Assembly (NCBI RefSeq): GCF_900240995.1
Contig: NZ_LT965953.1
Coordinates: 393,303-457,302 of the forward strand
Origin: Bacillus sp. Marseille-P3661
GTDB lineage: Bacteria; Bacillota; Bacilli; Bacillales; Bacillaceae_J
Length of the DNA stretch: 64,000 nt
Direction: 5' to 3'
Shown piece after piece: positions 1 to 64,000 of the stretch. Positions within the stretch are counted from its first letter, which is position 1, and every line of letters begins with the position of its first letter. The notes below the pieces were generated by a model, which did no database searches, was not told the DNA's origin, and saw only the letters and a program-made list of their open reading frames with translations. The translations under genes were made by a program, and so were the position numbers.

Positions 1-522
1 TTGATCATGGACGACTTTTAACAAGTTGCTTGCAACGCCCTGTCTCTCTAAATAGCGCTTGATGGCGAATGAAAAGAAGGGAATATACGTTGCTAAAATA
101 AAGCTTTTTTTAAACCTCGGCATGTACCCAGAGCTGCTTAATAACACGATTCCTTTAACTAGCTGTTGTTCCTTTTGTCCAGCCATTAATGCTATTTGTC
201 CACCCATCGAATGTCCAACAACAATACAGCTTGTAAAACCCAGTTTTTTTACAGATTCTATAACAAGCATTGCTAAGTTTTTATATGTATATTTAAATGT
301 TCTCGATTTCTCGCTCTTCCCAAAAGGCGGTAAATCAATATTGACAATGTTATAGTCTTTCTCAAAATAAGGGATTAATTTTCGATAACAAAATGTTGAG
401 GAAAGGGAACCATGAAGTAAAACGATAGTAAAGCTAGAGTTTTGGGCTTGCTTATTTACAATTAGCTCATAGTAAATGTCGATGTTTTCTACGGTCAGAA
501 ATGCATTTTGTTTTGTAACCAC
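1..522 (-). CDS. yugF: alpha/beta hydrolase YugF-like, C-terminus beyond the left edge
   Basis: Reading the minus strand from a GTG at 522 gives 174 uninterrupted codons to base 1, so the 3' part is missing. The protein begins MVTKQNAFLTVENIDIYYEL and shows the oxyanion-hole motif LLHGS and the nucleophile elbow GHSMGG (Ser nucleophile), followed by LLSSSGY. These are hallmarks of the alpha/beta hydrolase fold. The stretch DLPPFGKSEKSRTF closely resembles what I recall of B. subtilis YugF, and its position beside alaR/alaT fits the yugF-yugG-yugH order. An in-frame stop lies seven codons upstream of GTG 522, so that start is the only reasonable one, although its ribosome site is weak. The substrate is unknown. 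Confidence 0.85.
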   Translation of the reverse strand, partial: MVTKQNAFLTVENIDIYYELIVNKQAQNSSFTIVLLHGSLSSTFCYRKLIPYFEKDYNIVNIDLPPFGKSEKSRTFKYTYKNLAMLVIESVKKLGFTSCIVVGHSMGGQIALMAGQKEQQLVKGIVLLSSSGYMPRFKKSFILATYIPFFSFAIKRYLERQGVASNLLKVVHDQ

Positions 523-600
523 TTGTGCTATCTCAACCTTTCACATGATGTTGTGGCTTTATTAAACATTCAACCAATCTTCAGAATCAAATGGTTTGCA

Positions 601-649
601 TGTGACAAAGTTCATTTTGATTTTTATTAAATGAGAGTATTCTTATACT
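601..649 (+). promoter_or_regulatory. candidate Fnr-type half-conserved site and promoter
   Basis: TGTGA at 601-605 and the degenerate partner TCATT at 612-616 form an imperfect TGTGA-N6-TCACA site. A hexamer TATTCT at 638-643 lies where a site centred at -41.5 would place the -10 box. A better -10, TATACT, lies at 644-649. The hemerythrin gene follows at 699. Only one half-site is perfect, so regulation by the Fnr-like protein encoded at 28964 is tentative. Confidence 0.4.
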
Positions 650-698
650 ATCCATTAGGTTGCAGTTATATGTTATGTGAGGAAAAGGGGATGGAAAT

Positions 699-1259
699 AT
701 GGAAAAGGTTAAAGATTTTGGTACCTCTTCGCAATATGGTGGTGACAATCAAAATATAAAATTATCTGTGCCAATTCAACAATTAAAAGCTGAGCATGAA
801 CCATTATTAAAGCAGGTTCAGGGTATTTATGATTTAGTTGTTGAGCTGCAACAAAATTGTCTTGTCGATCAAAACTGGAATAAAAAATATTATCAATTGT
901 ATAAGTCTGTTGTGTCGTTTTTAAGTGAGTTAAAGCCCCACACATATCGTGAAGATCATTTCCTTTATCCGTTGCTCAATCGGTATTTACAGGATGATTC
1001 GGGTATGATTATGGTGATGGATTACGAACATAAAAATGCAAAACGTTCAATAAGACAGTTTATTGAAACAGTAGAAAATCGAACTCATCCGCTTAGCCCA
1101 ATAGAAGCCCTGTCTTTATTATCTTGTTTGGAAGTTGCTTATTTTACGATCGTCGAGCATTTTCGAAAAGAAGAGGCTGTTATTTTTCCTCTAGCAGAAC
1201 AAAACTTGAGTGAAGAAGATAAGGAAACATTATTGTTACAATTGAAAACGTTCGGATAA
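699..1259 (+). CDS. hemerythrin-like (HHE) domain protein
   Basis: This 186-residue soluble protein carries the His/Glu pattern of four-helix hemerythrin domains: AEHEP, then PHTYREDHFLYP, then DYEHKNAKR, then VEHFRKEEAVIFP near the C-terminus. Such domains bind a di-iron centre and are used for O2 or NO sensing, scavenging or iron-centre repair. The ATG follows AAAAGGGG at a good distance. The gene stands alone, with a terminator at 1313-1339. The nearby partial Fnr-like site suggests induction under low oxygen, which would fit a role in nitrosative stress beside denitrification genes. The exact function is unproven. Confidence 0.8.
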   Translation: MEKVKDFGTSSQYGGDNQNIKLSVPIQQLKAEHEPLLKQVQGIYDLVVELQQNCLVDQNWNKKYYQLYKSVVSFLSELKPHTYREDHFLYPLLNRYLQDDSGMIMVMDYEHKNAKRSIRQFIETVENRTHPLSPIEALSLLSCLEVAYFTIVEHFRKEEAVIFPLAEQNLSEEDKETLLLQLKTFG

Positions 1260-1312
1260 TCTAAACATTAGGGTTTTCGCCGATGATAACAGAGGATATT
1301 CATGCTTACCTT

Positions 1313-1339
1313 GCTTGAGGTCATTCCTCAAGCTTTTTT
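1313..1339 (+). terminator. Rho-independent terminator after the hemerythrin gene
   Basis: The arms GCTTGAGG (1313-1320) and CCTCAAGC (1326-1333) enclose a five-base loop and are followed by six T. Confidence 0.9.
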
Positions 1340-1708
1340 CCGTTAGCGGTGTTAGGTTCAGTCAGTTATTAGTTTCTATGGATTGATCCGATCCCCCTCA
1401 TTAGGAATAAAATCTCACATCATCTGCTATAATTGGCGTAGTACGGTATACAGGCAACCATATTTCTAAAATTGCATATCGTAAAGGAGTATGATTTTTA
1501 CGGTATCTGAACGTTTGACAACGAGTTAGACTTGGTTAACCTTTTTAAAGATATCCTGAAAGATAATCGAACAATTAGGTTAAAATAGCGGTATAGTTAA
1601 ACCTATTTAAATTTTATTAACTTTAAAATAAATTACCGCTAAAAATTGCTTGTATCTGTTATAATGGGTCTAAAAACAAAAACGATTCTTGAGGGGCGTG
1701 AAATAGCA
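1340..1708 (+). promoter_or_regulatory. non-coding leader of alaR with an extended -10 promoter
   Basis: No credible gene is seen here. An extended -10 element, TGTTATAAT, occupies 1657-1665. It lies downstream of upstream in-frame starts for the next gene, so transcription would begin near 1672. This supports the GTG start at 1709 for alaR. I see no convincing -35 element, as expected for an extended -10 promoter. Confidence 0.55.
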
Positions 1709-2203
1709 GTGGGTGAAAAAGAAATTGAAATTCTAGAGATTCTTGAAAAGAATGGTCGTTTACCGATAGAAGATTTAGCTAAAATGCTAGACATAACAGT
1801 TCAAGAAACGGAAACGATTATCAAGAAACTCGAGGATGACAACATCATCTTAAATTATTTAACAATTGTTGATTGGAATAAAGTTAACAAGGACCCTGGT
1901 GTAACAGCGATGATCGATGTAAAGGTAACCCCGAAACGGGACGTTGGTTTTGATGATATTGCTAAACGTATTTATCGATTCGAAGAAGTGAAGTCTGTCT
2001 ACTTAATGTCAGGTGCATATGACTTATCAATCGTTATTGAGGGTAGAAGTATACATGAGGTTTCGCGTTTCGTCTCTGAAAAATTATCTACATTAGATTC
2101 TGTTATATCGACAACTACTCACTTCATAATGAAAAAGTATAAGCATGATGGAACAATTTTTGGTGACGACGAGAAGGATCGTCGAATTGTGGTGACACCA
2201 TGA
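1709..2203 (+). CDS. alaR: Lrp/AsnC-family regulator AlaR (YugG)
   Basis: This 164-residue protein has an N-terminal winged helix-turn-helix (EIEILEILEKNGRLPIEDLAKML) and a C-terminal RAM/AsnC ligand domain ending in a charged tail. GTG 1709 is chosen because GAGGGG lies upstream and the promoter -10 at 1660 sits inside any longer version. The stop overlaps the ATG of the aminotransferase by four bases (ATGA), so the two are translationally coupled. In B. subtilis the matching pair yugG-yugH is alaR-alaT, an Lrp-type activator and its alanine aminotransferase. The same role is inferred from gene order and similarity recalled from memory. Confidence 0.88.
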   Translation: MGEKEIEILEILEKNGRLPIEDLAKMLDITVQETETIIKKLEDDNIILNYLTIVDWNKVNKDPGVTAMIDVKVTPKRDVGFDDIAKRIYRFEEVKSVYLMSGAYDLSIVIEGRSIHEVSRFVSEKLSTLDSVISTTTHFIMKKYKHDGTIFGDDEKDRRIVVTP

Positions 2204-3375
2204 GTAAGCACCACTATCTTTCCGATACAGTAATCGATTTAAAACCATCAGGAATTCGCCGCTTTTTCGATTTAGCTGCCGGTATGGAAGGTGTTATTTC
2301 TTTAGGCGTAGGTGAACCAGACTTTGTGACATCGTGGTCCATTCGTGAGGCAAGTATTCTTTCATTAGAGGAAGGTTATACGGCTTATACAGCAAATGCA
2401 GGACTATTAGAATTACGTGAAGAAATTTCAAGGTATATGGTTAACAAATTTGGTGTTAAGTATAGTCCAAAAGAGGAAGTGATCGTAACAGTTGGTGCAA
2501 GCCAAGCATTAGATATTACTTTCCGTGCGATTCTTAATCCTGGTGACGAGGTCATTATTGTTGAACCATGTTTCGTTGCGTATGAATCGATAGTTAAGCT
2601 AGCTGGTGGAGTTCCAGTTTCGGTTCAAACATCAAGTCAGGATGAATTTAAACTGCAGCCTGAACAAATTGAGGCTGTTATAACGCCACGTACAAAAGCG
2701 ATCTTGATTTGTACACCAAATAATCCAACAGGTTCAGTTCTTGTAAAAGAAGAGCTCGAAAAAATAGCGGAAATCGTTGAAAAGTATGATCTTCTTGTTA
2801 TTTCTGATGAAATCTATGCAGAACTATGCTATGACCAAGATTATACGAGTTTCGCGAAGATTGATAGAATGCACGAAAGAACGATTGTAATCAATGGTTT
2901 TTCTAAAGGCTTTGCAATGACAGGCTGGCGACTAGGTTTCGCTGTTGGTCCTAAAGAGTTTATCCAAGCGATGTTAAAAATTCATCAGCATACAATGATG
3001 TGTGCTCCAACAATGGCGCAATATGGTGCGATTGAAGGGTTGAAAAACGGCATGCAAGATGTGGCTGACATGAAAAAAAGCTATAATCGCCGCCGAAATT
3101 ATTTTGTTAAATCACTAAATGAAATCGGTTTAGATTGTTATATGCCGGGCGGAGCTTTTTATGCATTTCCTTCCATTAAAAGAACAGGTATGACGTCGGA
3201 AGAATTTGCTGAGAATCTTTTAAAAGAAGAAAAGGTTGCGGTAGTGCCTGGTAACGTTTTTGGAGCAAGCGGTGAAGGACATATCCGCTGTTCATATGCT
3301 TCATCAATTGAGCAGCTCCAAGAAGCGATCAAGCGAATGAAACATTTTATTGAACAATTACAGATTAATGTATGA
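2200..3375 (+). CDS. alaT: alanine aminotransferase AlaT (PLP fold-type I)
   Basis: This 391-residue class I/II aminotransferase makes alanine from pyruvate and glutamate in its B. subtilis counterpart. The sequence shows the substrate motif LKPSGIRRFFDLA, the tyrosine/asparagine region CTPNNPTGS, the aspartate motif ISDEIYAEL and the PLP-lysine motif NGFSKGFAMTGWRLG. The C-terminal RCSYA motif carries the carboxylate-binding Arg. Length matches YugH-type enzymes. Because related enzymes act on N-acetyl-diaminopimelate (PatA), substrate assignment rests mainly on pairing with alaR. Confidence 0.88.
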   Translation: MSKHHYLSDTVIDLKPSGIRRFFDLAAGMEGVISLGVGEPDFVTSWSIREASILSLEEGYTAYTANAGLLELREEISRYMVNKFGVKYSPKEEVIVTVGASQALDITFRAILNPGDEVIIVEPCFVAYESIVKLAGGVPVSVQTSSQDEFKLQPEQIEAVITPRTKAILICTPNNPTGSVLVKEELEKIAEIVEKYDLLVISDEIYAELCYDQDYTSFAKIDRMHERTIVINGFSKGFAMTGWRLGFAVGPKEFIQAMLKIHQHTMMCAPTMAQYGAIEGLKNGMQDVADMKKSYNRRRNYFVKSLNEIGLDCYMPGGAFYAFPSIKRTGMTSEEFAENLLKEEKVAVVPGNVFGASGEGHIRCSYASSIEQLQEAIKRMKHFIEQLQINV

Positions 3376-3504
3376 TAATATGTTTATGGGGTTTGCATAC
3401 TAAGAAGTATTAACATGGGGTGTCTTCATGGCATCCCATTCATTTTACCGTTCTATGAAATTTTTTTTATTAATAATGTGGTGCTTGAGAAATAAAAATT
3501 CATT

Positions 3505-3590
3505 AAAAAACACGTGTGCCCGTAATGGCAAATTACGATGTCCTTAAAGGGATGACCAAGGCCCTCTTTTCTTATACTTTAATTCTTTAG
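3505..3590. repeat. dispersed intergenic element, copy A (inverted relative to copy B)
   Basis: The reverse complement of this stretch matches 15034-15122. A 26-base AT-rich block (about 3563-3588) is identical, and shorter blocks GGTCATC, GGACATCG and CGTGTTTTT are shared in the same order. Unlike the flanks, it contains nested hairpin potential, for example CGTAAT (3521-3526) with ATTACG (3532-3537). It lies in the 398-base gap before gnd, where no gene is visible. It could be a structured RNA or a non-autonomous repeat. Confidence 0.65.
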
Positions 3591-3773
3591 TGAAGTTAAA
3601 CATACTTAAAGTATAATAAAGGGTCGTTAATAAATGGTAGATATGTGTAAACTAAATATGTATATGGCCTTTATACGTTTCAATGAGGAATTCCTTATTT
3701 CTTTAATAGCATTGATTTATATTTTATGGTAAAGATAACAAATATGATATTTATTGAAAGGATGTAGCTACAT

Positions 3774-5180
3774 ATGAAACAACAACAAATCGGGGTAGTA
3801 GGATTAGCAGTAATGGGTAAAAACCTTGCTTTAAATATGGAGAGCAGAGGCTATTCAGTTGCCGTATATAACCGCTCACCTGAAAAAACGAAAGAAATGA
3901 TGGCTGAAGCAAGTGGAAAGAACGTAAAGGATACATATAGCCTAGAGGAATTTGTTCAATCATTAGAGTCACCGCGAAAAATTATGATCATGGTCAAAGC
4001 GGGTGTACCAACTGATGCTACGATTGAGCAACTTGTACCTCTATTAGATAAAGGTGATATTTTAATTGATGGCGGGAACGCCTATTTTGTAGATACAATG
4101 AGACGGAGTAAGGAATTAGCGGAAAAGGGCCTTCATTTTATCGGAACAGGGGTTTCTGGTGGTGAAGAAGGTGCTTTAAAAGGACCATCGATAATGCCAG
4201 GTGGCCAAGAAGAAGCTTATGAGTTTGTACGTCCAATTTTCGAAGCGATTTCTGCAAAGGTTGATAACGAGCCTTGTACAACATATATTGGACCGGATGG
4301 CGCGGGTCACTATGTAAAAATGGTCCATAACGGAATTGAATATGGTGATATGCAATTAATTTGTGAGGCATATTCAATTATGGCAAATGTTCTTGGTTTA
4401 GATGCGAATGAGTTACATTCAGTATTTTCTGAGTGGAACAAAGGCGAGTTAGACAGTTATTTAATTGAAATTACAGCAGATATCTTTACAAAAACAGACG
4501 ATGAAACTGGTAAGCCAATGGTAGATGTCATTTTAGATACGGCCGGACAAAAAGGTACGGGAAAATGGACAAGTCAAAGTGCATTAGATTTAGGTGTACC
4601 ACTTCCGATTATTACAGAATCTGTATTTGCAAGATTTATTTCAGCAATGAAAGATGAAAGAGTTCGTGCAAGCAAAATTTTAACAGGTCCATCAACTAAC
4701 GGATACGAGGGCGATAAATCCGAGTTAATTGAAGCTATTCGGAAAGCACTTTATATGAGTAAAATTTGTTCGTATGCACAAGGTTTTGCGCAAATGCGAG
4801 CTGCCTCTGAAGAATATAACTGGGATCTAAAATACGGGAATATCGCGATGATTTTCAGAGGTGGATGCATTATCCGTGCACAATTTTTACAAAAAATCAA
4901 AGAAGCATATGACAAAGATCCACAGCTTGCCAATTTATTATTAGATCCATACTTTAAAGATATCGTTACAGAATATCAAGAATCACTTCGTAAAGTTTTG
5001 AATGTTGCTGTTAACCATGGTATACCTGTACCAGGCTTGGCAAGTGCATTATCTTACTTTGATAGCTATCGTTCAGAACGTTTACCAGCTAACCTTTTAC
5101 AAGCACAAAGAGATTACTTTGGTGCGCACACATATGAACGTGTAGACAAAGAAGGAACATTCCATACACAGTGGTTTTAA
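3774..5180 (+). CDS. gnd: 6-phosphogluconate dehydrogenase, decarboxylating
   Basis: This 468-residue enzyme converts 6-phosphogluconate to ribulose 5-phosphate, CO2 and NAD(P)H in the oxidative pentose phosphate pathway. The N-terminal Rossmann fold begins [15 protein letters not shown], with NRSPEK after the second strand (an Arg as in NADP-dependent forms). The catalytic motif [18 protein letters not shown] and the [13 protein letters not shown] helix are intact. The C-terminal tail [15 protein letters not shown] is typical of the family. ATG 3774 follows GAAAGGATG. It is monocistronic, with a strong terminator at 5203. Confidence 0.95.
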
Positions 5181-5202
5181 AATAAATAATATTATATTAG
5201 CA

Positions 5203-5239
5203 AGGACATTACATGTTTAGTTTATGTAATGTCCTTTTT
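5203..5239 (+). terminator. terminator of gnd
   Basis: Twelve-base arms AGGACATTACAT (5203-5214) and ATGTAATGTCCT (5224-5235) are followed by a T tract. Confidence 0.93.
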
Positions 5240-5440
5240 GTTAAGTTGGGATTAATTTTCTAGGTCTTTTTTCTTATGTAGTTCATTACAAGAGATTATT
5301 ATCTTTATGTTGTGGCTAAAATGCTATTGAGATTATGAAAAGAATAACGAATCAAGTCGTATTTAGTAGTATCGAAAATAGTCTTTATTTTCTTTCTATT
5401 ATTTCGTTACATCTAGAAATAGAAGGTGGATTTCAACAGT

Positions 5441-6565
5441 ATGGTTCGTATTACTAAAATCCAATTATTTTCACTAATTATGTTATTTGAAATTGGGAGT
5501 ACAACTCTATTTGCTTTAGGGATTGGAGCGAAACAAGATGCATGGATTGTTGTGTTAGTTTCTTCATTTGTAGGAGGACTCCTCTTATGGGTATATACAC
5601 AAGTTTCTAAGTATTACCCAAATCAGAACTTTGCTGAAATTTTAAATCAGGTTCTAGGAAAAAGATTAGCGGCACCGTTGCTGCTTTTATTTGGACTTTA
5701 TTTTTTAAGTGGTGCTAGCCATAATTTTTACGAATTTGGTCATTTAATCAAAGTGACAGCGCTGCCGAAGACTCCACTTTTAGTTATCTTGTATTTATAT
5801 ATCATAGCTGCTATCTATATTCTTAATTTAGGATTTGAAGTTTTTGCTCGTACTGCAGAGATTTTATTTCCGGTTTTTTTAATTTTCTTAGCAGCCATCT
5901 ATATTATCACGCTTATCTCAGGTAACTTTAATCTTAGTGAACTGCTTCCAGTACTAGGTCATGGTTTATCTCCGGTCATATCGGAATTATATCGAGTAAT
6001 TGCTTTTCCTTATGGAGAGATGCTCGTATTTCTAATGTATTGGCACTATGTAGAGCAACCACAAGTAATAAAAAAAGTAGCATTTTCAGCGTTAGTTCTA
6101 TCCACATTAGCTATTATTTTAACGTTGATTGCGATCATTGCTGTATTAGGTGTAAATCTTGCTGGAAACGCCGAAATTCCATTGTTAGAAACCATACTTT
6201 CAATAAATATAGCGGATATTATTACAAATTTAGATATGATCGCTGTATTAATTATGTTTATTGGTGGTTTCTATAAAATGTCTATCCATTTTTATGGATT
6301 TGTTCTAGCGATAACCTGGCTATTGAATACTAAAAGTTCTAAAAAAATTATGATCGTTACAGGAATGCTGTTTCCTTTATACGTTAGCTACCGATTTCCA
6401 GGGCTAGATTATAAACATTGGAAAGGCGATATAGATATGTATACTATATTATTATATTCATTTATACCCATTCTGCTTTTAATCCTTATATATATTAAAA
6501 GAAAGAGACATTGGGGTTATCCTCAAAAGGAGAATTCAAATGCAAAACATACAGACAATATTTAG
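5441..6565 (+). CDS. GerB-family spore germinant receptor subunit (transporter-like)
   Basis: This 374-residue, very hydrophobic protein opens with VRITKIQLFSLIMLFEIGST, the signature N-terminus of the GerAB/GerKB family, which has an amino-acid/polyamine transporter fold. In germinant receptors this subunit holds the nutrient-binding pocket in the spore inner membrane. A GTG at 5426 is also in frame, but AGAAGGTGG fits ATG 5441 better. Its expected partners, GerA- and GerC-type subunits, lie on the opposite strand just downstream. This is unusual, since tricistronic A-B-C operons are the norm. Which germinant is recognised cannot be read from sequence. Confidence 0.9.
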   Translation: MVRITKIQLFSLIMLFEIGSTTLFALGIGAKQDAWIVVLVSSFVGGLLLWVYTQVSKYYPNQNFAEILNQVLGKRLAAPLLLLFGLYFLSGASHNFYEFGHLIKVTALPKTPLLVILYLYIIAAIYILNLGFEVFARTAEILFPVFLIFLAAIYIITLISGNFNLSELLPVLGHGLSPVISELYRVIAFPYGEMLVFLMYWHYVEQPQVIKKVAFSALVLSTLAIILTLIAIIAVLGVNLAGNAEIPLLETILSINIADIITNLDMIAVLIMFIGGFYKMSIHFYGFVLAITWLLNTKSSKKIMIVTGMLFPLYVSYRFPGLDYKHWKGDIDMYTILLYSFIPILLLILIYIKRKRHWGYPQKENSNAKHTDNI

Positions 6566-6671
6566 AGAAGATATTCATTCAGGCGTTATGCTTCTAGGCG
6601 GTGGCACTTATGTTTTGATATTAGTATTTGTAATATTCTTCCGTTTGATTGTTTCAATCATGAAACGGTAA
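6540..6671 (+). CDS. 43-residue membrane peptide beside the germinant receptor
   Basis: The sequence starts MQNIQTIFREDIHSGVMLLG and is followed by one hydrophobic helix ending FFRLIVSIMKR. A strong ribosome site, AAAAGGAG, lies seven bases before the ATG. The ORF overlaps the 3' end of the gerB-type gene by 26 bases in another frame, which suggests coupled translation. Small membrane peptides occur in other Bacillus germinant-receptor operons. I do not recognise a specific family. It stops only seven bases before the convergent gerC-type gene. Confidence 0.6.
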   Translation: MQNIQTIFREDIHSGVMLLGGGTYVLILVFVIFFRLIVSIMKR

Positions 6672-6709
6672 AGACCGTTTATTCCTCTGGTTTAAACGGT
6701 CCTTTCATT
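6663..6709. terminator. inverted repeats at the gerB/gerC convergence
   Basis: AAACGGT (6663-6669) can pair with ACCGTTT just downstream. Alternatively GACCGTTTA (6673-6681) pairs with TAAACGGTC (about 6702-6710). These mutually exclusive hairpins overlap the two stop codons. There is no long T tract, so termination is plausible but not certain. Confidence 0.4.
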
Positions 6710-7848
6710 AAGCCTGAACTTGTTATATTTACATTCACATTTAAGGAATAGGGTACCTCAGCAAATCTTTCTGACCAGTCCTCTTTTACACGATTCCATG
6801 TATCAGGATCCTCTTTATTTAATGTTGTACCAAATCCAAATATGTCGGCTTGAAGTGATTGGGCTTTATTGATTGCCTTATTAATTTCTTCTTCGATGAT
6901 TTTTTTATTTTCTTTTTCAAGTGCATCCAGATAATCTACTAATTGTTTTGAGCTTTCAAAGGTTTCGGTTGCCTGTTGTTCTGTTAGTAATCCTTCTTGT
7001 GTGATATCAATTGTAAAGGAAATTCGCTCACCGTTTACTTCAGGTTTAATGGTGGCATCCATTTTTGTTACTTCTACCGTTGCGTACTTGTTCTCATGTA
7101 ATAGTGATGGAAGGGAAATTGCACCGGTCTCAATATCACCTTTTACCCATCTATACCCTCTTGTTTCACTATCATTCAAAAACCCTACTAATTTATCTCC
7201 TTTAAATACAGCGCCACCAGAAAGCTTTACGTTTTTTTTCTGTGAACTGTTTTCATTGTCTTCAATATTTAAAACACCAGCTACAGGATCAATTCCCTCT
7301 GCTAAAGAATCTTTATAATACGAAAGCATATTGATGGAGGTAGAGTTTAAATGATGCGGCGTGTTTTCAAATACATTTTTTAAAAAGTTAGCTGGAATGC
7401 GGGATACTCCCATAGTTTTAGTTTCTAATATTTTTCTTGCACTTGTATCTTTCGTAATACCAATCCAAACATATCCTCTTATTTCTTTTCCTCTTTGAAA
7501 AGAATCCAAAATTGGCAGCAGTCCTTCTTTTGCCAATTCCTCGCTAATGATAATCACTTTATTATGAGCATAAAATCCGCGCCGATCGACAATTTGATTA
7601 GTTTTTCTTATCGCTTCAAAAATTGTCTTTCCAGTTGTAGATACAAGTAAAAATGGCTTATCGGGACTAGGTGTTTGTGTGCTTTCAGCAGCAGGTTTTA
7701 AAACTTGCGAAGTAAATAAAAAATCTCCCGTATCCTGATCTTTATCAATACCGATCGCTGCCACAATTCCAATTTGATTTAGTTCTTTTCTATCCCAACA
7801 TCCAGATAATAAAAGTATACATAGGATAACGAATATAGTCCGTCTCAA
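6679..7848 (-). CDS. GerC-family spore germinant receptor lipoprotein
   Basis: This 389-residue protein has a lipoprotein signal peptide with lipobox LLSGC (start MRRTIFVILCILLLSGCWDR). The CWDRKELNQIGIVAAIGID motif is diagnostic of Ger(x)C proteins. The C-terminal three-domain fold is supported by length. After diacylglycerol addition at the Cys, the protein sits on the outer face of the spore inner membrane as subunit C of a germinant receptor. It overlaps the upstream gerA-type gene by four bases, so the two form one operon. Confidence 0.92.
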   Translation of the reverse strand: MRRTIFVILCILLLSGCWDRKELNQIGIVAAIGIDKDQDTGDFLFTSQVLKPAAESTQTPSPDKPFLLVSTTGKTIFEAIRKTNQIVDRRGFYAHNKVIIISEELAKEGLLPILDSFQRGKEIRGYVWIGITKDTSARKILETKTMGVSRIPANFLKNVFENTPHHLNSTSINMLSYYKDSLAEGIDPVAGVLNIEDNENSSQKKNVKLSGGAVFKGDKLVGFLNDSETRGYRWVKGDIETGAISLPSLLHENKYATVEVTKMDATIKPEVNGERISFTIDITQEGLLTEQQATETFESSKQLVDYLDALEKENKKIIEEEINKAINKAQSLQADIFGFGTTLNKEDPDTWNRVKEDWSERFAEVPYSLNVNVNITSSGLMKGPFKPEE

Positions 7849-9491
7849 ATTTGCCCATCCCCTTCAGTAGTAGGTTTAGTAGGCTTATTTTGTAAATTTT
7901 GTTTTTTTGACTTTTTCCACGTTATCGTCTGGGGTCTGGATTTATGGAACCATAAGGGCATCCGAATCAAAGAGTCCTTCCATTCACTCCAGATAATGGG
8001 AGCTTGTGGAGATAAATAGGGAGTACCAAATGAACGTAAAGAACACATATGTCCTAACAACATTAAAAATCCCATTAATATTCCATATAAACCTAATGCA
8101 CCTGCTAAGATCATAAGTAGAAAGCGTGATAGTATATTGGCATCATTTAATGATGGAACAACGAAACCACAAATCCCAGTAAGAGCTACCACGATTACCA
8201 TCGGTGCACTGACAAATCCAGCTTGCACTGCTGCCTCGCCTATTACTAATGCTCCAACAATACTAATTGCTGCTCCAACTGGCCGTGGCATCCTAACCCC
8301 CGCCTCGCGAAGAATTTCAAAGACAATGGCCATTAGCATTGCTTCAATAAATGTTGGAAACGGTACTTTTTCTTCCGCTGCGGCCATTGTTGTAAGTAGG
8401 AGAGCAGGTACCATTTCATGATGGAAGGTTGTCAGGGCTATATATATTGCAGGGGTTGCAACAGTTAAAAATAATGATAGTAAGCGTAATAGCCTTATGA
8501 GTGATGATAAATATGGCCGTGAATAGTAATCTTCGCCAACCTGAAGATTTTCAACGAAAACATGCGGAACGGTTAATACAAATGGTGTGCCATCACAAAA
8601 TACGGCAACTCTTCCTTCTAGCAACTTACCAGCTATTTTATCAGGTTTTTCACTATTCGCTACTGTTGGAAAAATAGAATAAGGATGATCTTCAATAAAT
8701 TGTTCGATATAGCCTGATTCTAAAATAATATCTGTATCAATTGCGTTTAATCGTTTTTTTACTTCATCTACTACTTTGGGATTTGCAATACCATTTATAT
8801 AGCCAATTCGAATATTCGTTTTTGTTTGTTTCCCTAGTTTCATACCCTCAAAGATTAAATTCGGATTATTGATTTTTCTACGAATTAAAGAAGTGTTTAC
8901 CTTTAAAATTTCATTAAAACCTTCTCGTGGCCCTCTAACGCTTGATTCTGTATCCGGTTCCTCAACATTTCTAGCTTCATATCCTTGGGTACTTACAAGT
9001 AGTGCGGTATCATATCCCTCTATTAAAACAAGTGTTTCGCCCATTAAAATACTTTCTGTAACCGCATCTATTTTCCGTTCTTCCTTAATACTAGATGTGC
9101 TTAATATCCTCTTTTTTAGAATTGTTAGAAAGTCCTCGGTTTCAGCAAAGGAATACCTATTGGACATTACCGTGAAATCGGGTTCCATTAATGACTTTAC
9201 TACATGTAAATTAATATAAGCCTCACTAACAAGCCCATCAATAAAACAAATAAAGACATTAACTTTTTTTGTTGATACAAATTCAATTTCTCTATACTTC
9301 ACATCATCACTTTTGCCTAATATGCTTTTAAGAGTATTTATATTATAGTTTAAATTTTTATCAATAAGATTATGATCTTGTGTTGTAGGAAGCTGTTCGA
9401 CAGTATTAGAATTTGGAGCAGCTTGCTTATTTTGAGCGGCATTTTTTCTGAATAACTCAATTTTTTTAGTATACCGAAACTTTTTCACCAT
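7845..9491 (-). CDS. GerA-family spore germinant receptor subunit
   Basis: This 548-residue protein has a hydrophilic N-terminal domain (about residues 1-290), then a membrane domain rich in motifs such as PAIYIALTTFHHEMVPA and FPTFIEAMLMAIVFEILREAG that typify GerAA/GerKA. The charged C-terminal tail is Lys/Pro/Thr rich. The N-terminal domain is involved in oligomerisation and channel function in characterised receptors. It is the first gene of the minus-strand pair with the gerC-type lipoprotein. The B subunit is supplied by the opposite-strand gene at 5441. Confidence 0.92.
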   Translation of the reverse strand: MVKKFRYTKKIELFRKNAAQNKQAAPNSNTVEQLPTTQDHNLIDKNLNYNINTLKSILGKSDDVKYREIEFVSTKKVNVFICFIDGLVSEAYINLHVVKSLMEPDFTVMSNRYSFAETEDFLTILKKRILSTSSIKEERKIDAVTESILMGETLVLIEGYDTALLVSTQGYEARNVEEPDTESSVRGPREGFNEILKVNTSLIRRKINNPNLIFEGMKLGKQTKTNIRIGYINGIANPKVVDEVKKRLNAIDTDIILESGYIEQFIEDHPYSIFPTVANSEKPDKIAGKLLEGRVAVFCDGTPFVLTVPHVFVENLQVGEDYYSRPYLSSLIRLLRLLSLFLTVATPAIYIALTTFHHEMVPALLLTTMAAAEEKVPFPTFIEAMLMAIVFEILREAGVRMPRPVGAAISIVGALVIGEAAVQAGFVSAPMVIVVALTGICGFVVPSLNDANILSRFLLMILAGALGLYGILMGFLMLLGHMCSLRSFGTPYLSPQAPIIWSEWKDSLIRMPLWFHKSRPQTITWKKSKKQNLQNKPTKPTTEGDGQI

Positions 9492-9643
9492 CTTTTTCCT
9501 CTTTCAAGTAAGTTTATTCATTTTATTATCTGTAAAAAGAAGAAGAAAATTCCATACGGGTAAATTTATTTAGTAAAAGCCTAGTAAATAATTAGGGGAA
9601 TGTAGAAGGGGGAGAAGAATTGGGTTTGCTCAATGGCATAATA

Positions 9644-9685
9644 AAGAGGATTATTAGAACTTAAATTAAGTCTCATAATCCTCTT
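9644..9685 (-). terminator. terminator of the NSS transporter gene
   Basis: The arms AAGAGGATTAT (9644-9654 region) and ATAATCCTCTT (9675-9685) form a long stem. On the minus strand the stem is followed by T-rich sequence. Confidence 0.8.
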
Positions 9686-9756
9686 ATAGTTAATTTATAT
9701 GTTGTTATAACATGCTCATCCTTCAACAGGATATGTCTTGCCGGTGCTTGTGCTGA

Positions 9757-11109
9757 TTAAACACTTAGCAATCCTAAAGCATGTAGAAATACAATGATTA
9801 TTCCAATAGGAACAATAAAACGAATCGACCAATACCATAGTGTAAACACTTTTGCACTTACAGAAGTTGATCGTAAAAATTCCTCTTTAAGAATTTGTTT
9901 CGGTATTTTTAGTCCTATAAATAAGGCAATGAGTAAAGAACCGCCAGGCAGTGCAATATTACTTACAAAGTAATCTGCTAAATCAAAAATAGTTCTGTTC
10001 ATTAACGGTTTATAATCAGCTAAAATACCATAGGACAATGCGGACGGAATACCAACGATGAATATCAAGATTCCAGATATCCATGCAATTTTTTTGCGTT
10101 TCTCAGGTTGATTTTTAGAGATGGTTGCAATCACAATTTCAATCATCGAGAAAGCAGAAGTTAATGTTGCAAACAACATTAGGATCATAAATGCGACAAA
10201 GAAAATATGGCCGTATGCGATATGTTCAAAAACCGCAGGGAAAATGATAAAGATTAAAGCGGGTCCACTATTAGGTTCAAAACCAAGTGCAAAAACTGCT
10301 GGGAAGATGGCTAAGCCAGCTAATAATGAAATGAAAATGTTTAAACTAACAATCGAACTAACAGAGCGTGGGAGACTCTCCTTTTTTGAAAGGTAAGAGC
10401 TGTAAGTTACCATTACAGAAATCCCAATACTTAATGCGAAAAAGGATTGTCCTAATGCCATTATTAACGTTTCTGACGTTATTTCAGTCCATTCTGGTTT
10501 TAGGAAGAACTTTACTCCTTCCATCGCTCCTTCAAGAGTTAACGAGCGAATAACAAGAATAATAAATAAGATAAATAAAGCAGGCATCATATAATTATTT
10601 GCTTTTTCGATTCCATTTTTAATACCGCCTTGAACAACTAGAATCGTAATAATTAAAAAGATCATTTGTGTAATCATTACTTCAAACGGATTAGAAATGA
10701 TCTGTCCAAAAAGCTCACCATATTGTTCATTTGTAAGGCCACTTGTCATACCGAGTATGCCCCGGACTGTATAGGATATAATCCAACCACCAACAACGCT
10801 GTAAAAAGATAGTAGTACAAATGACGCGACGACACCTAATATTCCGATCCAGTGCCAAGCTGTTCCAGGTGCAAGCTTTTTATAAGCAGTGATTGCATCC
10901 TTTTGAGTATTTCTACCAATAATAAATTCCGCAAATAATAATGGAGCTCCAAGAATGATCGTAAATAATATAAAAAGGAGTAAGAAGATTCCTCCTCCGT
11001 TCGTACCAGTCATATAAGGGAATTTCCAGATGGCTCCTAATCCTATCGCTGACCCTGCAGCCGCTAAGATAAAGCCAAGCTTTGATGACCATTGGTCACG
11101 TTTTTCCAT
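9757..11109 (-). CDS. sodium-dependent NSS-family amino-acid symporter
   Basis: This 450-residue integral membrane protein begins DQWSSKLGFILAAAGSAIGL and then AIWKFPYMTGTNGGG, the unwound TM1 motif that binds Na+ and substrate in LeuT/MhsT-type transporters. It is close in size to B. subtilis YocR/YhdH and to MhsT (11-helix forms). It is likely to import hydrophobic or other amino acids by Na+ coupling, with the precise substrate unknown. A ribosome site, AAAGGAGT, lies upstream of the ATG. Transcription is separate from the germination genes, with its own terminator. Confidence 0.9.
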   Translation of the reverse strand: MEKRDQWSSKLGFILAAAGSAIGLGAIWKFPYMTGTNGGGIFLLLFILFTIILGAPLLFAEFIIGRNTQKDAITAYKKLAPGTAWHWIGILGVVASFVLLSFYSVVGGWIISYTVRGILGMTSGLTNEQYGELFGQIISNPFEVMITQMIFLIITILVVQGGIKNGIEKANNYMMPALFILFIILVIRSLTLEGAMEGVKFFLKPEWTEITSETLIMALGQSFFALSIGISVMVTYSSYLSKKESLPRSVSSIVSLNIFISLLAGLAIFPAVFALGFEPNSGPALIFIIFPAVFEHIAYGHIFFVAFMILMLFATLTSAFSMIEIVIATISKNQPEKRKKIAWISGILIFIVGIPSALSYGILADYKPLMNRTIFDLADYFVSNIALPGGSLLIALFIGLKIPKQILKEEFLRSTSVSAKVFTLWYWSIRFIVPIGIIIVFLHALGLLSV

Positions 11110-11463
11110 ATAAGCATTCGACTCCTTTCCATTTAAATATAATAGAGTATTTTGTCGAAATATGAAAGATATATTTGTATAATTTTCTGATAAAGTGAAA
11201 CTTCCATAGTTGGTGTGATTTTCCGGTAATAGATATACAATTCCTTATAAATGAATAACATTAGGTTGCCCTATTTGTGTTTAACAACACTATTCCATAT
11301 TTTTTTGTCCGTTGGTTACTTAATATAAATGAGAACAAATAATTACCCCAAAATCTTTCAGTTTACTGTTAAAATAGCTGAAATATTTCCAACAATAACA
11401 ATTCTTTACCTAATAAATGTGAGGCAAGTTGTATAAAATATAGGTGTTATGGAAAACCAAGCT
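11110..11463. other. divergent intergenic region, no gene seen
   Basis: This AT-rich gap lies between the minus-strand symporter and plus-strand yugI. It should contain the symporter promoter near its left end. I see no RNA gene, repeat or open frame worth calling. Confidence 0.5.
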
Positions 11464-11492
11464 TTGATAATGAAAGTACTTTGTGGTATACT
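11464..11492 (+). promoter_or_regulatory. sigma-A promoter of yugI
   Basis: TTGATA (11464-11469) and TATACT (11487-11492) are separated by exactly 17 bases. Each hexamer matches five of six consensus positions. The gene starts 42 bases downstream. Confidence 0.8.
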
Positions 11493-11534
11493 TCTACAAT
11501 GCGCACATAAAATGAATAAATTAGGAGTGTTTCC

Positions 11535-11963
11535 ATGTCAGAAAAATACACAATCGGTCAAGAGTTAACTGGTAAAGTTACCGGAATTCAACCATATGGA
11601 GCTTTTGTAGCTTTAGATGAAAATACACAAGGATTAGTTCACATCTCAGAAATTACCCATGGCTATGTAAAGGACGTGAGCGAGCATTTAGCAGTGGGAG
11701 ACGAAGTTAGTGTAAAAGTTCTATCTGTTGACGAAGCGGCAGGTAAAATTAGTCTTTCTATTAAAGCAACTCAAGAGGCACCGGAACAAACTGAAGTACC
11801 AGCTCAACAACCAAAGAAGGAAAGAAAAGCACGTCCACAAGCTAAAAAGCAACCACAACAACAAGTGGACACAGCAGCTACTTCAGGTTTCAATACACTT
11901 AAAGACAAGCTTGAAGATTGGATTAAACAATCATCAGATCGTGAAAAACTATTAAAGAAGTAA
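11535..11963 (+). CDS. yugI: S1-domain RNA-binding protein YugI (general stress protein 13 type)
   Basis: This 142-residue protein is a single S1 OB-fold domain (residues about 5-75: GQELTGKVTGIQPYGAFVAL, then GLVHISEIT and GDEVSVKVLSVD) followed by a basic, Gln/Lys-rich linker and a short C-terminal helix. B. subtilis YugI is described as general stress protein 13 and associates with ribosomes in some studies. ATG 11535 follows TAGGAG. The neighbours yugJ and pgi conserve the B. subtilis order. Confidence 0.9.
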   Translation: MSEKYTIGQELTGKVTGIQPYGAFVALDENTQGLVHISEITHGYVKDVSEHLAVGDEVSVKVLSVDEAAGKISLSIKATQEAPEQTEVPAQQPKKERKARPQAKKQPQQQVDTAATSGFNTLKDKLEDWIKQSSDREKLLKK

Positions 11964-11972
11964 ATAGCGATA

Positions 11973-12004
11973 GAAGAAACTCGACGGGGTTTCTTCTTTT
12001 TTTT
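11973..12004 (+). terminator. terminator of yugI
   Basis: GAAGAAAC (11973-11980) pairs with GTTTCTTC (11989-11996). Eight T follow. Confidence 0.92.
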
Positions 12005-12340
12005 AGGAAAAAAATTATTCCAAAGAACTTTTTAAGATTAGCACAAAAACTTATCAACAAATTATTTAATGAATCAACATATTATAACAATTAAGAAGTA
12101 TCTTAAATAAAAATGAACAAATGAACAAGTACATATATATATTAAGATTTCCACTATCCCTTTTATTTTACGCTTTTCTTGGAATACTAAAAAAGCTGTC
12201 AATTATTCGCGTAATTTCTCGTTTTTTAGTGAAATAACGTTGTTATGGTTGACTATGATTATAAAATATCATTTGGTATTATTATGTAATGGTGGAAAAA
12301 CATGCACTACGCTTACATCTTAGAAAAGGAAGTGTATTTG
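12005..12340 (+). other. AT-rich leader before yugJ, no gene seen
   Basis: This stretch carries no recognisable RNA or gene. An ATG at 12302 is in frame with yugJ, but it has no ribosome site and would add 13 residues that family members lack, so it is treated as leader sequence. Confidence 0.5.
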
Positions 12341-13504
12341 TTGGATTCATTTATTTTTCAAAACCCAACTCGGTTAATTTTCGGAAAAGGACAATTACAG
12401 GCGCTAAAGGAAGAGGTACCTAAATTTGGTACAAAACTATTGTTAGTGTATGGTGGGGGCAGTATTAAGAAATCGGGTCTTTATGACCAAGTGACCTCGC
12501 TCCTTAAAGAAATTAATGTTGAGATTTATGAGCTATCAGGAGTCGAACCTAATCCGCGATTGTCAACTGTACATAAGGGAATTGAAATTTGTAAAAAAGA
12601 ATCAATTGAGATTGTTTTAGCTGTAGGCGGTGGAAGTGTAATTGACTGTTCAAAAGCTGTTGCAGCTGGTGCAAAGCTTGACGTTGATATTTGGGATGTA
12701 ATTACGAAAAAGGCAGTAGCAACTGATGCTTTACCAATTGGCACAGTGTTAACATTAGCGGCGACAGGTTCTGAAATGAATGCAGGATCAGTTATAACTA
12801 ACATGGAGACAAAGGAAAAGTATGGATGGGGTAGCCCTGCCGTATATCCTAAGTTTTCTATATTAGATCCAGAGTTTACATATTCTGTTCCCCAAAATCA
12901 AACCGTTTATGGCATCGTAGATATGATGTCACATGTTTTAGAACAATATTTTCATAAAACAGAAAACACACCATTGCAGGATCGTATGTGTGAGTCTGTT
13001 TTAAAAACGGTAATGGAGACAGCGCCAAAATTAATAAATGATCTGAACAATTACGAATTACGAGAAACAATTTTATATGCAGGAACGATAGCTTTAAATG
13101 GCTCATTATCAATGGGATCTCGCGGTGACTGGGCCACACATAATATTGAACATGCAGTTTCTGCTGTTTATGATATTCCGCATGCAGGTGGATTAGCCAT
13201 TTTACAGCCCAATTGGATGATTCATGTTTTAGAACAGCACGTGAAGAAGTTTAAACAGCTGGCCATTAGAGTTTTTGATGTAAATCCAACAGGGAAAGAA
13301 GATCGTGACATTGCGCTAGAAGGAATTGAAAAGCTTCGCGTATTTTGGTCCTCAATAGGAGCTCCTTCGAGATTAGCAGATTATAACATTGATGATTCAC
13401 AATTAGATTTAATGGCAGATAAGGCTATGGCAAATGGAGAGTTTGGAACTATTAAGAAATTGAATAAGCACGACGTATTGGAAATTCTGAAAATGTCTTT
13501 ATAA
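12341..13504 (+). CDS. yugJ: iron-dependent alcohol dehydrogenase YugJ (butanol dehydrogenase type)
   Basis: This 387-residue group III alcohol dehydrogenase begins [19 protein letters not shown] after a TTG start preceded by AAAAGGAAG. The length then equals that of B. subtilis YugJ as I recall it. The NAD-binding motif [14 protein letters not shown] is clear, as are the metal ligands in [11 protein letters not shown] and [17 protein letters not shown] (two His). Such enzymes reduce aldehydes, for example butyraldehyde, with NAD(P)H. It sits immediately before pgi, as in B. subtilis. Confidence 0.9.
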
Positions 13505-13585
13505 GGTGAAGAAATATGTGAAACAAAAACATCAGAATTTCATCAGGAAATAGCGTGTTTTTCTAAATAAAAATGGAGGCTGGTT

Positions 13586-14935
13586 ATGGCACATATTAGT
13601 TTTGATTATTCAAAGGCTCTAACTTTTTTTAATGAGGATGAATTAAATTACTTAAGTGATTTTGTTAAGTGCGCACATCATTCAATACATGAAAAGACGG
13701 GTGCAGGTAACGATTATTTAGGCTGGGTTGAATTGCCTACAAATTATGATAAGGAAGAGTTTGCCCGCATTCAAAAAGCCGCAAGCAAAATCAAAGCAGA
13801 TTCAGATGTACTGCTTGTCATTGGTATTGGTGGCTCATACTTAGGAGCACGGGCGGCTATCGAGATGTTAAACCATTCTTTCTACAATGCCATATCTAAA
13901 GAAAAACGGCAAGGAACGCCACAAGTGTTTTTTGTGGGTCATCATATAAGTTCTACATATGTTCAAGAACTATTTGATTTACTAGAAGGGAAGGATATTT
14001 CGGTAAATGTTATTTCTAAATCAGGAACAACAACTGAGCCGGCGATTGCTTTCCGGATCTTTAAAAAGCATCTAGAAGAAAAATATGGTGTTGAAGAAGC
14101 GAGAAAGCGAATTTATGCAACGACAGATCGTGAAAAAGGTGCATTGAAAACTTTAGCGACTGAAGAAGGCTATGAAACGTTTGTTGTACCCGATGATGTT
14201 GGGGGCCGTTATTCAGTATTAACTGCAGTTGGACTGTTGCCAATTGCCGTTAGTGGTGTAAATATTGAAGAAATGATGAGCGGAGCACGCGAGGCACAGG
14301 ACGATTTTAGCAAGTCTGAATTAGTAGAAAATCCTGCGTATCAATATGCGGCTGTTCGAAACATTTTATACAATAAAGGTAAAACGATCGAAATGTTAAT
14401 CAATTATGAGCCAGCACTTCAATATTTCTCTGAATGGTGGAAACAGTTATTTGGGGAAAGTGAAGGAAAGGATCAAAAGGGGATCTTTCCAGCATCTGCA
14501 AACTTCTCAACCGATCTTCACTCATTAGGTCAATATGTTCAAGAGGGTCGTCGTGATTTATTTGAAACTATTATTAATGTTGAAAAACCTAAATATGAAA
14601 TTACGATTGAGAAAGAAGCAAACGACTTAGATGGACTTAATTATTTAGCGGGAAAGACAATGGATTTTGTTAATAAAAAAGCATTTCAAGGAACCATGCT
14701 TGCCCATACAGACGGGAATGTTCCAAACTTAATTGTAAATATACCAGAGTTAAGTGCTTATACTTTTGGATATCTCGTATACTTTTTTGAAAAAGCATGT
14801 GCAATGAGTGGTTATTTATTGGGAGTTAACCCATTTGATCAACCAGGGGTGGAAGCATATAAGAAAAATATGTTTGCATTGCTAGGGAAACCAGGATTCG
14901 AAAAAGAAAAAGAAGCATTAGAAAAAAGATTATAA
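13586..14935 (+). CDS. pgi: glucose-6-phosphate isomerase
   Basis: This 449-residue cytosolic enzyme interconverts glucose 6-phosphate and fructose 6-phosphate. The phosphate-binding segments [12 protein letters not shown] and [10 protein letters not shown], the catalytic region [16 protein letters not shown], and the C-terminal active-site signature [18 protein letters not shown] are all present. TGGAGG lies seven bases before the ATG. It may be cotranscribed with yugJ, 81 bases upstream. A strong terminator follows. Confidence 0.96.
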
Positions 14936-14937
14936 TG

Positions 14938-14979
14938 AAAAAAGCATTCAAATACCATATGGCGTTTGAATGCTTTTTT
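14938..14979 (+). terminator. terminator of pgi
   Basis: AAAAAAGCATTCAAA (14938-14952) and TTTGAATGCTTTTTT (14965-14979) form a long stem that includes its own A and T tracts, so it may also act on the minus strand. Confidence 0.93.
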
Positions 14980-15033
14980 GCTTGCACCAGTTTAGTAATA
15001 TTTCTTGCACATTCTTAGTAAAGTTTACCATTA

Positions 15034-15122
15034 GTAAAGAATTAAAGTATAAGAAAAGAGGTCCTATTGGTCATCTCCTGGGACATCGCCATTTGATATT
15101 GTGGGCGAATGACGTGTTTTTC
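15034..15122. repeat. dispersed intergenic element, copy B
   Basis: It matches the reverse complement of 3505-3590, with a 26-base identical block and collinear shorter blocks, and ends in CGTGTTTTT. Internal pairing CATCGCC with GGCG..ATG resembles a terminator-like stem, but the two copies do not form the same structure. It is located after pgi and before yugN. Confidence 0.65.
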
Positions 15123-15199
15123 TAATCGAATGATAATGATCGAGCTTGGACAACCTATTAAATAAATGAATGATAATATTTAAAGGGGTTGTGAGCTAG

Positions 15200-15604
15200 A
15201 TGATACCAATTTCATCTTCTATAGAAAATCGTACATTTCAACTAATTGACCTTGAATCAAAGCTAAAACCGCTAGGATATGTTATCGGTGGTAATTGGGA
15301 TTATGATCATGGTTATTTTGATTATAAAATTGCCGATGATCATGGAAGTTATCAGTATTTAAGAGTTCCATTTGAAGCCGTTGATGGACAATTAGATTCT
15401 AATGGAACAACAGTAAAGCTGCGACAACCGTTTTTACTTTCACATAATTATCAAGAAGGTTTGGATGATCACGCAGGAACAGGCGTTTTTTCTGGTACGA
15501 CCGACCAATTTCAAGAACCTCAAGATCCTGATGCAGAATATCCACCTGAACTTGTTGATATGGGAAAGTCTCTTGTGAATGAATTAGAAGATATACTCCG
15601 CTAA
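15200..15604 (+). CDS. yugN: YugN-like family protein
   Basis: This 134-residue soluble protein of unknown function matches the small YugN family: start MIPISSSIENRTFQLIDLES, core WDYDHGYFDYKI, and an acidic C-terminus. It has no membrane segment or known catalytic motif. The gene keeps the position it has in B. subtilis, between pgi and yugO. Its stop overlaps that of the convergent yugO by three bases. Confidence 0.85.
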   Translation: MIPISSSIENRTFQLIDLESKLKPLGYVIGGNWDYDHGYFDYKIADDHGSYQYLRVPFEAVDGQLDSNGTTVKLRQPFLLSHNYQEGLDDHAGTGVFSGTTDQFQEPQDPDAEYPPELVDMGKSLVNELEDILR

Positions 15605-16605
15605 GGGACAATAACTAATAATAAATCATTTTCTGTAATTGTACGAGCGGGAGGAGGATGAATAAAGGCTTCTTCTCCTCTTTTAATACCGATAAGTAAC
15701 CGGTCATAGTCATCTATTAATGTATGGGCACATTCTGCAAAGGTTTTGTTAACTAGATTATTTGGAACTTCCATTAATTTTATCTTACTACCTTTAATGT
15801 AATTCAATAATGAAAATACGACATCTGAGATTCCGTGTGATTGTAGACTATCGATCATAAGATAACTAGATAATAGGTATGTTTCAATTAACTCATCTGC
15901 TCCAGCTCGTTTGGCGTTATTAACTTGGTGTGGAGTCAAAATTTCAATAATGCAGTAAACAGTCGGATTAAATCCTTTAATTGCTAGCAATGTTAATATG
16001 GATTGCATATCCGCTTCATGCTCATTTCGATTTGCATCCGCTGTTATTAAAACAGTTTCAGCATCCATTATATTTGCTTTTTTTAAGGTTTCATCAAGAG
16101 AAGAGTCTCCTTTAATAAAATAAATATTTTTATTATTTAATGGGTGTTCTTCGAGTGTACCATCAATAAGTACGATATGTGTTGAAGGTTCTAATGATAT
16201 AATTTGATTGATTGTATTTCTGGATTTTTCATTCCAGCCGACAATAACGAGATGTTTTTCTCCCTTATATGCTGCACTGCCTTCTTTTAAACCGCTAAAA
16301 ATATTTACTACTGCTGTAGAAAGGGTAACCATATAAAAAGTAACCAAACCTGCTCCAATAAAAATTAACAGAATAGCCATTAGTCTCCCAATAGTGGTCG
16401 TTGGAACAAAATCACCGTATCCAACTGTTGATGTTGTTACAATGACCCACCATAATCCATCGAAGATAGTTGGAAACTCCTCAGGTTCTACGAAATGTAT
16501 GGCAATTCCCATAATAATAGCTACAACGAATATAACAGTGAGTAAGCGAATGATCATATGTGACCGTAGAAAACTTGTATATATCGCACTAAAATAAAGT
16601 CGCAT
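15601..16605 (-). CDS. yugO: potassium channel YugO with RCK (TrkA-N) domain
   Basis: This 334-residue protein has two N-terminal membrane helices around a pore loop with the K+ selectivity filter TVGYGD (about residues 60-66). The cytoplasmic Rossmann-type RCK domain starts HLVIVGWNEKSRNTI. In B. subtilis YugO is a K+ channel needed for biofilm formation and electrical signalling. The ATG follows ACGGAGGT on the minus strand. The pairing with mstX known from B. subtilis is not seen next to it here. Confidence 0.92.
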   Translation of the reverse strand: MRLYFSAIYTSFLRSHMIIRLLTVIFVVAIIMGIAIHFVEPEEFPTIFDGLWWVIVTTSTVGYGDFVPTTTIGRLMAILLIFIGAGLVTFYMVTLSTAVVNIFSGLKEGSAAYKGEKHLVIVGWNEKSRNTINQIISLEPSTHIVLIDGTLEEHPLNNKNIYFIKGDSSLDETLKKANIMDAETVLITADANRNEHEADMQSILTLLAIKGFNPTVYCIIEILTPHQVNNAKRAGADELIETYLLSSYLMIDSLQSHGISDVVFSLLNYIKGSKIKLMEVPNNLVNKTFAECAHTLIDDYDRLLIGIKRGEEAFIHPPPARTITENDLLLVIVP

Positions 16606-16693
16606 GTTTACCTCCGTATTAAATGCGGGATATTATCATTATTTACAGGTGCGATGTTCATAAACATGAGGTTGAAAAATTTCTAAAAATCTG

Positions 16694-16722
16694 TTGCGCA
16701 ACACAATATACTGTTATATAAT
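16694..16722 (+). promoter_or_regulatory. sigma-A promoter overlapping a perfect palindrome
   Basis: TTGCGC (16694-16699) and TATAAT (16717-16722) are 17 bases apart. The -35 lies in the 12-base palindrome TGTTGCGCAACA (16692-16703), which could be an operator. A second TATAAT lies at 16744-16749. Confidence 0.6.
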
Positions 16723-16781
16723 ACGAATTACCGATATATCTGTTATAATACAGTGGTGAGGACTAATAGGGGGGAGATATA

Positions 16782-16919
16782 ATGGAAATGTACCAACAAG
16801 CATATAATAACTATCTAAAAAATTGTGAAAGGTATGAAATTGATAGAGTTATTGATTTTAAACAATTTCTTGAGCAACTAACAAGTGAGCAAATTGAGAA
16901 ATTAAGTCAAGTATCTTAG
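16782..16919 (+). CDS. 45-residue hypothetical protein
   Basis: The peptide starts MEMYQQAYNNYLKNCERYEI and ends EQIEKLSQVS. It is predicted helical, charged and soluble. It is preceded by a very strong ribosome site, GGGGGGAGAT, and a good promoter at 16694. A terminator follows at 16979. A 16-codon frame at 16930-16980 with its own AGGAG lies between the stop and the terminator. I do not recognise the family. Confidence 0.6.
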   Translation: MEMYQQAYNNYLKNCERYEIDRVIDFKQFLEQLTSEQIEKLSQVS

Positions 16920-16978
16920 GAGAGAATACATGAAAAGTGATGTCAATGAGCTATTTCGATTATATGTTTTAAACCGTT

Positions 16979-17026
16979 AAATCGTCTGTTTCCTTTTAAA
17001 GTAAGGTGAACAGGCGATTTTTTTTT
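16979..17026 (+). terminator. terminator after the 45-residue ORF
   Basis: AAATCGTCTGTT (16979-16990) pairs with AACAGGCGATT (17009-17019), with one G-T pair. A run of eight T follows. Confidence 0.88.
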
Positions 17027-17092
17027 GAAGTTTGTGCTAGTAATATTAAAAAAACGAATTGTAAATTTAGTGTAAATTTTAATCGCAACTTA

Positions 17093-17126
17093 TTTACAAT
17101 ATCTTAATCTTCTTACATACTATGAT
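17093..17126 (+). promoter_or_regulatory. possible PhoP-box-like repeats and -10 of nptA
   Basis: TTTACA (17093-17098), TTAATC (17104-17109) and TTACAT (17113-17118) precede TATGAT (17121-17126). The spacing is irregular (5 and 3 bases), so assignment to PhoP is speculative and rests partly on the phosphate-transport function of the gene. Confidence 0.3.
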
Positions 17127-17208
17127 AGGCGTGTCTACATGTCGAATCTTGTAGGCGGTGAATAGAATAGTAATAATTAAAAACTAAGAATTTAAAGGGG
17201 TTGGAAAA

Positions 17209-18849
17209 GTGGAACTCGATGTACAGAGTATGATATTTGAGTTTCTAGGTGGTCTAGGTATATTCTTATTCGGTATAAAATTTATGGGCGATGGTCTTCA
17301 AAAGCTTGCCGGAAATAGACTTAGAGATATTTTAGACAAATTTACTACTAATCCGATAATGGGAATACTAGCAGGAATTATCGTAACCATTTTAATTCAA
17401 TCAAGTTCAGGTACAACTGTACTAACGGTTGGTTTAGTTAATGCCGGCTTTATGACCCTAAAACAAGCCATTGGGGTTATTATGGGGGCCAATATTGGTA
17501 CAACAGTAACGGCATTTATTATAGGATTTGACGTAGGCGCATATTCTCTACCGATTATAGCTATAGGTGCATTTTTAATCTTTTTCTTTAAACATAAAAA
17601 AGCCAATTATGCAGGTCAATTATTCTTTGGTTTTGGGGCACTATTCTACGGCTTAGAATTAATGGGTGCCGGAATGAAACCGTTGCGTTCATTACAAGCT
17701 TTTCATGATTTAACAGTTAGCATGAGTGACAACCCAATTTTAGGGGTGGTAATTGGTACTGTTTTTACAGTAATCGTACAGAGCTCAAGTGCAACTATTG
17801 GTATACTTCAGGAATTATTTGCGCAAGGTGCAATTGACTTAAAAGCAGCGCTACCAGTATTATTCGGGGATAATATTGGAACAACCATCACAGCTGTTTT
17901 AGCATCTTTAGGTGCTTCAGTTGCAGCTAGGCGTGCGGCTTTAACACATGTTATTTTCAACTTAGTTGGAACAACAATTTTCTTGATCATTTTAGGACTC
18001 TTTACGAAATTAATTGCCGCACTACAAGCGAATATGAATTTAAACGAAGAAATGACAATTGCCTTCGCACATGGTATTTTCAACGTTACGAATACAATCA
18101 TTCAGGCTCCATTTATTGCGGTGCTTGCCTTAATCGTTACAAAGTTAATTCCAGGTCAGGAGATAACAGTTGAATATAATACAAAAGGATTGGATCCATT
18201 GTTTATTGAACAATCACCGTCGATAGCATTAGCTAATGCGAAAAAGGAATTGCTTCGAATGGGTGAGTTTTCAATTAAAGGTTTAGAAGAGTCACATAAG
18301 TACTTGAATACTAAACTCCCAGTACATTCTGAATTAGGCTTACAGTATGAACAAGCGATTAATAATTTAGACCGTAAAATTACGCAGTATTTAATTGATG
18401 TCGCATCAAGTGGAGACATTACCGCACAAGATTCAGAAGTGCATTCTATTTTAATGAATACAGTCAATGATATCGAGAGAATTGGAGATCACTTTGAAAA
18501 TATAATCGAATTAGTAGATTATCAGATTGCGAATAAAGTTAAATTGACAGATCAAGCAATTACAGATTTAGAGGAAATGTTTGAATTAACGATTGCGACT
18601 GTAAAAGAGGCAATGCTATCTCTTGAAAAACAAGATATGACATTAGCACAAGATGTTATTCAAAAAGAAGTTGAAATTGATAAAATGGAACGCAATCTTC
18701 GGAAAAAGCATATTATTCGTCTAAATGAAGGAATATGTCAGGGTACTGCAGGTATTGTATTTGTGGATATAATTAGTAATTTGGAAAGAATTGGCGACCA
18801 TGCTGTTAACATAGCAGAAGCAGTTCTAGGTGAAGACTCAGATGAATAG
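17209..18849 (+). CDS. Na/Pi cotransporter (NptA type) with PhoU-like C-terminal domain
   Basis: This 546-residue protein has two inverted membrane repeats, each with the QSSS motif (TILIQSSSGTTVLTVG and TVIVQSSSATIGIL), the signature of SLC34-like phosphate transporters. The region from about residue 345 is helical with PhoU-like repeats (NDIERIGDHFENI and SNLERIGDHAVNIAE). It is expected to import inorganic phosphate with Na+, with the PhoU-like tail tuning activity. A GTG start follows AAAGGGGT. Direct TTTACA/TTAATC/TTACAT elements spaced roughly like a PHO box lie just before a TATGAT -10 (17093-17126). Confidence 0.88.
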   Translation: MELDVQSMIFEFLGGLGIFLFGIKFMGDGLQKLAGNRLRDILDKFTTNPIMGILAGIIVTILIQSSSGTTVLTVGLVNAGFMTLKQAIGVIMGANIGTTVTAFIIGFDVGAYSLPIIAIGAFLIFFFKHKKANYAGQLFFGFGALFYGLELMGAGMKPLRSLQAFHDLTVSMSDNPILGVVIGTVFTVIVQSSSATIGILQELFAQGAIDLKAALPVLFGDNIGTTITAVLASLGASVAARRAALTHVIFNLVGTTIFLIILGLFTKLIAALQANMNLNEEMTIAFAHGIFNVTNTIIQAPFIAVLALIVTKLIPGQEITVEYNTKGLDPLFIEQSPSIALANAKKELLRMGEFSIKGLEESHKYLNTKLPVHSELGLQYEQAINNLDRKITQYLIDVASSGDITAQDSEVHSILMNTVNDIERIGDHFENIIELVDYQIANKVKLTDQAITDLEEMFELTIATVKEAMLSLEKQDMTLAQDVIQKEVEIDKMERNLRKKHIIRLNEGICQGTAGIVFVDIISNLERIGDHAVNIAEAVLGEDSDE

Positions 18850-18856
18850 ATAAATG

Positions 18857-18899
18857 AAGAACCTTTCTAACGCGGGCTCTACGTTGGAAAGGTTCTTTT
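18857..18899 (+). terminator. terminator of the Na/Pi transporter gene
   Basis: AAGAACCTTTC (18857-18867) and GAAAGGTTCTT (18887-18897) pair, followed by T. An apparent upstream start (18854) for the next gene falls in this stem, which argues for the later TTG start at 19004. Confidence 0.9.
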
Positions 18900-19003
18900 G
18901 TTATATCTCGAAAATAGTTTGTATACAGGACAAATGTAAGTGTTTTATAATAGTCAAGTGTATTCGAAATAATTGGAATTTTACGGGAACAGGAGAGGTT
19001 ATC

Positions 19004-19990
19004 TTGAAAGCTATATTTATTGGAGTGGTTGCTTCATTTTTTTTTGCATCGACTTTTATTATCAACAGGTCAATGGAGCTTGGGGGTGGAAGTTGGTTAT
19101 GGAGCGCTTCACTCCGTTATATTTTTATGATTCCATTTTTAATGGTTGTCGTGTTCTTTAGAGGTAATTTCAAGTCTTTGCTCAAAGAAATGAGGGCAAG
19201 GCCGTTTCAATGGTTATTATGGAGTTCTGTTGGGTTTGGTTTATTTTATACCCCGATAACATTTGCTGCAGCCTATGGACCTGGCTGGCTTGTGTCAGGT
19301 ACATGGCAAACAACGATTATTGCTGGCTCATTGCTAGTCCCTTTTTTAAAAACTAAAGTAGAAACAGAAAAGGGTCCTATCTTAATAAAGGGAGAAATCC
19401 CTGTAAAAGGTCTAGTGTTCTCATCAGTAATTTTAGTAGGTGTCATTATCCTACAAGTGCAGCAAGCATCAACTGTAAATATTAACACGATGCTATTAGG
19501 AGCTTTGCCCGTTATTATAGCTGCTTTTGCTTACCCGTTGGGAAATCGGAAGATGATGCAAATTTGTGATGGACGTCTTGATACGTTTCAGCGTGTGCTA
19601 GGCATGACCATCGCAAGCATGCCTTTTTGGTTGTTTGTATCAGTGTTTGGCTATTTAGCACATGGTGCACCATCTAAAAGCCAGTTAACACAATCTTTAT
19701 TAGTAGCGATTTGTGCAGGTGTTATTGCTACAGTTCTATTTTTCTATGCAACCGACCTTGCTCGGAATAGCACTAAACAAATGGCTGCTGTTGAATCAAC
19801 TCAGTCAGGATCGGTGATATTTTCCGTTTTGGGAGAAATGATTTTCTTAAGCGCAGCGATTCCAAGCAATGTATCATTGGTTGGACTATCATTAGTGGTC
19901 ATAGGGATGATATTACATAGTGCGTTATCTAATAGAGGCACTACTATGATCAAGGGTGTATCAAAGAAAGGTTCTTTTAATTATAAATAG
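19004..19990 (+). CDS. DMT-superfamily (EmrE-like) transporter, first of a tandem pair
   Basis: This 328-residue protein has about ten hydrophobic helices in two EamA-like halves. It starts LKAIFIGVVASFFFASTFII from TTG 19004, which follows AGGAGAGG. It resembles the multidrug-resistance efflux transporter family of Bacilli (two-repeat DMT). The substrate is unknown. The next gene is a close paralogue: both contain GFGLFYTPITFAAAYGPGWL and FYATDLARN. This indicates a local duplication. Confidence 0.85.
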   Translation: MKAIFIGVVASFFFASTFIINRSMELGGGSWLWSASLRYIFMIPFLMVVVFFRGNFKSLLKEMRARPFQWLLWSSVGFGLFYTPITFAAAYGPGWLVSGTWQTTIIAGSLLVPFLKTKVETEKGPILIKGEIPVKGLVFSSVILVGVIILQVQQASTVNINTMLLGALPVIIAAFAYPLGNRKMMQICDGRLDTFQRVLGMTIASMPFWLFVSVFGYLAHGAPSKSQLTQSLLVAICAGVIATVLFFYATDLARNSTKQMAAVESTQSGSVIFSVLGEMIFLSAAIPSNVSLVGLSLVVIGMILHSALSNRGTTMIKGVSKKGSFNYK

Positions 19991-20101
19991 TAGTTAAAGG
20001 TGTTCTTAATTGTTAATTTTCTAGATTGAATCGTTTCAATCCGTTATAATATACGTATAAATTCTGAAATGTTGGAACATTCAGTATAGAAGGAGGGCAA
20101 A

Positions 20102-21082
20102 TTGAAGGCAATATTAATTGGAATAGTGGCTTCGTTCTTTTTTTCATCAACTTTTATTATTAATCGAGCAATGGAGCTAGAAGGTGGAAGTTGGCTATGG
20201 AGTGCTTCACTACGCTTTATTTTTATGGTTCCCTTTTTATTACTTATCGTGTGGTTTAGGGGGAATTTAAAGCCATTGTTCAAAGAAATGAAGGAAAGGC
20301 CGACTCAATGGTTACTATGGAGTACTGTAGGATTTGGATTATTTTATACTCCAATAACATTTGCAGCAGCGTATGGACCTGGTTGGCTTGTGTCTGGAAC
20401 ATGGCAAATAACAATTATTGCTGGTTCATTACTTGTTCCTTTTTTAAAGACTAGAGTTGAAACGGAAAAAGGCCCAAGATTTGTACAGGGAGAAATCCCT
20501 GTAAGAGGCTTATTATTTTCATCAGTCATATTATTAGGCGTGATTATTTTGCAAGCGCAGCAAGCATCAATGGCTAATATGAACTCAATGCTGTTAATCT
20601 CATTGCCCATAGTATTCGCTGCTTTTGCATATCCTCTAGGGAACAGGAAGATGATGGAAATTTGCGATGGACGTCTGGATACTTTTCAACGAGTTTTAGG
20701 CATGACAATAGCTAGTTTTCCTTTTTGGATAATCGTGTCCGCATTTGGCTATATGGCTCATGGCACCCCTGTGTTAAGTCAGGTTATTCAAACATTAATA
20801 TTGGCTATTACTGCAGGGGTCATAGCAACCGTTCTGTTTTTCTATGCAACCGACTTGGCGCGGAATAATAATAAACATATGGCTGCTGTAGATGCTACAC
20901 TATCGGGTTCTGTTATTTTTTCTGTACTAGGAGAAATAATATTTTTAGGTGGGTCCATTCCTAGTATGCTGTCGTTGGCTGGGTTATTCATAGTTATTAC
21001 AGGTATGATTTTGCACAGTGTTTTTTCGAATCGAACAAAAATACATGTTCAAGTTACGACAGAAAAGAGGACGGTAAATTAA
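20102..21082 (+). CDS. DMT-superfamily (EmrE-like) transporter, second of the tandem pair
   Basis: This 326-residue paralogue of the preceding gene starts at TTG 20102 directly after AGAAGGAGGGCAAA. By eye the two proteins are roughly three-quarters identical along their length, with most differences in loops and at the C-terminus. The gene is preceded by TATAAT (20045 area), so it may be transcribed separately, and a terminator follows. Retention of both copies suggests different substrates or dosage need. Confidence 0.85.
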   Translation: MKAILIGIVASFFFSSTFIINRAMELEGGSWLWSASLRFIFMVPFLLLIVWFRGNLKPLFKEMKERPTQWLLWSTVGFGLFYTPITFAAAYGPGWLVSGTWQITIIAGSLLVPFLKTRVETEKGPRFVQGEIPVRGLLFSSVILLGVIILQAQQASMANMNSMLLISLPIVFAAFAYPLGNRKMMEICDGRLDTFQRVLGMTIASFPFWIIVSAFGYMAHGTPVLSQVIQTLILAITAGVIATVLFFYATDLARNNNKHMAAVDATLSGSVIFSVLGEIIFLGGSIPSMLSLAGLFIVITGMILHSVFSNRTKIHVQVTTEKRTVN

Positions 21083-21278
21083 TTAAGTGTTTTGGCAGAT
21101 CAAATCGAGTATGATTTGGTCTTTTTTTATCGTGCTTTTTTAATTGCTGTTCAATTTTGAGCAGCTCAAGTCGTTTTTGGGAGATCGAGTCAGAATCAAC
21201 CAAGGATTCTGACAGGAACCGGTTGTATTGCAAGAAAGAAGTCAGAATTCCTCTAATAATTAAAGTTAGTACGTCCAT
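21054..21278 (-). CDS. doubtful 74-residue ORF
   Basis: The frame begins MDVLTLIIRGILTSFLQYNR and contains a charged helix with SISQKRLELLKIEQQLKK. The helical, SQ-containing segment is faintly reminiscent of Spo0E-type phosphatases, but the spacing does not fit the SQxLD motif. There is no good ribosome site, and its 3' end runs through the terminator of the neighbouring gene. It could be spurious. Confidence 0.22.
   Translation of the reverse strand: MDVLTLIIRGILTSFLQYNRFLSESLVDSDSISQKRLELLKIEQQLKKHDKKRPNHTRFDLPKHLINLPSSFLS
21097..21128 (+). terminator. terminator of the tandem DMT genes
   Basis: AGATCAAATC (21097-21106) pairs with GATTTGGTCT (21113-21122), followed by seven T. Confidence 0.92.
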
Positions 21279-21350
21279 ACTCTATTTGTTTGAGAAGCTT
21301 TTAACGGAATTGATGTTAATTAAAACTATTCAAGTATTGTAAATCATAGT

Positions 21351-21376
21351 TCAGGTGTGAGTAAGATCACACCTGA
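21351..21376 (+). promoter_or_regulatory. upstream Fnr/Crp-type site of the nos operon
   Basis: TGTGA-GTAAGA-TCACA occupies 21356-21371 and is nested in a longer perfect palindrome with arms TCAGGTGTGA and TCACACCTGA. No good -10 lies at the activating distance, so it may be an auxiliary or repressing site. Confidence 0.75.
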
Positions 21377-21453
21377 ATAAGCAAGCAAACATTCGTGCTA
21401 ATTGTGACTGATATTTGACCTAATTGTGTTGAATTTGTGAATAGCTAATTATG

Positions 21454-21497
21454 TGTGAGGTATATCACACCCTAAACATTTGACGACCGATTACTAT
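21454..21497 (+). promoter_or_regulatory. proximal Fnr-type site and -10 of the nos operon
   Basis: TGTGA-GGTATA-TCACA lies at 21454-21469. A -10-like TACTAT at 21492-21497 places the site centre about -42.5, close to the -41.5 of class-II Fnr promoters. nosC begins 56 bases further on. Confidence 0.8.
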
Positions 21498-21552
21498 ATG
21501 GGTGTAGCAAGTTTTACTAACATAACAATGTTTGAAAGGGGGGCAATGCGAA

Positions 21553-21993
21553 ATGAAAAACTCGGTCATTATCTTTTTAGTATTTTTATTAGTAGGTTTC
21601 GGTGGGGGATATGTGTTCTTCCAATATAGTAATACCGCTGATGTTGCATCACCTGCACCTGAAGCTACTGAAATTGAAACTGATACAACAACTCCACAAG
21701 AAAGTGCAACTACTGAAGAACCGAAAACCGTTTCTGCAGAAGCTCAAATTATTACTGACAAAGGCTGTCTAGCATGTCACGCAGTTGAAAATCTTGGCTT
21801 ACAAGGTGGGGCAACAGGTCCTGACTTATCACAGGCTTTTAACAATGTAGAAGGTAAACATGGCAAACCAATTGATGAGTTTTTAAAAGAACCAACTTCA
21901 GCAGTTATGTCTAGTGTAATCAGTGGAAACCCACTTACAGATGAAGAAGTTACATCAATAGTAGAAGCATTAAAAATTGCGAGTGAAAAATAG
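21553..21993 (+). CDS. nosC: membrane-anchored cytochrome c of the nos operon
   Basis: This 146-residue protein has an N-terminal hydrophobic anchor (VIIFLVFLLVGFGGGYVFF), a Thr/Glu/Pro-rich linker, and one class-I cytochrome c domain with the haem motif CLACH. A conserved Met lies in the C-terminal half. ATG 21553 follows AAAGGGGGG. Being the first gene before nosZ, it is the likely electron donor to N2O reductase on the outer face of the membrane, as in other clade-II nos clusters. Confidence 0.88.
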   Translation: MKNSVIIFLVFLLVGFGGGYVFFQYSNTADVASPAPEATEIETDTTTPQESATTEEPKTVSAEAQIITDKGCLACHAVENLGLQGGATGPDLSQAFNNVEGKHGKPIDEFLKEPTSAVMSSVISGNPLTDEEVTSIVEALKIASEK

Positions 21994-22005
21994 GAGGTGC
22001 TTTAC

Positions 22006-23883
22006 ATGAAGAAAGGGTTAGTCCCAGCTTTAACAGGGCTTGTAGCAGGTGTTGTTGCATCGACAGTATTCTTTGCAGGGAACGACATTGGCCCGAGAAC
22101 AACCGCAAGTACGTCATCACCAGCTAGTACAAATGCAGAAAAGGTTTATGTTCCAACAGGTGAACTTGATGAGTACTACTTATTTGCATCAGGTGGTCAC
22201 TCAGGTCAAATGTTCATTTATGGTGTACCGTCAATGAGACATATCCGTACTGTTCCAGTCTTCTCACAAGACTCAGCAACAGGTTACGGTTGGTCAGAGC
22301 ATTCAAAGGAATTAATGGGCGACTACACATGGGGAGATCTTCACCACCCAGCTTTCTCTGAAACAAAAGGTGAATATGATGGTAAATGGATGTTTGCAAC
22401 TGACGTAGCGAACAGCCGTGCAGCCGTAATGGATTTAGAAAACTTCCAAGTTAAAGATATTCTAGAGGTTCCGAACACAAGTGGTCCGCACTGCGCGATG
22501 TTCGTAACTGAAAACACAGAGTATATGTTCTTACCAACTCGTTTCTCAGTACCATTAGGAAGTGAGTATGCTTCACTAGATGAATATAGCTCAAAATACT
22601 ATGGAGTAATGAGCGCTGTACAATTTGATGAAGAAGCTGAAAAGTTAGGTGTGTCTTGGCAAGTAGCTCTTCCACCATGGAGCTATGATTTATCAGATGC
22701 TGGTAAAGGCCCTTCACATGGTTGGGGTGTAATCACAACTTACAACACTGAAGAAGGAACAACTAATCTTGAAATTAACGCGTCTCAAGCAGACCGTGAC
22801 TATATCGTTTTATTCAACTGGAAAGAGCTTGAAAAAATGGTAGCTGAAGGACAATATGAAGAAATAAATGGTGAAAAGATCATCTTCCCTGAAAAACATA
22901 AAGGTGGATTATATCTAGTGCCTGTAGCAAAATCACCACATGGTGTTGACGTAACTCCAGATGGTACACGCTTTATTGCCTCAGGTAAATTAGCACCAGC
23001 TATGACAGTGTTTTCTTTTGAAAAAGCATTCCAAGCTATTGAAAATGGTGATTTCGCTGGCGAAAAATATGGTATGCCAGTTATCAATTACGATTCAATA
23101 GTAGAACGTGAAGTTAACCCTGAAAATGCACTTGGACCATTACACACTCAATTTGACGATCAAGGCATGGCTTATACAACAATGTTCATTTCTTCTGAAA
23201 TCGTTAAATGGGATCCAAATACAGGCGAAACGTTAGATCGTGTACCTGTTCAATATTCACCAGGTCACTCAGTTGCTGCTGAAGGTGACTCAGCATCACC
23301 AGATGGAAAATATATCATCGCATTAAACAAGATTGCAAAAGACTTATTCTTATCTGTTGGTCCGTCACATCCAGAAGCAATGCAGTTAATTGATTTAAGT
23401 GGAGAAAAGATGGAAGTTATTATGTCCGCTCCAGTAAATCCAGAGCCACACTATGCTCAAATGATTAAAGCAGATAAAATCAAAACATTTGAAGTTTATG
23501 AAAAAGATGAATCTAATCCACATGCAGTTTACAGTCAAGATCAAACACGTATTGAACGTAATGGTAATGAAGTAACTGTTTACGGTATCGCAATGCGTTC
23601 GAAATTTATCTTTGATTCAAAATCAGATCGTCCAGATGTAATTGAAGTTAACGAAGGCGATAAAGTTACGATTCATTTAACAAATATTGATTTCGATGAA
23701 GACATTACACACGGTTTTGCGATTAACCAACATAACTTAAACTTTGAGGTACAACCAGGTCAAACAGAAACAATTACATTTACAGCTGATAAAGCTGGTA
23801 CGTGGCCATTATATTGCACAAACTTCTGTTCTGCATTACACCAAGAAATGTCAGGATATCTATTAGTAAAACCAAAGAATTAA
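22006..23883 (+). CDS. nosZ: nitrous-oxide reductase, clade-II type
   Basis: This 625-residue copper enzyme reduces N2O to N2. A Sec-like signal (MKKGLVPALTGLVAGVVAST) without a twin-Arg motif marks the clade-II form. The seven-bladed propeller provides CuZ His ligands visible in DLHHP (His113/114), SGPHC (His162), SPHGVDV, PLHTQ, PGHSV and EPHYAQ. The C-terminal cupredoxin domain holds the CuA site CTNFCSALHQEM (Cys604, Cys608, His612, Met615). AGGAGGTG lies six bases upstream of the ATG. It works with the cytochrome c and the maturation genes that follow. Confidence 0.97.
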   Translation: MKKGLVPALTGLVAGVVASTVFFAGNDIGPRTTASTSSPASTNAEKVYVPTGELDEYYLFASGGHSGQMFIYGVPSMRHIRTVPVFSQDSATGYGWSEHSKELMGDYTWGDLHHPAFSETKGEYDGKWMFATDVANSRAAVMDLENFQVKDILEVPNTSGPHCAMFVTENTEYMFLPTRFSVPLGSEYASLDEYSSKYYGVMSAVQFDEEAEKLGVSWQVALPPWSYDLSDAGKGPSHGWGVITTYNTEEGTTNLEINASQADRDYIVLFNWKELEKMVAEGQYEEINGEKIIFPEKHKGGLYLVPVAKSPHGVDVTPDGTRFIASGKLAPAMTVFSFEKAFQAIENGDFAGEKYGMPVINYDSIVEREVNPENALGPLHTQFDDQGMAYTTMFISSEIVKWDPNTGETLDRVPVQYSPGHSVAAEGDSASPDGKYIIALNKIAKDLFLSVGPSHPEAMQLIDLSGEKMEVIMSAPVNPEPHYAQMIKADKIKTFEVYEKDESNPHAVYSQDQTRIERNGNEVTVYGIAMRSKFIFDSKSDRPDVIEVNEGDKVTIHLTNIDFDEDITHGFAINQHNLNFEVQPGQTETITFTADKAGTWPLYCTNFCSALHQEMSGYLLVKPKN

Positions 23884-23900
23884 GCACTAAACAACTAGTT

Positions 23901-23934
23901 GAGAGACTGGGAGCAGTAGATGGCTCCCTTCTCT
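23901..23934 (+). terminator. intercistronic hairpin after nosZ
   Basis: GGGAGC (23909-23914) pairs with GCTCCC (23923-23928), with outer GAGA/TCTC pairing and only a short T run. It may protect or attenuate the abundant nosZ message rather than stop transcription fully. Confidence 0.55.
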
Positions 23935-23958
23935 TTGATTAATTAAGGGGTGAGTGGC

Positions 23959-24522
23959 ATGAGCAAAAAGCTATCAGGAACGTCAATTGCTATTTTATTA
24001 ACTGCAGCTGCTTTGCTTGTAGTTTCAATTTTTTTACCTTGGTGGGGAATGGAATTTTTTGCACCGCAATATCCAGAAGGCTTAAACATTATCGTCTATC
24101 CATATAAGATGGAAGGTGAGATTTCAATTATAAATGGATTAAATCATTATATTGGTATGAAACCATTTAGTGAAGAAAGCTTTCCGGAATTATCCTATTT
24201 ACCATATATTATTGGCTTTATGGCTATACTTATTGTGGTTGTTGCCTTAATGCGTAATAAAAAGGTGTTATACGGTTTGGTCAGTATGTTTGTGGTTGGT
24301 GGAATCGTTGGGATTTATGATATTCATCGTTGGTTAAAAGATTATGGTACAGATTTAAGTCCACAAGCACCTATTGAGGTGGATCCGTTTATTCCACCGA
24401 TTATTGGTGAAAACACACTAGCGAACTTTCTGACTAATAGTTATTTTACGTATGGTTCGTTTTTATTAGGTATTGTATTTCTACTATTAATAATTCCAAT
24501 CTGGAAGGAAAGAACACGATGA
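23959..24522 (+). CDS. nosB: NosB-like membrane protein
   Basis: This 187-residue protein has about four membrane helices and starts MSKKLSGTSIAILLTAAALL after AAGGGGTG. A membrane protein of unknown function directly after nosZ is a hallmark of clade-II nos clusters and is called NosB there. The assignment is by position and topology, since I do not see a catalytic motif. Its stop overlaps the start of nosD by four bases. Confidence 0.72.
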   Translation: MSKKLSGTSIAILLTAAALLVVSIFLPWWGMEFFAPQYPEGLNIIVYPYKMEGEISIINGLNHYIGMKPFSEESFPELSYLPYIIGFMAILIVVVALMRNKKVLYGLVSMFVVGGIVGIYDIHRWLKDYGTDLSPQAPIEVDPFIPPIIGENTLANFLTNSYFTYGSFLLGIVFLLLIIPIWKERTR

Positions 24523-25826
24523 TAATAAGAATAAGCACCTTATTGATAGGTGTTTTTCTCTTATTTGCAGCTGACAGTGTTAGTGCTGAAGAAGACTTGC
24601 AAAAGCTAGTTGAGAAAACACCTGAAAATGGCACGCTGCAATTAAATAATGGAACATATGAGGGAAATGTAATTATTACAAAACCGATTACAATTATCGG
24701 TCAAGAAGATACAGTCATTAAGGGTGATGGAAATAGTAATGTTATTGCTATTCAATCACCTAATGTTCATCTAGAGAATTTAACAGTTACACACAGTGGT
24801 TATGACAGAAATTCAGGTGAAGAATATGCCGCCATCAAAATAATGGCTGACCATAACGTGATACGTAATATTGTGATTACAGAAAGCTTTCATGGTGTTT
24901 ACTTAAGCCAAGCACACCATAATAAGGTAAGTAATGTTCATGTTAGAGGTTTGAAAAAAGGAGAAATTGGTGGTCAAGGTAACGGCTTACACTTATATTA
25001 TTCAAATCATAACATTTTAGAAAAAAATGAGATAACTGGTACTCGTGATGGAATCTTTTTTGACTATTCGAATGAAAATGAAACAATTGAAAATAAGATT
25101 AGCCATACTAGATATGGTCTTCATTATATGTATTCAGATGATAATCAATTTTATCAAAATGTATTTACCTTTAACATTGGCGGTGCAGCTATTATGCACT
25201 CCAGACGAACTATTATGAAAAACAATGAGTTTACTTTAAATCAAGGAACCCGTTCTTATGGCTTGCTGCTACAAGCAGCCGATGATAGCACCGTAAGCGA
25301 GAATTTATTTTTTCAAAATCAACGTGGGATTTTCATTGATCAATCGCAACGGAATACCATTACTGAAAATGATTTTCTCCAAAATCAAATTGGTGTTGAG
25401 ATTTGGGCATCTTCAGCGGATCAGTTATTTACGGAAAATAAATTTTCGAATAACATTGCTGGTGTTTTAACACTAGGTGGTAAGGATAAAAGTAAGTGGA
25501 ATGAAAATGGGCGTGGAAACGATTGGGGTCATACAGTACCAGTTTTAGATTTAGATCAAAATGGAATTGGTGATTACCCGATTGAACATAAATCGTCGTT
25601 ATATCAATTAGTAGAAGAAAACGAATTAGCTTTTTTATTTTTAGATAGTCCTGCCATTCGTATTTATGAAAAAATGAATGAACTTCTAAATAATGATCAA
25701 GCGATGTTTATTGATGAATTCCCGCTTGTAAAGAAAAAGGAAACATACAACTTTAGCAAATTGCTAGTTCCGGTAGTACTACTACTTATTCTAGGATTTA
25801 TTAGCTTGAAAAGGAGAAGAACATGA
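24519..25826 (+). CDS. nosD: NosD copper-site maturation protein
   Basis: This 435-residue protein has a signal peptide (IRISTLLIGVFLLFAADSVSA), then a long right-handed beta-helix made of carbohydrate-binding/CASH repeats (series such as NVHLENLTVTHSG, HHNKVSNVHV and ENEITGTRDGIFF), and a C-terminal membrane anchor with KRRRT. NosD acts outside the membrane with NosF-NosY to supply sulfur or copper for the CuZ cluster. It overlaps both neighbours by four bases, so coordinated translation is likely. Confidence 0.93.
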   Translation: MIIRISTLLIGVFLLFAADSVSAEEDLQKLVEKTPENGTLQLNNGTYEGNVIITKPITIIGQEDTVIKGDGNSNVIAIQSPNVHLENLTVTHSGYDRNSGEEYAAIKIMADHNVIRNIVITESFHGVYLSQAHHNKVSNVHVRGLKKGEIGGQGNGLHLYYSNHNILEKNEITGTRDGIFFDYSNENETIENKISHTRYGLHYMYSDDNQFYQNVFTFNIGGAAIMHSRRTIMKNNEFTLNQGTRSYGLLLQAADDSTVSENLFFQNQRGIFIDQSQRNTITENDFLQNQIGVEIWASSADQLFTENKFSNNIAGVLTLGGKDKSKWNENGRGNDWGHTVPVLDLDQNGIGDYPIEHKSSLYQLVEENELAFLFLDSPAIRIYEKMNELLNNDQAMFIDEFPLVKKKETYNFSKLLVPVVLLLILGFISLKRRRT

Positions 25827-26623
25827 TGAATTACGTATGGAAGGAATGGATCGAGCAGTCAAGAGGAAAAGGTATATGGCTTTCGCTTGCAATGGTTGTG
25901 TTAATTTCATTGCTATTAGTATTACAAACTCGTACATTGCCATCAGAGCAAGGCTTTCCAGTCCTATTGCTGTCACTATACGAGATGAATATGTACATTT
26001 TCCCATTGCTAAGTTTATTTATAGCATCCTTTTCGATTATTCAAGAAAAAGAATTAAAAACATTAATGATTTTAATTACAAAACGTGAATCCTATCGCAG
26101 CTTTTTATTTAAAAAAAGCATTGCAATTCAAGCGATTACCTTAGCTGTTTTTGGATCATGGTATTTTTTGCTAGCAGTTTTGATGAAATTTTTCTTCCAG
26201 TTTAATGTAGGCCAATTTATCGCCTTTTTATCCACTGTTTTTGTACTTATTATTATTTTTAATCAAATAGGGTTATCACTAGGGAGTATTTGTAATACGA
26301 GAATGCAATTAATTGGTGCTAATATTTTCATTTGGTTTTTCTTTGTATTCTTATTGGATCTATTCTTTCTTTATATTTTACCTAGCGTATCCTATGAAAA
26401 TATAAGAGCATTTTCAATGATTTTCTTTCTAGATCCACTACAAACAATTCCGTTTTATTTAGACACATCATTAGGTGTTGTATCAATGGATCATTTATCC
26501 CGGTTGATGGATAAAATGGTTTGGGCATCACCGACAGTATTTCTAGCAATTGATGTCATTGTATGGGTAATTCTTTCATTTGAAATTGCTGTTTATTTTG
26601 GTAACAAGGGGGAACGAGCATGA
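25823..26623 (+). CDS. nosY: NosY ABC-transporter permease
   Basis: This 266-residue integral membrane protein has about six helices and starts MMNYVWKEWIEQSRGKGIWL. The segment SIIQEKELKTLMILITKRESYRSF matches the early cytoplasmic loop of ABC-2 type permeases. It pairs with NosF as the membrane channel of the NosDFY complex. AAAAGGAG lies upstream, and it overlaps nosD and nosF by four bases each. Confidence 0.88.
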   Translation: MMNYVWKEWIEQSRGKGIWLSLAMVVLISLLLVLQTRTLPSEQGFPVLLLSLYEMNMYIFPLLSLFIASFSIIQEKELKTLMILITKRESYRSFLFKKSIAIQAITLAVFGSWYFLLAVLMKFFFQFNVGQFIAFLSTVFVLIIIFNQIGLSLGSICNTRMQLIGANIFIWFFFVFLLDLFFLYILPSVSYENIRAFSMIFFLDPLQTIPFYLDTSLGVVSMDHLSRLMDKMVWASPTVFLAIDVIVWVILSFEIAVYFGNKGERA

Positions 26624-27291
26624 TTAAAATTGAAAATGTTACCCACTTCTATAATAAAAAAAATGTATTAAATAATGTAAATTTATTAGTAGAGAAAAAT
26701 GAATTATGTGCTCTAGTGGGACGTAATGGTGCTGGTAAATCAACATTAATTCATTTAATGCTAGACTTGTTGCCACTAAAAACAGGAAGTATTCAATTAA
26801 ATGAAATACATGTAAAGAAATCTGGATGGAAAAAGGTCGTGTCGTATTTACCTGAAAAATTTCAGCTATATCCACATCTTACAGGTGAGGAAAATATCCG
26901 CTTTTTTGCATCATTAACGGATAAAGAACCAGATGAAGAAAAGATTGCTGAAAAACTTAAATTGGTAGGATTATATGAAGACAAGGACCAGCAAGTCAAA
27001 GGATATTCAAAAGGAATGCTCCAGCGATTGGGCTTAGGTGTCATGCTATATTTTGATACAGACATTTTAATTTTGGATGAACCTACAAGTGGACTAGATC
27101 CAGTTGGTAGAATTGAAATTTTATCGATACTTAAGTTATTAAAAGGAAAAACAATTCTATTATCATCTCATCATATCGAAGAAATTAAACAAGTTTGTTC
27201 ACATGTTGCGTATTTAAAAGATGGGCAAATATCTAAATATACAATGGAAGACTTTGAAAATCAGATCATAAAAGAAGGTGCATTAAGATGA
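26620..27291 (+). CDS. nosF: NosF ABC-transporter ATPase
   Basis: This 223-residue ATPase has Walker A GRNGAGKST, signature-like KGYSKGMLQRLGL, Walker B ILILDEPTSGLDP and the switch His in LSSHHIEE. It energises the NosDFY complex that matures the copper-sulfur centre of NosZ. It is tightly packed between nosY and the lipoprotein gene with short overlaps. Confidence 0.93.
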   Translation: MIKIENVTHFYNKKNVLNNVNLLVEKNELCALVGRNGAGKSTLIHLMLDLLPLKTGSIQLNEIHVKKSGWKKVVSYLPEKFQLYPHLTGEENIRFFASLTDKEPDEEKIAEKLKLVGLYEDKDQQVKGYSKGMLQRLGLGVMLYFDTDILILDEPTSGLDPVGRIEILSILKLLKGKTILLSSHHIEEIKQVCSHVAYLKDGQISKYTMEDFENQIIKEGALR

Positions 27292-28229
27292 TGAAAAAAA
27301 TTCTAATGATGTTGATAGGAATAATTATCCTTACAGGCTGCAGTGCTGGATCAGGCAATATAAATGTACAAATAGTAGAAGAACCAACGTATGCACAAGG
27401 CCAAACGTCCAAAGTATCATTCGCAATTACAAATGGGGAAGAAGCTGTTGAGGGAGTAAATGTATCAGTATTATTTGAAATGGCGAAGATGGATCATGGT
27501 TCAATTGAGATCAATCTTGAAGAAGAAGGCAAAGGAATATATAGTGCCGATGTAGAACTGCCGATGGCAGGCGAATGGCAGGCGATTGTAACTGTCTCTG
27601 GTGAGGGCATTGATGCAGAGAAAGTAATTGATTTTACAGCTGTTGAAGGTACTAAAATAACGGCTGCGGATTTAGGTGGCGGTGTTTTAGCTACGATAAA
27701 CGGAGATGAAATAGTCCAATCGGATTTGGACTTCTATCAGTTTATCAACAAACTGCAAATAGAAATGTACCGAGAAAAAGATAAGCAAAATTATAAAGGC
27801 GCAGAGTTAGAAGAAGCGATGAAATATTGGGATGCACAAGAAGAAGCAACGAAACATCCAAATACTTTAATTACCCAAATCATTCGTCTACGTGCAATTG
27901 CCCTATTATCTGAAGAAAAAGGACATACCGTAACAAAAGAAGAAATTCAGGCTGAAATCGACAAAGTTCGAGCAACTTACGAGCAAAGTCCGGCAGCGTC
28001 TGCTATGATTAAAGAATATGGTGAAGAGAAATTTTGGTCAACGCAGGAACAGCAATATGAGCTAATTGTGCTATCTTCAAAGGTCCAACAAGATGTACTA
28101 AATAATGTTAAAAAAGAAAATCCTAACGCAGAAAGTAAAGAAGTTAACATGCTTGCTCAGAAAAAGTATGAGGAGCTATTAGTTTCTCAAGTAAGTACGT
28201 TAGACATAAAAATTAATAATCAGTTATAA
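27288..28229 (+). CDS. lipoprotein with YtkA-like and SurA/PrsA-like parts in the nos operon
   Basis: This 313-residue protein has a lipobox LTGCSA. The N-terminal half (about residues 20-125: INVQIVEEPTYAQGQTSKVSF, then FEMAKMDHG) looks like the YtkA/FixH-type immunoglobulin-like domain linked to copper or oxidase assembly. The C-terminal half is a helical SurA-N/PrsA-like segment (LATINGDEIVQSDLDFY, then KGHTVTKEEIQAEIDKV) with no PPIase domain visible. It occupies the slot where nosL often lies, and no separate NosL motif was found. The inferred role is extracytoplasmic chaperone for NosZ copper loading. Both domain calls are from pattern recognition only. Confidence 0.65.
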   Translation: MMKKILMMLIGIIILTGCSAGSGNINVQIVEEPTYAQGQTSKVSFAITNGEEAVEGVNVSVLFEMAKMDHGSIEINLEEEGKGIYSADVELPMAGEWQAIVTVSGEGIDAEKVIDFTAVEGTKITAADLGGGVLATINGDEIVQSDLDFYQFINKLQIEMYREKDKQNYKGAELEEAMKYWDAQEEATKHPNTLITQIIRLRAIALLSEEKGHTVTKEEIQAEIDKVRATYEQSPAASAMIKEYGEEKFWSTQEQQYELIVLSSKVQQDVLNNVKKENPNAESKEVNMLAQKKYEELLVSQVSTLDIKINNQL

Positions 28230-28279
28230 TTGGGCTAGTCTGCATGTTAGCAAATAGATATAAATCTTGGAGTGATAAA

Positions 28280-28861
28280 ATGAACAAGAGTAAAAAAACT
28301 GCCTTAATTGCAATCATGAGTGTAATGCTGATCATCATATCAGCATGCTCACAATCCCAATTCGATGCAGAGTATGACTGGCCAGCACCGGAGTTCTCAT
28401 TTATAAATCAAGATAATGAACAATTTTCTTCGGATGATCTGCAAGGAAAGGTTTGGTTAGCTAACTTTATCTTTACGAATTGTGAAACTGTATGTCCGCC
28501 AATGACGGCCAATATGTCAAAGTTACAAACAGAAATTAAAAATGAGGAACTAGATGTGCAATTAGTTTCATTTAGTGTAGATCCAGAAAGAGACACGCCA
28601 GAAGCTCTGACAGAATATGCTACGAAATTTAATGTGGATCATAGCAATTGGAATATGTTGACCGGTTATGATGAAACAGAGATTAAAAGAATTGCTAAGT
28701 CATTCAAAACACTAGCTGAACAAGAAGAAGGCACCGATCAGTTTATACATGCTACTGGTATATATCTTATTGATGCGGAAGGTACGATTGTTAAAAGTTA
28801 CAATGGGTTAAGTGTTCCTTATGAGTCAATCATGGAAGACTTAAAGGCCTTAACTAAATAA
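28280..28861 (+). CDS. SCO1/SenC-family copper chaperone lipoprotein
   Basis: This 193-residue lipoprotein (lipobox ISACS) has a thioredoxin-like fold. The copper motif CETVCPP and the downstream His of FIHATGIYLID match Sco proteins, which deliver copper to CuA centres. ATG 28280 follows TTGGAGTG. Being the last gene before the terminator, and given that NosZ has a CuA domain, it probably metallates NosZ. A role in cytochrome oxidase assembly is also possible. Confidence 0.9.
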   Translation: MNKSKKTALIAIMSVMLIIISACSQSQFDAEYDWPAPEFSFINQDNEQFSSDDLQGKVWLANFIFTNCETVCPPMTANMSKLQTEIKNEELDVQLVSFSVDPERDTPEALTEYATKFNVDHSNWNMLTGYDETEIKRIAKSFKTLAEQEEGTDQFIHATGIYLIDAEGTIVKSYNGLSVPYESIMEDLKALTK

Positions 28862-28867
28862 AGGATT

Positions 28868-28904
28868 AAAGCCCTTCTTTTACGTTCTTAGAAAGGGCTT
28901 TTTT
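28868..28904 (+). terminator. terminator of the nos operon
   Basis: AAGCCCTT (28869-28876) pairs with AAGGGCTT (28893-28900). T-rich sequence follows. Confidence 0.9.
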
Positions 28905-28963
28905 GTTTCTAAGATTATGGTTTGAAATATGCACTACCATTAAGTGCTGTATAATATGGTAAA

Positions 28964-29653
28964 CTAAAGTTTACTTGACATCGTACAGAAATGACACCAA
29001 TTGTTAATGCTAATTATTTTTTCACTTACAAGGATAATATCATCATCTTTTAATTTAGAAACCACCCGACTAACTGTTTCTCTAGAAGAGCCAATAATAT
29101 TAGCAAGTTCTTGAATACTTAATGGTATTTCAATTTGAACAGCACAGTTTGAATGCTTTCCATACTCTTTACCTAGTCTTTCAAGCGTTTTAACTGTTTT
29201 GCCGTATACATCTAGCAAAGTCATATCTTTCAATGTTTCTGTAAATTCCCGCAGCTTTAAGCTCATCATTCGTATCATCTCAGCAGATAGTTCACGGCTA
29301 TCTAAAATAATTTCTTCTAGTGCGGCTGTAGAAATGAATGCAACTTCACCATCTGTTAACATCTGGGCAGTTGCAGGATAATGAATGTCCCCAGAACAAA
29401 ATAAAGATGCCTCCGCAAACACTTCTTCACTTCGCTTAATACAAACAACAACTTCCTTTCCTTGAGGATTCATTTTTTTTAATTTAACAATTCCTGTTTT
29501 CACAAAGTAGATTGCTTTTGCTTGTTCATGTTCATAAAATATATGCTGATTTTTAGAATACGTTTCAATTTTTATAAACTTCTCGATGTATTGATAGTGT
29601 TCTTCCTTAACTCCTTTTAGGATTGATATTTTTCGAATAAAGGAATCAATCAT
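28964..29653 (-). CDS. fnr: Crp/Fnr-family anaerobic regulator
   Basis: This 229-residue regulator has an N-terminal cyclic-nucleotide-type beta-roll, a dimerisation helix, and a winged helix with recognition helix SSRETVSRVVSKLK, the E-SR pattern that reads TGTGA. The start ATG 29653 is set by AAAGGAGGAG. Two Cys lie near the C-terminus as CHFC (Cys220/Cys223), the place where B. subtilis Fnr holds its iron-sulfur ligands. The third Cys of that protein is not visible here, although an Asp in LLDVYGK is retained. It probably activates nos, nitrate-reductase, narK and its own promoter. Confidence 0.88.
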   Translation of the reverse strand: MIDSFIRKISILKGVKEEHYQYIEKFIKIETYSKNQHIFYEHEQAKAIYFVKTGIVKLKKMNPQGKEVVVCIKRSEEVFAEASLFCSGDIHYPATAQMLTDGEVAFISTAALEEIILDSRELSAEMIRMMSLKLREFTETLKDMTLLDVYGKTVKTLERLGKEYGKHSNCAVQIEIPLSIQELANIIGSSRETVSRVVSKLKDDDIILVSEKIISINNWCHFCTMSSKL

Positions 29654-29689
29654 GAAATTCTCCTCCTTTATGTAACTTTTATTAAGGAT

Positions 29690-29732
29690 ATTATAGACTG
29701 TTTTTTTAGAAAATTTCGTGATTTCAATCACA
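29690..29732 (-). promoter_or_regulatory. autoregulatory Fnr site and promoter of fnr
   Basis: On the minus strand TGTGA-TTGAAA-TCACG spans 29732 to 29717. TATAAT spans 29695 to 29690. Taking the first T as -12, the site centre is at -41.5, the exact class-II position. This predicts anaerobic autoactivation. Confidence 0.82.
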
Positions 29733-29763
29733 GGTAAACTATAACTTCGAATCTTGAATGAGA

Positions 29764-29821
29764 TTGACATATGACACCGTGTCACTTACACTAAAGGTAG
29801 ATTGAGATGACATGATGTCAT
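29764..29821 (+). promoter_or_regulatory. strong promoter with two matching palindromic operators
   Basis: TTGACA (29764-29769) and TACACT (29787-29792) are 17 bases apart. The palindrome TGACAC-C-GTGTCA (29772-29784) fills the spacer. A second, ATGACAT-G-ATGTCAT (29807-29821), lies just after the start point. Both fit TGACAYNRTGTCA, with centres 36 bases apart. The TetR protein encoded at 30512 is a candidate binder. Confidence 0.75.
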
Positions 29822-29838
29822 AGTGGAGGGTTTTACCT

Positions 29839-29976
29839 ATGAATAATAATAATCGGTATCAACAAAAACTAAAGAAACTGGTGTGTGATTTACAGTTACG
29901 CGGTGTAAATGCAACTTTGTGTAAACGCCCCGCAATTAAGATAAAGCAGTTAATTCTAATGACGAGACCTCGTTAA
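29839..29976 (+). CDS. 45-residue basic hypothetical protein
   Basis: The peptide starts MNNNNRYQQKLKKLVCDLQL and ends QLILMTRPR. It contains two Cys and many Lys/Arg. GGAGGG lies upstream of the ATG, and the promoter with two operators precedes it. It is followed within 50 bases by the membrane protein gene at 30022. I do not recognise a family. Confidence 0.55.
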   Translation: MNNNNRYQQKLKKLVCDLQLRGVNATLCKRPAIKIKQLILMTRPR

Positions 29977-30021
29977 TTTAAAAACTTTATAAATTCGACT
30001 TACCAATAGGAAGGAGAAAGT

Positions 30022-30444
30022 ATGATGTTATATAAAGCTGATATGCCATCTTTTGTAATGAGAGAATTAGAAAAGCTTGAGCAAATGGTTTCTCCCTTTT
30101 TGAAAAAAGCGTCAAGGTATGCCATCTGGTCAATTCTGTTGATTTCGATATCGGTAGTAAATTTATTTATTTTACTTTTTGTGAGCCCAACACTTGAAGG
30201 TATGAGGCTATCTATATTTATGTACGCTTTAATTGGTGCAGTTGGAATGGCATTCTCGAAAGAGGCAAAGTTTAAACAAAAAGAGGTTATAAATTTGAGT
30301 ACTAATTTTATTATTGAACGAATGAGAAGAAGTGACCTTGTGACCGAAACGACAAAAATGAGGTATATCTCACTAGTTAAAGACCAGCCGTTGTTGGCAA
30401 TTCAACATTTGGTTAAGTTTTTGGAGGAAGAAAGAGCAATTTAG
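30022..30444 (+). CDS. YwnF-like (DUF5392) two-helix membrane protein
   Basis: This 140-residue protein has two hydrophobic helices (ISVVNLFILLFV and IFMYALIGAVGMAF) between a helical N-terminus and a charged C-terminal region ending HLVKFLEEERAI. It resembles the Bacillus YwnF/DUF5392 family as I recall it, whose function is unknown. AAGGAG lies just before the start. It is probably cotranscribed with the small ORF upstream and possibly with the tetR-type gene 67 bases downstream. Confidence 0.55.
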   Translation: MMLYKADMPSFVMRELEKLEQMVSPFLKKASRYAIWSILLISISVVNLFILLFVSPTLEGMRLSIFMYALIGAVGMAFSKEAKFKQKEVINLSTNFIIERMRRSDLVTETTKMRYISLVKDQPLLAIQHLVKFLEEERAI

Positions 30445-30511
30445 ATAATGATAATTGTTGGTTGATGGACTTTTACTGTTATGGTGTGTGGAATGAGGGG
30501 GCGATTGAATC

Positions 30512-31114
30512 ATGCCGAAGGAAACCTTTTACAATTTACATGAAAATAAAAAGCAAACATTAATGGCGGCTATTAAAGAAGAGTTTTCAAGGGTCCCTTT
30601 ATTTGAAGCTTCAATTGCTAATATTGTAAAAACAGCGGGCATTCCTCGAGGCAGCTTTTATCAATATTTCGAGGATAAAGAGGATGCCTTTTTCTTTTTA
30701 CTAAAAGATTATGTAGCAGAACAAAATAATCAATTTATCTCAATCTTAGAGAGCCATAATGGCGATTTATTTAATGCATTGGTTGAATTTTACCTATTAA
30801 TTATTAAGAAAGAGTGCCATTTGAATTTTTTGAGAAATGCTTTTTTAAATATGACACATAAGGTTGAAAATACATTTTCGGGGATTTTTAGTGAACAGGC
30901 CTATAGTAAAAGCTTTAACGAGATGGTCGGAATGTTAGATAGAAGTAAATTAAATTTTACCAATCATACGGAATTATTTCATATCATGCAAATAATAACA
31001 GCCGTTACATTTAGAAATTTAATTGAGAAGTTTGCTAAAAATCTTTCAGATCAAGAAGCTGTCGAAATATATAAGGTCGAATTAAATATATTAAAAAAAG
31101 GACTCGCACCTTAA
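30512..31114 (+). CDS. TetR/AcrR-family transcriptional regulator
   Basis: This 200-residue protein has the N-terminal helix-turn-helix of TetR proteins (ASIANIVKTAGIPRGSFYQY, then FEDKEDAFF) and an all-helical ligand domain. The start ATG follows GAGGGGG. The neighbouring MFS exporter gene 376 bases downstream is a plausible target. The palindromes at 29772-29821 are plausible autoregulatory operators. Ligand unknown. Confidence 0.85.
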   Translation: MPKETFYNLHENKKQTLMAAIKEEFSRVPLFEASIANIVKTAGIPRGSFYQYFEDKEDAFFFLLKDYVAEQNNQFISILESHNGDLFNALVEFYLLIIKKECHLNFLRNAFLNMTHKVENTFSGIFSEQAYSKSFNEMVGMLDRSKLNFTNHTELFHIMQIITAVTFRNLIEKFAKNLSDQEAVEIYKVELNILKKGLAP

Positions 31115-31181
31115 GTGTAAAATATGATGATATTTTTTAAAACGAAATTAAGTGAATTTCATGCATACTAATAAGCCAAGT

Positions 31182-31207
31182 AAACGCTTGGATTAATCTG
31201 AGCGTTT
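31182..31207 (+). terminator. weak hairpin after the tetR-type gene
   Basis: AAACGCT (31182-31188) pairs with AGCGTTT (31201-31207). No clear T tract follows, so it may be an inefficient terminator. Confidence 0.4.
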
Positions 31208-31325
31208 CATTGCTTTGTGAGTAGTGTAGTATAGTATTATTATTGTGCACATTGTGAGGTTGGTCTTAATTTTATTTAAAATATGGTTGGACTTGGAATC
31301 ATTCCTAGTTGCTGATATGTGAAAG

Positions 31326-31400
31326 AAATGGATGATATATATTGATAAAGGGTCGATATAATCCTAAAGTGGCAGATATCTAACTCAAAGTGGAAGATAT
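31326..31400 (+). repeat. four direct repeats phased at about two helical turns
   Basis: The repeats are AAATGGATGATAT (31326), AAAGGGTCGATAT (31347), AAAGTGGCAGATAT (31366) and AAAGTGGAAGATAT (31387). They recur every 19-21 bases in the 376-base gap before the MFS gene. They could be a cooperative regulator-binding array or a small tandem repeat. The rest of the gap shows no gene. Confidence 0.6.
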
Positions 31401-31490
31401 ATTTTCAGTTTAGATACAAACTATTAGTTTTTCTGCAAAATATTTTGTGCCGAACCAAATGAGGAAAACTAAAGCGATTAAGGGGATATT

Positions 31491-32708
31491 ATGGAAAATT
31501 TAGGGAAAGAACCACTTTGGACTAAAAATTTTATTATTGTCTCAGCTGTTAATTTTTTAATTATCTTAATTTTTTATTTATTAATCGTAACAATTGCTGA
31601 ATATGCTGTTATTGAGTTTGGTGCATCAACGAGTACAGCTGGTTTAGTTGCAAGTATTTTTATTATTGGTACTCTTCTTGGTCGATTAGTAACAGGACGG
31701 ATCATGACCTCAATTGGAACGAAAAAAACATTCTTCGTTGGTTTAGTTTTTTTTAGTATAACCACTCTATCGTATTTTATTGCAGGGAACTTGTCTTTAT
31801 TAATGATCATTCGTTTACTGCATGGATTTTCTGTAGGGGTCATAAGCACGGCTACTGGTACGGTTGTGGCTCAAATAATCCCAAAGTCGAGACGTGGAGA
31901 AGGTATAGGGTATTTTAGTATGAGTCTTGTGCTTGCTTCGGCAGTTGGGCCATTTATTGGTATTTTATTAACGCAAGTATCCGATGATTTTAAAATCATT
32001 TTCATATTTAATACGGGACTTCTAGCTATTTGTATAGCGACGTCCATGTTGTTAAAAATAGCCGATCATGATCGAAAAAAAGAATCAAATTATGAAGGAC
32101 TTAAATCAGGTTTTTCAATTAACAATTATATAGAGCCAAAGTCTATACCCATATCATTTATCGCTCTAATTATAGGGTTTGTATATTCAGGCGTTATGTC
32201 ATTTTTATCATTTTATAGCAAAGAAATTGATTTAGTAGAAGCAGGGAGTTTATTCTTCTTTATCTATGCAATATTTATTTTAGTATCTAGACCATTTACT
32301 GGACCTCTTATGGATCGAAGTGGTGCGAATATTGTTGTCTATCCTGCGTTGGTGCTTTTAGCGGTTGGCATGTTACTATTCAGCAAAGCTTCGAGTAGTT
32401 TCGTGTTCTTATTGTCTGCGTCTCTTATTGGACTTGGTTACGGGAATTTTAACTCTATTGCTCAAGCATTAGCAATTAAAGATATTGAACCTAATCGTCT
32501 AGGACATGCTACTACAACCTATTTTATTTTGTTTGATCTAGGTTTGGGGGCAGGCCCATTCTTACTTGGTTATTTAGTACCGCTTATAGGCTATCGTTCT
32601 ATGTTCATGACTATGGTGCCTGTTACGGTTATTTCTATTATTCTATATGCCATCCTTGTCGGCCAAAAAGAAAAAAAGGAATTCAAAAAGGAAAAATTGC
32701 TTAACTGA
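31491..32708 (+). CDS. MFS transporter
   Basis: This 405-residue protein has about twelve membrane helices. The motif-A-like loop GRLVTGRIMTSIGTKKTFF occurs after helix 2, and a related GRIM/RSGAN element occurs in the second half (FTGPLMDRSGANIVVYPA). It is similar to Bacillus drug or metabolite efflux proteins, but the substrate is not identifiable. AAGGGG lies before ATG 31491. The TetR-type gene upstream suggests inducible efflux. Confidence 0.85.
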   Translation: MENLGKEPLWTKNFIIVSAVNFLIILIFYLLIVTIAEYAVIEFGASTSTAGLVASIFIIGTLLGRLVTGRIMTSIGTKKTFFVGLVFFSITTLSYFIAGNLSLLMIIRLLHGFSVGVISTATGTVVAQIIPKSRRGEGIGYFSMSLVLASAVGPFIGILLTQVSDDFKIIFIFNTGLLAICIATSMLLKIADHDRKKESNYEGLKSGFSINNYIEPKSIPISFIALIIGFVYSGVMSFLSFYSKEIDLVEAGSLFFFIYAIFILVSRPFTGPLMDRSGANIVVYPALVLLAVGMLLFSKASSSFVFLLSASLIGLGYGNFNSIAQALAIKDIEPNRLGHATTTYFILFDLGLGAGPFLLGYLVPLIGYRSMFMTMVPVTVISIILYAILVGQKEKKEFKKEKLLN

Positions 32709-32709
32709 A

Positions 32710-32749
32710 AAAACAAGGCTGTCTGTGTATCTAACAGATAGCCTTGTTT
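32710..32749. terminator. bidirectional terminator
   Basis: AAACAAGGCT (32711-32720) and AGCCTTGTTT (about 32740-32749), together with inner TCTGT/ACAGA pairing, form a long stem. It serves both the MFS gene and the convergent acetolactate-synthase gene. Confidence 0.85.
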
Positions 32750-32761
32750 CCGCTTTTCTAC

Positions 32762-34462
32762 CTACCTCGATAGCAATACTTGGTGATTGCTTTGACCGGG
32801 GGGAACCATCGGATATACGTTTTCCTCTTCGACCACATTAAATTCCATTAAAACTGGCCCTTGATGTTGTATTGCTTCTGGTATAATTTGCTCTGCCTGT
32901 TCTTTTGAGGTTACTTTAATCCCTTTGGCACCATATGCTTCAGCTAATTTAGCAAAATCAGGTGAGCCGATTTTTACTGAGGAATAACGACGATCATAAA
33001 ACAGCTCTTGCCATTGTCGAACCATTCCTAAGTAGCCATTATTTAAAACAGCAATTTTTAAAGAAAGGTTGTTATTCACTGCCGTTGCTAGTTCCTGCAA
33101 ATTCATTTGAAAACTGCCATCCCCTGTAACACAGATAACTTGATGATTCGGCATAGCGACAGCTGCTCCAATTGCTGCTGGTAATCCATAGCCCATTGTT
33201 CCTAGCCCACCAGAAGAAAGGAAGGTACGTGGTTTTGAAAATTTAAAATTATGTGCAGTGAAGATTTGATGTTGGCCCACATCAGTAACGACTATTGTGT
33301 TGTTGCTAGAATAGTGATCTAGCATTTGGATGACCTCTTGTGGAGACAAGATACTATTGGAATGCTCGAATCTAGGAACAGTACGTTTCCATTGAGTAGT
33401 TTCGTTTTTCCAATCAGCAACATTAGATTTTACAGTATATACATCTAGGGTATCTAAAATACTCTCTAAAAAGGAACGTACATCGCCAACTATCGGTAAA
33501 TCTACAGCAATAATTTTATTAATTTCAGAAGCATCTATGTCAACATGAATCTTTATGGATTTTGGTGAGAATCCACTAATTTTTCCTGTGACGCGATCAC
33601 TAAATCGGACCCCTAAACAAATTAGTAAATCACTTTGATGAACAGCTTTGTTTGCTGCAAAAGTTCCATGCATTCCTACCATACCAAGATAAAGTGGATT
33701 ATTTCCATCGAAAGCACCGATGCCCATTAACGAACTAACAACTGGTATTTCTGTGGTTTGAACTAATTCACGTAATAAATCTGATGCTTCCGATAGAATT
33801 GCACCTCCCCCAATAAATAATACAGGTTTTCTCGCTACTTCAATCATTTTTCGAGCTGCTTTAATAGAATTTAAGGGTAATGGTTTACCTGCATTTACTG
33901 GTAAAGTTGCTTTTCTAGTGAAAAAAGCCGGATTGTCCACTTTTTCTGTCAAGAAATCTAGTGATATTTCTACTAATACTGGCCCACGTCGACCTTCCAT
34001 TGAAATTGTTGAAGCTTGCATGATCATTTCATAAATATCAGAAGTTGAATTAACTTTAAAACTATGTTTTACGATTGGCATTGTTACACCAGCGATATCT
34101 ACCTCTTGGAAAGCATCCTTACCAATTTTGTCTCTGTTGAGTTGAGCAACGATTATAACTAATGGAACGGAATCACTATATGCTGTTGCTATTCCAGTTA
34201 AAGCATTAGTTAGTCCAGCGCCAGTATTTAATAAAGCAACCCCTGGTTTACCAGATGCTCGCGCAAAGCCATCTGCAGCATGGACAGCAGCTTGTTCATG
34301 TTGCATTTGCAAATAGCGTTGATGGGGGTAGTCGTTCAGGACATCAAGAACGGGGAGTAATGTTTCTCCATGACATCCAAAAATGGTTCTATAACCCAAA
34401 CTTTCTAGTGATCGAACAACTAGATCTGCTCCGTAAACCGTATTTCTTTTAGAGGTATTCAT
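32762..34462 (-). CDS. acetolactate synthase large-subunit-like ThDP enzyme (orphan)
   Basis: This 566-residue ThDP enzyme has the catalytic Glu in MQHEQAAVHAADG, the FAD-side motif FQEVDIAGVTMPIVKHS, the ThDP/Mg motif GDGSFQMNLQEL, and C-terminal GMVRQWQELFYDRRYS, all typical of biosynthetic IlvB rather than AlsS. It condenses pyruvates (or pyruvate with 2-oxobutyrate) if it is a true AHAS. Oddities: no ilvN small subunit or ilv operon is adjacent, and the usual FGYPGG segment near the N-terminus reads FGCHGETLLP. It may have another 2-oxoacid substrate. GGTGAG precedes the ATG. Confidence 0.78.
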   Translation of the reverse strand: MNTSKRNTVYGADLVVRSLESLGYRTIFGCHGETLLPVLDVLNDYPHQRYLQMQHEQAAVHAADGFARASGKPGVALLNTGAGLTNALTGIATAYSDSVPLVIIVAQLNRDKIGKDAFQEVDIAGVTMPIVKHSFKVNSTSDIYEMIMQASTISMEGRRGPVLVEISLDFLTEKVDNPAFFTRKATLPVNAGKPLPLNSIKAARKMIEVARKPVLFIGGGAILSEASDLLRELVQTTEIPVVSSLMGIGAFDGNNPLYLGMVGMHGTFAANKAVHQSDLLICLGVRFSDRVTGKISGFSPKSIKIHVDIDASEINKIIAVDLPIVGDVRSFLESILDTLDVYTVKSNVADWKNETTQWKRTVPRFEHSNSILSPQEVIQMLDHYSSNNTIVVTDVGQHQIFTAHNFKFSKPRTFLSSGGLGTMGYGLPAAIGAAVAMPNHQVICVTGDGSFQMNLQELATAVNNNLSLKIAVLNNGYLGMVRQWQELFYDRRYSSVKIGSPDFAKLAEAYGAKGIKVTSKEQAEQIIPEAIQHQGPVLMEFNVVEEENVYPMVPPGQSNHQVLLSR

Positions 34463-34519
34463 TTAATCTCACCTTTTCCCTTTTTCACAACATTTTAAAT
34501 TATCGTGTAAAACGTTGTC

Positions 34520-34535
34520 TGTGAAATAAATCATA
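34520..34535 (-). promoter_or_regulatory. weak Fnr-like site upstream of the acetolactate synthase gene
   Basis: TGTGA-AATAAA-TCATA (plus-strand reading) has one mismatch to the consensus. At the -41.5 position relative to it, only a poor -10 (TTAAAA) is found on the minus strand. Functional assignment is weak. Confidence 0.3.
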
Positions 34536-34666
34536 TGGGAAACAGTAAGGGGTGTGAAACTGTCTTTTATTGACTATGCCCGATATTGAAAATTTTTTAA
34601 AGCGTGATAACGATCATATATATTGTTGGAAAATTCAGATATAATAACCGGAAAGGGGGAGATGAC

Positions 34667-34894
34667 ATGGAATTACACCAAATTGATGATAATTTGATGT
34701 ATCCGGGGTTTGATATTGTTGCTAATTTTGAGAAACCTAACTTTATTGCTCTTTTAGTGCAGAAGTATTATTGAATTGAGTTTGGAAAATATGTGAGTCA
34801 AGATAACAATAATGTATATCTCGTTGAGAAGGTATCTAAATATGGTTACATGTATGTTCGACAAAATGGTAGAGGTAAGCAGATTTTTATATAA
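34667..34894 (+). pseudogene. small gene interrupted by an in-frame TGA
   Basis: From ATG 34667, preceded by AAAGGGGGAGATG, 35 codons (MELHQIDDNLMYPGFDIVAN...) run to TGA at 34772. The same frame then continues for 39 codons (IEFGKYVSQDNNNVYLVEKV...) to TAA. The continuity of amino-acid-like sequence on both sides suggests a 75-codon gene with a nonsense mutation. A TATAAT lies at 34640-34645. Alternatively only the first 35 codons are used. Family unknown. Confidence 0.5.
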
Positions 34895-34927
34895 AAAAGT
34901 GAGAATTATTCCGACTATATTTTAGCT

Positions 34928-35059
34928 TTACTCGGCTGTTTGTTCCTTTTTCATAGCATTATTAAGTTTGATATTAATAAACACAGCTAAAGCAAGATAA
35001 CTAACAAAAAATGTAACGCCAGTCCAAGTTGTTGGTAATAAATATTGTAAATATTCCAT
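34928..35059 (-). CDS. 43-residue single-helix membrane protein
   Basis: The peptide MEYLQYLLPTTWTGVTFFVS continues as one transmembrane helix with a charged C-terminus ending MKKEQTAE. AAAAGGTGG lies upstream on the minus strand. It is divergent from the nitroreductase gene. Function unknown. Confidence 0.55.
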   Translation of the reverse strand: MEYLQYLLPTTWTGVTFFVSYLALAVFINIKLNNAMKKEQTAE

Positions 35060-35191
35060 TTGAAAACGCCACCTTTTGATTTAATAACTATCTTACATTA
35101 ATAATACCAAAATGTTCTTAAATTTGTAACAAAAAGTTCACTAAACTGTCAAAATTTTTTTAAAAAAATTCATAGAAGTAGATTAGTACAA

Positions 35192-35220
35192 CTAAACAAG
35201 TCGGTTTAATGTGTTATAAT
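35192..35220 (+). promoter_or_regulatory. extended -10 promoter of the nitroreductase gene
   Basis: TGTTATAAT occupies 35212-35220, with a moderate -35 (TAAACA at 35193-35198). The gene starts 28 bases downstream. Confidence 0.6.
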
Positions 35221-35247
35221 GTCATCATTTAGAAGGAGGTATCTTTT

Positions 35248-35784
35248 ATGGATGTATTCAAAGCCATTGAAGAAAGAAGAGAAATCACGAGCTTTACTGA
35301 CAAAAAGATTCAAACAGACATTTTAGAAAAGTTGTTACAGTCTGCTTATTTGGCACCTTCAGGGAATAATTTACCATCACGAGAATTTATAGTAGTCACC
35401 GCTAAGGAAAAATTATTATCATTGTCGAATTCTACACCTTATGTGCCTTGGTTGACGACATCTCAAGCAGCTATTGTTATTACTGGTCGACCAGACGTAA
35501 GTAAATATTGGTTACAGGATGCATCAATTGCAAGCGGTTTTATTTGGTTACAAGCAGTTGAATCTGGATTAGGTGTTGGGTTCGGAGCTATTTATCATTC
35601 AGAAGATCCTGTGGAGTCAAAGAAACGAGAAGATTATGTTAGAGCTGAGCTTTCTATTCCAAGTGACCGAAGAATCGTTGCTATTTTGGGTTTAGGTTAT
35701 CAAGATACCCCGCCGCAGCCTAAAAAGTTATTAGCCAGGGATACCATCATATATTATGAAAAATTCAATTTGCCTGAAGAATAA
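35248..35784 (+). CDS. nitroreductase-family flavoprotein
   Basis: This 178-residue FMN-binding protein has the N-terminal RREITSFTDKKI motif (the phosphate-contacting Arg pair), APSGNNLPSREFIVV, and the late segment GFGAIYH. The fold reduces nitro compounds, quinones or related substrates with NAD(P)H. AGAAGGAGG precedes the ATG. It is monocistronic. The physiological substrate cannot be predicted. Confidence 0.85.
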   Translation: MDVFKAIEERREITSFTDKKIQTDILEKLLQSAYLAPSGNNLPSREFIVVTAKEKLLSLSNSTPYVPWLTTSQAAIVITGRPDVSKYWLQDASIASGFIWLQAVESGLGVGFGAIYHSEDPVESKKREDYVRAELSIPSDRRIVAILGLGYQDTPPQPKKLLARDTIIYYEKFNLPEE

Positions 35785-35948
35785 TAAGCTCAAACTATGA
35801 TGATTCTTAACCTATTGTATTAAATGAGCAAAATTTGTGGAACGCTAGAAATGGGGACTTTTGAATAGAATATAAACCATTGTCTAAAACAAGTGAACTT
35901 TTACATCCTATTTCTAGCAATCACATTAACAAAAGAGAGAGGTACGAA

Positions 35949-36266
35949 ATGGATACTTCAATGAACTCGATACATACCTTTTTAAATGATTTAAATACAA
36001 ATCTCATAGCTAAACTTGATTCCATTGAACGCCGCTTAGCAAGATTAGAAAAAATGGATAGCATCGAACACCATGTAAGCGTAAACCAAATTGATTTAAC
36101 TGATATTAAGGAAATTTTATATCGAATTGAAGAAAATAATCATAAAGCGGATAAACATTACGTACCTGATGATATCCAGACACTTTCTAGCAGACTCGAC
36201 ACCCAACTTAAAAGGATTGCAAAACTAGAAGAAGAGATCATGTTACTTAAACAAAGAGAAAAGTAA
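35949..36266 (+). CDS. coiled-coil hypothetical protein
   Basis: This 105-residue acidic/basic helical protein contains heptad-like segments (LIAKLDSIERRLARLEKMDS and LSSRLDTQLKRIAKLEEEIM) and no membrane helix. ATG 35949 is preferred because AGAGAGG lies upstream. An in-frame start at 35880 has no such site. A clean terminator follows. Function unknown. Confidence 0.65.
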   Translation: MDTSMNSIHTFLNDLNTNLIAKLDSIERRLARLEKMDSIEHHVSVNQIDLTDIKEILYRIEENNHKADKHYVPDDIQTLSSRLDTQLKRIAKLEEEIMLLKQREK

Positions 36267-36280
36267 ACTACCTACCAAAA

Positions 36281-36319
36281 AAAATGGCTAAATCCAAATT
36301 GGATTTAGCCATTTTTTTT
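36281..36319 (+). terminator. terminator after the coiled-coil gene
   Basis: AAATGGCTAAATCCAA (36282-36297) and TTGGATTTAGCCATTT (36299-36314) form a nearly perfect stem, followed by T. Confidence 0.93.
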
Positions 36320-36501
36320 ATCTCTTGAAAGTAATGAATAGTTTTGTGAAGTTGTAGTAATCCAGCACACGAACAAATTATGACAAAAATTTGTCTTTTC
36401 ATTAAATAGTGATGAAGTTAACAGGAAACTAAATAAATCTTTTTTACGATAAGTATAACAACGATGAGCAAGGGTGGGGTTAGAAATTGAATCATTTTAA
36501 A

Positions 36502-36529
36502 ATGTCAAAATGTGAACAAATTTTGACAT
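36502..36529 (+). promoter_or_regulatory. perfect 10-bp inverted repeat upstream of the molybdoenzyme operon
   Basis: ATGTCAAAAT (36502-36511) and ATTTTGACAT (36520-36529) flank an eight-base centre, 22 bases before the first Fnr site. There is no T tract after it. It is likely a protein-binding site, perhaps for a nitrate- or redox-responsive regulator. The binder is unknown. Confidence 0.55.
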
Positions 36530-36550
36530 GTACAGTATATGGCCTTTAAG

Positions 36551-36593
36551 TGTGACAACTATCACATTCATAATTGTGAACCTCAGTTACCAT
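36551..36593 (+). promoter_or_regulatory. first Fnr-dependent promoter of the molybdoenzyme operon
   Basis: TGTGA-CAACTA-TCACA (36551-36566) is a perfect site. TACCAT at 36588-36593 places its centre at -41.5. Confidence 0.8.
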
Positions 36594-36655
36594 AAGTACA
36601 TAAACAACTTGGTAATGTTGTTAACCGAAAAAGGAGTTGCTTGAAAGAAATACAT

Positions 36656-36698
36656 TGTGACTATGTTCACAGACTGAGAAACCAACATCAACTACATT
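36656..36698 (+). promoter_or_regulatory. second Fnr-dependent promoter of the molybdoenzyme operon
   Basis: A second perfect site, TGTGA-CTATGT-TCACA (36656-36671), has TACATT at 36693-36698, again with the centre at -41.5. The first gene starts 62 bases later. Confidence 0.8.
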
Positions 36699-36759
36699 AG
36701 ACATATTGAATTTAAACAGACCTTGAATGATTTAATTTTGATTATAGGAGTGATAAATA

Positions 36760-37929
36760 GTGAAAGCACTGGAACGAACTTTTTATTCAAAAGTTAGCAT
36801 GTATTCGTTCTTTGTAGTAGTGGTATTGTTTTTATCAATGTATATTGCTACTTCGCAGTTTCTACACATCGACATGGCGTTATTAGGATACATGATTTCT
36901 TCCTTTATATTTGCGATTGGATTGACAGTACGACTAGGGTCTTGGCTTATACGTCCGGCAACCCACCAGGTTGTTAAACGTAGTTTCAAAAACTTAAAGA
37001 CAAAATCAAGACAAAAACGTAATTTCAAATCTATTGCTAAAACAGCTTTCGAAAATATTTTCTTACAAAAGTTTATTTTTAAACGCGGTATATATCGTGG
37101 CCTACAGCACTTTTTAATTGCTTGGGGATGTATTGGATCTTTCGTCATAACATTTGGACTTACATTTGGTTGGTTCCATTTTAAACTTGTGGATCCCTCT
37201 ACGTATGCCATCGTGGTGATGAGCGTTCCAACGATTACAATGCCTGCACATGGATTTTTTGCAGAAATGGTTTACAACGGTTTAAACATTACTGCAATCA
37301 TGGTGTTAATCGGCGTTTGCATGGCGTTGTTTAGAAGAATTACATCACAAGATACGAAAGTAACAGAACGAGCAGAATTTGATTTGTTTCCGTTATACCT
37401 ACTATTAGCTGTAACTGCAACTGGTTTATTTTTAACAGTATCCTACACGTTTTTAGATGGCTGGCTGCACCCTTATTTAACACAAATTCATCAAATTACA
37501 GTAGTTATTTTGTTAGTATACTTTCCGTTTGGGAAACTGTTCCACTTACCGATTCGCCCGCTGGCAACAGCAGTTCCAATGAACTATCAAGAGGAGTTAC
37601 AGGTGGATACAAGACCTTGTAAAAAATGTGGAACAACATACAGCAGTGATGATCAAATAGAGGATGTTAAAGAAATTTTAGGCGCGCAAGCTTTTGATTT
37701 ACAGCTTGAAGATGGAAGCTATCTTGCTGATTATTGCTTACCATGCCGTCGCCGCATTCGTGTTATGAAACAGCTAAATATGGAATCTCCATTAGGAAAT
37801 CCGTTCAATCCAGTTCAAACAAATAATGGAATTCATTTATCCGGATTTGGTAAAAAACGTTCAGATGATTACTATAACCTACCAGAACATGTAAAGAAAC
37901 AATTAGTAACTAGTGGTAAAGAAAACTAG
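36760..37929 (+). CDS. membrane cytochrome-b-like electron-transfer subunit
   Basis: This 389-residue protein has about six membrane helices. Conserved-looking His residues lie in RGLQHFLIAWG, MPAHGFFAEM and HPYLTQIHQITVV, and the following YFPFGKLFHLPIRPL is typical of NarI/HdrE/DsrM-type quinol-linked cytochromes b. A C-terminal soluble tail carries two CxxC pairs (CKKC and CLPC), possibly a zinc or iron-sulfur site. A GTG start follows ATAGGAG. It is first in the operon and probably passes electrons from menaquinol to the iron-sulfur and catalytic subunits. It is not a standard NarI. Confidence 0.72.
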   Translation: MKALERTFYSKVSMYSFFVVVVLFLSMYIATSQFLHIDMALLGYMISSFIFAIGLTVRLGSWLIRPATHQVVKRSFKNLKTKSRQKRNFKSIAKTAFENIFLQKFIFKRGIYRGLQHFLIAWGCIGSFVITFGLTFGWFHFKLVDPSTYAIVVMSVPTITMPAHGFFAEMVYNGLNITAIMVLIGVCMALFRRITSQDTKVTERAEFDLFPLYLLLAVTATGLFLTVSYTFLDGWLHPYLTQIHQITVVILLVYFPFGKLFHLPIRPLATAVPMNYQEELQVDTRPCKKCGTTYSSDDQIEDVKEILGAQAFDLQLEDGSYLADYCLPCRRRIRVMKQLNMESPLGNPFNPVQTNNGIHLSGFGKKRSDDYYNLPEHVKKQLVTSGKEN

Positions 37930-37940
37930 GAGGGAATATC

Positions 37941-40064
37941 GTGAGTAAATATCTTGTTAAACCAGGTGTAAAAAACCTATTAAATCCAGGCGAAAAATTA
38001 ATCACTACGCATTGCTGTTATTGTGGTATGCAATGCGGAATGCATATACGTTTAAATGAAAAAACAGGCAAAGTTGTCGGTGTGGAACCGCGTTACGACT
38101 GGCCGGTTACAATGGGTAAAATGTGCCCAAAAGGTGTGACAGCCTATCAAACTGTTGATCACGAAGACCGTATTCTTCGTCCATTAATCAAAAAGAATGG
38201 TAAATTCGTTGAATCGAGCTGGGAAGAAGCGCTTGATTTAATTGAAAAGAACTTTAAAAGAATTCAAGCTGAACACGGCAAAGATGCATTGTCTGTTTTT
38301 GGCGGTGTATCGATGACAAACGAAAAGTGCTATCTTGTTGGAAAATACGCACGTGTTGCATTAGGAACTCGCTATATTGATTATAATGGACGTTTTTGTA
38401 TGAGTTCAGCAGCGGGTGGTTTTAATAAGACGTTAGGAATGGACCGAGGTTCAACATTACCGTATCCGGAGCTAGAACATTCAGACTGTTTCTTTATGGC
38501 TGGTACGAATACAGCAGAATGTCATCCAACAAGTATTCAATGGTTTTGGCGTGCAAAAGACAAAGGTGCAAAGTTAATTGTTGCGGATCCACGCGAAACG
38601 CCTACTGCACGTATTGCAGATGTGCATCTAGATTTAATTCCGGGTACGGATTCTGCACTAGCGAACGGAATCATGAACATTTTAATTCAAGATGGTTATG
38701 TTGATGAAGAATATGTTCAAAATCGTTGTAACAACTATGAAGAGCTAAAGCAAAATGTAGAAAAATTTACACCAGATTATACATCAGCGATTACTGGTGT
38801 TTCGGTTGATAAAATTATTAAGGCTGCACATATTTACGGCATGGCTCAAAAGTCAGTTGTAATGTTCGCTCGTGGTGTTGAGCAGCAAACAAAAGGTGTG
38901 GATAATGTAGCACTTTATACTTCAATGGCTTTATTACGTGGTCAAATTGGTAAGTTTGCATCAGGTGTTTCAACTTTCACTGGTCAAGGTAACGGCCAAG
39001 GTGGACGTGAACATGGTCAAAAATCTGATTTACTTCCAGGCTATCGTAAGCTTACTGATCCTGAAGCTGTTAAATATATTTCAGGTGTATGGGGAATCGA
39101 TCCAAAGGATATGCCGCAGCCTGGTGTATCAGCTTATGAAATGTTTGATGAAATTCAAGAGGGCAATATTCGTGCGATGCATGTGATTTGTAGTAACCCT
39201 GCAGTATCAGCACCAAATGTTGAACATATTTGGGCAGGCTTTAAGAAACTTGATTTCTTAGTAGTCAGTGATTTCTTCCTTTCGGAAACAGCTGAGTTTG
39301 CAGATGTTGTGTTACCAGCATCAACATGGGCTGAGGATGATGGCACAACTACAAATACAGAAGGTCGAGTTATCCGCATTCGCAAAGTTAAAGAATCAAT
39401 CGGTGAATCGAAACCAGATTGGAAAATTTTAAGTTTGATTGCCGAACGCATGGGTAAAGGCAAGCACTTCCAATATAATGATGCAAGTGAAATTTTTGAA
39501 GAGTTACGAATCGCTTCAAAGGGTGGTAAAGCGGATTATTCGGGTATCACATGGGAGCGTATTGATAAAGAAGATGGTGTTTTCTGGCCATGTCCATCTG
39601 AAGACCATCCAGGAACACCAACGATGTATAAAGAGAAGTTTGCAACGCCGGATGGAAAGGCAAATTTAGCTGTTGTGGATTGGAATGAACCTGCGGAAAT
39701 GCCTTCACCGGATTTCCCACATGTTTTAACAACAGGTCGCGTCGTGTTCCATTACTTATCTGGTAATCAAACTCGTCGTGTGGGATTTTTAATGGAGCAA
39801 TGTCCAACACCATATGCTGAAATGCATCCGGAATTAGCAAGTCAATATAATTTACAAAATGGCGATAAAGTGAAGTTAACAACTCGTCGGTCATCAATGA
39901 CATTAGATGTTCGTCATACAAAAGCAATCCGTAATGATACTGTATTTGTTCCGTATCACTGGGGAAAAGAATTATCAGTTAACCAATTAACAAACCCGGC
40001 ATTAGATCCAACATCTAGAATGCCAGAGTTTAAAGTTTGTGCGGTGAAATTATCTAAAGCGTAG
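37941..40064 (+). CDS. molybdopterin oxidoreductase, NarB/NasA-like nitrate reductase catalytic subunit
   Basis: This 707-residue Mo-bisMGD enzyme has an N-terminal [4Fe-4S] motif CYCGMQC with a further Cys in MGKMCPKG (about residues 25-62). The putative Mo ligand is Cys153 in NGRFCMSS. The stretch MAGTNTAECHP matches assimilatory NarB/NasA nitrate reductases. There is no Tat or Sec signal, so it is cytoplasmic. GTG 37941 follows TAGGAGGG. narK nearby and two Fnr sites upstream support nitrate respiration, but other oxyanion or formate-type substrates remain possible. Confidence 0.85.
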   Translation: MSKYLVKPGVKNLLNPGEKLITTHCCYCGMQCGMHIRLNEKTGKVVGVEPRYDWPVTMGKMCPKGVTAYQTVDHEDRILRPLIKKNGKFVESSWEEALDLIEKNFKRIQAEHGKDALSVFGGVSMTNEKCYLVGKYARVALGTRYIDYNGRFCMSSAAGGFNKTLGMDRGSTLPYPELEHSDCFFMAGTNTAECHPTSIQWFWRAKDKGAKLIVADPRETPTARIADVHLDLIPGTDSALANGIMNILIQDGYVDEEYVQNRCNNYEELKQNVEKFTPDYTSAITGVSVDKIIKAAHIYGMAQKSVVMFARGVEQQTKGVDNVALYTSMALLRGQIGKFASGVSTFTGQGNGQGGREHGQKSDLLPGYRKLTDPEAVKYISGVWGIDPKDMPQPGVSAYEMFDEIQEGNIRAMHVICSNPAVSAPNVEHIWAGFKKLDFLVVSDFFLSETAEFADVVLPASTWAEDDGTTTNTEGRVIRIRKVKESIGESKPDWKILSLIAERMGKGKHFQYNDASEIFEELRIASKGGKADYSGITWERIDKEDGVFWPCPSEDHPGTPTMYKEKFATPDGKANLAVVDWNEPAEMPSPDFPHVLTTGRVVFHYLSGNQTRRVGFLMEQCPTPYAEMHPELASQYNLQNGDKVKLTTRRSSMTLDVRHTKAIRNDTVFVPYHWGKELSVNQLTNPALDPTSRMPEFKVCAVKLSKA

Positions 40065-40106
40065 AAATGATTTGTGCGGAAAGAATGAAAAAGGGAGTGG
40101 GAAGTT

Positions 40107-40649
40107 ATGAATAAGATTATGTATCTTGAATTTGAACGTTGTATCGGGTGTCGTTCATGTCAAGCGGCTTGCCGTGAGTGTGGTGGACATGATGCGAAAG
40201 AACGTAACTATGTTGAATATGTTGATTTTATGGAAAGCCGTCAAACGTTTCCAATGTTATGTATGCAATGTAAGGATCCAGCATGTGCTCGAGTTTGTCC
40301 TGCAAATGCGATCCAAATTACAGAAGAAGGCGTTGTTCTTTCGGCAATGGAAGAAAAGTGTATCGGCTGCCGAAATTGTACATTTGGATGTCCATTTGGA
40401 ATACCGAAGTTCGACTTTGAAGAGAATAAAATGTACAAGTGTGATATGTGTTATGACCGTTCTAAGCATGATATAGCACCGATGTGTGCATCTGTATGTC
40501 CGAGTGATGCGATTCGTTTTATTGACTTTGAAGAAATGCAATTATTACGCCGTAGACGTACACAAATGAATTTAGTAGAAGGTAAGAAACCGAAAGAAGG
40601 CAACAAGTGGGATTATGTACCTGAATTCTTTGGAGTTTATACAGATTAA
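40107..40649 (+). CDS. four-cluster ferredoxin-type subunit (DmsB/NrfC-like)
   Basis: This 180-residue cytoplasmic protein has four Cys groups: CIGCRSCQAAC, CMQCKDPACARVCP, CIGCRNCTFGCP and CDMCYDRSKHDIAPMCASVCP. It should bind four [4Fe-4S] clusters, as in the electron-transfer subunits of DMSO-reductase-family enzymes. It follows the catalytic gene and probably wires it to the membrane subunit. A ribosome site, AAGGGAGTGG, is upstream. Confidence 0.92.
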   Translation: MNKIMYLEFERCIGCRSCQAACRECGGHDAKERNYVEYVDFMESRQTFPMLCMQCKDPACARVCPANAIQITEEGVVLSAMEEKCIGCRNCTFGCPFGIPKFDFEENKMYKCDMCYDRSKHDIAPMCASVCPSDAIRFIDFEEMQLLRRRRTQMNLVEGKKPKEGNKWDYVPEFFGVYTD

Positions 40650-40774
40650 TTATTTGCTGCCAGATTAAGGAGGACATAGTTCGGCTTTGTCTTCCTTTTA
40701 ATTACAATTGGCTGAGCAAACATTATTTATAGAAGAAAATTGAGTTTTTAGATTTATAGAGAGGGGTGCATGGG

Positions 40775-41308
40775 ATGTCAGAGGAAAAGAAATTAGGTCG
40801 TAATAAAAAAAATACCGATGACGATATGATTAACCTTGTTGATAATTTAAATCGTGATGATGATTTAACATATAATAGACGTGCGTTTTTAAAAACCGCA
40901 GTAGGTGCTTCAGTTACATTAGGTTTAGCAACATTACCATTTACAATTAAATCAATGTCAAAACAGGGGGAAGAAGCAGCTGAAAAATTTGAGGTGGCGA
41001 AATTAGCCGATATTCCGAAGGGAAGTTCGATTAATTTTAACTACCCGACAGAACATGATCAAGCTATTTTAGTGCACACTAAAGATGGCGATATTAAAGC
41101 ATATAATAATAAATGTACACATCTACAGTGTCCTGTTTTTTATGAAAAAGAAGAAGAAATTCTTTTGTGTCCATGTCATAAAGGCTATTTCAGCATAGCA
41201 ACAGGCCACCCTGTAGCAGGACCTCCACAACGTGAACTTCCACTAATCGAATTAGAAGTTGAAAATGATACGATCTACGCAATCGGAAGGAAGATTCGCC
41301 ATGGATAA
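40775..41308 (+). CDS. Rieske [2Fe-2S] protein with Tat-type anchor
   Basis: This 177-residue protein has a twin-Arg motif NRRAFLK (residues 34-40) followed by a hydrophobic segment. Its Rieske domain has CTHLQC and CPCHKGYF: ligands Cys114, His116, Cys132 and His135, with disulfide Cys119-Cys134. It should be exported folded and remain membrane-anchored facing outward. A Rieske protein beside a DMSO-reductase-family enzyme is atypical for Firmicutes nitrate reductases, but recalls archaeal nitrate reductase clusters. ATG 40775 is chosen over GTG 40766 on ribosome-site spacing. Confidence 0.88.
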   Translation: MSEEKKLGRNKKNTDDDMINLVDNLNRDDDLTYNRRAFLKTAVGASVTLGLATLPFTIKSMSKQGEEAAEKFEVAKLADIPKGSSINFNYPTEHDQAILVHTKDGDIKAYNNKCTHLQCPVFYEKEEEILLCPCHKGYFSIATGHPVAGPPQRELPLIELEVENDTIYAIGRKIRHG

Positions 41309-41498
41309 ACGACGGATTTATTGGGTTTTAATTTTCCTTACATTAGCAGTAAATGTTTTAATGCTGCATCAGACGATTGAGGCTTATTATGGTCAGGAAT
41401 ATCATATTGTCTATCGAAATACAGCAGTTGCAATGGTCTCAGTTTTCATTTCGTTAATTGTCTATTTTGGCTGGAGAAAAAAAGAATATAGTAAGTAA
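41301..41498 (+). CDS. 65-residue two-helix membrane protein
   Basis: The sequence starts MDKRRIYWVLIFLTLAVNVL and has a second helix ending IVYFGWRKKEYSK. It overlaps the Rieske gene by eight bases and has AAGGAAG upstream, so it belongs to the operon. It is probably an assembly or structural membrane peptide of the complex. No family recognised. Confidence 0.7.
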   Translation: MDKRRIYWVLIFLTLAVNVLMLHQTIEAYYGQEYHIVYRNTAVAMVSVFISLIVYFGWRKKEYSK

Positions 41499-41508
41499 CA
41501 GGCAAACT

Positions 41509-41552
41509 GCACTCTATAATTAGTTACGGCTAACAATAGGGTGCGGTTTTTT
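41509..41552 (+). terminator. terminator of the molybdoenzyme operon
   Basis: GCACTCTA (41509-41516) pairs with TAGGGTGC (41537-41544), with one G-T pair. Six T follow. Confidence 0.8.
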
Positions 41553-41651
41553 GTTTATTTTGATGTTGAAAAAAAGAGCAATTATTACATGGTAGATGTG
41601 CACATGTTGGCTATTAAGCATTAGTACACTCGTTGTTTTCCAATTTAAAGA

Positions 41652-41674
41652 CTCTCCCACACAGTGGAGGAGAG
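41652..41674 (-). terminator. possible terminator of the unknown minus-strand gene
   Basis: CTCTCC (41652-41657) and GGAGAG (41669-41674) flank a short loop. On the minus strand only a weak T-rich tail follows. Confidence 0.4.
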
Positions 41675-41718
41675 CCGATAATTAATTTTAAATAGTAGTT
41701 AGTAACGCATAAATAGAC

Positions 41719-42270
41719 TTACCAATCTTTTGCGGCGATGACTTTAAAGCCTGTTGTTGTAGAAAAGGTTTCTTCACCATCAGTTGTAATGAGTGTGCAT
41801 TCTGTAACAATAAATGAATCACTGCTATCGCTAGCTAATTTATAATCCATTAATAAACCAGTGCCAATCTCTACACCATCCTCATCTAAAACCTTTACTT
41901 TTTGACCTTCCATCGTTTTAAATTTGGCTTTATGTAAAAAGGTATACCACTCATTCCAATTCGTAACGACATAAGCTCCTTCACCATTCTCTAAGTATCC
42001 TAACAAACTGTTAGAATCATCGATCTTTCCTTCAACTAACTCGTTAACATATAAAATACTATTGTGGATAATCTCATATTGATCCATGGTGAGGTTTCCA
42101 CCGTATTCGAATTTTATTTTAGAATCTTCATGATCCATCGTAATTGAACCGATCGTTTTTTGAGTCTTGTCGTCTAAAATTGAATACTTTTTGTCGGATT
42201 TATGTATATTTTTTGAACTTAAATCTATCTGATCTAATGGCTTAAACGTTGTTATATCAGTACTTAGCAA
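41719..42270 (-). CDS. hypothetical protein divergent from narK
   Basis: This 183-residue acidic soluble protein starts LSTDITTFKPLDQIDLSSKN from TTG 42270, which lies seven bases after AGGAGGT. There is no signal peptide, membrane helix or motif that I recognise. The N-terminal part mentions no Cys, and the C-terminal half is beta-rich by eye. It is divergent from narK, with the Fnr-type site at 42329 between them, so it may be an anaerobically controlled accessory protein. Confidence 0.65.
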   Translation of the reverse strand: MLSTDITTFKPLDQIDLSSKNIHKSDKKYSILDDKTQKTIGSITMDHEDSKIKFEYGGNLTMDQYEIIHNSILYVNELVEGKIDDSNSLLGYLENGEGAYVVTNWNEWYTFLHKAKFKTMEGQKVKVLDEDGVEIGTGLLMDYKLASDSSDSFIVTECTLITTDGEETFSTTTGFKVIAAKDW

Positions 42271-42328
42271 GTAATTGACCTCCTATTTATTTCTTCATTT
42301 TATTTTGTCACTTTTTATTCAAATTATA

Positions 42329-42344
42329 TGTGAACATTGTCACA
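42329..42344 (+). promoter_or_regulatory. Fnr-type site of narK
   Basis: A perfect TGTGA-ACATTG-TCACA. The hexamer at the -10 position for a -41.5 centre is TAACCT (42366-42371), a weak match. The site lies in the divergent gap and could serve either gene. Confidence 0.75.
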
Positions 42345-42445
42345 CCTTTAACTTTTAAATTCCCTTAACCTAATCATATAGAAAAACAGCAAATAAGTGA
42401 AAAGTTATTTAAAAAAATAGATTTAGTTAATTGGAGGTTTCAACG

Positions 42446-43750
42446 ATGGCACGTATTACACAATGGAATCCTGAAGATACGCATTTTTGGGAAACAGAAG
42501 GAAAAAGACATGCAAAACGCAACTTATGGATTTCAGTATTTGCATTAATGCTTGCGTTTATCATCTGGCAAATATGGTCAGTCGTGGCTGTACGCTTAAA
42601 TGATGTTGGGTTTAATTTTTCAAAAGACGAATTATTTACGTTAGCTGCATTACCAGGTTTAGTGGGGGCAACAGCAAGAATATTCTTTACATTTATGCCT
42701 GGGATGATCGGTGGTCGTAACTGGACAGTTATTAGTACTGGATTTTTATTAGTTCCAGCAATCGGAATTGGTATCGCCGTACAAAACCCAGAAACATCTT
42801 TTATGACAATGGCAATTTTAGCTGCACTTTGTGGTATTGGTGGAGGTAATTTCTCTTCTTCAATGGCAAACATTAGTCCATTTTTTCCTAAAAAAGAAAA
42901 AGGGACAGCTAACGGCATCAACGGTGGACTTGGAAATTTAGGTGTAAGTATTGTCCAATTCGTAACACCAGTTATTATCACCGTACCATGGTTAGGTATG
43001 ATGACTGGCGGTTCACAACAAATGGCAAATGGCTCAGAAGTATTTATTCAAAATGCAGCATTTGTATGGGTTGTACCGATCATTATTTTAACGGTGGTTG
43101 CGTTTTTCGGAATGGATAATCTACCAGGAGCTAAGCAATCGTTTAAAGAACAATCTGCAATATTCAAAGAAAAGCATATGTGGATTATGGCATGGCTTTA
43201 CACAATGTGTTTTGGTTCATTTATTGGTTATGCAGCAGCCTTTCCGTTATTAATCAATGCATCATTTCCTGAGAGTGGCGGCGCAGCTTTAGCGTTCCTT
43301 GGGCCATTAATCGGTGCATCTTTCAGACCAGTAGGTGGCTTTTTATCAGATAAAATCGGCAGTGGCGCAAAAGTAACATTTTACTCAACAGTATTAATGA
43401 TAGCTGCAACTATCGGTGTAATCTTCTTCTTGAATGCCGGAAGTTTTGTAGGATTCTTGTTAATGTTTATCATCGTGTTCTTAGCAACTGGTATCGCGAA
43501 TGGTTCAACATTCCAAATGGTACCATTTATCTTTACTGGAGAAAAGGCCAAGCTGTCTGCGCCAGTATTAGGATTTATTGCAGCCATTGCAGCGTATGGT
43601 GCATTCTTAATTCCGAAAATTTTCGGTTGGTCAATTGACACAACAGGAAGTGGACATTTGGCTTTATATTTATTCTTAGCTTATTATGCTGTGAGTTTAG
43701 TAGTTTGTTGGTATTTCTATGTTCGTAAAAATGCAGAAGTTAAGTGCTAG
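42446..43750 (+). CDS. narK: nitrate/nitrite transporter NarK
   Basis: This 434-residue MFS protein has about twelve helices. Nitrate-signature-like segments are GATARIFFTFMPGMIGGRNW in the first half and GGNFSSSMANISPFFPK later, with the substrate Arg in the first. TGGAGG precedes ATG 42446. It imports nitrate or exchanges it for nitrite, which fits the adjacent nitrate-reductase-like operon. Confidence 0.93.
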   Translation: MARITQWNPEDTHFWETEGKRHAKRNLWISVFALMLAFIIWQIWSVVAVRLNDVGFNFSKDELFTLAALPGLVGATARIFFTFMPGMIGGRNWTVISTGFLLVPAIGIGIAVQNPETSFMTMAILAALCGIGGGNFSSSMANISPFFPKKEKGTANGINGGLGNLGVSIVQFVTPVIITVPWLGMMTGGSQQMANGSEVFIQNAAFVWVVPIIILTVVAFFGMDNLPGAKQSFKEQSAIFKEKHMWIMAWLYTMCFGSFIGYAAAFPLLINASFPESGGAALAFLGPLIGASFRPVGGFLSDKIGSGAKVTFYSTVLMIAATIGVIFFLNAGSFVGFLLMFIIVFLATGIANGSTFQMVPFIFTGEKAKLSAPVLGFIAAIAAYGAFLIPKIFGWSIDTTGSGHLALYLFLAYYAVSLVVCWYFYVRKNAEVKC

Positions 43751-43792
43751 CATTAAAGAGAGTATGTGGGAATTGGGTTTTGGGTTTTGGTG

Positions 43793-43820
43793 AGAAGCTG
43801 TGGGGGCAGCTTCTTTTTTT
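43793..43820 (+). terminator. terminator of narK
   Basis: AGAAGCTG (43793-43800) and CAGCTTCT (43807-43814) with a T tract. Confidence 0.92.
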
Positions 43821-43830
43821 GGTTTCTATT

Positions 43831-45207
43831 ATGCCCCGTCAGAGCGAAAATCTAGGCGTAAGGTAAAGAAAATCATCTAATCGTGCCCGTTAGAGCGAAA
43901 ATCAAGGCGTAACGGTAGCGAAAAAAGCAAAGATTTCCCATTAACTAATGATAACGATGGGGTCAGTGTCTAATCGTGCCCATGCACACGAAAATCTAGC
44001 AGTAGCGGTAATGAAAAGCAGCTAATCATGCCCGTCAGAGTGAAAATCAAGGCGTGAAGGTAACGAAAAAAGTAAAGACTTTCCATTAACTAATAATAAC
44101 GATGGGTTCAGTGTCTAATCGTGCCCATGCACACGAAAATCTAGCAGTAGCGGTAATGAAAAGCAGCTAATTGTGCCCGTCAGAGTGAAAATCAAGGCGC
44201 GCCGGTAACGAAAAACATCTAATCGTGCCCGTCAGAGCGAAAATCAAGGCACGAAGGTAACGAATAGCAGCTAATCATGCCCGTCAGAGCGAAAATCAAG
44301 GCACGAAGGTAACGAAAAACATCTAATCGTGCCCGTCAGAGCGAAAATCAAGGTACGAAGGTAACGAATAACATTTAATCGTGCCCGTCAGAGCGAAAAT
44401 CAAGGTACGAAGGTAACGAATAACATCTAATCGTGCCCGTCAGAGCGAAAATCAAGGCACGAAGGTAACGAATAGCAGCTAATTATGCCCGTCAGAGCGA
44501 AAATCAAGGCACGAAGGTAACGAATAACATCTAATCGTGCCCGTCAGAGCGAAAATCAAGGCACGAAGGTAACGAAAAACATCTAATCGTGCCCGTCAGA
44601 GCGAAAATCAAGGCACGAAGGTAACGAATAACACCTAATTGTGCCTGTCAGAGCGAAAACCCAGTCGTGAAGGTAACGAAAAACATCTAATGAAGGTAAC
44701 GAAAAACATCTAATCGTGCCCGTCAGAGCGAAAATCAAGGCACGAAGGTAACGAATAACAGCTAATTGTGCCTGTCAGAGCGAAAACCCAGTCGTGAAGG
44801 TAACGAAAAACATCTAATCGTGCCCGTCAGAGCGAAAATCAAGGCACGAAGGTAACGAATAGCAGCTAATTATGCCCGTCAGAGCGAAAATCAAGGCACG
44901 AAGGTAACGAAAAACATCTAATCGTGCCCGTCAGAGCGAAAATCAAGGCACGAAGGTAACGAAAAACATCTAATCGTGCCCGTCAGAGCGAAAATCAAGG
45001 CACGAAGGTAACGAATAGCAGCTAATCGTGCCCGTCAGAGCGAAAATCCAGGCACGCCGGAAACGAAAAACATCTAATCGTGCCCATCAGAGCGAAAATC
45101 CAGGCGTGAAGGTAACGAAAAGCAACTAATCGTGCCCGTCAGAGCGAAAATCAAGGTACGAAGGTAACGAAAAGCAACTAATCGTGCCCATCAGTACGTA
45201 AACCCAA
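43831..45207. repeat. tandem array of about 25 copies of a 52-bp repeat
   Basis: The unit begins GTGCCCGTCAGAGCGAAAAT and ends ACATCTAATC. Starts at 44225, 44277 and 44329 confirm the 52-base period. Central units differ at only a few positions, while both edges are degenerate. TCGTGCC at the unit border and GGCACGA about 18 bases later can form a stem in most units. Two units (about 43885 and 44029) carry an extra roughly 40-base insert and are duplicated with their neighbour, showing higher-order expansion. There are no unique spacers, so it is not CRISPR. 52 is not divisible by three, and I see no long frame through it. Confidence 0.95.
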
Positions 45208-45273
45208 GCGCTAACAAATACTATATTAATATATATGTGCCGTAGTTTATAACTTACAGGATTTTATCGCTCG

Positions 45274-46185
45274 CTACATCTTGACATAATAAGAAGAACG
45301 TCCTTTATTCAATAGCTTAAAATTATTGGCTAGGACCCTACGAATCGTCTTCTTTGAACCAATTACCTTGCACCATTCGTGTATTGTGTTTGTGGTAATT
45401 TTTCTATCAGGGAATAGGTACTGAAATTCCTCAACATTTCGTAAAATTGCTGGTGTTACTAATTCTTTGTTGCCACATACATTGCATAGTAGCTTTTCAT
45501 CTACTACGGTGAGCTTAAACGAGTCACAAGACAAGCAAGATATTCCTTTCTCTAGTTGCTCATAAGTATAGGGCGGTATGTTAGTATAAAGTGATTCTTT
45601 TATGTGAAGAGATACAAGTTGGTTTGCTAATTTTAAATGTTTAGCGTTTAGCTTTGAAGATTTCGTGTGTAGCTTGTTCAATAAACGACCTAGATGTGCA
45701 GGGAAAATAATTGGTAAGTTACGAGGGGCTTTGTATATATAGGACTCCGGATTCATTAAGACAACGTACGACTCAATAGGGGCGTGCAGCCCTAAGTTTT
45801 GTAATTGGCGACGCAATAACGACTCAGTGCGGCTCAATTGGTTGATCGGATTTTTGATTTCAGTTGTGGCTACAGTATACCAACGATCATCTTCGATATA
45901 AAGGTCTACGTCAAAGTATTTGATTTCAAACAAATAGTTCGTGTCCTGCGAAATCAATAATGTGTCGACCTGAAAGTGGGTTTTGTTTTGTTCAAGTAGT
46001 AAATCATTTAAAATCAGCCAGTCATCGGAAAGATTCTTCAATCTTTCATCAAATGCCAATTCACCTTTAAAGCCTTTGTCGAGGTTTTGGTAATAATTTA
46101 AGTCAGATGCTGATAAATCCATTCGATTCTTTAAAGCTCTTAGAATCTTTAGTTCCTTTGGTTCGTAGCGAGACTTAATAAGCAT
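45274..46185 (-). CDS. NERD-domain protein
   Basis: This 303-residue protein has a NERD (nuclease-related) core: GFKGELAFDERL, WLILNDLLLE, FQVDTLLIS and LFEIKYF (about residues 40-100). It resembles restriction-endonuclease-like folds. A zinc-ribbon pair CLSC...CNVC follows (about residue 225), and the C-terminus looks like a basic helical DNA-binding end. ATG 46185 follows GGGGATG. Bacillus NERD proteins are poorly understood. This one abuts the 52-bp repeat array. Any link to defence or repeat metabolism is conjecture. Confidence 0.82.
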   Translation of the reverse strand: MLIKSRYEPKELKILRALKNRMDLSASDLNYYQNLDKGFKGELAFDERLKNLSDDWLILNDLLLEQNKTHFQVDTLLISQDTNYLFEIKYFDVDLYIEDDRWYTVATTEIKNPINQLSRTESLLRRQLQNLGLHAPIESYVVLMNPESYIYKAPRNLPIIFPAHLGRLLNKLHTKSSKLNAKHLKLANQLVSLHIKESLYTNIPPYTYEQLEKGISCLSCDSFKLTVVDEKLLCNVCGNKELVTPAILRNVEEFQYLFPDRKITTNTIHEWCKVIGSKKTIRRVLANNFKLLNKGRSSYYVKM

Positions 46186-46271
46186 ATTTGCATCCCCATT
46201 CAAATATAGTATTCACTTCAAATTAATAGTATGAGCTAACTGCTATATTTACAAGAAAATTTTTCATATAA

Positions 46272-46299
46272 AATAAAACCCACCAACTTAGGTGGGTTT
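46272..46299 (-). terminator. terminator of the acidic surface-protein gene
   Basis: AAACCCACC (46276-46284) and GGTGGGTTT (46291-46299). On the minus strand it is followed by TTATTTT. Confidence 0.88.
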
Positions 46300-46313
46300 A
46301 TAAATATAAACTA

Positions 46314-47327
46314 TTAATCAATCGTTACATCTCCATCGTCTTCGCCGTCAGCATAAAATGTATCTAAGCGACTGGCGTTATCACTGTCATTAATTCTTCC
46401 ATCAATGAATGCATCCTCAAATTCGTCTAACATATCATCAACAATATCTTGAAGGAAATCTAGCTTTTCATCCTCATCTAACGTGTCCCAATCTGCTTTA
46501 TCTACCTCAATAGTGATATCAATATCTTCTTCATCACCGCTTAATGAGATGGCGACATCATCTAAGTCGCGGAAATCTTCATAGTCATCATTTAACTGAT
46601 CCTCTAAGTCATCTAAATCAACTCCGGTGTTTTCAAACTCAATGTCGCCATCTGAATTAGATTCGAAGGTTGCAAGTGTATCAGAATTATAGCCATCCTT
46701 AATAGTGCCTTCAATTTCAGCATCCTCATAATCATCTAAAATATCATCGACGATTTCCTGAAGAAAATCTTCTTTTTCGCTATCAGATAAATCATCCCAA
46801 TCACGAGAATCAACATCAATTCGAATATCAATTAAATCCTCATCACCTGCTAAAAAGATCTCAACATCGTCAATATCATCATAATCTCCATAATCATCAT
46901 TTAGTTGATCTTCTAGATCACCTAGATCAACTTCTTTTCCTTTTAAATTATTAAGCTCGGTTTGAAGCTTTAAAATTTGTGCATCCTTTGCAGAGATTTG
47001 CGCTTTTAACGAATCAATAGTAGCTTGACTGATCGGGGTAGAGTTATCTGCAATTTTAATTGTTTGTGTAACACCATCCCAAATTACACTCTTATTAAAA
47101 AGTTCCCCCATCATTCGAAGTGGAATAAACGTGGTTCCATTTACGATAAACGGTTCATCACTAGGCTCGACACTTACGAGTTGATTATTATTCATGATCT
47201 TAATATTGTTATAATGGGCATCTAAGGATTTTCTTGCTTGTGATGCATCCACACTATGTGTAAATAAAATACCAGAGATAAGAACTCCAGCTGACAAAGC
47301 AGCAATTGGTTTCTTGATAAATCGCAT
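46314..47327 (-). CDS. secreted stalk-domain protein with duplicated acidic domain
   Basis: This 337-residue protein has a signal peptide (IAALSAGVLISGILFTHSVDA) and a copper-amine-oxidase-N-like stalk domain (FIVNGTTFIPLRMMGELFNK, about residues 45-92). A coiled-coil linker follows. The rest is two highly acidic repeats of about 100 residues (133-235 and 236-337), each starting VDL-DLEDQLNDDY. The repeats are Asp/Glu rich and could bind calcium or cations. AAAGGAGGA precedes the start. It is the third of three surface-type genes on this strand. Confidence 0.75.
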   Translation of the reverse strand: MRFIKKPIAALSAGVLISGILFTHSVDASQARKSLDAHYNNIKIMNNNQLVSVEPSDEPFIVNGTTFIPLRMMGELFNKSVIWDGVTQTIKIADNSTPISQATIDSLKAQISAKDAQILKLQTELNNLKGKEVDLGDLEDQLNDDYGDYDDIDDVEIFLAGDEDLIDIRIDVDSRDWDDLSDSEKEDFLQEIVDDILDDYEDAEIEGTIKDGYNSDTLATFESNSDGDIEFENTGVDLDDLEDQLNDDYEDFRDLDDVAISLSGDEEDIDITIEVDKADWDTLDEDEKLDFLQDIVDDMLDEFEDAFIDGRINDSDNASRLDTFYADGEDDGDVTID

Positions 47328-47502
47328 ATTACTATTTCCTCCTTAAAATAAATTAATAGATTTAAAAGCCAACACTATACAGACGTCATTCTACTAGATT
47401 TGGTTTCATTTTCCAACAAAAAACACCAAGAAATTGATAAATTTTACATAATTTCCACCGTGGTTAAAGAAAATAGATGCTATAAACTGATAAAATTCTG
47501 AA

Positions 47503-47534
47503 AAATAAAAAAGAGAGATTAGCAACAATGCTTA
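47503..47534 (-). terminator. terminator of the SLH-protein gene
   Basis: AAAGAGAGATTA and TAATCCCTCTTT form the stem. On the minus strand T-rich sequence follows. Confidence 0.85.
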
Positions 47535-47550
47535 ATCCCTCTTTCCAAAG

Positions 47551-49107
47551 CTATTTTAAATTTTTAGCTGCCATTAAGTTATAAATCATGGTCATCGCTT
47601 CAGCGTTTGTAAGCTTCCCTTTTGGATTGAAACGAGTTGTCGAATCTAGAATCTTCTCATTTGTAACAGCAAGTACGGCGGTTGCAGCCCAATCTGATAT
47701 AGCATTACCATCTTTATAAATTTGTTGTAATTGCTGCTTAGGCGTTAGTTCCACTTCATTTTTCTTTTTCTTAACAATTTTCTTCTTTTTAGTATCGGTA
47801 GCAGTAGAGCCTAATTCAATACCACGTGCTAAAAATGCTACTGCCTCTTCACGAGTTAACTGTTTAGTTGGATCCATTACCAAATAACCAGGAATACTAG
47901 ACTCCTTTCCGTAAACAAGTCCGTTCATTACACCTGCCATTAAGTAACCTAATTCATCCTGGCTATAGTTCAGTTCTTGTATATCAGAAAATACACCTGT
48001 ATAATCCAGTGGTTGAAAACCTAATGCTCTAGATAATAAAACAGTAAATGTAAATCGGTCGATCGGCTTGTCTAATTTGGTTAATAGAGCTTTGTCGCTT
48101 TGGTTAACGTCGGGTTTGATAATGCCTTTATAAGCAAGCCCCAGTATTTCCTTCTTAGCGGGATGCTGCTTTAAACCATAGTCTTTATATACAAGCCCAA
48201 TTGCATATGTACCAAATCCATCTAAGGCAGCTGTAACAGTTTTGTTTGCGCTATTTACAACTCCACCAATGGGTGTCCAAGCACCGTAATTATTTTTTAG
48301 AACAGTAAGATTATAGCCTTCCATTGCTTTTGGTACCACGCCATCATACGCTATTGTTATATCTCCCCACGTACTAGGTTGAGCAAATAAACTTCCATTC
48401 GAATCATCGATGGTAAATTGCTGACTGAGAAAAACATACTCATTGGATGGTTGTGGCTTTTCATTAACATTAACGATTAGTCTTTGATCAAGCATGATAG
48501 GTGCTATTAAGCTATTATCAGCAATATAACTGTTTTTTGGAAAACGCAGCATAAGCTTGTCCCCAAACATTTTCATATCTGCTCCATCTTTAAAATTAAC
48601 ATAATACTTAGCGTTCGAGTGATCAACATTAAAGTAGTTTAATTCAATATCAATCTTGCCACTTTCCCCTTTAAAGTTTTGAATTGACTTATCTTTAGGG
48701 TCATAGTTTTTAATTTCAATTGGGATTTTGTAACCTGTTGTTGTTTTAGTTAATTGTGTATCAAGGTCATGGATGGTATATACATGATTATATCGTTCCC
48801 TTGTGATTTTTAAGTATGGACTTTTACCTGCATAACTTACATCCATTACTCCATAAGCTATACCGTTATAGCCGAAATTAGGTTTACTATTTTCGCGATT
48901 GTACCAAAGAACGGTGAATTTTACTTCCTCCAAAAAGTTTGTACTAATATTATTTTGGCTTGGAGTATCTAAGCGAATATAAAAGCCACTAGATTTATCA
49001 AAAAAGTAATGATGGCCGTCCTCCTGATTGTAAAGGGCTTCAGCATTTCCAATGATAGGTAATAACATCATCGAAAAGCATAGTATGACCAATATTTTTC
49101 TCAACAT
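47551..49107 (-). CDS. S-layer-homology (SLH) domain surface protein
   Basis: This 518-residue protein has a signal peptide (MLRKILVILCFSMMLLPIIG). The N-terminal about 300 residues are a beta-rich region that I do not recognise. Three C-terminal SLH-like modules follow (IDRFTFTVLLSRALGF, LTREEAVAFLARGIELG and LTNAEAMTMIYNLMAA). SLH domains hold proteins to pyruvylated cell-wall polymers. A Lys-rich stretch KKKKIVKKKK separates modules two and three. The gene lies between two stalk-domain proteins, which suggests a cell-surface cluster. Confidence 0.85.
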   Translation of the reverse strand: MLRKILVILCFSMMLLPIIGNAEALYNQEDGHHYFFDKSSGFYIRLDTPSQNNISTNFLEEVKFTVLWYNRENSKPNFGYNGIAYGVMDVSYAGKSPYLKITRERYNHVYTIHDLDTQLTKTTTGYKIPIEIKNYDPKDKSIQNFKGESGKIDIELNYFNVDHSNAKYYVNFKDGADMKMFGDKLMLRFPKNSYIADNSLIAPIMLDQRLIVNVNEKPQPSNEYVFLSQQFTIDDSNGSLFAQPSTWGDITIAYDGVVPKAMEGYNLTVLKNNYGAWTPIGGVVNSANKTVTAALDGFGTYAIGLVYKDYGLKQHPAKKEILGLAYKGIIKPDVNQSDKALLTKLDKPIDRFTFTVLLSRALGFQPLDYTGVFSDIQELNYSQDELGYLMAGVMNGLVYGKESSIPGYLVMDPTKQLTREEAVAFLARGIELGSTATDTKKKKIVKKKKNEVELTPKQQLQQIYKDGNAISDWAATAVLAVTNEKILDSTTRFNPKGKLTNAEAMTMIYNLMAAKNLK

Positions 49108-49168
49108 GTTGAAAAACTCCTCTCTAAGTTTGTGCGAAATGCATAATTGTTAATTTCTTTGATTCCAC

Positions 49169-49921
49169 TTAGTTTTGAACAGCATCTAAGATAACTTCAA
49201 CCAAGGCTACTCTAGATGCCGTACCTTCTGCCTTTATATTTTTAATTTCAAGCTTTTCAATACCGCTAATATCAATGTCAAATGGAACTGGCGGGGCTTT
49301 TTTGGTTCCAGTTTTAATACTAGCAATTTCAATTCCATCACCATAAAATCTTATGATTCCAACACCTTGATCATTGTTGTTAGAGTCATCAACGCCAGCC
49401 AAGCCATAAATACGATTATATTTATTATCAAATAAATGATAAGTGACTGAGCTGCTATTAAGAAAGGCAATAGTATCGGCTGGATAATAGTTTTGTTTGA
49501 ATAAAGTGATTCTGCCCCCATCTTTAGGTGATCTTAAGTAGCTTTCTCCACCATAGCCCACATTTAAATAGGTTTCGCCATGAAGAGGTTTTAATTGTGA
49601 TAAACCTATCGATGGCCGGTAGGAGCCTTCTTCCTGATTACCTATAAAAATAGTATTAGTTGATTCATCCCAGCTAACTTCCTTACTCAAAGTTTCTCCA
49701 ATTGCCCGTAATGGTAAATAAGTTGTATTATCAATGAGTAAAGGTTGTACGTTTTGCTCGATTTTATGTCCATCAACTACTATATTAATAGAAGAAACAA
49801 GCGCTTTAATGCTTTTATAGTAAGGAGTAACCGCATCTACAGATGATATGGATGAAATGAGTATTGTTGTACCAATCACACCAACGAGTATTCCTTTGAT
49901 GAATGAGAAGTTTGTGTTCAT
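49169..49921 (-). CDS. secreted stalk-domain protein with NPCBM-like C-terminus
   Basis: This 250-residue protein has a signal peptide (GILVGVIGTTILISSISSVDA), a stalk/copper-amine-oxidase-N-like domain (LLIDNTTYLPLRAIGETL, about residues 60-100), and a C-terminal beta-sandwich region (VTYHLFDNKYNRIYGLAGV, then GIEIASIKTG) similar to NPCBM/galactose-binding domains. It is likely attached to or acts on the cell wall. GGAAAGGGGTGGG precedes the ATG. It is first in the minus-strand surface cluster. Confidence 0.75.
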   Translation of the reverse strand: MNTNFSFIKGILVGVIGTTILISSISSVDAVTPYYKSIKALVSSINIVVDGHKIEQNVQPLLIDNTTYLPLRAIGETLSKEVSWDESTNTIFIGNQEEGSYRPSIGLSQLKPLHGETYLNVGYGGESYLRSPKDGGRITLFKQNYYPADTIAFLNSSSVTYHLFDNKYNRIYGLAGVDDSNNNDQGVGIIRFYGDGIEIASIKTGTKKAPPVPFDIDISGIEKLEIKNIKAEGTASRVALVEVILDAVQN

Positions 49922-50205
49922 GTACTCCCACCCCTTTCCTTATTTGGGCCTATATTGTATTAAATCTACTATTTCCCATAACTATTATACCAATGGAAAC
50001 ATTGAAATTATATGTTTTACAGCTAAAATATACAAACAAAGAAGTAATGCCGAATCATTTACAGCTTTCAGATAATAGTTTACGCTATAACCGTATAGTA
50101 CGTTTGTAATCTATCAAAAGTAGTGAATAAGGATTTGTTGCCTATAGATACAGTTACTTGTTTTTTAAAGTGGCTGTATCGTGTACACAGAAGGAAGGGT
50201 TATGT

Positions 50206-51330
50206 GTGTTCGACTTTGGAAATGAAAAAGTTGGGAAAACTGTTGTGACAATCGCTTCAATCATAGAAACGATATTTATCGGGATCGTAGGAGGAGTAGT
50301 GTTTAACTTACTAGATCTTCCGCTAGCGTGGATGCTTGGTCCATTGACTAGTGTATTGTTATACCAAACGTTTACAAAACGCAGCTTAAATTGGCCGATA
50401 AGTTTCAGGAATTCAGGACAATTACTTTTAGGCTATAGTATGGGATTATCTTTTACAGTAGAAAGTGGGAGGAGAATTATAACGCAATTACCATCTATGT
50501 TCCTTTCAACCGTAGCAATGATTGGTTTGTGTTTAGCAGTAGCTTTTTTTGTCGCAAAAATTACGGATATTAACTTGCCTAGCAGTGTAATGGGAACAAC
50601 ACCGGGTGGTTTAACGCAAATGGTGTTATTAAGTGAAGAAATAAAGGGAGCCGATCAGACAATTGTTACTTTTATGCAAACGATTCGGATGTTAGCTGTC
50701 ATTTTTTTGGTGCCGACGATTGTCTTTCATAGTGCAGGTAATGAAATCGTTCAGGTTACAAAGCCTATAGAATCAGGGAGCTTTACGCAGCTAACATTAG
50801 CAAATGGTATGTTAGTTCTTATTATTTTGTTAATTGTCGCTAGTTTAGCTGTGAAATTTAAATTTCCGACCCCATGGATTGTTGGACCATTACTTACATC
50901 AGCGATATTAACTGTAACTGGCTGGAATCCACCCCACCTTCCACAAACAATGATTATTCTTGCGCAATTTTGTATGGGCGTTTATTTAGGGTTAGGTATT
51001 AAGTTTCACGCACTTGGTAATTGGAAAGCTCTGCTACCATATTCAATAGTAGCTGGTGTCATCATTGTATTTTTTTCTTTTGTTGTTTCATATATTTTGA
51101 CCTTGATTCATCCTATGAGCCTTAGCACAGCCTTTTTAAGTATAGCACCAGGTGGTTTACCTGAGATGGGGGTAACAGCTCATGCAGTTAATGCTGATGT
51201 ATCAATTGTAACGGCTTATCAGCTTTTTCGTATCCTTTTTATTTTATTTATAGTTCCTTTATTCTTCAGATGGTTCTTCGGAAGAAGTACGGTGGTAGGC
51301 TTAGGGGAAAAAGAAAAACATTTAAACTAG
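50206..51330 (+). CDS. AbrB-family membrane protein (putative ammonia-monooxygenase-like transporter)
   Basis: This 374-residue protein has two repeats of a five-helix unit, visible from the duplicated motifs GGVVFNLLDLPLAWMLGPL and PTPWIVGPLLTSAI, and GTTPGGLTQMVLL and IAPGGLPEMGVTA. These belong to the AbrB membrane family, whose transport function is unclear. A GTG start at 50206 fits AAGGAAGGG better than TTG 50158. A terminator follows at 51330. Confidence 0.8.
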   Translation: MFDFGNEKVGKTVVTIASIIETIFIGIVGGVVFNLLDLPLAWMLGPLTSVLLYQTFTKRSLNWPISFRNSGQLLLGYSMGLSFTVESGRRIITQLPSMFLSTVAMIGLCLAVAFFVAKITDINLPSSVMGTTPGGLTQMVLLSEEIKGADQTIVTFMQTIRMLAVIFLVPTIVFHSAGNEIVQVTKPIESGSFTQLTLANGMLVLIILLIVASLAVKFKFPTPWIVGPLLTSAILTVTGWNPPHLPQTMIILAQFCMGVYLGLGIKFHALGNWKALLPYSIVAGVIIVFFSFVVSYILTLIHPMSLSTAFLSIAPGGLPEMGVTAHAVNADVSIVTAYQLFRILFILFIVPLFFRWFFGRSTVVGLGEKEKHLN

Positions 51331-51356
51331 GCAGCCTGAATAAAGACTGCCGTTTT
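51330..51356 (+). terminator. terminator of the AbrB-type gene
   Basis: GGCAG (51330-51334) and CTGCC (51347-51351), followed by GTTTT. Short but well placed. Confidence 0.6.
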
Positions 51357-51368
51357 ACTTGTAATACT

Positions 51369-51586
51369 AGTCCAGCATGTAAAAGGAAGATAGCTTTAAA
51401 AGACGCAAATTAGTAGGCAATGCTTGCCTGTCGGGGCTGACCAAGGCGCTTCCGCATTTCTAGTTTATCTAGCTCCAGTCGATAGCCCTTCGGGAAAAAT
51501 AACCTTTCGTAGGATAATGAGGAAAAACACCTCATATCCTCCGAAAGAACATTTTCCATTCAGGGCTGACCAATCGACTTCCGCCT
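51369..51586. repeat. two adjacent copies of a Bacillus-type intergenic hairpin repeat
   Basis: Both units end in GGGCTGACCA followed by CTTCCGC. The right unit (about 51469-51586) folds end to end: AGTCGAT pairs with ATCGACT, CTTTCG with CGAAAG, and AGGATAATGAGG with CCTCATATCCT around a short loop. The form, with CTCCAG...TAGCCC at one end and GGGCTGACCA at the other, is familiar as a dispersed repeat in Bacillus intergenic regions. It touches the 3' end of corA. Confidence 0.75.
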
Positions 51587-52534
51587 TTAGTTAAACCAGC
51601 CCATTTTTTTGAACCACATATACATGGATATGCTGAGAACCCCCATTATAGCAAGTGCTATAAAATAGCCATACCTCCAAGTTAGCTCAGGCATGTATTC
51701 AAAATTCATTCCGTATATGCCTGCTATGAAAGTTAGTGGCGCAAAGATAGATGTGATAATTGTAAGAACTTGCATGATTTTGTTTGTTTTATGTGACGTT
51801 AGGGAAATATAGCTGTCTCTTATATCCATTGTGATTTCACGATTTGATTCGACCATTTCAGATAGTTTTAGGAGATGATCGTAGATATCTGCAAAATATA
51901 CTTTGCGATTAAGGATACCTTGTAAATGATGGGAGTTTAACATTCTGTATAGCAAGTCGCGCATGGGGTTTACTGTATGTCTTAATGTTAACAATTGGCT
52001 GCGAATATCAAATAGCTCGTCTAACAGGATTTCCATTGGTTTATTATTAGGATTATCCTCAAATTGATTAAGCTTATCCTCCATCTCGTATATGATTGGA
52101 AAATAATCGTCGACAATCTTATCTAATATCTGATAAAACGTATAGTAGTGGTCCCACTGGTCTATTTTCTTTGTTGATTTTAAACGATCCCAAACAAGAT
52201 CGATTTCCTTCGATTCCTCGTGATGAAAAGAAATAATAGAATTCTCTCCCATAAAAAAGTTAATTTCCCGTTTAGTAAAGTCTGTTTTAATTGAATGAGT
52301 GACAAAAAAAGTATAATCATCATAATAATCTAGTTTCGGCCTTTGTAATCGGTGGATACAATCGTCAATCGCAAGAGGATGGAATTCAAAAAAATCGGAC
52401 ATTACCATAAGTTCCTCTGGAGTAGGCGTGCTAAAATCAACCCAAAACCAGATAGTCCCATCCGAATATAAGTCTGCAAGTGAAACACCCTCAATAACTC
52501 TCCTGTTTTCATCAATAGCGATAATATTAATCAT
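51587..52534 (-). CDS. corA: CorA-family magnesium/cobalt transporter
   Basis: This 315-residue protein has a long cytoplasmic alpha/beta and helical domain and two C-terminal membrane helices. The signature YGMNF lies at the end of the first helix (ITSIFAPLTFIAGIYGMNFE). It mediates Mg2+ entry as a pentamer. ATG 52534 follows AAGGTG. A longer frame from 52576 lacks a ribosome site. Confidence 0.92.
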   Translation of the reverse strand: MINIIAIDENRRVIEGVSLADLYSDGTIWFWVDFSTPTPEELMVMSDFFEFHPLAIDDCIHRLQRPKLDYYDDYTFFVTHSIKTDFTKREINFFMGENSIISFHHEESKEIDLVWDRLKSTKKIDQWDHYYTFYQILDKIVDDYFPIIYEMEDKLNQFEDNPNNKPMEILLDELFDIRSQLLTLRHTVNPMRDLLYRMLNSHHLQGILNRKVYFADIYDHLLKLSEMVESNREITMDIRDSYISLTSHKTNKIMQVLTIITSIFAPLTFIAGIYGMNFEYMPELTWRYGYFIALAIMGVLSISMYMWFKKMGWFN

Positions 52535-52844
52535 GTTTACACACCTTTTTTCAATTGGTAACGATATGAAATGCACAACTATGTGGAAGGATTTACAAAT
52601 ATAAGTGTTTGCAAACTTATCGGCATTTATAAGTTCATAAAATTTCTTTGCTAAGTAGTTAATTTACATAAGTAAAATGAAAATCCTATTAATAAAGAGA
52701 AAAATTATGAAATTACAAGATAACTGGCAATGATATGCGCTTTCTTGCGGATTGTTTCCGTTTTCTTGTTCATTTAGGGGATTAGTAAAAATATTACAAA
52801 AGGAGCAGAATTAGGTTAATAATCAATGAAAGAAGGGTTTTTTG

Positions 52845-52946
52845 ATGAGAAAATTCTTTTCAAAAATTCATGAAATGATCGAAGAGTATTATGAGTTGCG
52901 CGCTCGTGCCGAAGAAGTAATCAAGCAAAATAAAAAACAGCATTAA
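52845..52946 (+). CDS. 33-residue helical peptide
   Basis: The peptide MRKFFSKIHEMIEEYYELRA continues to NKKQH and is amphipathic and charged. AAGAAGGG lies upstream and a terminator follows immediately, so the unit looks like a genuine small gene. I do not recognise the family. Confidence 0.5.
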   Translation: MRKFFSKIHEMIEEYYELRARAEEVIKQNKKQH

Positions 52947-52952
52947 CATTAA

Positions 52953-52996
52953 TAACAGCAGCTCCAGCTACTTATGGTAGACGGGGCTGTTTTTAT
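52953..52996 (+). terminator. terminator after the 33-residue ORF
   Basis: AACAGC and GCTGTT arms, with further CTCC/GGGG pairing, followed by T-rich sequence. Confidence 0.75.
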
Positions 52997-53205
52997 TTTA
53001 TAAATGATAGGATTCATGGAAAATTAATTAGTGTAATAACAGGCTCAGGTCCCGATCCTCATTATAATCAAATTATCATCATAAATTATTTGATCTAGTT
53101 GTTAGATCGTTAAACCTAAGCGGCTATTTCAGGTATTCCCATGTAAGCTCCTCCCAACCTTTTACATTATGAAAAGATTCAAAAAATATTTGATTTAAAA
53201 TTCCA

Positions 53206-53245
53206 ATGTTACATAATACTGTGATATAATAATGTTATGTAACAT
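53206..53245 (+). promoter_or_regulatory. perfect 11-bp inverted repeat around the recombinase promoter
   Basis: ATGTTACATAA (53206-53216) and TTATGTAACAT (53235-53245) flank an 18-base centre containing TATAAT (53225-53230). The arms cover the -35/-10 spacer and the start point. This is the arrangement of an autoregulatory operator, or of paired recombinase arm sites. Confidence 0.75.
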
Positions 53246-53258
53246 AGGAGGGTATTGG

Positions 53259-53819
53259 ATGAAAACCGTTGAAGCTATTAAGGATTTCAAACAGCTCAGA
53301 GAGATGAAGAACTATTTATCTAGTCGTTCATCTAGAGATTATTGTTTATTTTTACTTGGAATTAATACCGGAATTCGCCTTCAAGAATTGCTAAATATAC
53401 ATGTTAAAGATGTCATGTCGGAAACAGGTGGTATTTCTCCTTTTATTTTATCCACCATTCATCATAGTCCACCTGTTTATTTGAATGAAAATGTTCGTAA
53501 GGCTATCCAAAACTTGATTCAAGATAGCTGTCTTACCATAGATGATTACCTTTTTAAGTCTAGAAAAACGAATGAACCGATCACAAGACAACAGGCCTAC
53601 CGAATTATTAATGAAGCTGCAAAACAAGCAGATATCGAAGGTTCAATTGGTACACACACGCTCCGGAAAACATTCGGCTATCATGCTTATTGTAAAGGAA
53701 TAGCCATTTCATTAATTCAAAAAAGATTACAGCATTCAAGCCCTTCCGAAACAATTCACTACATTGGTTTGCAAGGAGAAAAGCATTTGCAAACCATTAT
53801 TCTTGATGTAAATCTATAA
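53259..53819 (+). CDS. short tyrosine recombinase (phage-integrase family)
   Basis: This 186-residue protein is only the catalytic domain. The conserved Arg is in TGIRLQELL, His-x-x-Arg in THTLRKTFGYH, and the nucleophile Tyr in ETIHYIGL. It lacks the N-terminal core-binding domain of XerC/D. Such short integrase-like proteins are common singletons in Bacilli, with unknown targets. The ATG follows AGGAGGG. The gene is 18 bases upstream of the antiporter gene, so cotranscription is likely. Confidence 0.85.
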   Translation: MKTVEAIKDFKQLREMKNYLSSRSSRDYCLFLLGINTGIRLQELLNIHVKDVMSETGGISPFILSTIHHSPPVYLNENVRKAIQNLIQDSCLTIDDYLFKSRKTNEPITRQQAYRIINEAAKQADIEGSIGTHTLRKTFGYHAYCKGIAISLIQKRLQHSSPSETIHYIGLQGEKHLQTIILDVNL

Positions 53820-53837
53820 AGAAAGAGAGTTGATTCT

Positions 53838-55340
53838 ATGTCCCAAACAGACTCATTTATTTTGCTTGCTGCAACATTTTTTATCGTTGGTGTATTAACA
53901 ACCAAATTTTCGTCGCGTTTAGGAGTCCCATCCCTTATTCTCTTTATGATGGTTGGGATCATTATGGGAAGCGATGTTCTTGGCATTATATATTTTGATA
54001 ATGCGCAGCTTGCCCAGATGATTGGTATTACTGCACTTGTTATCATTTTGTTTGAAGGCGGCTTGCAGACCACCTGGAAAAATGTTCGCCCTGTTATCGT
54101 TCCCTCCCTTTCTTTAGCTACATTTGGCGTACTATTGACGTCAGGAATTGTTGCAGTTGCCGCTAGATTCATTCTTGATATTGGTTGGCTTGAATCAATC
54201 CTCTTCGGCGCAATCGTGGGCTCTACTGATGCCGCCGCTGTATTTGCTGTTTTAAAAGGCCAAAATATCAAGCCACGTCTTGCTGCTACCTTAGAGGCGG
54301 AGTCCGGTTCAAACGACCCGATGGCAGTGCTTTTGACTGTTGCAACAATTGAATTAATTACAAATCCAAGTGCAAGTATTTTAAGTATGGTTGGCACGTT
54401 TTTTGTACAGATGATTGTCGGCCTAGTGTTAGGTGTCTTTTTTGGTAGATTGGCCATTTTTTCCTTAAATCGTATAAATCTAGATTCAAGTGGACTTTAC
54501 CCTGTATTTGCCACTGCGTTTGCTCTTCTAACCTATGGATTTACAGCTTTCTTAAATGGCAGTGGACTTCTAGCTGTTTATATTGCAGGCATAATTATTG
54601 GGAATGCAGAGGAAATCGCCTTTAGGCAATCTATCTTCCGGTTTTCGGAAGGCTTAGGATGGATGATGCAAATATTAATGTTCGTGATCTTAGGCTTATT
54701 AGTATTTCCATCTGAATTGTTGACTGTTGATATTCTGACAAAGGGTTTATTGATGTCGTTTATTTTAATGGTAATTGCTAGACCAATTGCAGTTTATTTA
54801 TCAACGATTAAGATGAAATATACTAATAAAGAGCGAGTCTTTCTATCTTGGGCCGGCTTAAAAGGAGCTGTGCCGATTGTACTTGCAACCTATCCGCTTT
54901 TAGCTAATGTGGAAGGAAGTAATCTAATTTTTAATGTAGTATTTTTCGTTGTATTAACAAGCTGTTTAATCCACGGTTCTACCATTACCTATTTAGCAAA
55001 AAGGCTTGGCTTAACAGGTCCAGAAAAAGCTACACCAATGCATTCTTTAGAGCTCGTATCTCTTGGTAAGGCCGATGCTGAAATGCTTGAGTATGAAATG
55101 ATGGAAGACCATGCAATAGTAGGCAAGACATTGTTAGAAATTCCTTTTCCAGAAGGTTCCTTAGTAAATGCAATCATTAGAAATAATCAGCTTATTACAC
55201 CAAAAGGGAACACGACTATTGAGGCAGGAGATTTGCTATATATTCTTTCTTCTAGAAAAAATAAAGCTCATTTAAAAAAACTACTACAAGAAAAAAAATA
55301 CAGTATGGAAACGGACACTGTAGAAGAAAGTACAGGATGA
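53838..55340 (+). CDS. CPA1-type K+(Na+)/H+ antiporter with TrkA-C domain
   Basis: This 500-residue protein has about twelve helices, the CPA ion motif LEAESGSNDPMAVLL, and LFEGGLQTTWKNVRPV. A C-terminal RCK/TrkA-C-like domain follows (about residues 405-485: EYEMMEDHAIVGKTL, then ITPKGNTTIEAGDLLYIL). It resembles NhaP2/CvrA K+/H+ antiporters and is expected to extrude K+ or Na+ under alkaline or osmotic stress. The TrkA-C part suggests nucleotide control. Confidence 0.88.
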   Translation: MSQTDSFILLAATFFIVGVLTTKFSSRLGVPSLILFMMVGIIMGSDVLGIIYFDNAQLAQMIGITALVIILFEGGLQTTWKNVRPVIVPSLSLATFGVLLTSGIVAVAARFILDIGWLESILFGAIVGSTDAAAVFAVLKGQNIKPRLAATLEAESGSNDPMAVLLTVATIELITNPSASILSMVGTFFVQMIVGLVLGVFFGRLAIFSLNRINLDSSGLYPVFATAFALLTYGFTAFLNGSGLLAVYIAGIIIGNAEEIAFRQSIFRFSEGLGWMMQILMFVILGLLVFPSELLTVDILTKGLLMSFILMVIARPIAVYLSTIKMKYTNKERVFLSWAGLKGAVPIVLATYPLLANVEGSNLIFNVVFFVVLTSCLIHGSTITYLAKRLGLTGPEKATPMHSLELVSLGKADAEMLEYEMMEDHAIVGKTLLEIPFPEGSLVNAIIRNNQLITPKGNTTIEAGDLLYILSSRKNKAHLKKLLQEKKYSMETDTVEESTG

Positions 55341-55411
55341 TAAAGCTATAAATCTAGAAATGGTATGGTTATCCTGAACTTTTTAAAGCGGTAGGCAGAT
55401 TATGTGAGTAT

Positions 55412-55441
55412 TTGTCCAGCTCCTGCGCCTAGCCTATCGGG
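55412..55441. repeat. degenerate fragment of the Bacillus hairpin repeat
   Basis: TCCAGCTCCTGCGCCTAGCC followed by TATCGGGG resembles the left arm of the repeat family at 51369-51586. The matching right arm is not seen. Confidence 0.5.
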
Positions 55442-55589
55442 GTAAAAAACGCATTGGATCTGCTAATACCGTCGTTATCGATGAATGAAGTTCTTGAAGT
55501 AAAATGAATTTTATGAAAATTATAAAAAAACAATTGACACTGGTAATTTTTTATAGTAATTTAATAATCATAAAACTTAATCAATGTTG

Positions 55590-55762
55590 TTTCTTATCAA
55601 GAGAGGTGGAGGGACTGACCCTACGAAACCTCGGCAACCGACAATCAATTTGCACGGTGCCAATTTCAGAGGAATGTTGTAAATTCCGAAGATGAGAAGA
55701 ATGGACTTTTATTTTTAGGATACTAAGTCTCTTCTCTCGTTTTTGAGGGAAGGGGCTTTTTT
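55590..55762 (+). promoter_or_regulatory. SAM-I (S-box) riboswitch with terminator
   Basis: The conserved core is complete: CTTATCAAGAGAGGTGGAGG, GACTGACCCTACGAAACCTC, GGCAACC, GCACGGTGCCAA and closing GATGAGAAG (about 55593-55700). The expression platform is a strong stem, AAGTCTCTTCTCTC (55725-55738) with GAGGGAAGGGGCTT (55745-55758), plus T. An antiterminator can form between GAGAAGA...GACTT (55694-55708 region) and AAGTCTCTTCTC. High S-adenosylmethionine should therefore stop transcription before the monooxygenase gene. Confidence 0.97.
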
Positions 55763-55883
55763 ATTTCTCCACAATACATGACAGAAATGCTTTAGATAAG
55801 AAACGTCAAAGAAGAAAGCTTGTATTTTTATATAACCAACTATTCCTATTTGAAAAATGTGAAATAATGAGGAGGAAAATGAA

Positions 55884-57263
55884 ATGGGTAAACGTATTTA
55901 TTTAAATGCATTTGACATGAATTGTGTTGGTCATCAATCTCCGGGTTTGTGGGCTCATCCTGAGGATGAATCGCAGCGTTACAATGACATTGAATACTGG
56001 GTGGAATTAGCACAGTTATTGGAAAAGGGTAAAATCGATGGACTATTTTTAGCTGATGTCGTGGGAATTTACGATGTATTTGAGGGTAAACCAGATGCGG
56101 CAATTGAAAACGCTGTGCAAGTTCCGGTTAATGATCCTATGTTAATTATTTCAGCAATGTCGCATGCAACCAAGCATTTAGGCTTTGGGGTTACTGCTGC
56201 GGTAACATATGATCATCCATATCAGCTTGCTCGGAGAATGTCTACATTAGATCATATTACAAAAGGTCGTGTATCTTGGAATATTGTAACCTCATATTTA
56301 AACAGTGCGGCGAAAGCTTTTGGCTTAGAAAATCAAATTGCTCATGACGAGCGCTATAATATTGCGGATGAGTATTTAGAGGTTTGTTATAAGCTGTGGG
56401 AAGGCAGCTGGGAAGATGGAGCAGCGGTAAGAGATAAGGAAAAGCGAGTGTTTACTGATCCTAGTAAGGTTCATGCTATTGATCATAAAGGGAAATATTT
56501 TAATGTTCAAGGCAGACATCTTTGTGAGCCTTCTCCGCAAAGAACGCCAGTATTATTCCAAGCTGGTGCATCTACAAAAGGCCGAGCTTTTGCAGCTAAG
56601 CATGCAGAGTGTATGTTTATTGCAGGATTAACGCCGGAAATTGTGGCGGGCTGTGTATCGAAGATCAGGGACGATGCCGATAAGGAAGGGCGCAGCCATG
56701 AAGATATTAAAATATTCTCAGTATTTACACCAATTGTCGGTAAAACAGAAGAAGAAGCTCAAGCAAAGTATGAGGAGTTAACACAATATATTAGTTATGA
56801 AGGGGCTCTTTCATTATTAGGCGGCTGGACTGGAATTGATTTCTCACAATATGATCCTGACCAAGAGCTAAAATATATTGAAACGCAAGCTATGCAGTCC
56901 ATTCTTGAAGGCTATACTAAGGCAAGTCCAAATAAAAAATGGACGGTTCGTGAGCTTGCAATTGCTACAGGTGTTGGGGGTTTTGGTCCTGTTTCAATTG
57001 GAACACCTGAGCAAATCGCAGATGAAATGGAGCGCTGGATTGAGGTAACAGGTATTGATGGCTTTAATATTGCCTATGCTCTTGCGCCTGGTACTATGAA
57101 AGACTTTATTGAATTAGTTGTTCCAATATTGCAAGAAAGAGGGTTAACGCAATCTGATTACCAAGAAGGTACGTATCGTGAGAAGTTATTTGGTAAAACA
57201 GCTGCATTACCAGAAAACCATGTAGGTTCAAGCTACAGAATTAATAAAGTAGCGCTAGCATAA
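55884..57263 (+). CDS. FMN-dependent monooxygenase (NtaA/SnaA/DszA family) under S-box control
   Basis: This 459-residue luciferase-like enzyme starts MGKRIYLNAFDMNCVGHQSP, with GRVSWNIVTSYLNSAAKAFG and PVLFQAGASTKGRAFAAKHA, the hallmark segments of the NtaA/SnaA/DszA/YxeK group. These use reduced FMN and O2 to cleave C-S or C-N bonds. The S-box riboswitch upstream ties it to sulfur or methionine salvage, for example desulfurisation of an organosulfur compound. The substrate is not known. AGGAGG precedes the ATG, and it is monocistronic. No flavin reductase is adjacent. Confidence 0.9.
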   Translation: MGKRIYLNAFDMNCVGHQSPGLWAHPEDESQRYNDIEYWVELAQLLEKGKIDGLFLADVVGIYDVFEGKPDAAIENAVQVPVNDPMLIISAMSHATKHLGFGVTAAVTYDHPYQLARRMSTLDHITKGRVSWNIVTSYLNSAAKAFGLENQIAHDERYNIADEYLEVCYKLWEGSWEDGAAVRDKEKRVFTDPSKVHAIDHKGKYFNVQGRHLCEPSPQRTPVLFQAGASTKGRAFAAKHAECMFIAGLTPEIVAGCVSKIRDDADKEGRSHEDIKIFSVFTPIVGKTEEEAQAKYEELTQYISYEGALSLLGGWTGIDFSQYDPDQELKYIETQAMQSILEGYTKASPNKKWTVRELAIATGVGGFGPVSIGTPEQIADEMERWIEVTGIDGFNIAYALAPGTMKDFIELVVPILQERGLTQSDYQEGTYREKLFGKTAALPENHVGSSYRINKVALA

Positions 57264-57287
57264 TTAAATACAATGAAGTTTAATATA

Positions 57288-57315
57288 AAAAGGACCGATT
57301 ACCCTCGGTCCTTTT
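57288..57315. terminator. terminator between monooxygenase and a small minus-strand gene
   Basis: AAAAGGACCGA and TCGGTCCTTTT arms with a six-base loop. A/T tracts on both sides make it usable in both directions. Confidence 0.92.
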
Positions 57316-57317
57316 AC

Positions 57318-57446
57318 TTATTGATTGGAGTTGTTATTGCCTGTTTCATTGGCTAATTGTTCAAACGATTTTACTTTGCCATGCGGATTTTGAGCTTGTT
57401 TTCTCTTAGTCCATTGGCGTTCTGCTTGTCGTTTAGATTGAGTCAT
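57318..57446 (-). CDS. 42-residue basic protein (possibly DUF6254-like)
   Basis: The peptide starts MTQSKRQAERQWTKRKQAQN and continues PHGKVKSFEQLANE. It is very basic at the N-terminus. AAGGAG lies about ten bases upstream of the ATG. I recall similar short Bacillus proteins annotated DUF6254, but this is from memory. Function unknown. Confidence 0.6.
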   Translation of the reverse strand: MTQSKRQAERQWTKRKQAQNPHGKVKSFEQLANETGNNNSNQ

Positions 57447-57900
57447 TTTGCATTAACTCCTTTGTTTAAATTATCAAAAATAGTTTGCCCTTAGGACTTC
57501 TGTTCATTCATATATAATGTTTATTTATAGGGTTGACTATTTGCTATTTATTGGTACTAATAAAAGGAATAGGCTCTTCAGATTACAGTTACAAATTCCA
57601 GATTTAGTTTGGTAGGATTTTTGACTTTTAAGGGCATCATTCGTATTATTTAATACCTATATAAAATATATTTATTGCTTTAATACGTAAACGAGGAGAT
57701 ATATAATGAAAAGAATAGTGTATTAAGAAATAATTTTTTAGCTATAGAACAAAAAGTTAGATGATTTTTTCTAGCCATGGCTACATAGTAAACTCTTTTG
57801 TTGCGCTTTATTAACTTTTAACTTCAGAAATAATGTAACAATTATATATAATCTTCGTTGCTGATTAATAAATGATGTAGCCGAAGTGGGAGGGACACAA
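57447..57900. other. 454-base gap before aroK, no clear gene
   Basis: This AT-rich region contains GAGGAGATATATAATG at about 57692, but the frame has only six codons before a stop, so it could be a relic or a leader peptide. No riboswitch core or repeat was recognised. Confidence 0.4.
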
Positions 57901-58449
57901 ATGTTTAACCGCGAAGTTTCTTTAAGAGAAAAGAGTATTGTATTTATAGGATTTATGGGTGCTGGGAAAACGACGATCGGTAAAGTCGTTGCTAAAAAAC
58001 TGTATCGTGATTTAATAGATATTGATGAAGTGATTGAAAATGAATATAACATGCCTACTACAGAAATTTTTAAGCAAATTGGCGAAAAAGCATTTAGAGA
58101 AAAGGAAAAAGAACTGATTATATCGTTATCTAAGAAAAAGTTGGGCATTATTTCAGTTGGTGGCGGCGCATTTCTACAAGAGGAAATAAGACATGCTTGT
58201 TTACAAAACTGTATTGTTTTCTTTTTAGATTTATCATGGGAATCATGGAAGGATAGAATTAGTTTAATTATTGATAGTCGTCCAGTGCTGCAGGGACGTA
58301 GTTTAGATGATATACTTGAGCTCTTTAATAAAAGGCAGGAAATATATTCACTACACCATTCCAAGGTTAGCATGGACAATCTCGAGGTTGAAGAAATCGC
58401 TGACTATATTGTAGACTCTTTGAAATTAGCATGGGAGCTGCATGATTGA
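57901..58449 (+). CDS. aroK: shikimate kinase
   Basis: This 182-residue enzyme phosphorylates shikimate in aromatic amino-acid synthesis. It shows Walker A GFMGAGKTT, the DIDEVIE motif that binds Mg2+/shikimate, FREKEKELI (Arg for shikimate), SVGGGAF, and SRPVLQGR in the lid. ATG 57901 follows GGGAGGG. The aroD gene lies 135 bases downstream, giving two neighbouring shikimate-pathway steps. Confidence 0.92.
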   Translation: MFNREVSLREKSIVFIGFMGAGKTTIGKVVAKKLYRDLIDIDEVIENEYNMPTTEIFKQIGEKAFREKEKELIISLSKKKLGIISVGGGAFLQEEIRHACLQNCIVFFLDLSWESWKDRISLIIDSRPVLQGRSLDDILELFNKRQEIYSLHHSKVSMDNLEVEEIADYIVDSLKLAWELHD

Positions 58450-58584
58450 AGGAAGGTTTCTAAACATTAATGTGGGGTAGTTTTATACAAACTCAATCGG
58501 AACGGTATATTCATAAGGATGTATTTACATAAGTAAAAAATTGCTGCGGTTATTTTTATTAAAAGTAAAAGGATGAAGGTGTAT

Positions 58585-59346
58585 ATGAGTACATTAACAA
58601 TAAAAAATTTAACAATTGGAAAAGGTATCCCTAAGGTCATCGTTCCTCTAGTAGGCAAAACAGCATCGGATCTGTTTGAGGAAGCTAAGATCGTGAATGA
58701 TTTAAATCCTGATGTTGTTGAATGGCGTGTAGATACGTATGAGCATGTTGAGGATTTAGATGCAGTTCAAATAACTCTAAAAAAAATAAGAAACATCTTG
58801 ACCAAGACGCTGATTCTTTTTACATTTAGAACCCACAAGGAAGGTGGAAACAAAGAAATCAGCCATGCTTACTATACACAGTTAAATGAAATGGCGATCA
58901 GTACACAAAACATTGACTTAGTGGACGTGGAGCTGTTTAATACTGAGGAAATAGTAACGAAACTCGTTGCAACCGCAAAGGAGCATGGTGTTTTTGTTAT
59001 TATGTCTAATCATGATTTTGCAAAAACACCTCCAAAAGAAGAAATTGTAAGCCGTTTAATCAAAATGCATGAATATGGTGCCCATATTCCGAAAATAGCT
59101 GTTATGCCAACATCTGTTGCTGATGTCCTTACGTTATTGGACGCAACAAATAGTATGAAACTAAAGTATCCTGATGTACCGATTATTACAATGTCAATGG
59201 GTGGTACGGGCGTTATTAGCCGATTGGCTGGCGAACTGTTTGGCTCTGCTTTCACTTTTGGTGCTGGTAAAGCTGCATCCGCGCCAGGTCAAATACCAGC
59301 AGCGGACTTAAGAACGGTATTAGAAATATTCCATAAAAGTATGTAA
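58585..59346 (+). CDS. aroD: type I 3-dehydroquinate dehydratase
   Basis: This 253-residue TIM-barrel enzyme dehydrates 3-dehydroquinate through a Schiff base. The motifs VEWRVDTYEH, the catalytic His in MSNHDFAKTPP and the Schiff-base Lys in HIPKIAVMP are present, with SMGGTGVISRLAGELFGSA at the end. An in-frame ATG at 58573 is possible, but GAAGGTG favours 58585. A very stable terminator follows. Confidence 0.93.
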   Translation: MSTLTIKNLTIGKGIPKVIVPLVGKTASDLFEEAKIVNDLNPDVVEWRVDTYEHVEDLDAVQITLKKIRNILTKTLILFTFRTHKEGGNKEISHAYYTQLNEMAISTQNIDLVDVELFNTEEIVTKLVATAKEHGVFVIMSNHDFAKTPPKEEIVSRLIKMHEYGAHIPKIAVMPTSVADVLTLLDATNSMKLKYPDVPIITMSMGGTGVISRLAGELFGSAFTFGAGKAASAPGQIPAADLRTVLEIFHKSM

Positions 59347-59367
59347 TCATAGATTTTAACAAACCCT

Positions 59368-59407
59368 AAAACTCGACAAGTGCCTGGCACTTGTCGAGTT
59401 TTGTTTT
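59368..59407. terminator. long perfect inverted repeat acting as terminator
   Basis: Seventeen-base arms AAAACTCGACAAGTGCC (59368-59384) and GGCACTTGTCGAGTTTT (59386-59402) flank a single base, so a few central pairs must open as loop. A T-rich tail follows. Confidence 0.9.
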
Positions 59408-59636
59408 AATACTAGCAATCTTAGTGAATATATATTGCAATTCTTGTAAAGTACTACTATAATTCGATCTGTTAGGGATTTACAGTATACTAGAATAATA
59501 TATAGTGAAACAAAGTACATGTTTTGAACTCCGACAAAAGTATTGTTGCCTGCTGCACAGCTATTTTAATTACCAACCATAGCCATAGTGACGGAAATTT
59601 TTACACACTAAAATCTAGCTAAACGGAGAGGATACT

Positions 59637-60662
59637 ATGATCGACTTAAGAAGTGATACAGTTACAAAACCGACACTAGAAATGAGAAAAGCTGCGTTTG
59701 AAGCAGAAGTGGGTGATGATGTTTATAATGAAGATCCTACAGTGTTGACTTTGGAAAAAGAAGCTGCGACCATCCTTGGTAAAGAGGCAGCTATGTTTGT
59801 ACCAAGTGGAACACAAGGAAATCAAATTGCTGTCCTAACTCATTGTCAATCAGGGCAAGAAATAATTTTAGAGGCAGAATCACATATCTTTTATTATGAG
59901 GGTGCAGCTATTTCTGCTTTTGCAGGTGTACAGCCACGGACAATAAAAGGGGAACGTGGTGCGATGGATCCTAGGGATATAGAAGCTGCGATTCGTGATA
60001 GTAGTGATATCCATGTTCCAGAAACAGGACTTATTTGCATTGAGAATACGCATAATCGTGCGGGCGGTGCCGTTGTTCCGTTAGCAAACATGAAGGAAGT
60101 ACATGCTGTTGCGTCAAAGCAGAATATTCCTATCCATTTAGATGGAGCTCGTTTATTTAATGCGGCAGCAGCAACTGGAATAAATGTAAGGGAATTTGCA
60201 GCTTATACAGATACAGTTCAATTTTGCCTATCTAAAGGATTAGGAGCTCCGGTTGGCTCGATCATTGCTGGCTCTGAAACTTTTATCAAAAAAGCTCGCA
60301 AGTGGCGAAAACGTCTTGGGGGTGGTTTAAGGCAGGTTGGAATAATTGCCGCTCCAGGTCTTGTAGCGTTACGAACAATGACCGATCGCTTAACTGAGGA
60401 TCATCAAAATGCTAAGCTCCTCTCTGACGGTCTACAACAAATTAACGGATTACGACTAGAAAATGTCGTGGAAACTAATATCGTGTTGGTAAATACTGAA
60501 AATACGGGCTTATCATCACAGCAATTTATAGAGCTGTTAAAAAGCAATGATATTTTGGCCGTTTCATTTGGACCTTTTACTGTTCGATTTACAACACATT
60601 ATGATGTCTCAGAATCTCAAATTAAGCAAGTAATCAACAAAGTGAATCAATTGTTGAAATAA
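59637..60662 (+). CDS. ltaE: low-specificity L-threonine aldolase
   Basis: This 341-residue PLP enzyme splits threonine or allo-threonine to glycine and acetaldehyde. It opens IDLRSDTVTKPTLEMRKA, has FVPSGTQGNQIAVLTHC, HLDGARLFNAA and the PLP-Lys motif QFCLSKGLGAPVGSI. CGGAGAGG precedes ATG 59637. It stands alone with a terminator. Related beta-eliminating aldolases (for example allo-Thr or phenylserine) are possible alternatives. Confidence 0.92.
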   Translation: MIDLRSDTVTKPTLEMRKAAFEAEVGDDVYNEDPTVLTLEKEAATILGKEAAMFVPSGTQGNQIAVLTHCQSGQEIILEAESHIFYYEGAAISAFAGVQPRTIKGERGAMDPRDIEAAIRDSSDIHVPETGLICIENTHNRAGGAVVPLANMKEVHAVASKQNIPIHLDGARLFNAAAATGINVREFAAYTDTVQFCLSKGLGAPVGSIIAGSETFIKKARKWRKRLGGGLRQVGIIAAPGLVALRTMTDRLTEDHQNAKLLSDGLQQINGLRLENVVETNIVLVNTENTGLSSQQFIELLKSNDILAVSFGPFTVRFTTHYDVSESQIKQVINKVNQLLK

Positions 60663-60679
60663 AATATATGCATATTATC

Positions 60680-60727
60680 AGGTGCCCAGTTCGTTAGATG
60701 TTTCATCTATGGACAGGCACCTTTTTT
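60680..60727 (+). terminator. terminator of ltaE
   Basis: AGGTGCC (60680-60686) and GGCACCT (60716-60722), with inner TAGATG/CATCTA pairing and six T. Confidence 0.9.
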
Positions 60728-60927
60728 ACACTGAGTGTATCCTCATTTAACCCCTTTTAGCATATAAGGACAATGAAATTTTAAAAAATTTGAATATTGT
60801 CACAAAATTTTAAAATTATGGGATTTTAATGGATTGAATTTAAATATAATATACTATATATTAATAAGTATAACATATTTAAAAATTAGGACTATTAATA
60901 TAACACATTATTGATCTTTTAGTAGAG

Positions 60928-61566
60928 GTGGTGGAAACTATTAAACTAACAAAACGGCAAGAGGAAATACTGCAAATTGTGAAAAAAGAAGGCCCCATTC
61001 CTGGTAAAGACATCGCCGAAAAGCTTTCATTAACAAGAGCTACACTTCGTCCCGATTTAGCAATTTTAACAATGGTCGGAAATCTCGAAGCTAGGCCGCG
61101 AGTTGGTTATTATTATAAGGGCGCAGAATTTGAGCAGGTGACTGATTGGATTTCTAAGCAACTAGTCAGTGAATATAAAGCACACCCAATCGTCATAAAA
61201 AAATCTGCGTCTGTTTACGATGCAATTGTTCAGATTTTTTTGGTGGATGTTGGAACTTTATATGCAGTTGACGAAAAAGGTTACCTTGCAGGAGTTATTT
61301 CTAGAAAAGACTTACTTAGAGCATCTATGGGGAATCAGAATCTTCAAGAATTACCTGTTAGTGTGATTATGACAAGAATGCCAAATATCATTACGATTAG
61401 ACCTGAAGACACGCTGTTTGAAGCAGCCAAAAGAATGATTGAGTATCATATTGATTCTTTACCAGTAGTTGAAGATATTGATCCAAAAGATCATGCCTAT
61501 AAGGTGATTGGCAGAGTCACAAAAACGACTATTTCACGTGCATTTGTTGAGATGGGTGAGAATTGA
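60928..61566 (+). CDS. ccpN: CcpN-type catabolite repressor (HTH plus two CBS domains)
   Basis: This 212-residue regulator has an N-terminal helix-turn-helix (IAEKLSLTRATLRPDLAILT) and two CBS repeats (about residues 80-205) that sense adenine nucleotides. It closely follows B. subtilis CcpN, which represses gapB, pckA and the sRNA SR1 under glycolytic conditions. Starts GTG 60928 and GTG 60931 are adjacent, after AGTAGAGG. It overlaps the next gene by four bases, as in the ccpN-yqfL pair of B. subtilis. Confidence 0.93.
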   Translation: MVETIKLTKRQEEILQIVKKEGPIPGKDIAEKLSLTRATLRPDLAILTMVGNLEARPRVGYYYKGAEFEQVTDWISKQLVSEYKAHPIVIKKSASVYDAIVQIFLVDVGTLYAVDEKGYLAGVISRKDLLRASMGNQNLQELPVSVIMTRMPNIITIRPEDTLFEAAKRMIEYHIDSLPVVEDIDPKDHAYKVIGRVTKTTISRAFVEMGEN

Positions 61567-62402
61567 CGATTGGAAGTGAGAGCGAGTTGGAAGAAAGAGA
61601 AATAGTTTATGTGGTGTCCGATTCAGTTGGTGAAACAGCTGACCTTGTTGTAAAAGCAGTTGCTACCCAGTTTAATACTGGATATGTTGAAACGAAACGA
61701 AATGCTTACGTAGAAGACTTTGATGATATTGAAGACTTATTACTGATGGCTAAACAAACTCCATCGATTATTGCGTATACAATTGTTGTGCCTAAACTAA
61801 AGGAATACTTAGATAGACGAGCAAAAGAAGAAAATATTACAGTAGTTGATTTATTAAACCCTCTAATAGAAGCTTTTATGAAAACGTTTAACAAAGTACC
61901 AAATTATCAACCAAAGATGATGAGACAGCTGGATGAAGAGTATTTTAGAAAAATAGAAGCGATTGAATTCGCAGTAAAATATGATGATGGCAGAGATCCA
62001 CGCGGACTTCTGCGAGCTGACATTGTGTTAGTTGGTGTATCCAGAACATCTAAAACTCCACTTTCTATGTATCTAGCACATAAGCGTTATAAAGTGGCAA
62101 ATGTCCCATTGGTACCAGAAGTTTCGCCACCTGATGAATTATATAAAATCCCAAGAAACAGGTGTGTGGGGCTGATTATTTCCCCAGATAAGCTAAATGT
62201 CATTCGAAAAGAACGTCTAAAGAATTTAGGTTTAGCATCAGAAGCAAATTATGCCAGCTTTGAGCGTATTCTTGAGGAATTAGATTACGCTGAAAAAATC
62301 ATGAAACGGATTGGCTGTCCGATCATCAATGTATCCGACAAGGCAGTAGAAGAAACAGCCGACTATATATTAGATATCTTGAAAAAAGAGAGGGGTTCTT
62401 GA
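61563..62402 (+). CDS. pyruvate,phosphate dikinase regulatory protein (PDRP, YqfL type)
   Basis: This 279-residue bifunctional Ser/Thr kinase/phosphorylase has the P-loop-like motif GVSRTSKTPLSMYLA. It starts within the ccpN stop (TTGA). TTG 61587, after GGAAGTGAG, is an alternative start. PDRP switches PPDK on and off by ADP-dependent phosphorylation and Pi-dependent dephosphorylation. Its target gene follows directly, overlapping by one base, which supports this role strongly. Confidence 0.93.
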   Translation: MTIGSESELEEREIVYVVSDSVGETADLVVKAVATQFNTGYVETKRNAYVEDFDDIEDLLLMAKQTPSIIAYTIVVPKLKEYLDRRAKEENITVVDLLNPLIEAFMKTFNKVPNYQPKMMRQLDEEYFRKIEAIEFAVKYDDGRDPRGLLRADIVLVGVSRTSKTPLSMYLAHKRYKVANVPLVPEVSPPDELYKIPRNRCVGLIISPDKLNVIRKERLKNLGLASEANYASFERILEELDYAEKIMKRIGCPIINVSDKAVEETADYILDILKKERGS

Positions 62403-64000
62403 TGATGAAGAAGTTTGTATACCTGTTTAATGAAGGAAACAGTGAGATGAAGGAGTTATTAGGTGGAAAAGGTGCAAATTTAGCTGAAATGACAAAAATA
62501 GGTTTGCCAGTTCCATTTGGATTTACGATTTCAACTGAAGCATGTAATGCTTATTATGAATCGGGAAAAACGATTTCTGTTGAAATTCAAGATCAAATTT
62601 TACAAGCATTATCAACTCTTCAAGAAAAAACAGGTAAACGTCTCGGTGACCCAGCGAATCCGTTGCTTGTTTCAGTTCGATCAGGTGCAGTATTTTCAAT
62701 GCCAGGGATGATGGATACTGTTCTTAATCTAGGAATGAACGATGAAACTGTTGAGGGAATGGCTAAGTTAACGAATAATCCACGCTTCGCATATGATTCA
62801 TACCGAAGATTCATCCAAATGTTTTCTGATGTAGTGCTAGAGGTGGATACGTATTTCTTCGAACAGCTCTTAGAGGAATACCGTGAGGAAAAAGGCTATT
62901 CGTCAGACCCGGAATTAACCGCTGAAGACTGGAAGGAAGTTATTAAAGGCTATAAGAATATCGTCAAAAAGCGTACTAAAAAAGACTTCCCGCAAGATCC
63001 AAAAGCACAACTTTTCCTATCTATTAATGCTGTTTTTAACTCATGGAATAATCAGCGTGCCATCGTTTATCGCCGTTTGAATAAAATTCCAGATCACCTT
63101 GGAACAGCAGTTAATATTCAAAGCATGGTGTTTGGTAACATGGGTAATGATTCTGGAACAGGTGTTGCTTTTACTCGTAACCCATCGACAGGTGAGTCTG
63201 TTCTTTATGGTGAATATTTAATTAATGCTCAAGGAGAAGATGTGGTGGCGGGGATTCGTACACCACAACCAATCCATACACTACAAGCAGAAATGCCTGA
63301 AGTATTCAAGCAATTTACAGATACATGCCAGCGCCTTGAGCAGCATTATAAAGATATGCAGGATATTGAATTTACGGTTGAACGCGGAAACTTGTTTATT
63401 TTACAAACACGAACAGGTAAAAGAACAGCCCAAGCAGCTATTCGTATCGCAGTAGAAATGGTACAAGAAGGCATCATTGATAAAAACACTGCAATCCTGC
63501 GCGTTGATCCTGACCAGTTAAACCAACTGCTTCATCGCCGAATTGATGATACATTTGAACGTAAGCAACTCGCTAAAGGACTACCTGCATCACCTGGGGC
63601 TGCAACTGGTCGAGTTGTATTTGATGCAGATGAGGCTGAAGTTTTAGGAAACGAAGGTAAAAAGGTTATTTTGGTACGCCCAGAAACAACGCCTGATGAT
63701 ATTCACGGAATTGTAGCTGCCCAAGCAGTTGTAACAAGCCGTGGTGGGATGACCAGCCACGCAGCTGTTGTTGCAAGAGGTATGGGAAAAGCATGTATTT
63801 GTGGCTGTGAAACTTTAAAAATTGATTTAAAAGCTAAGCAATTTAGTGTTGGAAATACAGTAGTTCAGCACGGTGACATTATTACGATTGATGGTGGTAC
63901 TGGTGAAATCATGCTTGGTGAAATTCCGATGATTGATCCACAGCTATCAGATGAATTCCAATTGTTATTGCAATGGGCAGATGAAATTAGAAAAATTGGG
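62402..64000 (+). CDS. ppdK: pyruvate,phosphate dikinase, C-terminus beyond the right edge
   Basis: The frame is open for 533 codons to the window end (family length about 880). The N-terminus KKFVYLFNEGNSEMKELLGG matches PPDK, with GKGANLAEMTKIGLPVPFGF, SVRSGAVFSMPGMMDTVLNLG, and the phospho-histidine motif GGMTSHAAVVARGMGK near residue 455. The enzyme interconverts pyruvate/ATP/Pi and PEP/AMP/PPi. The linked CcpN and PDRP point to control at the glycolysis/gluconeogenesis switch. GAGGGG lies upstream of the ATG, which overlaps the PDRP stop. Confidence 0.96.
   Translation, partial: MMKKFVYLFNEGNSEMKELLGGKGANLAEMTKIGLPVPFGFTISTEACNAYYESGKTISVEIQDQILQALSTLQEKTGKRLGDPANPLLVSVRSGAVFSMPGMMDTVLNLGMNDETVEGMAKLTNNPRFAYDSYRRFIQMFSDVVLEVDTYFFEQLLEEYREEKGYSSDPELTAEDWKEVIKGYKNIVKKRTKKDFPQDPKAQLFLSINAVFNSWNNQRAIVYRRLNKIPDHLGTAVNIQSMVFGNMGNDSGTGVAFTRNPSTGESVLYGEYLINAQGEDVVAGIRTPQPIHTLQAEMPEVFKQFTDTCQRLEQHYKDMQDIEFTVERGNLFILQTRTGKRTAQAAIRIAVEMVQEGIIDKNTAILRVDPDQLNQLLHRRIDDTFERKQLAKGLPASPGAATGRVVFDADEAEVLGNEGKKVILVRPETTPDDIHGIVAAQAVVTSRGGMTSHAAVVARGMGKACICGCETLKIDLKAKQFSVGNTVVQHGDIITIDGGTGEIMLGEIPMIDPQLSDEFQLLLQWADEIRKIG

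What the first reader, a model, noticed from the sequence alone, without database searches (positions are those of the whole stretch)
36760..41498. Nitrate-reductase-like operon that combines a cytoplasmic NarB-type catalytic subunit with a Rieske protein and a quinol-type membrane subunit
Seen: five collinear genes for a NarI/HdrE-like membrane protein with two CxxC pairs, a signal-less NarB/NasA-like Mo-enzyme (Cys ligand), a four-cluster ferredoxin, a twin-Arg Rieske protein and a two-helix peptide, with narK close by. Known: respiratory Nar of Bacilli is NarGHJI (Asp ligand), while NasA-type enzymes are assimilatory. Rieske plus cytochrome b occurs with nitrate reductases in haloarchaea. 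Inference: a non-canonical quinol-linked nitrate (or other oxyanion) reductase, in which an outward Rieske protein and an inward catalytic unit raise the question of proton coupling.
Basis: partly seen in the sequence, partly recalled or inferred. Interest (0 to 1): 0.78.

Follow-up and report, generated by a model that had tools for sequence, protein, structure and literature searches.

The report
Membrane-bound respiratory Nas-type nitrate reductase operon
Five neighbouring genes encode what looks like an anaerobically induced, membrane-bound nitrate-breathing enzyme built around a catalytic protein of a family so far known only for nitrogen feeding, and in this bacterial order the set is more common than the textbook respiratory nitrate reductase.

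Summary
Genes M-A-B-R-T (36760-41498) encode a NarI-fold cytochrome b (M), a NasC-like Mo enzyme without a signal peptide (A), a four-cluster ferredoxin (B), a twin-arginine Rieske protein (R) and a two-helix peptide (T). The set recurs in about 77 other Bacillota and Bacteroidota loci and on a Deinococcus plasmid. A carries the nitrate-type active site (Cys153-Met154, Arg356; 79/79), not the formate one, and forms a strongly supported clade with bacillar NasC while remaining distinct from it. A perfect FNR box precedes M in 61 of 72 Bacillota loci. Of 50 genomes with the operon, 6 have NarG, 7 NapA and 21 true NasC; in 20 it is the only such enzyme, and 18 of those encode a NarK-type transporter. 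In the host's order the operon (36/150 genomes) is more frequent than NarG (25/150). Best reading: an anaerobic menaquinol:nitrate oxidoreductase with a cytoplasmic active site, not Nar, Nap or assimilatory Nas by composition. M lacks one ligand of NarI's outer heme, so the outward Rieske cluster may replace it (inference). A sixth gene (U183) co-occurs almost perfectly. The host also has NarG, NapA and NasC. Substrate and energetics are untested.

The parts
36551..36566 (+). FNR box 1, TGTGACAACTATCACA, upstream of M
   Evidence: Exact TGTGA-N6-TCACA; 5 in the window against 0.03 expected
36656..36671 (+). FNR box 2, TGTGACTATGTTCACA; a -10-like TACATT at 36693-36698 would put a start site near 36705, i.e. 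the box at -41.5
   Evidence: exact box within 400 nt of M in 61 of 72 Bacillota loci
36760..37929 (+). M: NarI-fold membrane cytochrome b with a CxxC...CxxC C-terminal region (389 aa)
   Evidence: AF2 pLDDT 78.6; best PDB matches E. coli NarI, Z about 11; His117, His244, His262 and Cys124 invariant in 80 sequences
37941..40064 (+). A: NasC-like molybdopterin catalytic subunit (707 aa), Mo ligand Cys153, no signal peptide
   Evidence: trees
40107..40649 (+). B: DmsB/NarH-like ferredoxin with four [4Fe-4S] clusters (180 aa), no signal peptide
   Evidence: 17 Cys invariant in 77 sequences
40775..41308 (+). R: twin-arginine (NRRAFLK) Rieske [2Fe-2S] protein
   Evidence: Pfam PF00355; RR and C114/H116/C119/C132/C134/H135 conserved
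41301..41498 (+). T: two-helix membrane peptide (65 aa), ATG overlapping the end of R
   Evidence: In 62 loci; positional equivalents in Brevibacillus, Bacteroidota and Deinococcus; the latter two match DUF6755
41719..42270 (-). U183: co-occurring protein of unknown function; model shows an N-terminal alpha/beta domain and a C-terminal Sm/Hfq-like barrel
   Evidence: Present in 31 of 36 genomes with M and in 1 of 114 without; AF2 pLDDT 94.7
42329..42344 (+). FNR box upstream of narK
42431..43750 (+). NarK-type nitrate/nitrite transporter (ATG probably at 42446)
   Evidence: TIGR00886, 300 bits against cut-off 311.7; NarU subfamily model E 6e-117

Best explanation
The operon encodes a membrane-bound, anaerobically induced menaquinol:nitrate oxidoreductase whose active site faces the cytoplasm. 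Nitrate enters through NarK. Menaquinol is oxidised near the outer face of the NarI-like M, releasing its protons outside. Electrons cross the membrane through heme b in M, pass along the four clusters of B to the FeS cluster of A, and reduce nitrate to nitrite at the Mo centre in the cytoplasm. This would be a redox half-loop like that of NarGHI, reached with a Nas-type catalytic subunit. The Tat-exported Rieske protein sits on the outer face. My preferred but weakly supported detail is that it takes the electron-entry role of NarI's distal heme. Shown here: the anatomy, the conservation, the active-site signature, the FNR boxes and the genome distribution. Inferred: nitrate as substrate, menaquinol as donor, the direction of flow, the roles of R and T, and proton coupling.
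For: A has nitrate-type residues (Cys-Met and Arg356, 79/79), with a motif nearly identical to NasC and unlike formate dehydrogenases. It falls in a 100/100 clade with bacillar NasC, apart from FDH, proteobacterial NasA and NapA. M has the NarI fold; its H244 and H262 align with NarI H187 and H205. B has four clusters. A perfect FNR box lies upstream of M in 61 of 72 Bacillota loci, against 0.04 per 400 nt over all loci. Neighbours include NarK-type transporters, an SLAC1 anion channel, moco genes and Crp/Fnr regulators. In 20 of 50 genomes A is the only NarG/NapA/NasC-type enzyme, and 18 of those 20 encode NarK-family transporters. The strongly basic loop of M (65-110) and its C-terminal region fall on one side, taken as the inside, where B would dock.
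Against: No assay exists. One species with the operon, Anaerobacillus alkalilacustris, is recorded as not using nitrate as electron acceptor although it also has NapA and NasC (PMC11944866). The operon neither replaces nor avoids NarG: 5 genomes have both against 6 expected. M has no invariant His partner for a second heme, so transmembrane electron transfer is not assured. No NarJ/NapD-type chaperone gene was identified next to the operon.
Confidence: 0.74

Rival explanations
1. Hitch-hiker export: R carries the Tat signal for A and B, as AioB does for AioA, so the enzyme is extracytoplasmic and takes electrons from M on the outer face.
For: A and B have no signal while R has one; R resembles the arsenite oxidase small subunit (E 7e-13) and A lies in the broad Nas/Nap/Aio branch (PMC7331816).
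Against: NarK-family transporters in 18 of 20 sole-operon genomes would be unneeded. M keeps the inner-side NarI ligand positions (H117 by position, H262). R scores below the AioB cut-off (48.6 against 95.65 bits) and A keeps a Cys ligand, absent in AioA.
Confidence: 0.13
2. It is an assimilatory nitrate reductase that draws electrons from the quinol pool instead of NAD(P)H.
For: A is closest to NasC (907 bits), and 29 of 50 genomes with the operon lack a NasC above the cut-off.
Against: FNR boxes upstream of M, no nitrite-assimilation genes among the annotated neighbours, and 21 genomes, as well as the host, keep a separate true NasC.
Confidence: 0.08
3. The natural substrate is another oxyanion (chlorate, selenate) or formate.
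For: A passes the NCBIfam cut-off for formate dehydrogenase alpha (684.6 against 666.25); some hosts respire selenate or arsenate.
Against: The Fdh pocket residues are absent and the nitrate-type pair is invariant; NarK linkage.
Confidence: 0.05

Closest known systems
NasC of Bacillus (assimilatory nitrate reductase)
   Same: Same clade as A (100/100), 44-49% identity in sampled pairs, nearly identical active-site motifs
   Different: NasC is soluble and NAD(P)H-linked, without M, B, R or T; A scores below the NasC cut-off and its operon has FNR boxes
NarGHJI respiratory nitrate reductase
   Same: NarI-fold membrane subunit, four-cluster ferredoxin, NarK, FNR boxes, presumed inside active site
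   Different: A is not NarG (Cys, not Asp, ligand), B is far below NarH, no NarJ found, extra Rieske and peptide, NarI distal-heme ligand H66 not conserved
Arsenite oxidase AioBA
   Same: Rieske protein with Tat signal next to a Nas/Nap-branch Mo enzyme
   Different: AioA has no protein ligand to Mo and no ferredoxin or NarI partner; R and A are below the Aio cut-offs
Haloarchaeal Nar with Rieske and cytochrome b
   Same: Nitrate reductase gene set with a Rieske protein and a membrane cytochrome
   Different: There the catalytic subunit is NarG-type on the outer side and the cytochrome is bc1-type (NarC; PMC8301774)
QmoC / DsrM / HmcE NarI-like cytochromes
   Same: M gives weak QmoC and DsrM hits; such complexes also join inner FeS and outer redox modules
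   Different: Their inner partners are HdrD/GlpC-like, not a nitrate-type Mo enzyme

Membership tests
NarGHJI | NarG-type catalytic subunit (TIGR01580 cut-off 1084 bits, Asp ligand) | tested here: not met
   A scores 60.5 bits and has Cys153
NarGHJI | NarH-type electron-transfer subunit | tested here: not met
   B scores 52.5 against 524
NarGHJI | NarI-fold cytochrome b | tested here: met
   NarI chains are the top PDB matches, Z 10.5-11.1, Foldseek prob 1.00
NarGHJI | Four His ligands for two hemes in NarI | tested here: not met
   Only H117, H244, H262 invariant; the H66 position is Ser/Ala
NarGHJI | NarJ chaperone in the operon | tested here: inconclusive
   None of the five genes or the annotated neighbours is NarJ, but not all flanking ORFs were annotated
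Assimilatory NasC | NasC equivalog score (1100 bits) | tested here: not met
   906.7 here and 838-928 in all 50 genomes, against 1141-1341 for true NasC
Assimilatory NasC | Nitrate active-site residues Cys-Met and Arg | tested here: met
   79 of 79 A sequences
Assimilatory NasC | NAD(P)H-dependent partner or linked nitrite reductase | tested here: inconclusive
   Not among the operon genes or the annotated neighbours, but not all flanking ORFs were annotated and an unlinked partner is possible
Nap | NapA score (930 bits) and Tat signal on the catalytic subunit | tested here: not met
   307 bits; no twin-arginine signal on A
Arsenite oxidase AioBA | AioA and AioB cut-offs; no protein ligand to Mo | tested here: not met
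   A 152 against 359; R 48.6 against 95.65; Cys153 invariant
Formate dehydrogenase alpha (TIGR01591) | Model score above 666.25 | tested here: met
   684.6 bits
Formate dehydrogenase alpha (TIGR01591) | Fdh-type pocket: His/Gln after the ligand and Arg in the RG(Q/H)NN motif | tested here: not met
   Met154 and TGQ(G/A)N in the A sequences
Menaquinol-linked respiratory complex (works like) | Quinol-driven nitrate reduction in membranes | not testable with these tools
   Needs an assay

The most novel reading that the evidence does not exclude
A fourth prokaryotic type of nitrate reductase besides Nar, Nap and Nas, in which an outward Rieske cluster replaces the distal heme of a NarI-like subunit at the quinol-oxidising site, giving a proton coupling different from NarGHI; and the soluble assimilatory NasC of Bacilli descends from such a membrane-bound respiratory ancestor.
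Probability: 0.2. Interest if true: 0.85.

Novelty: new variant of a known kind. Interest (0 to 1): 0.72.

Why it matters
A 2026 review divides prokaryotic nitrate reductases into Nar, Nap and Nas, with Nas serving assimilation (PMC13223375), and a phylogenetic study states that the Nas/Nap/Aio branch lacks four-cluster and membrane-anchor partners (PMC7331816). This operon breaks the second statement by its gene content and, if the model holds, the first by its function. It is more frequent than NarG in its order (36 against 25 of 150 genomes). Surveys that count narG/napA would miss it, and automated annotation may call it formate dehydrogenase or assimilatory. It also gives a direct test of how a Rieske protein can serve an inward-facing reductase.

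Tried and rejected
Replacement of NarG: the overlap (5 against 6 expected, p 0.80) shows no association, so I do not claim the operon substitutes for NarG. One origin of the operon-type A: neither shown nor rejected (AU p 0.386; bacillar operon plus NasC p 0.103). The CxxC pairs of M as an essential electron-transfer site: dropped, since Bacteroidota lack three of the four Cys; the resemblance to the HycF C-terminus is weak (E 0.8). Ten paper searches found no description of this operon; the library holds open-licence papers only, so a description elsewhere is possible. Heylen and Keltjens 2012 describe a nasC-HCP-Rieske set in B. bataviensis, whose relation to this operon was not checked. A complex prediction was not possible, as only single chains could be modelled. 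FNR boxes upstream of narK are less regular (7 of 22 loci). Structural matches of M to GPCRs and TRP channels were set aside as generic helical packing. Phenotype support for nitrate respiration in sole-operon species (M. selenatarsenatis, M. subterraneus) could not be found in readable papers.
Full report
Observation. The window holds five tightly packed genes on the + strand: M 36760-37929, A 37941-40064, B 40107-40649, R 40775-41308 and T 41301-41498. Across relatives the median gap is -1 nt for M-A, 22 for A-B, 30 for B-R and -8 for R-T, as in an operon. Pfam and NCBIfam give a molybdopterin oxidoreductase for A, a multi-cluster ferredoxin for B, a Rieske protein for R and only weak QmoC/DsrM matches for M. 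A NarK-family transporter follows at 42431-43750.

Conservation. A scan with A found 80 loci. M, A, B and R are found together in about 77 of them, across many Bacillaceae genera, Exiguobacterium, Brevibacillus, Ammoniphilus and Bacteroidota such as Cyclobacterium and Salegentibacter; the rest are on short or cut contigs. T is recognisable in 62. A two-helix peptide sits at the same place after R in Brevibacillus and Bacteroidota, and the Bacteroidota and Deinococcus versions match DUF6755; the window's own T does not reach that model. A Deinococcus wulumuqiensis plasmid carries M-A-B-R-DUF6755 followed by a nitrate/nitrite transporter. The gene set is thus shared by three phyla.

What A is. 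A scores 907 bits on the NasC model (cut-off 1100) and 685 on formate dehydrogenase alpha (cut-off 666). Over 50 genomes the scores are bimodal: true NasC 1141-1341, A-type 838-928. Trees place A-type from Bacillota, A-type from Bacteroidota plus Deinococcus, and bacillar NasC in one clade (100/100), apart from FDH, proteobacterial NasA and NapA. The order of the three is unresolved: a single operon clade is not rejected (p 0.386), nor is NasC with the Bacillota operon (p 0.103). The active site separates nitrate from formate types. All 79 A sequences have Cys-Met and an Arg (position 356) in a GGREHG motif, as in NasC and matching the Cys-Met and Arg of NapA; the FDHs have Gln/His and an RG(Q/H)NN motif instead. 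The NapA Arg lies over the catalytic pocket and may bind nitrate (PMC13223375); equating it with Arg356 is by motif alignment.

What M is. An AF2 model (pLDDT 78.6, 53 sequences) has E. coli NarI and the NarI-like part of EtfD as its top solved matches (Z 10.5-11.1, Foldseek prob 1.00). The Foldseek E-values are not below 0.001, but the NarI chains stand clear of the unrelated rows. The profile alignment puts H244 on NarI H187 and H262 on H205. H117 falls near NarI H56 by position. The H66 position is Ser or Ala, never His, in 80 sequences; Cys124 in the same helix is invariant. So the inner heme pair appears kept and the outer heme lacks an obvious partner. With NarI topology, the basic loop 65-110 (14 K/R, 1 D/E) lies inside. 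The heme assignments are inference.

Rieske protein. R keeps the six Rieske Cys/His, and the twin-arginine motif in all but one or two of 78 sequences. The position of the high-potential Ser is an invariant Gly and that of the Tyr is mostly Phe, which from general knowledge of Rieske mutants predicts a lower potential, suited to menaquinol.

Regulation. Perfect TGTGA-N6-TCACA boxes occur five times in the window against 0.03 expected: two before M, one before narK and two before the nosZ region. An exact box lies within 400 nt upstream of M in 61 of 72 Bacillota loci; the rate over all loci is 0.04 per 400 nt. Box 2 is centred 41.5 nt before a plausible start site, with TACATT as -10, a typical activating position. 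Crp/Fnr-family regulators, moco genes, NarK-type transporters, an SLAC1 channel and YwiC occur beside the operon in relatives.

Distribution. Of 50 genomes with the operon, NarG is over its cut-off in 6, NapA in 7 and NasC in 21. In 20 genomes none of these is present, nor the fused NasA-like protein of some Bacteroidota; among them are Mesobacillus selenatarsenatis SF-1, M. subterraneus, Exiguobacterium and Brevibacillus. Eighteen of the 20 encode a NarK-family protein at E below 1e-40, though few pass the curated cut-off and the window's own NarK is also just below it; the two others are Bacteroidota, one with an SLAC1-type channel gene next to the operon. In 150 genomes of the host's order, M is found in 36, NarG in 25 and both in 5. 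Sampled members of the host's own family lack M, so the distribution is patchy; in a phylum-wide sample only 2 of 398 had M, the host and one of its order. The host itself has NarG, NasC and NapA.

Mechanism. Anatomy, NarK linkage and the NarI-like inner docking side favour an inside active site and a half-loop: menaquinol oxidised at the outer face, electrons inward through M, B and A, nitrite made inside. R on the outer face is the open question: it may be the first electron acceptor in place of the distal heme (preferred, low confidence), or feed electrons from elsewhere. The hitch-hiker rival, with R exporting A as in AioBA, is not excluded by sequence. The literature view that Nas enzymes serve only assimilation and that this branch lacks four-cluster and anchor partners (PMC7331816; PMC13223375) would have to change if the model holds. 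One phenotype goes against it: A. alkalilacustris is listed as nitrate-negative although it has the operon and NapA (PMC11944866). A. arseniciselenatis, with the operon, NarG and NapA, is positive, which does not discriminate.

A sixth gene. U183 (41719-42270, minus strand) has no Pfam family. In the same 150 genomes it occurs in 31 of 36 with M and in 1 of 114 without (Fisher p 9e-26, not corrected for kinship). Three genomes with a second M have a second, short U183 a few kb from it. Its model (pLDDT 94.7) has an N-terminal domain like ZipA/COR folds and a C-terminal Sm/Hfq-like barrel (Z 6.4-7.4 over about 60 residues), which is suggestive only. It may be a maturation factor or a regulator.

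Verdict. A real and widespread nitrate reductase-like complex, undescribed in the papers that could be searched: a new variant of a known kind, combining a Nas-type catalytic subunit with respiratory partners and a Rieske protein.

Noticed in passing
window 41719-42270 (-): Unknown protein that co-occurs with the operon (31 of 36 genomes with it, 1 of 114 without); model shows an Sm/Hfq-like C-terminal barrel.
   Followed up: yes
window 21532-28861: Sec-type (clade II) nitrous oxide reductase operon: a 153-aa ORF, NosZ at 21997-23883, NosD and an ABC-transporter ATPase gene, preceded by two perfect FNR boxes at 21356 and 21454.
   Followed up: partly
host genome G000: The host carries four nitrate-reductase types: NarG, NapA, NasC and this operon.
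   Followed up: partly
L047 10974-11720 and other Mesobacillus loci: A NUBPL/Mrp-type FeS-carrier ATPase gene is inserted between B and R in L047; similar gaps in other Mesobacillus loci suggest the same.
   Followed up: no
G072, G121, G123, G150, G182: A second, divergent M paralogue (about 362-384 bits) exists; in G121, G123 and G182 a truncated U183 lies a few kb away.
   Followed up: no
G097 (C2:971395-971925): U183 homologue in a genome without M; may be a relic or show an independent role.
   Followed up: no
window 37941-40064: A passes the NCBIfam formate dehydrogenase cut-off, so automated pipelines may misname this enzyme across many genomes.
   Followed up: partly
L062 4463-5968: Brevibacillus locus with an MFS transporter fused to a PAS domain upstream of the operon.
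   Followed up: no
G000 C2:438349-440427: Formate dehydrogenase-like frame with an in-frame TGA (possible selenocysteine) and a TAA.
   Followed up: no
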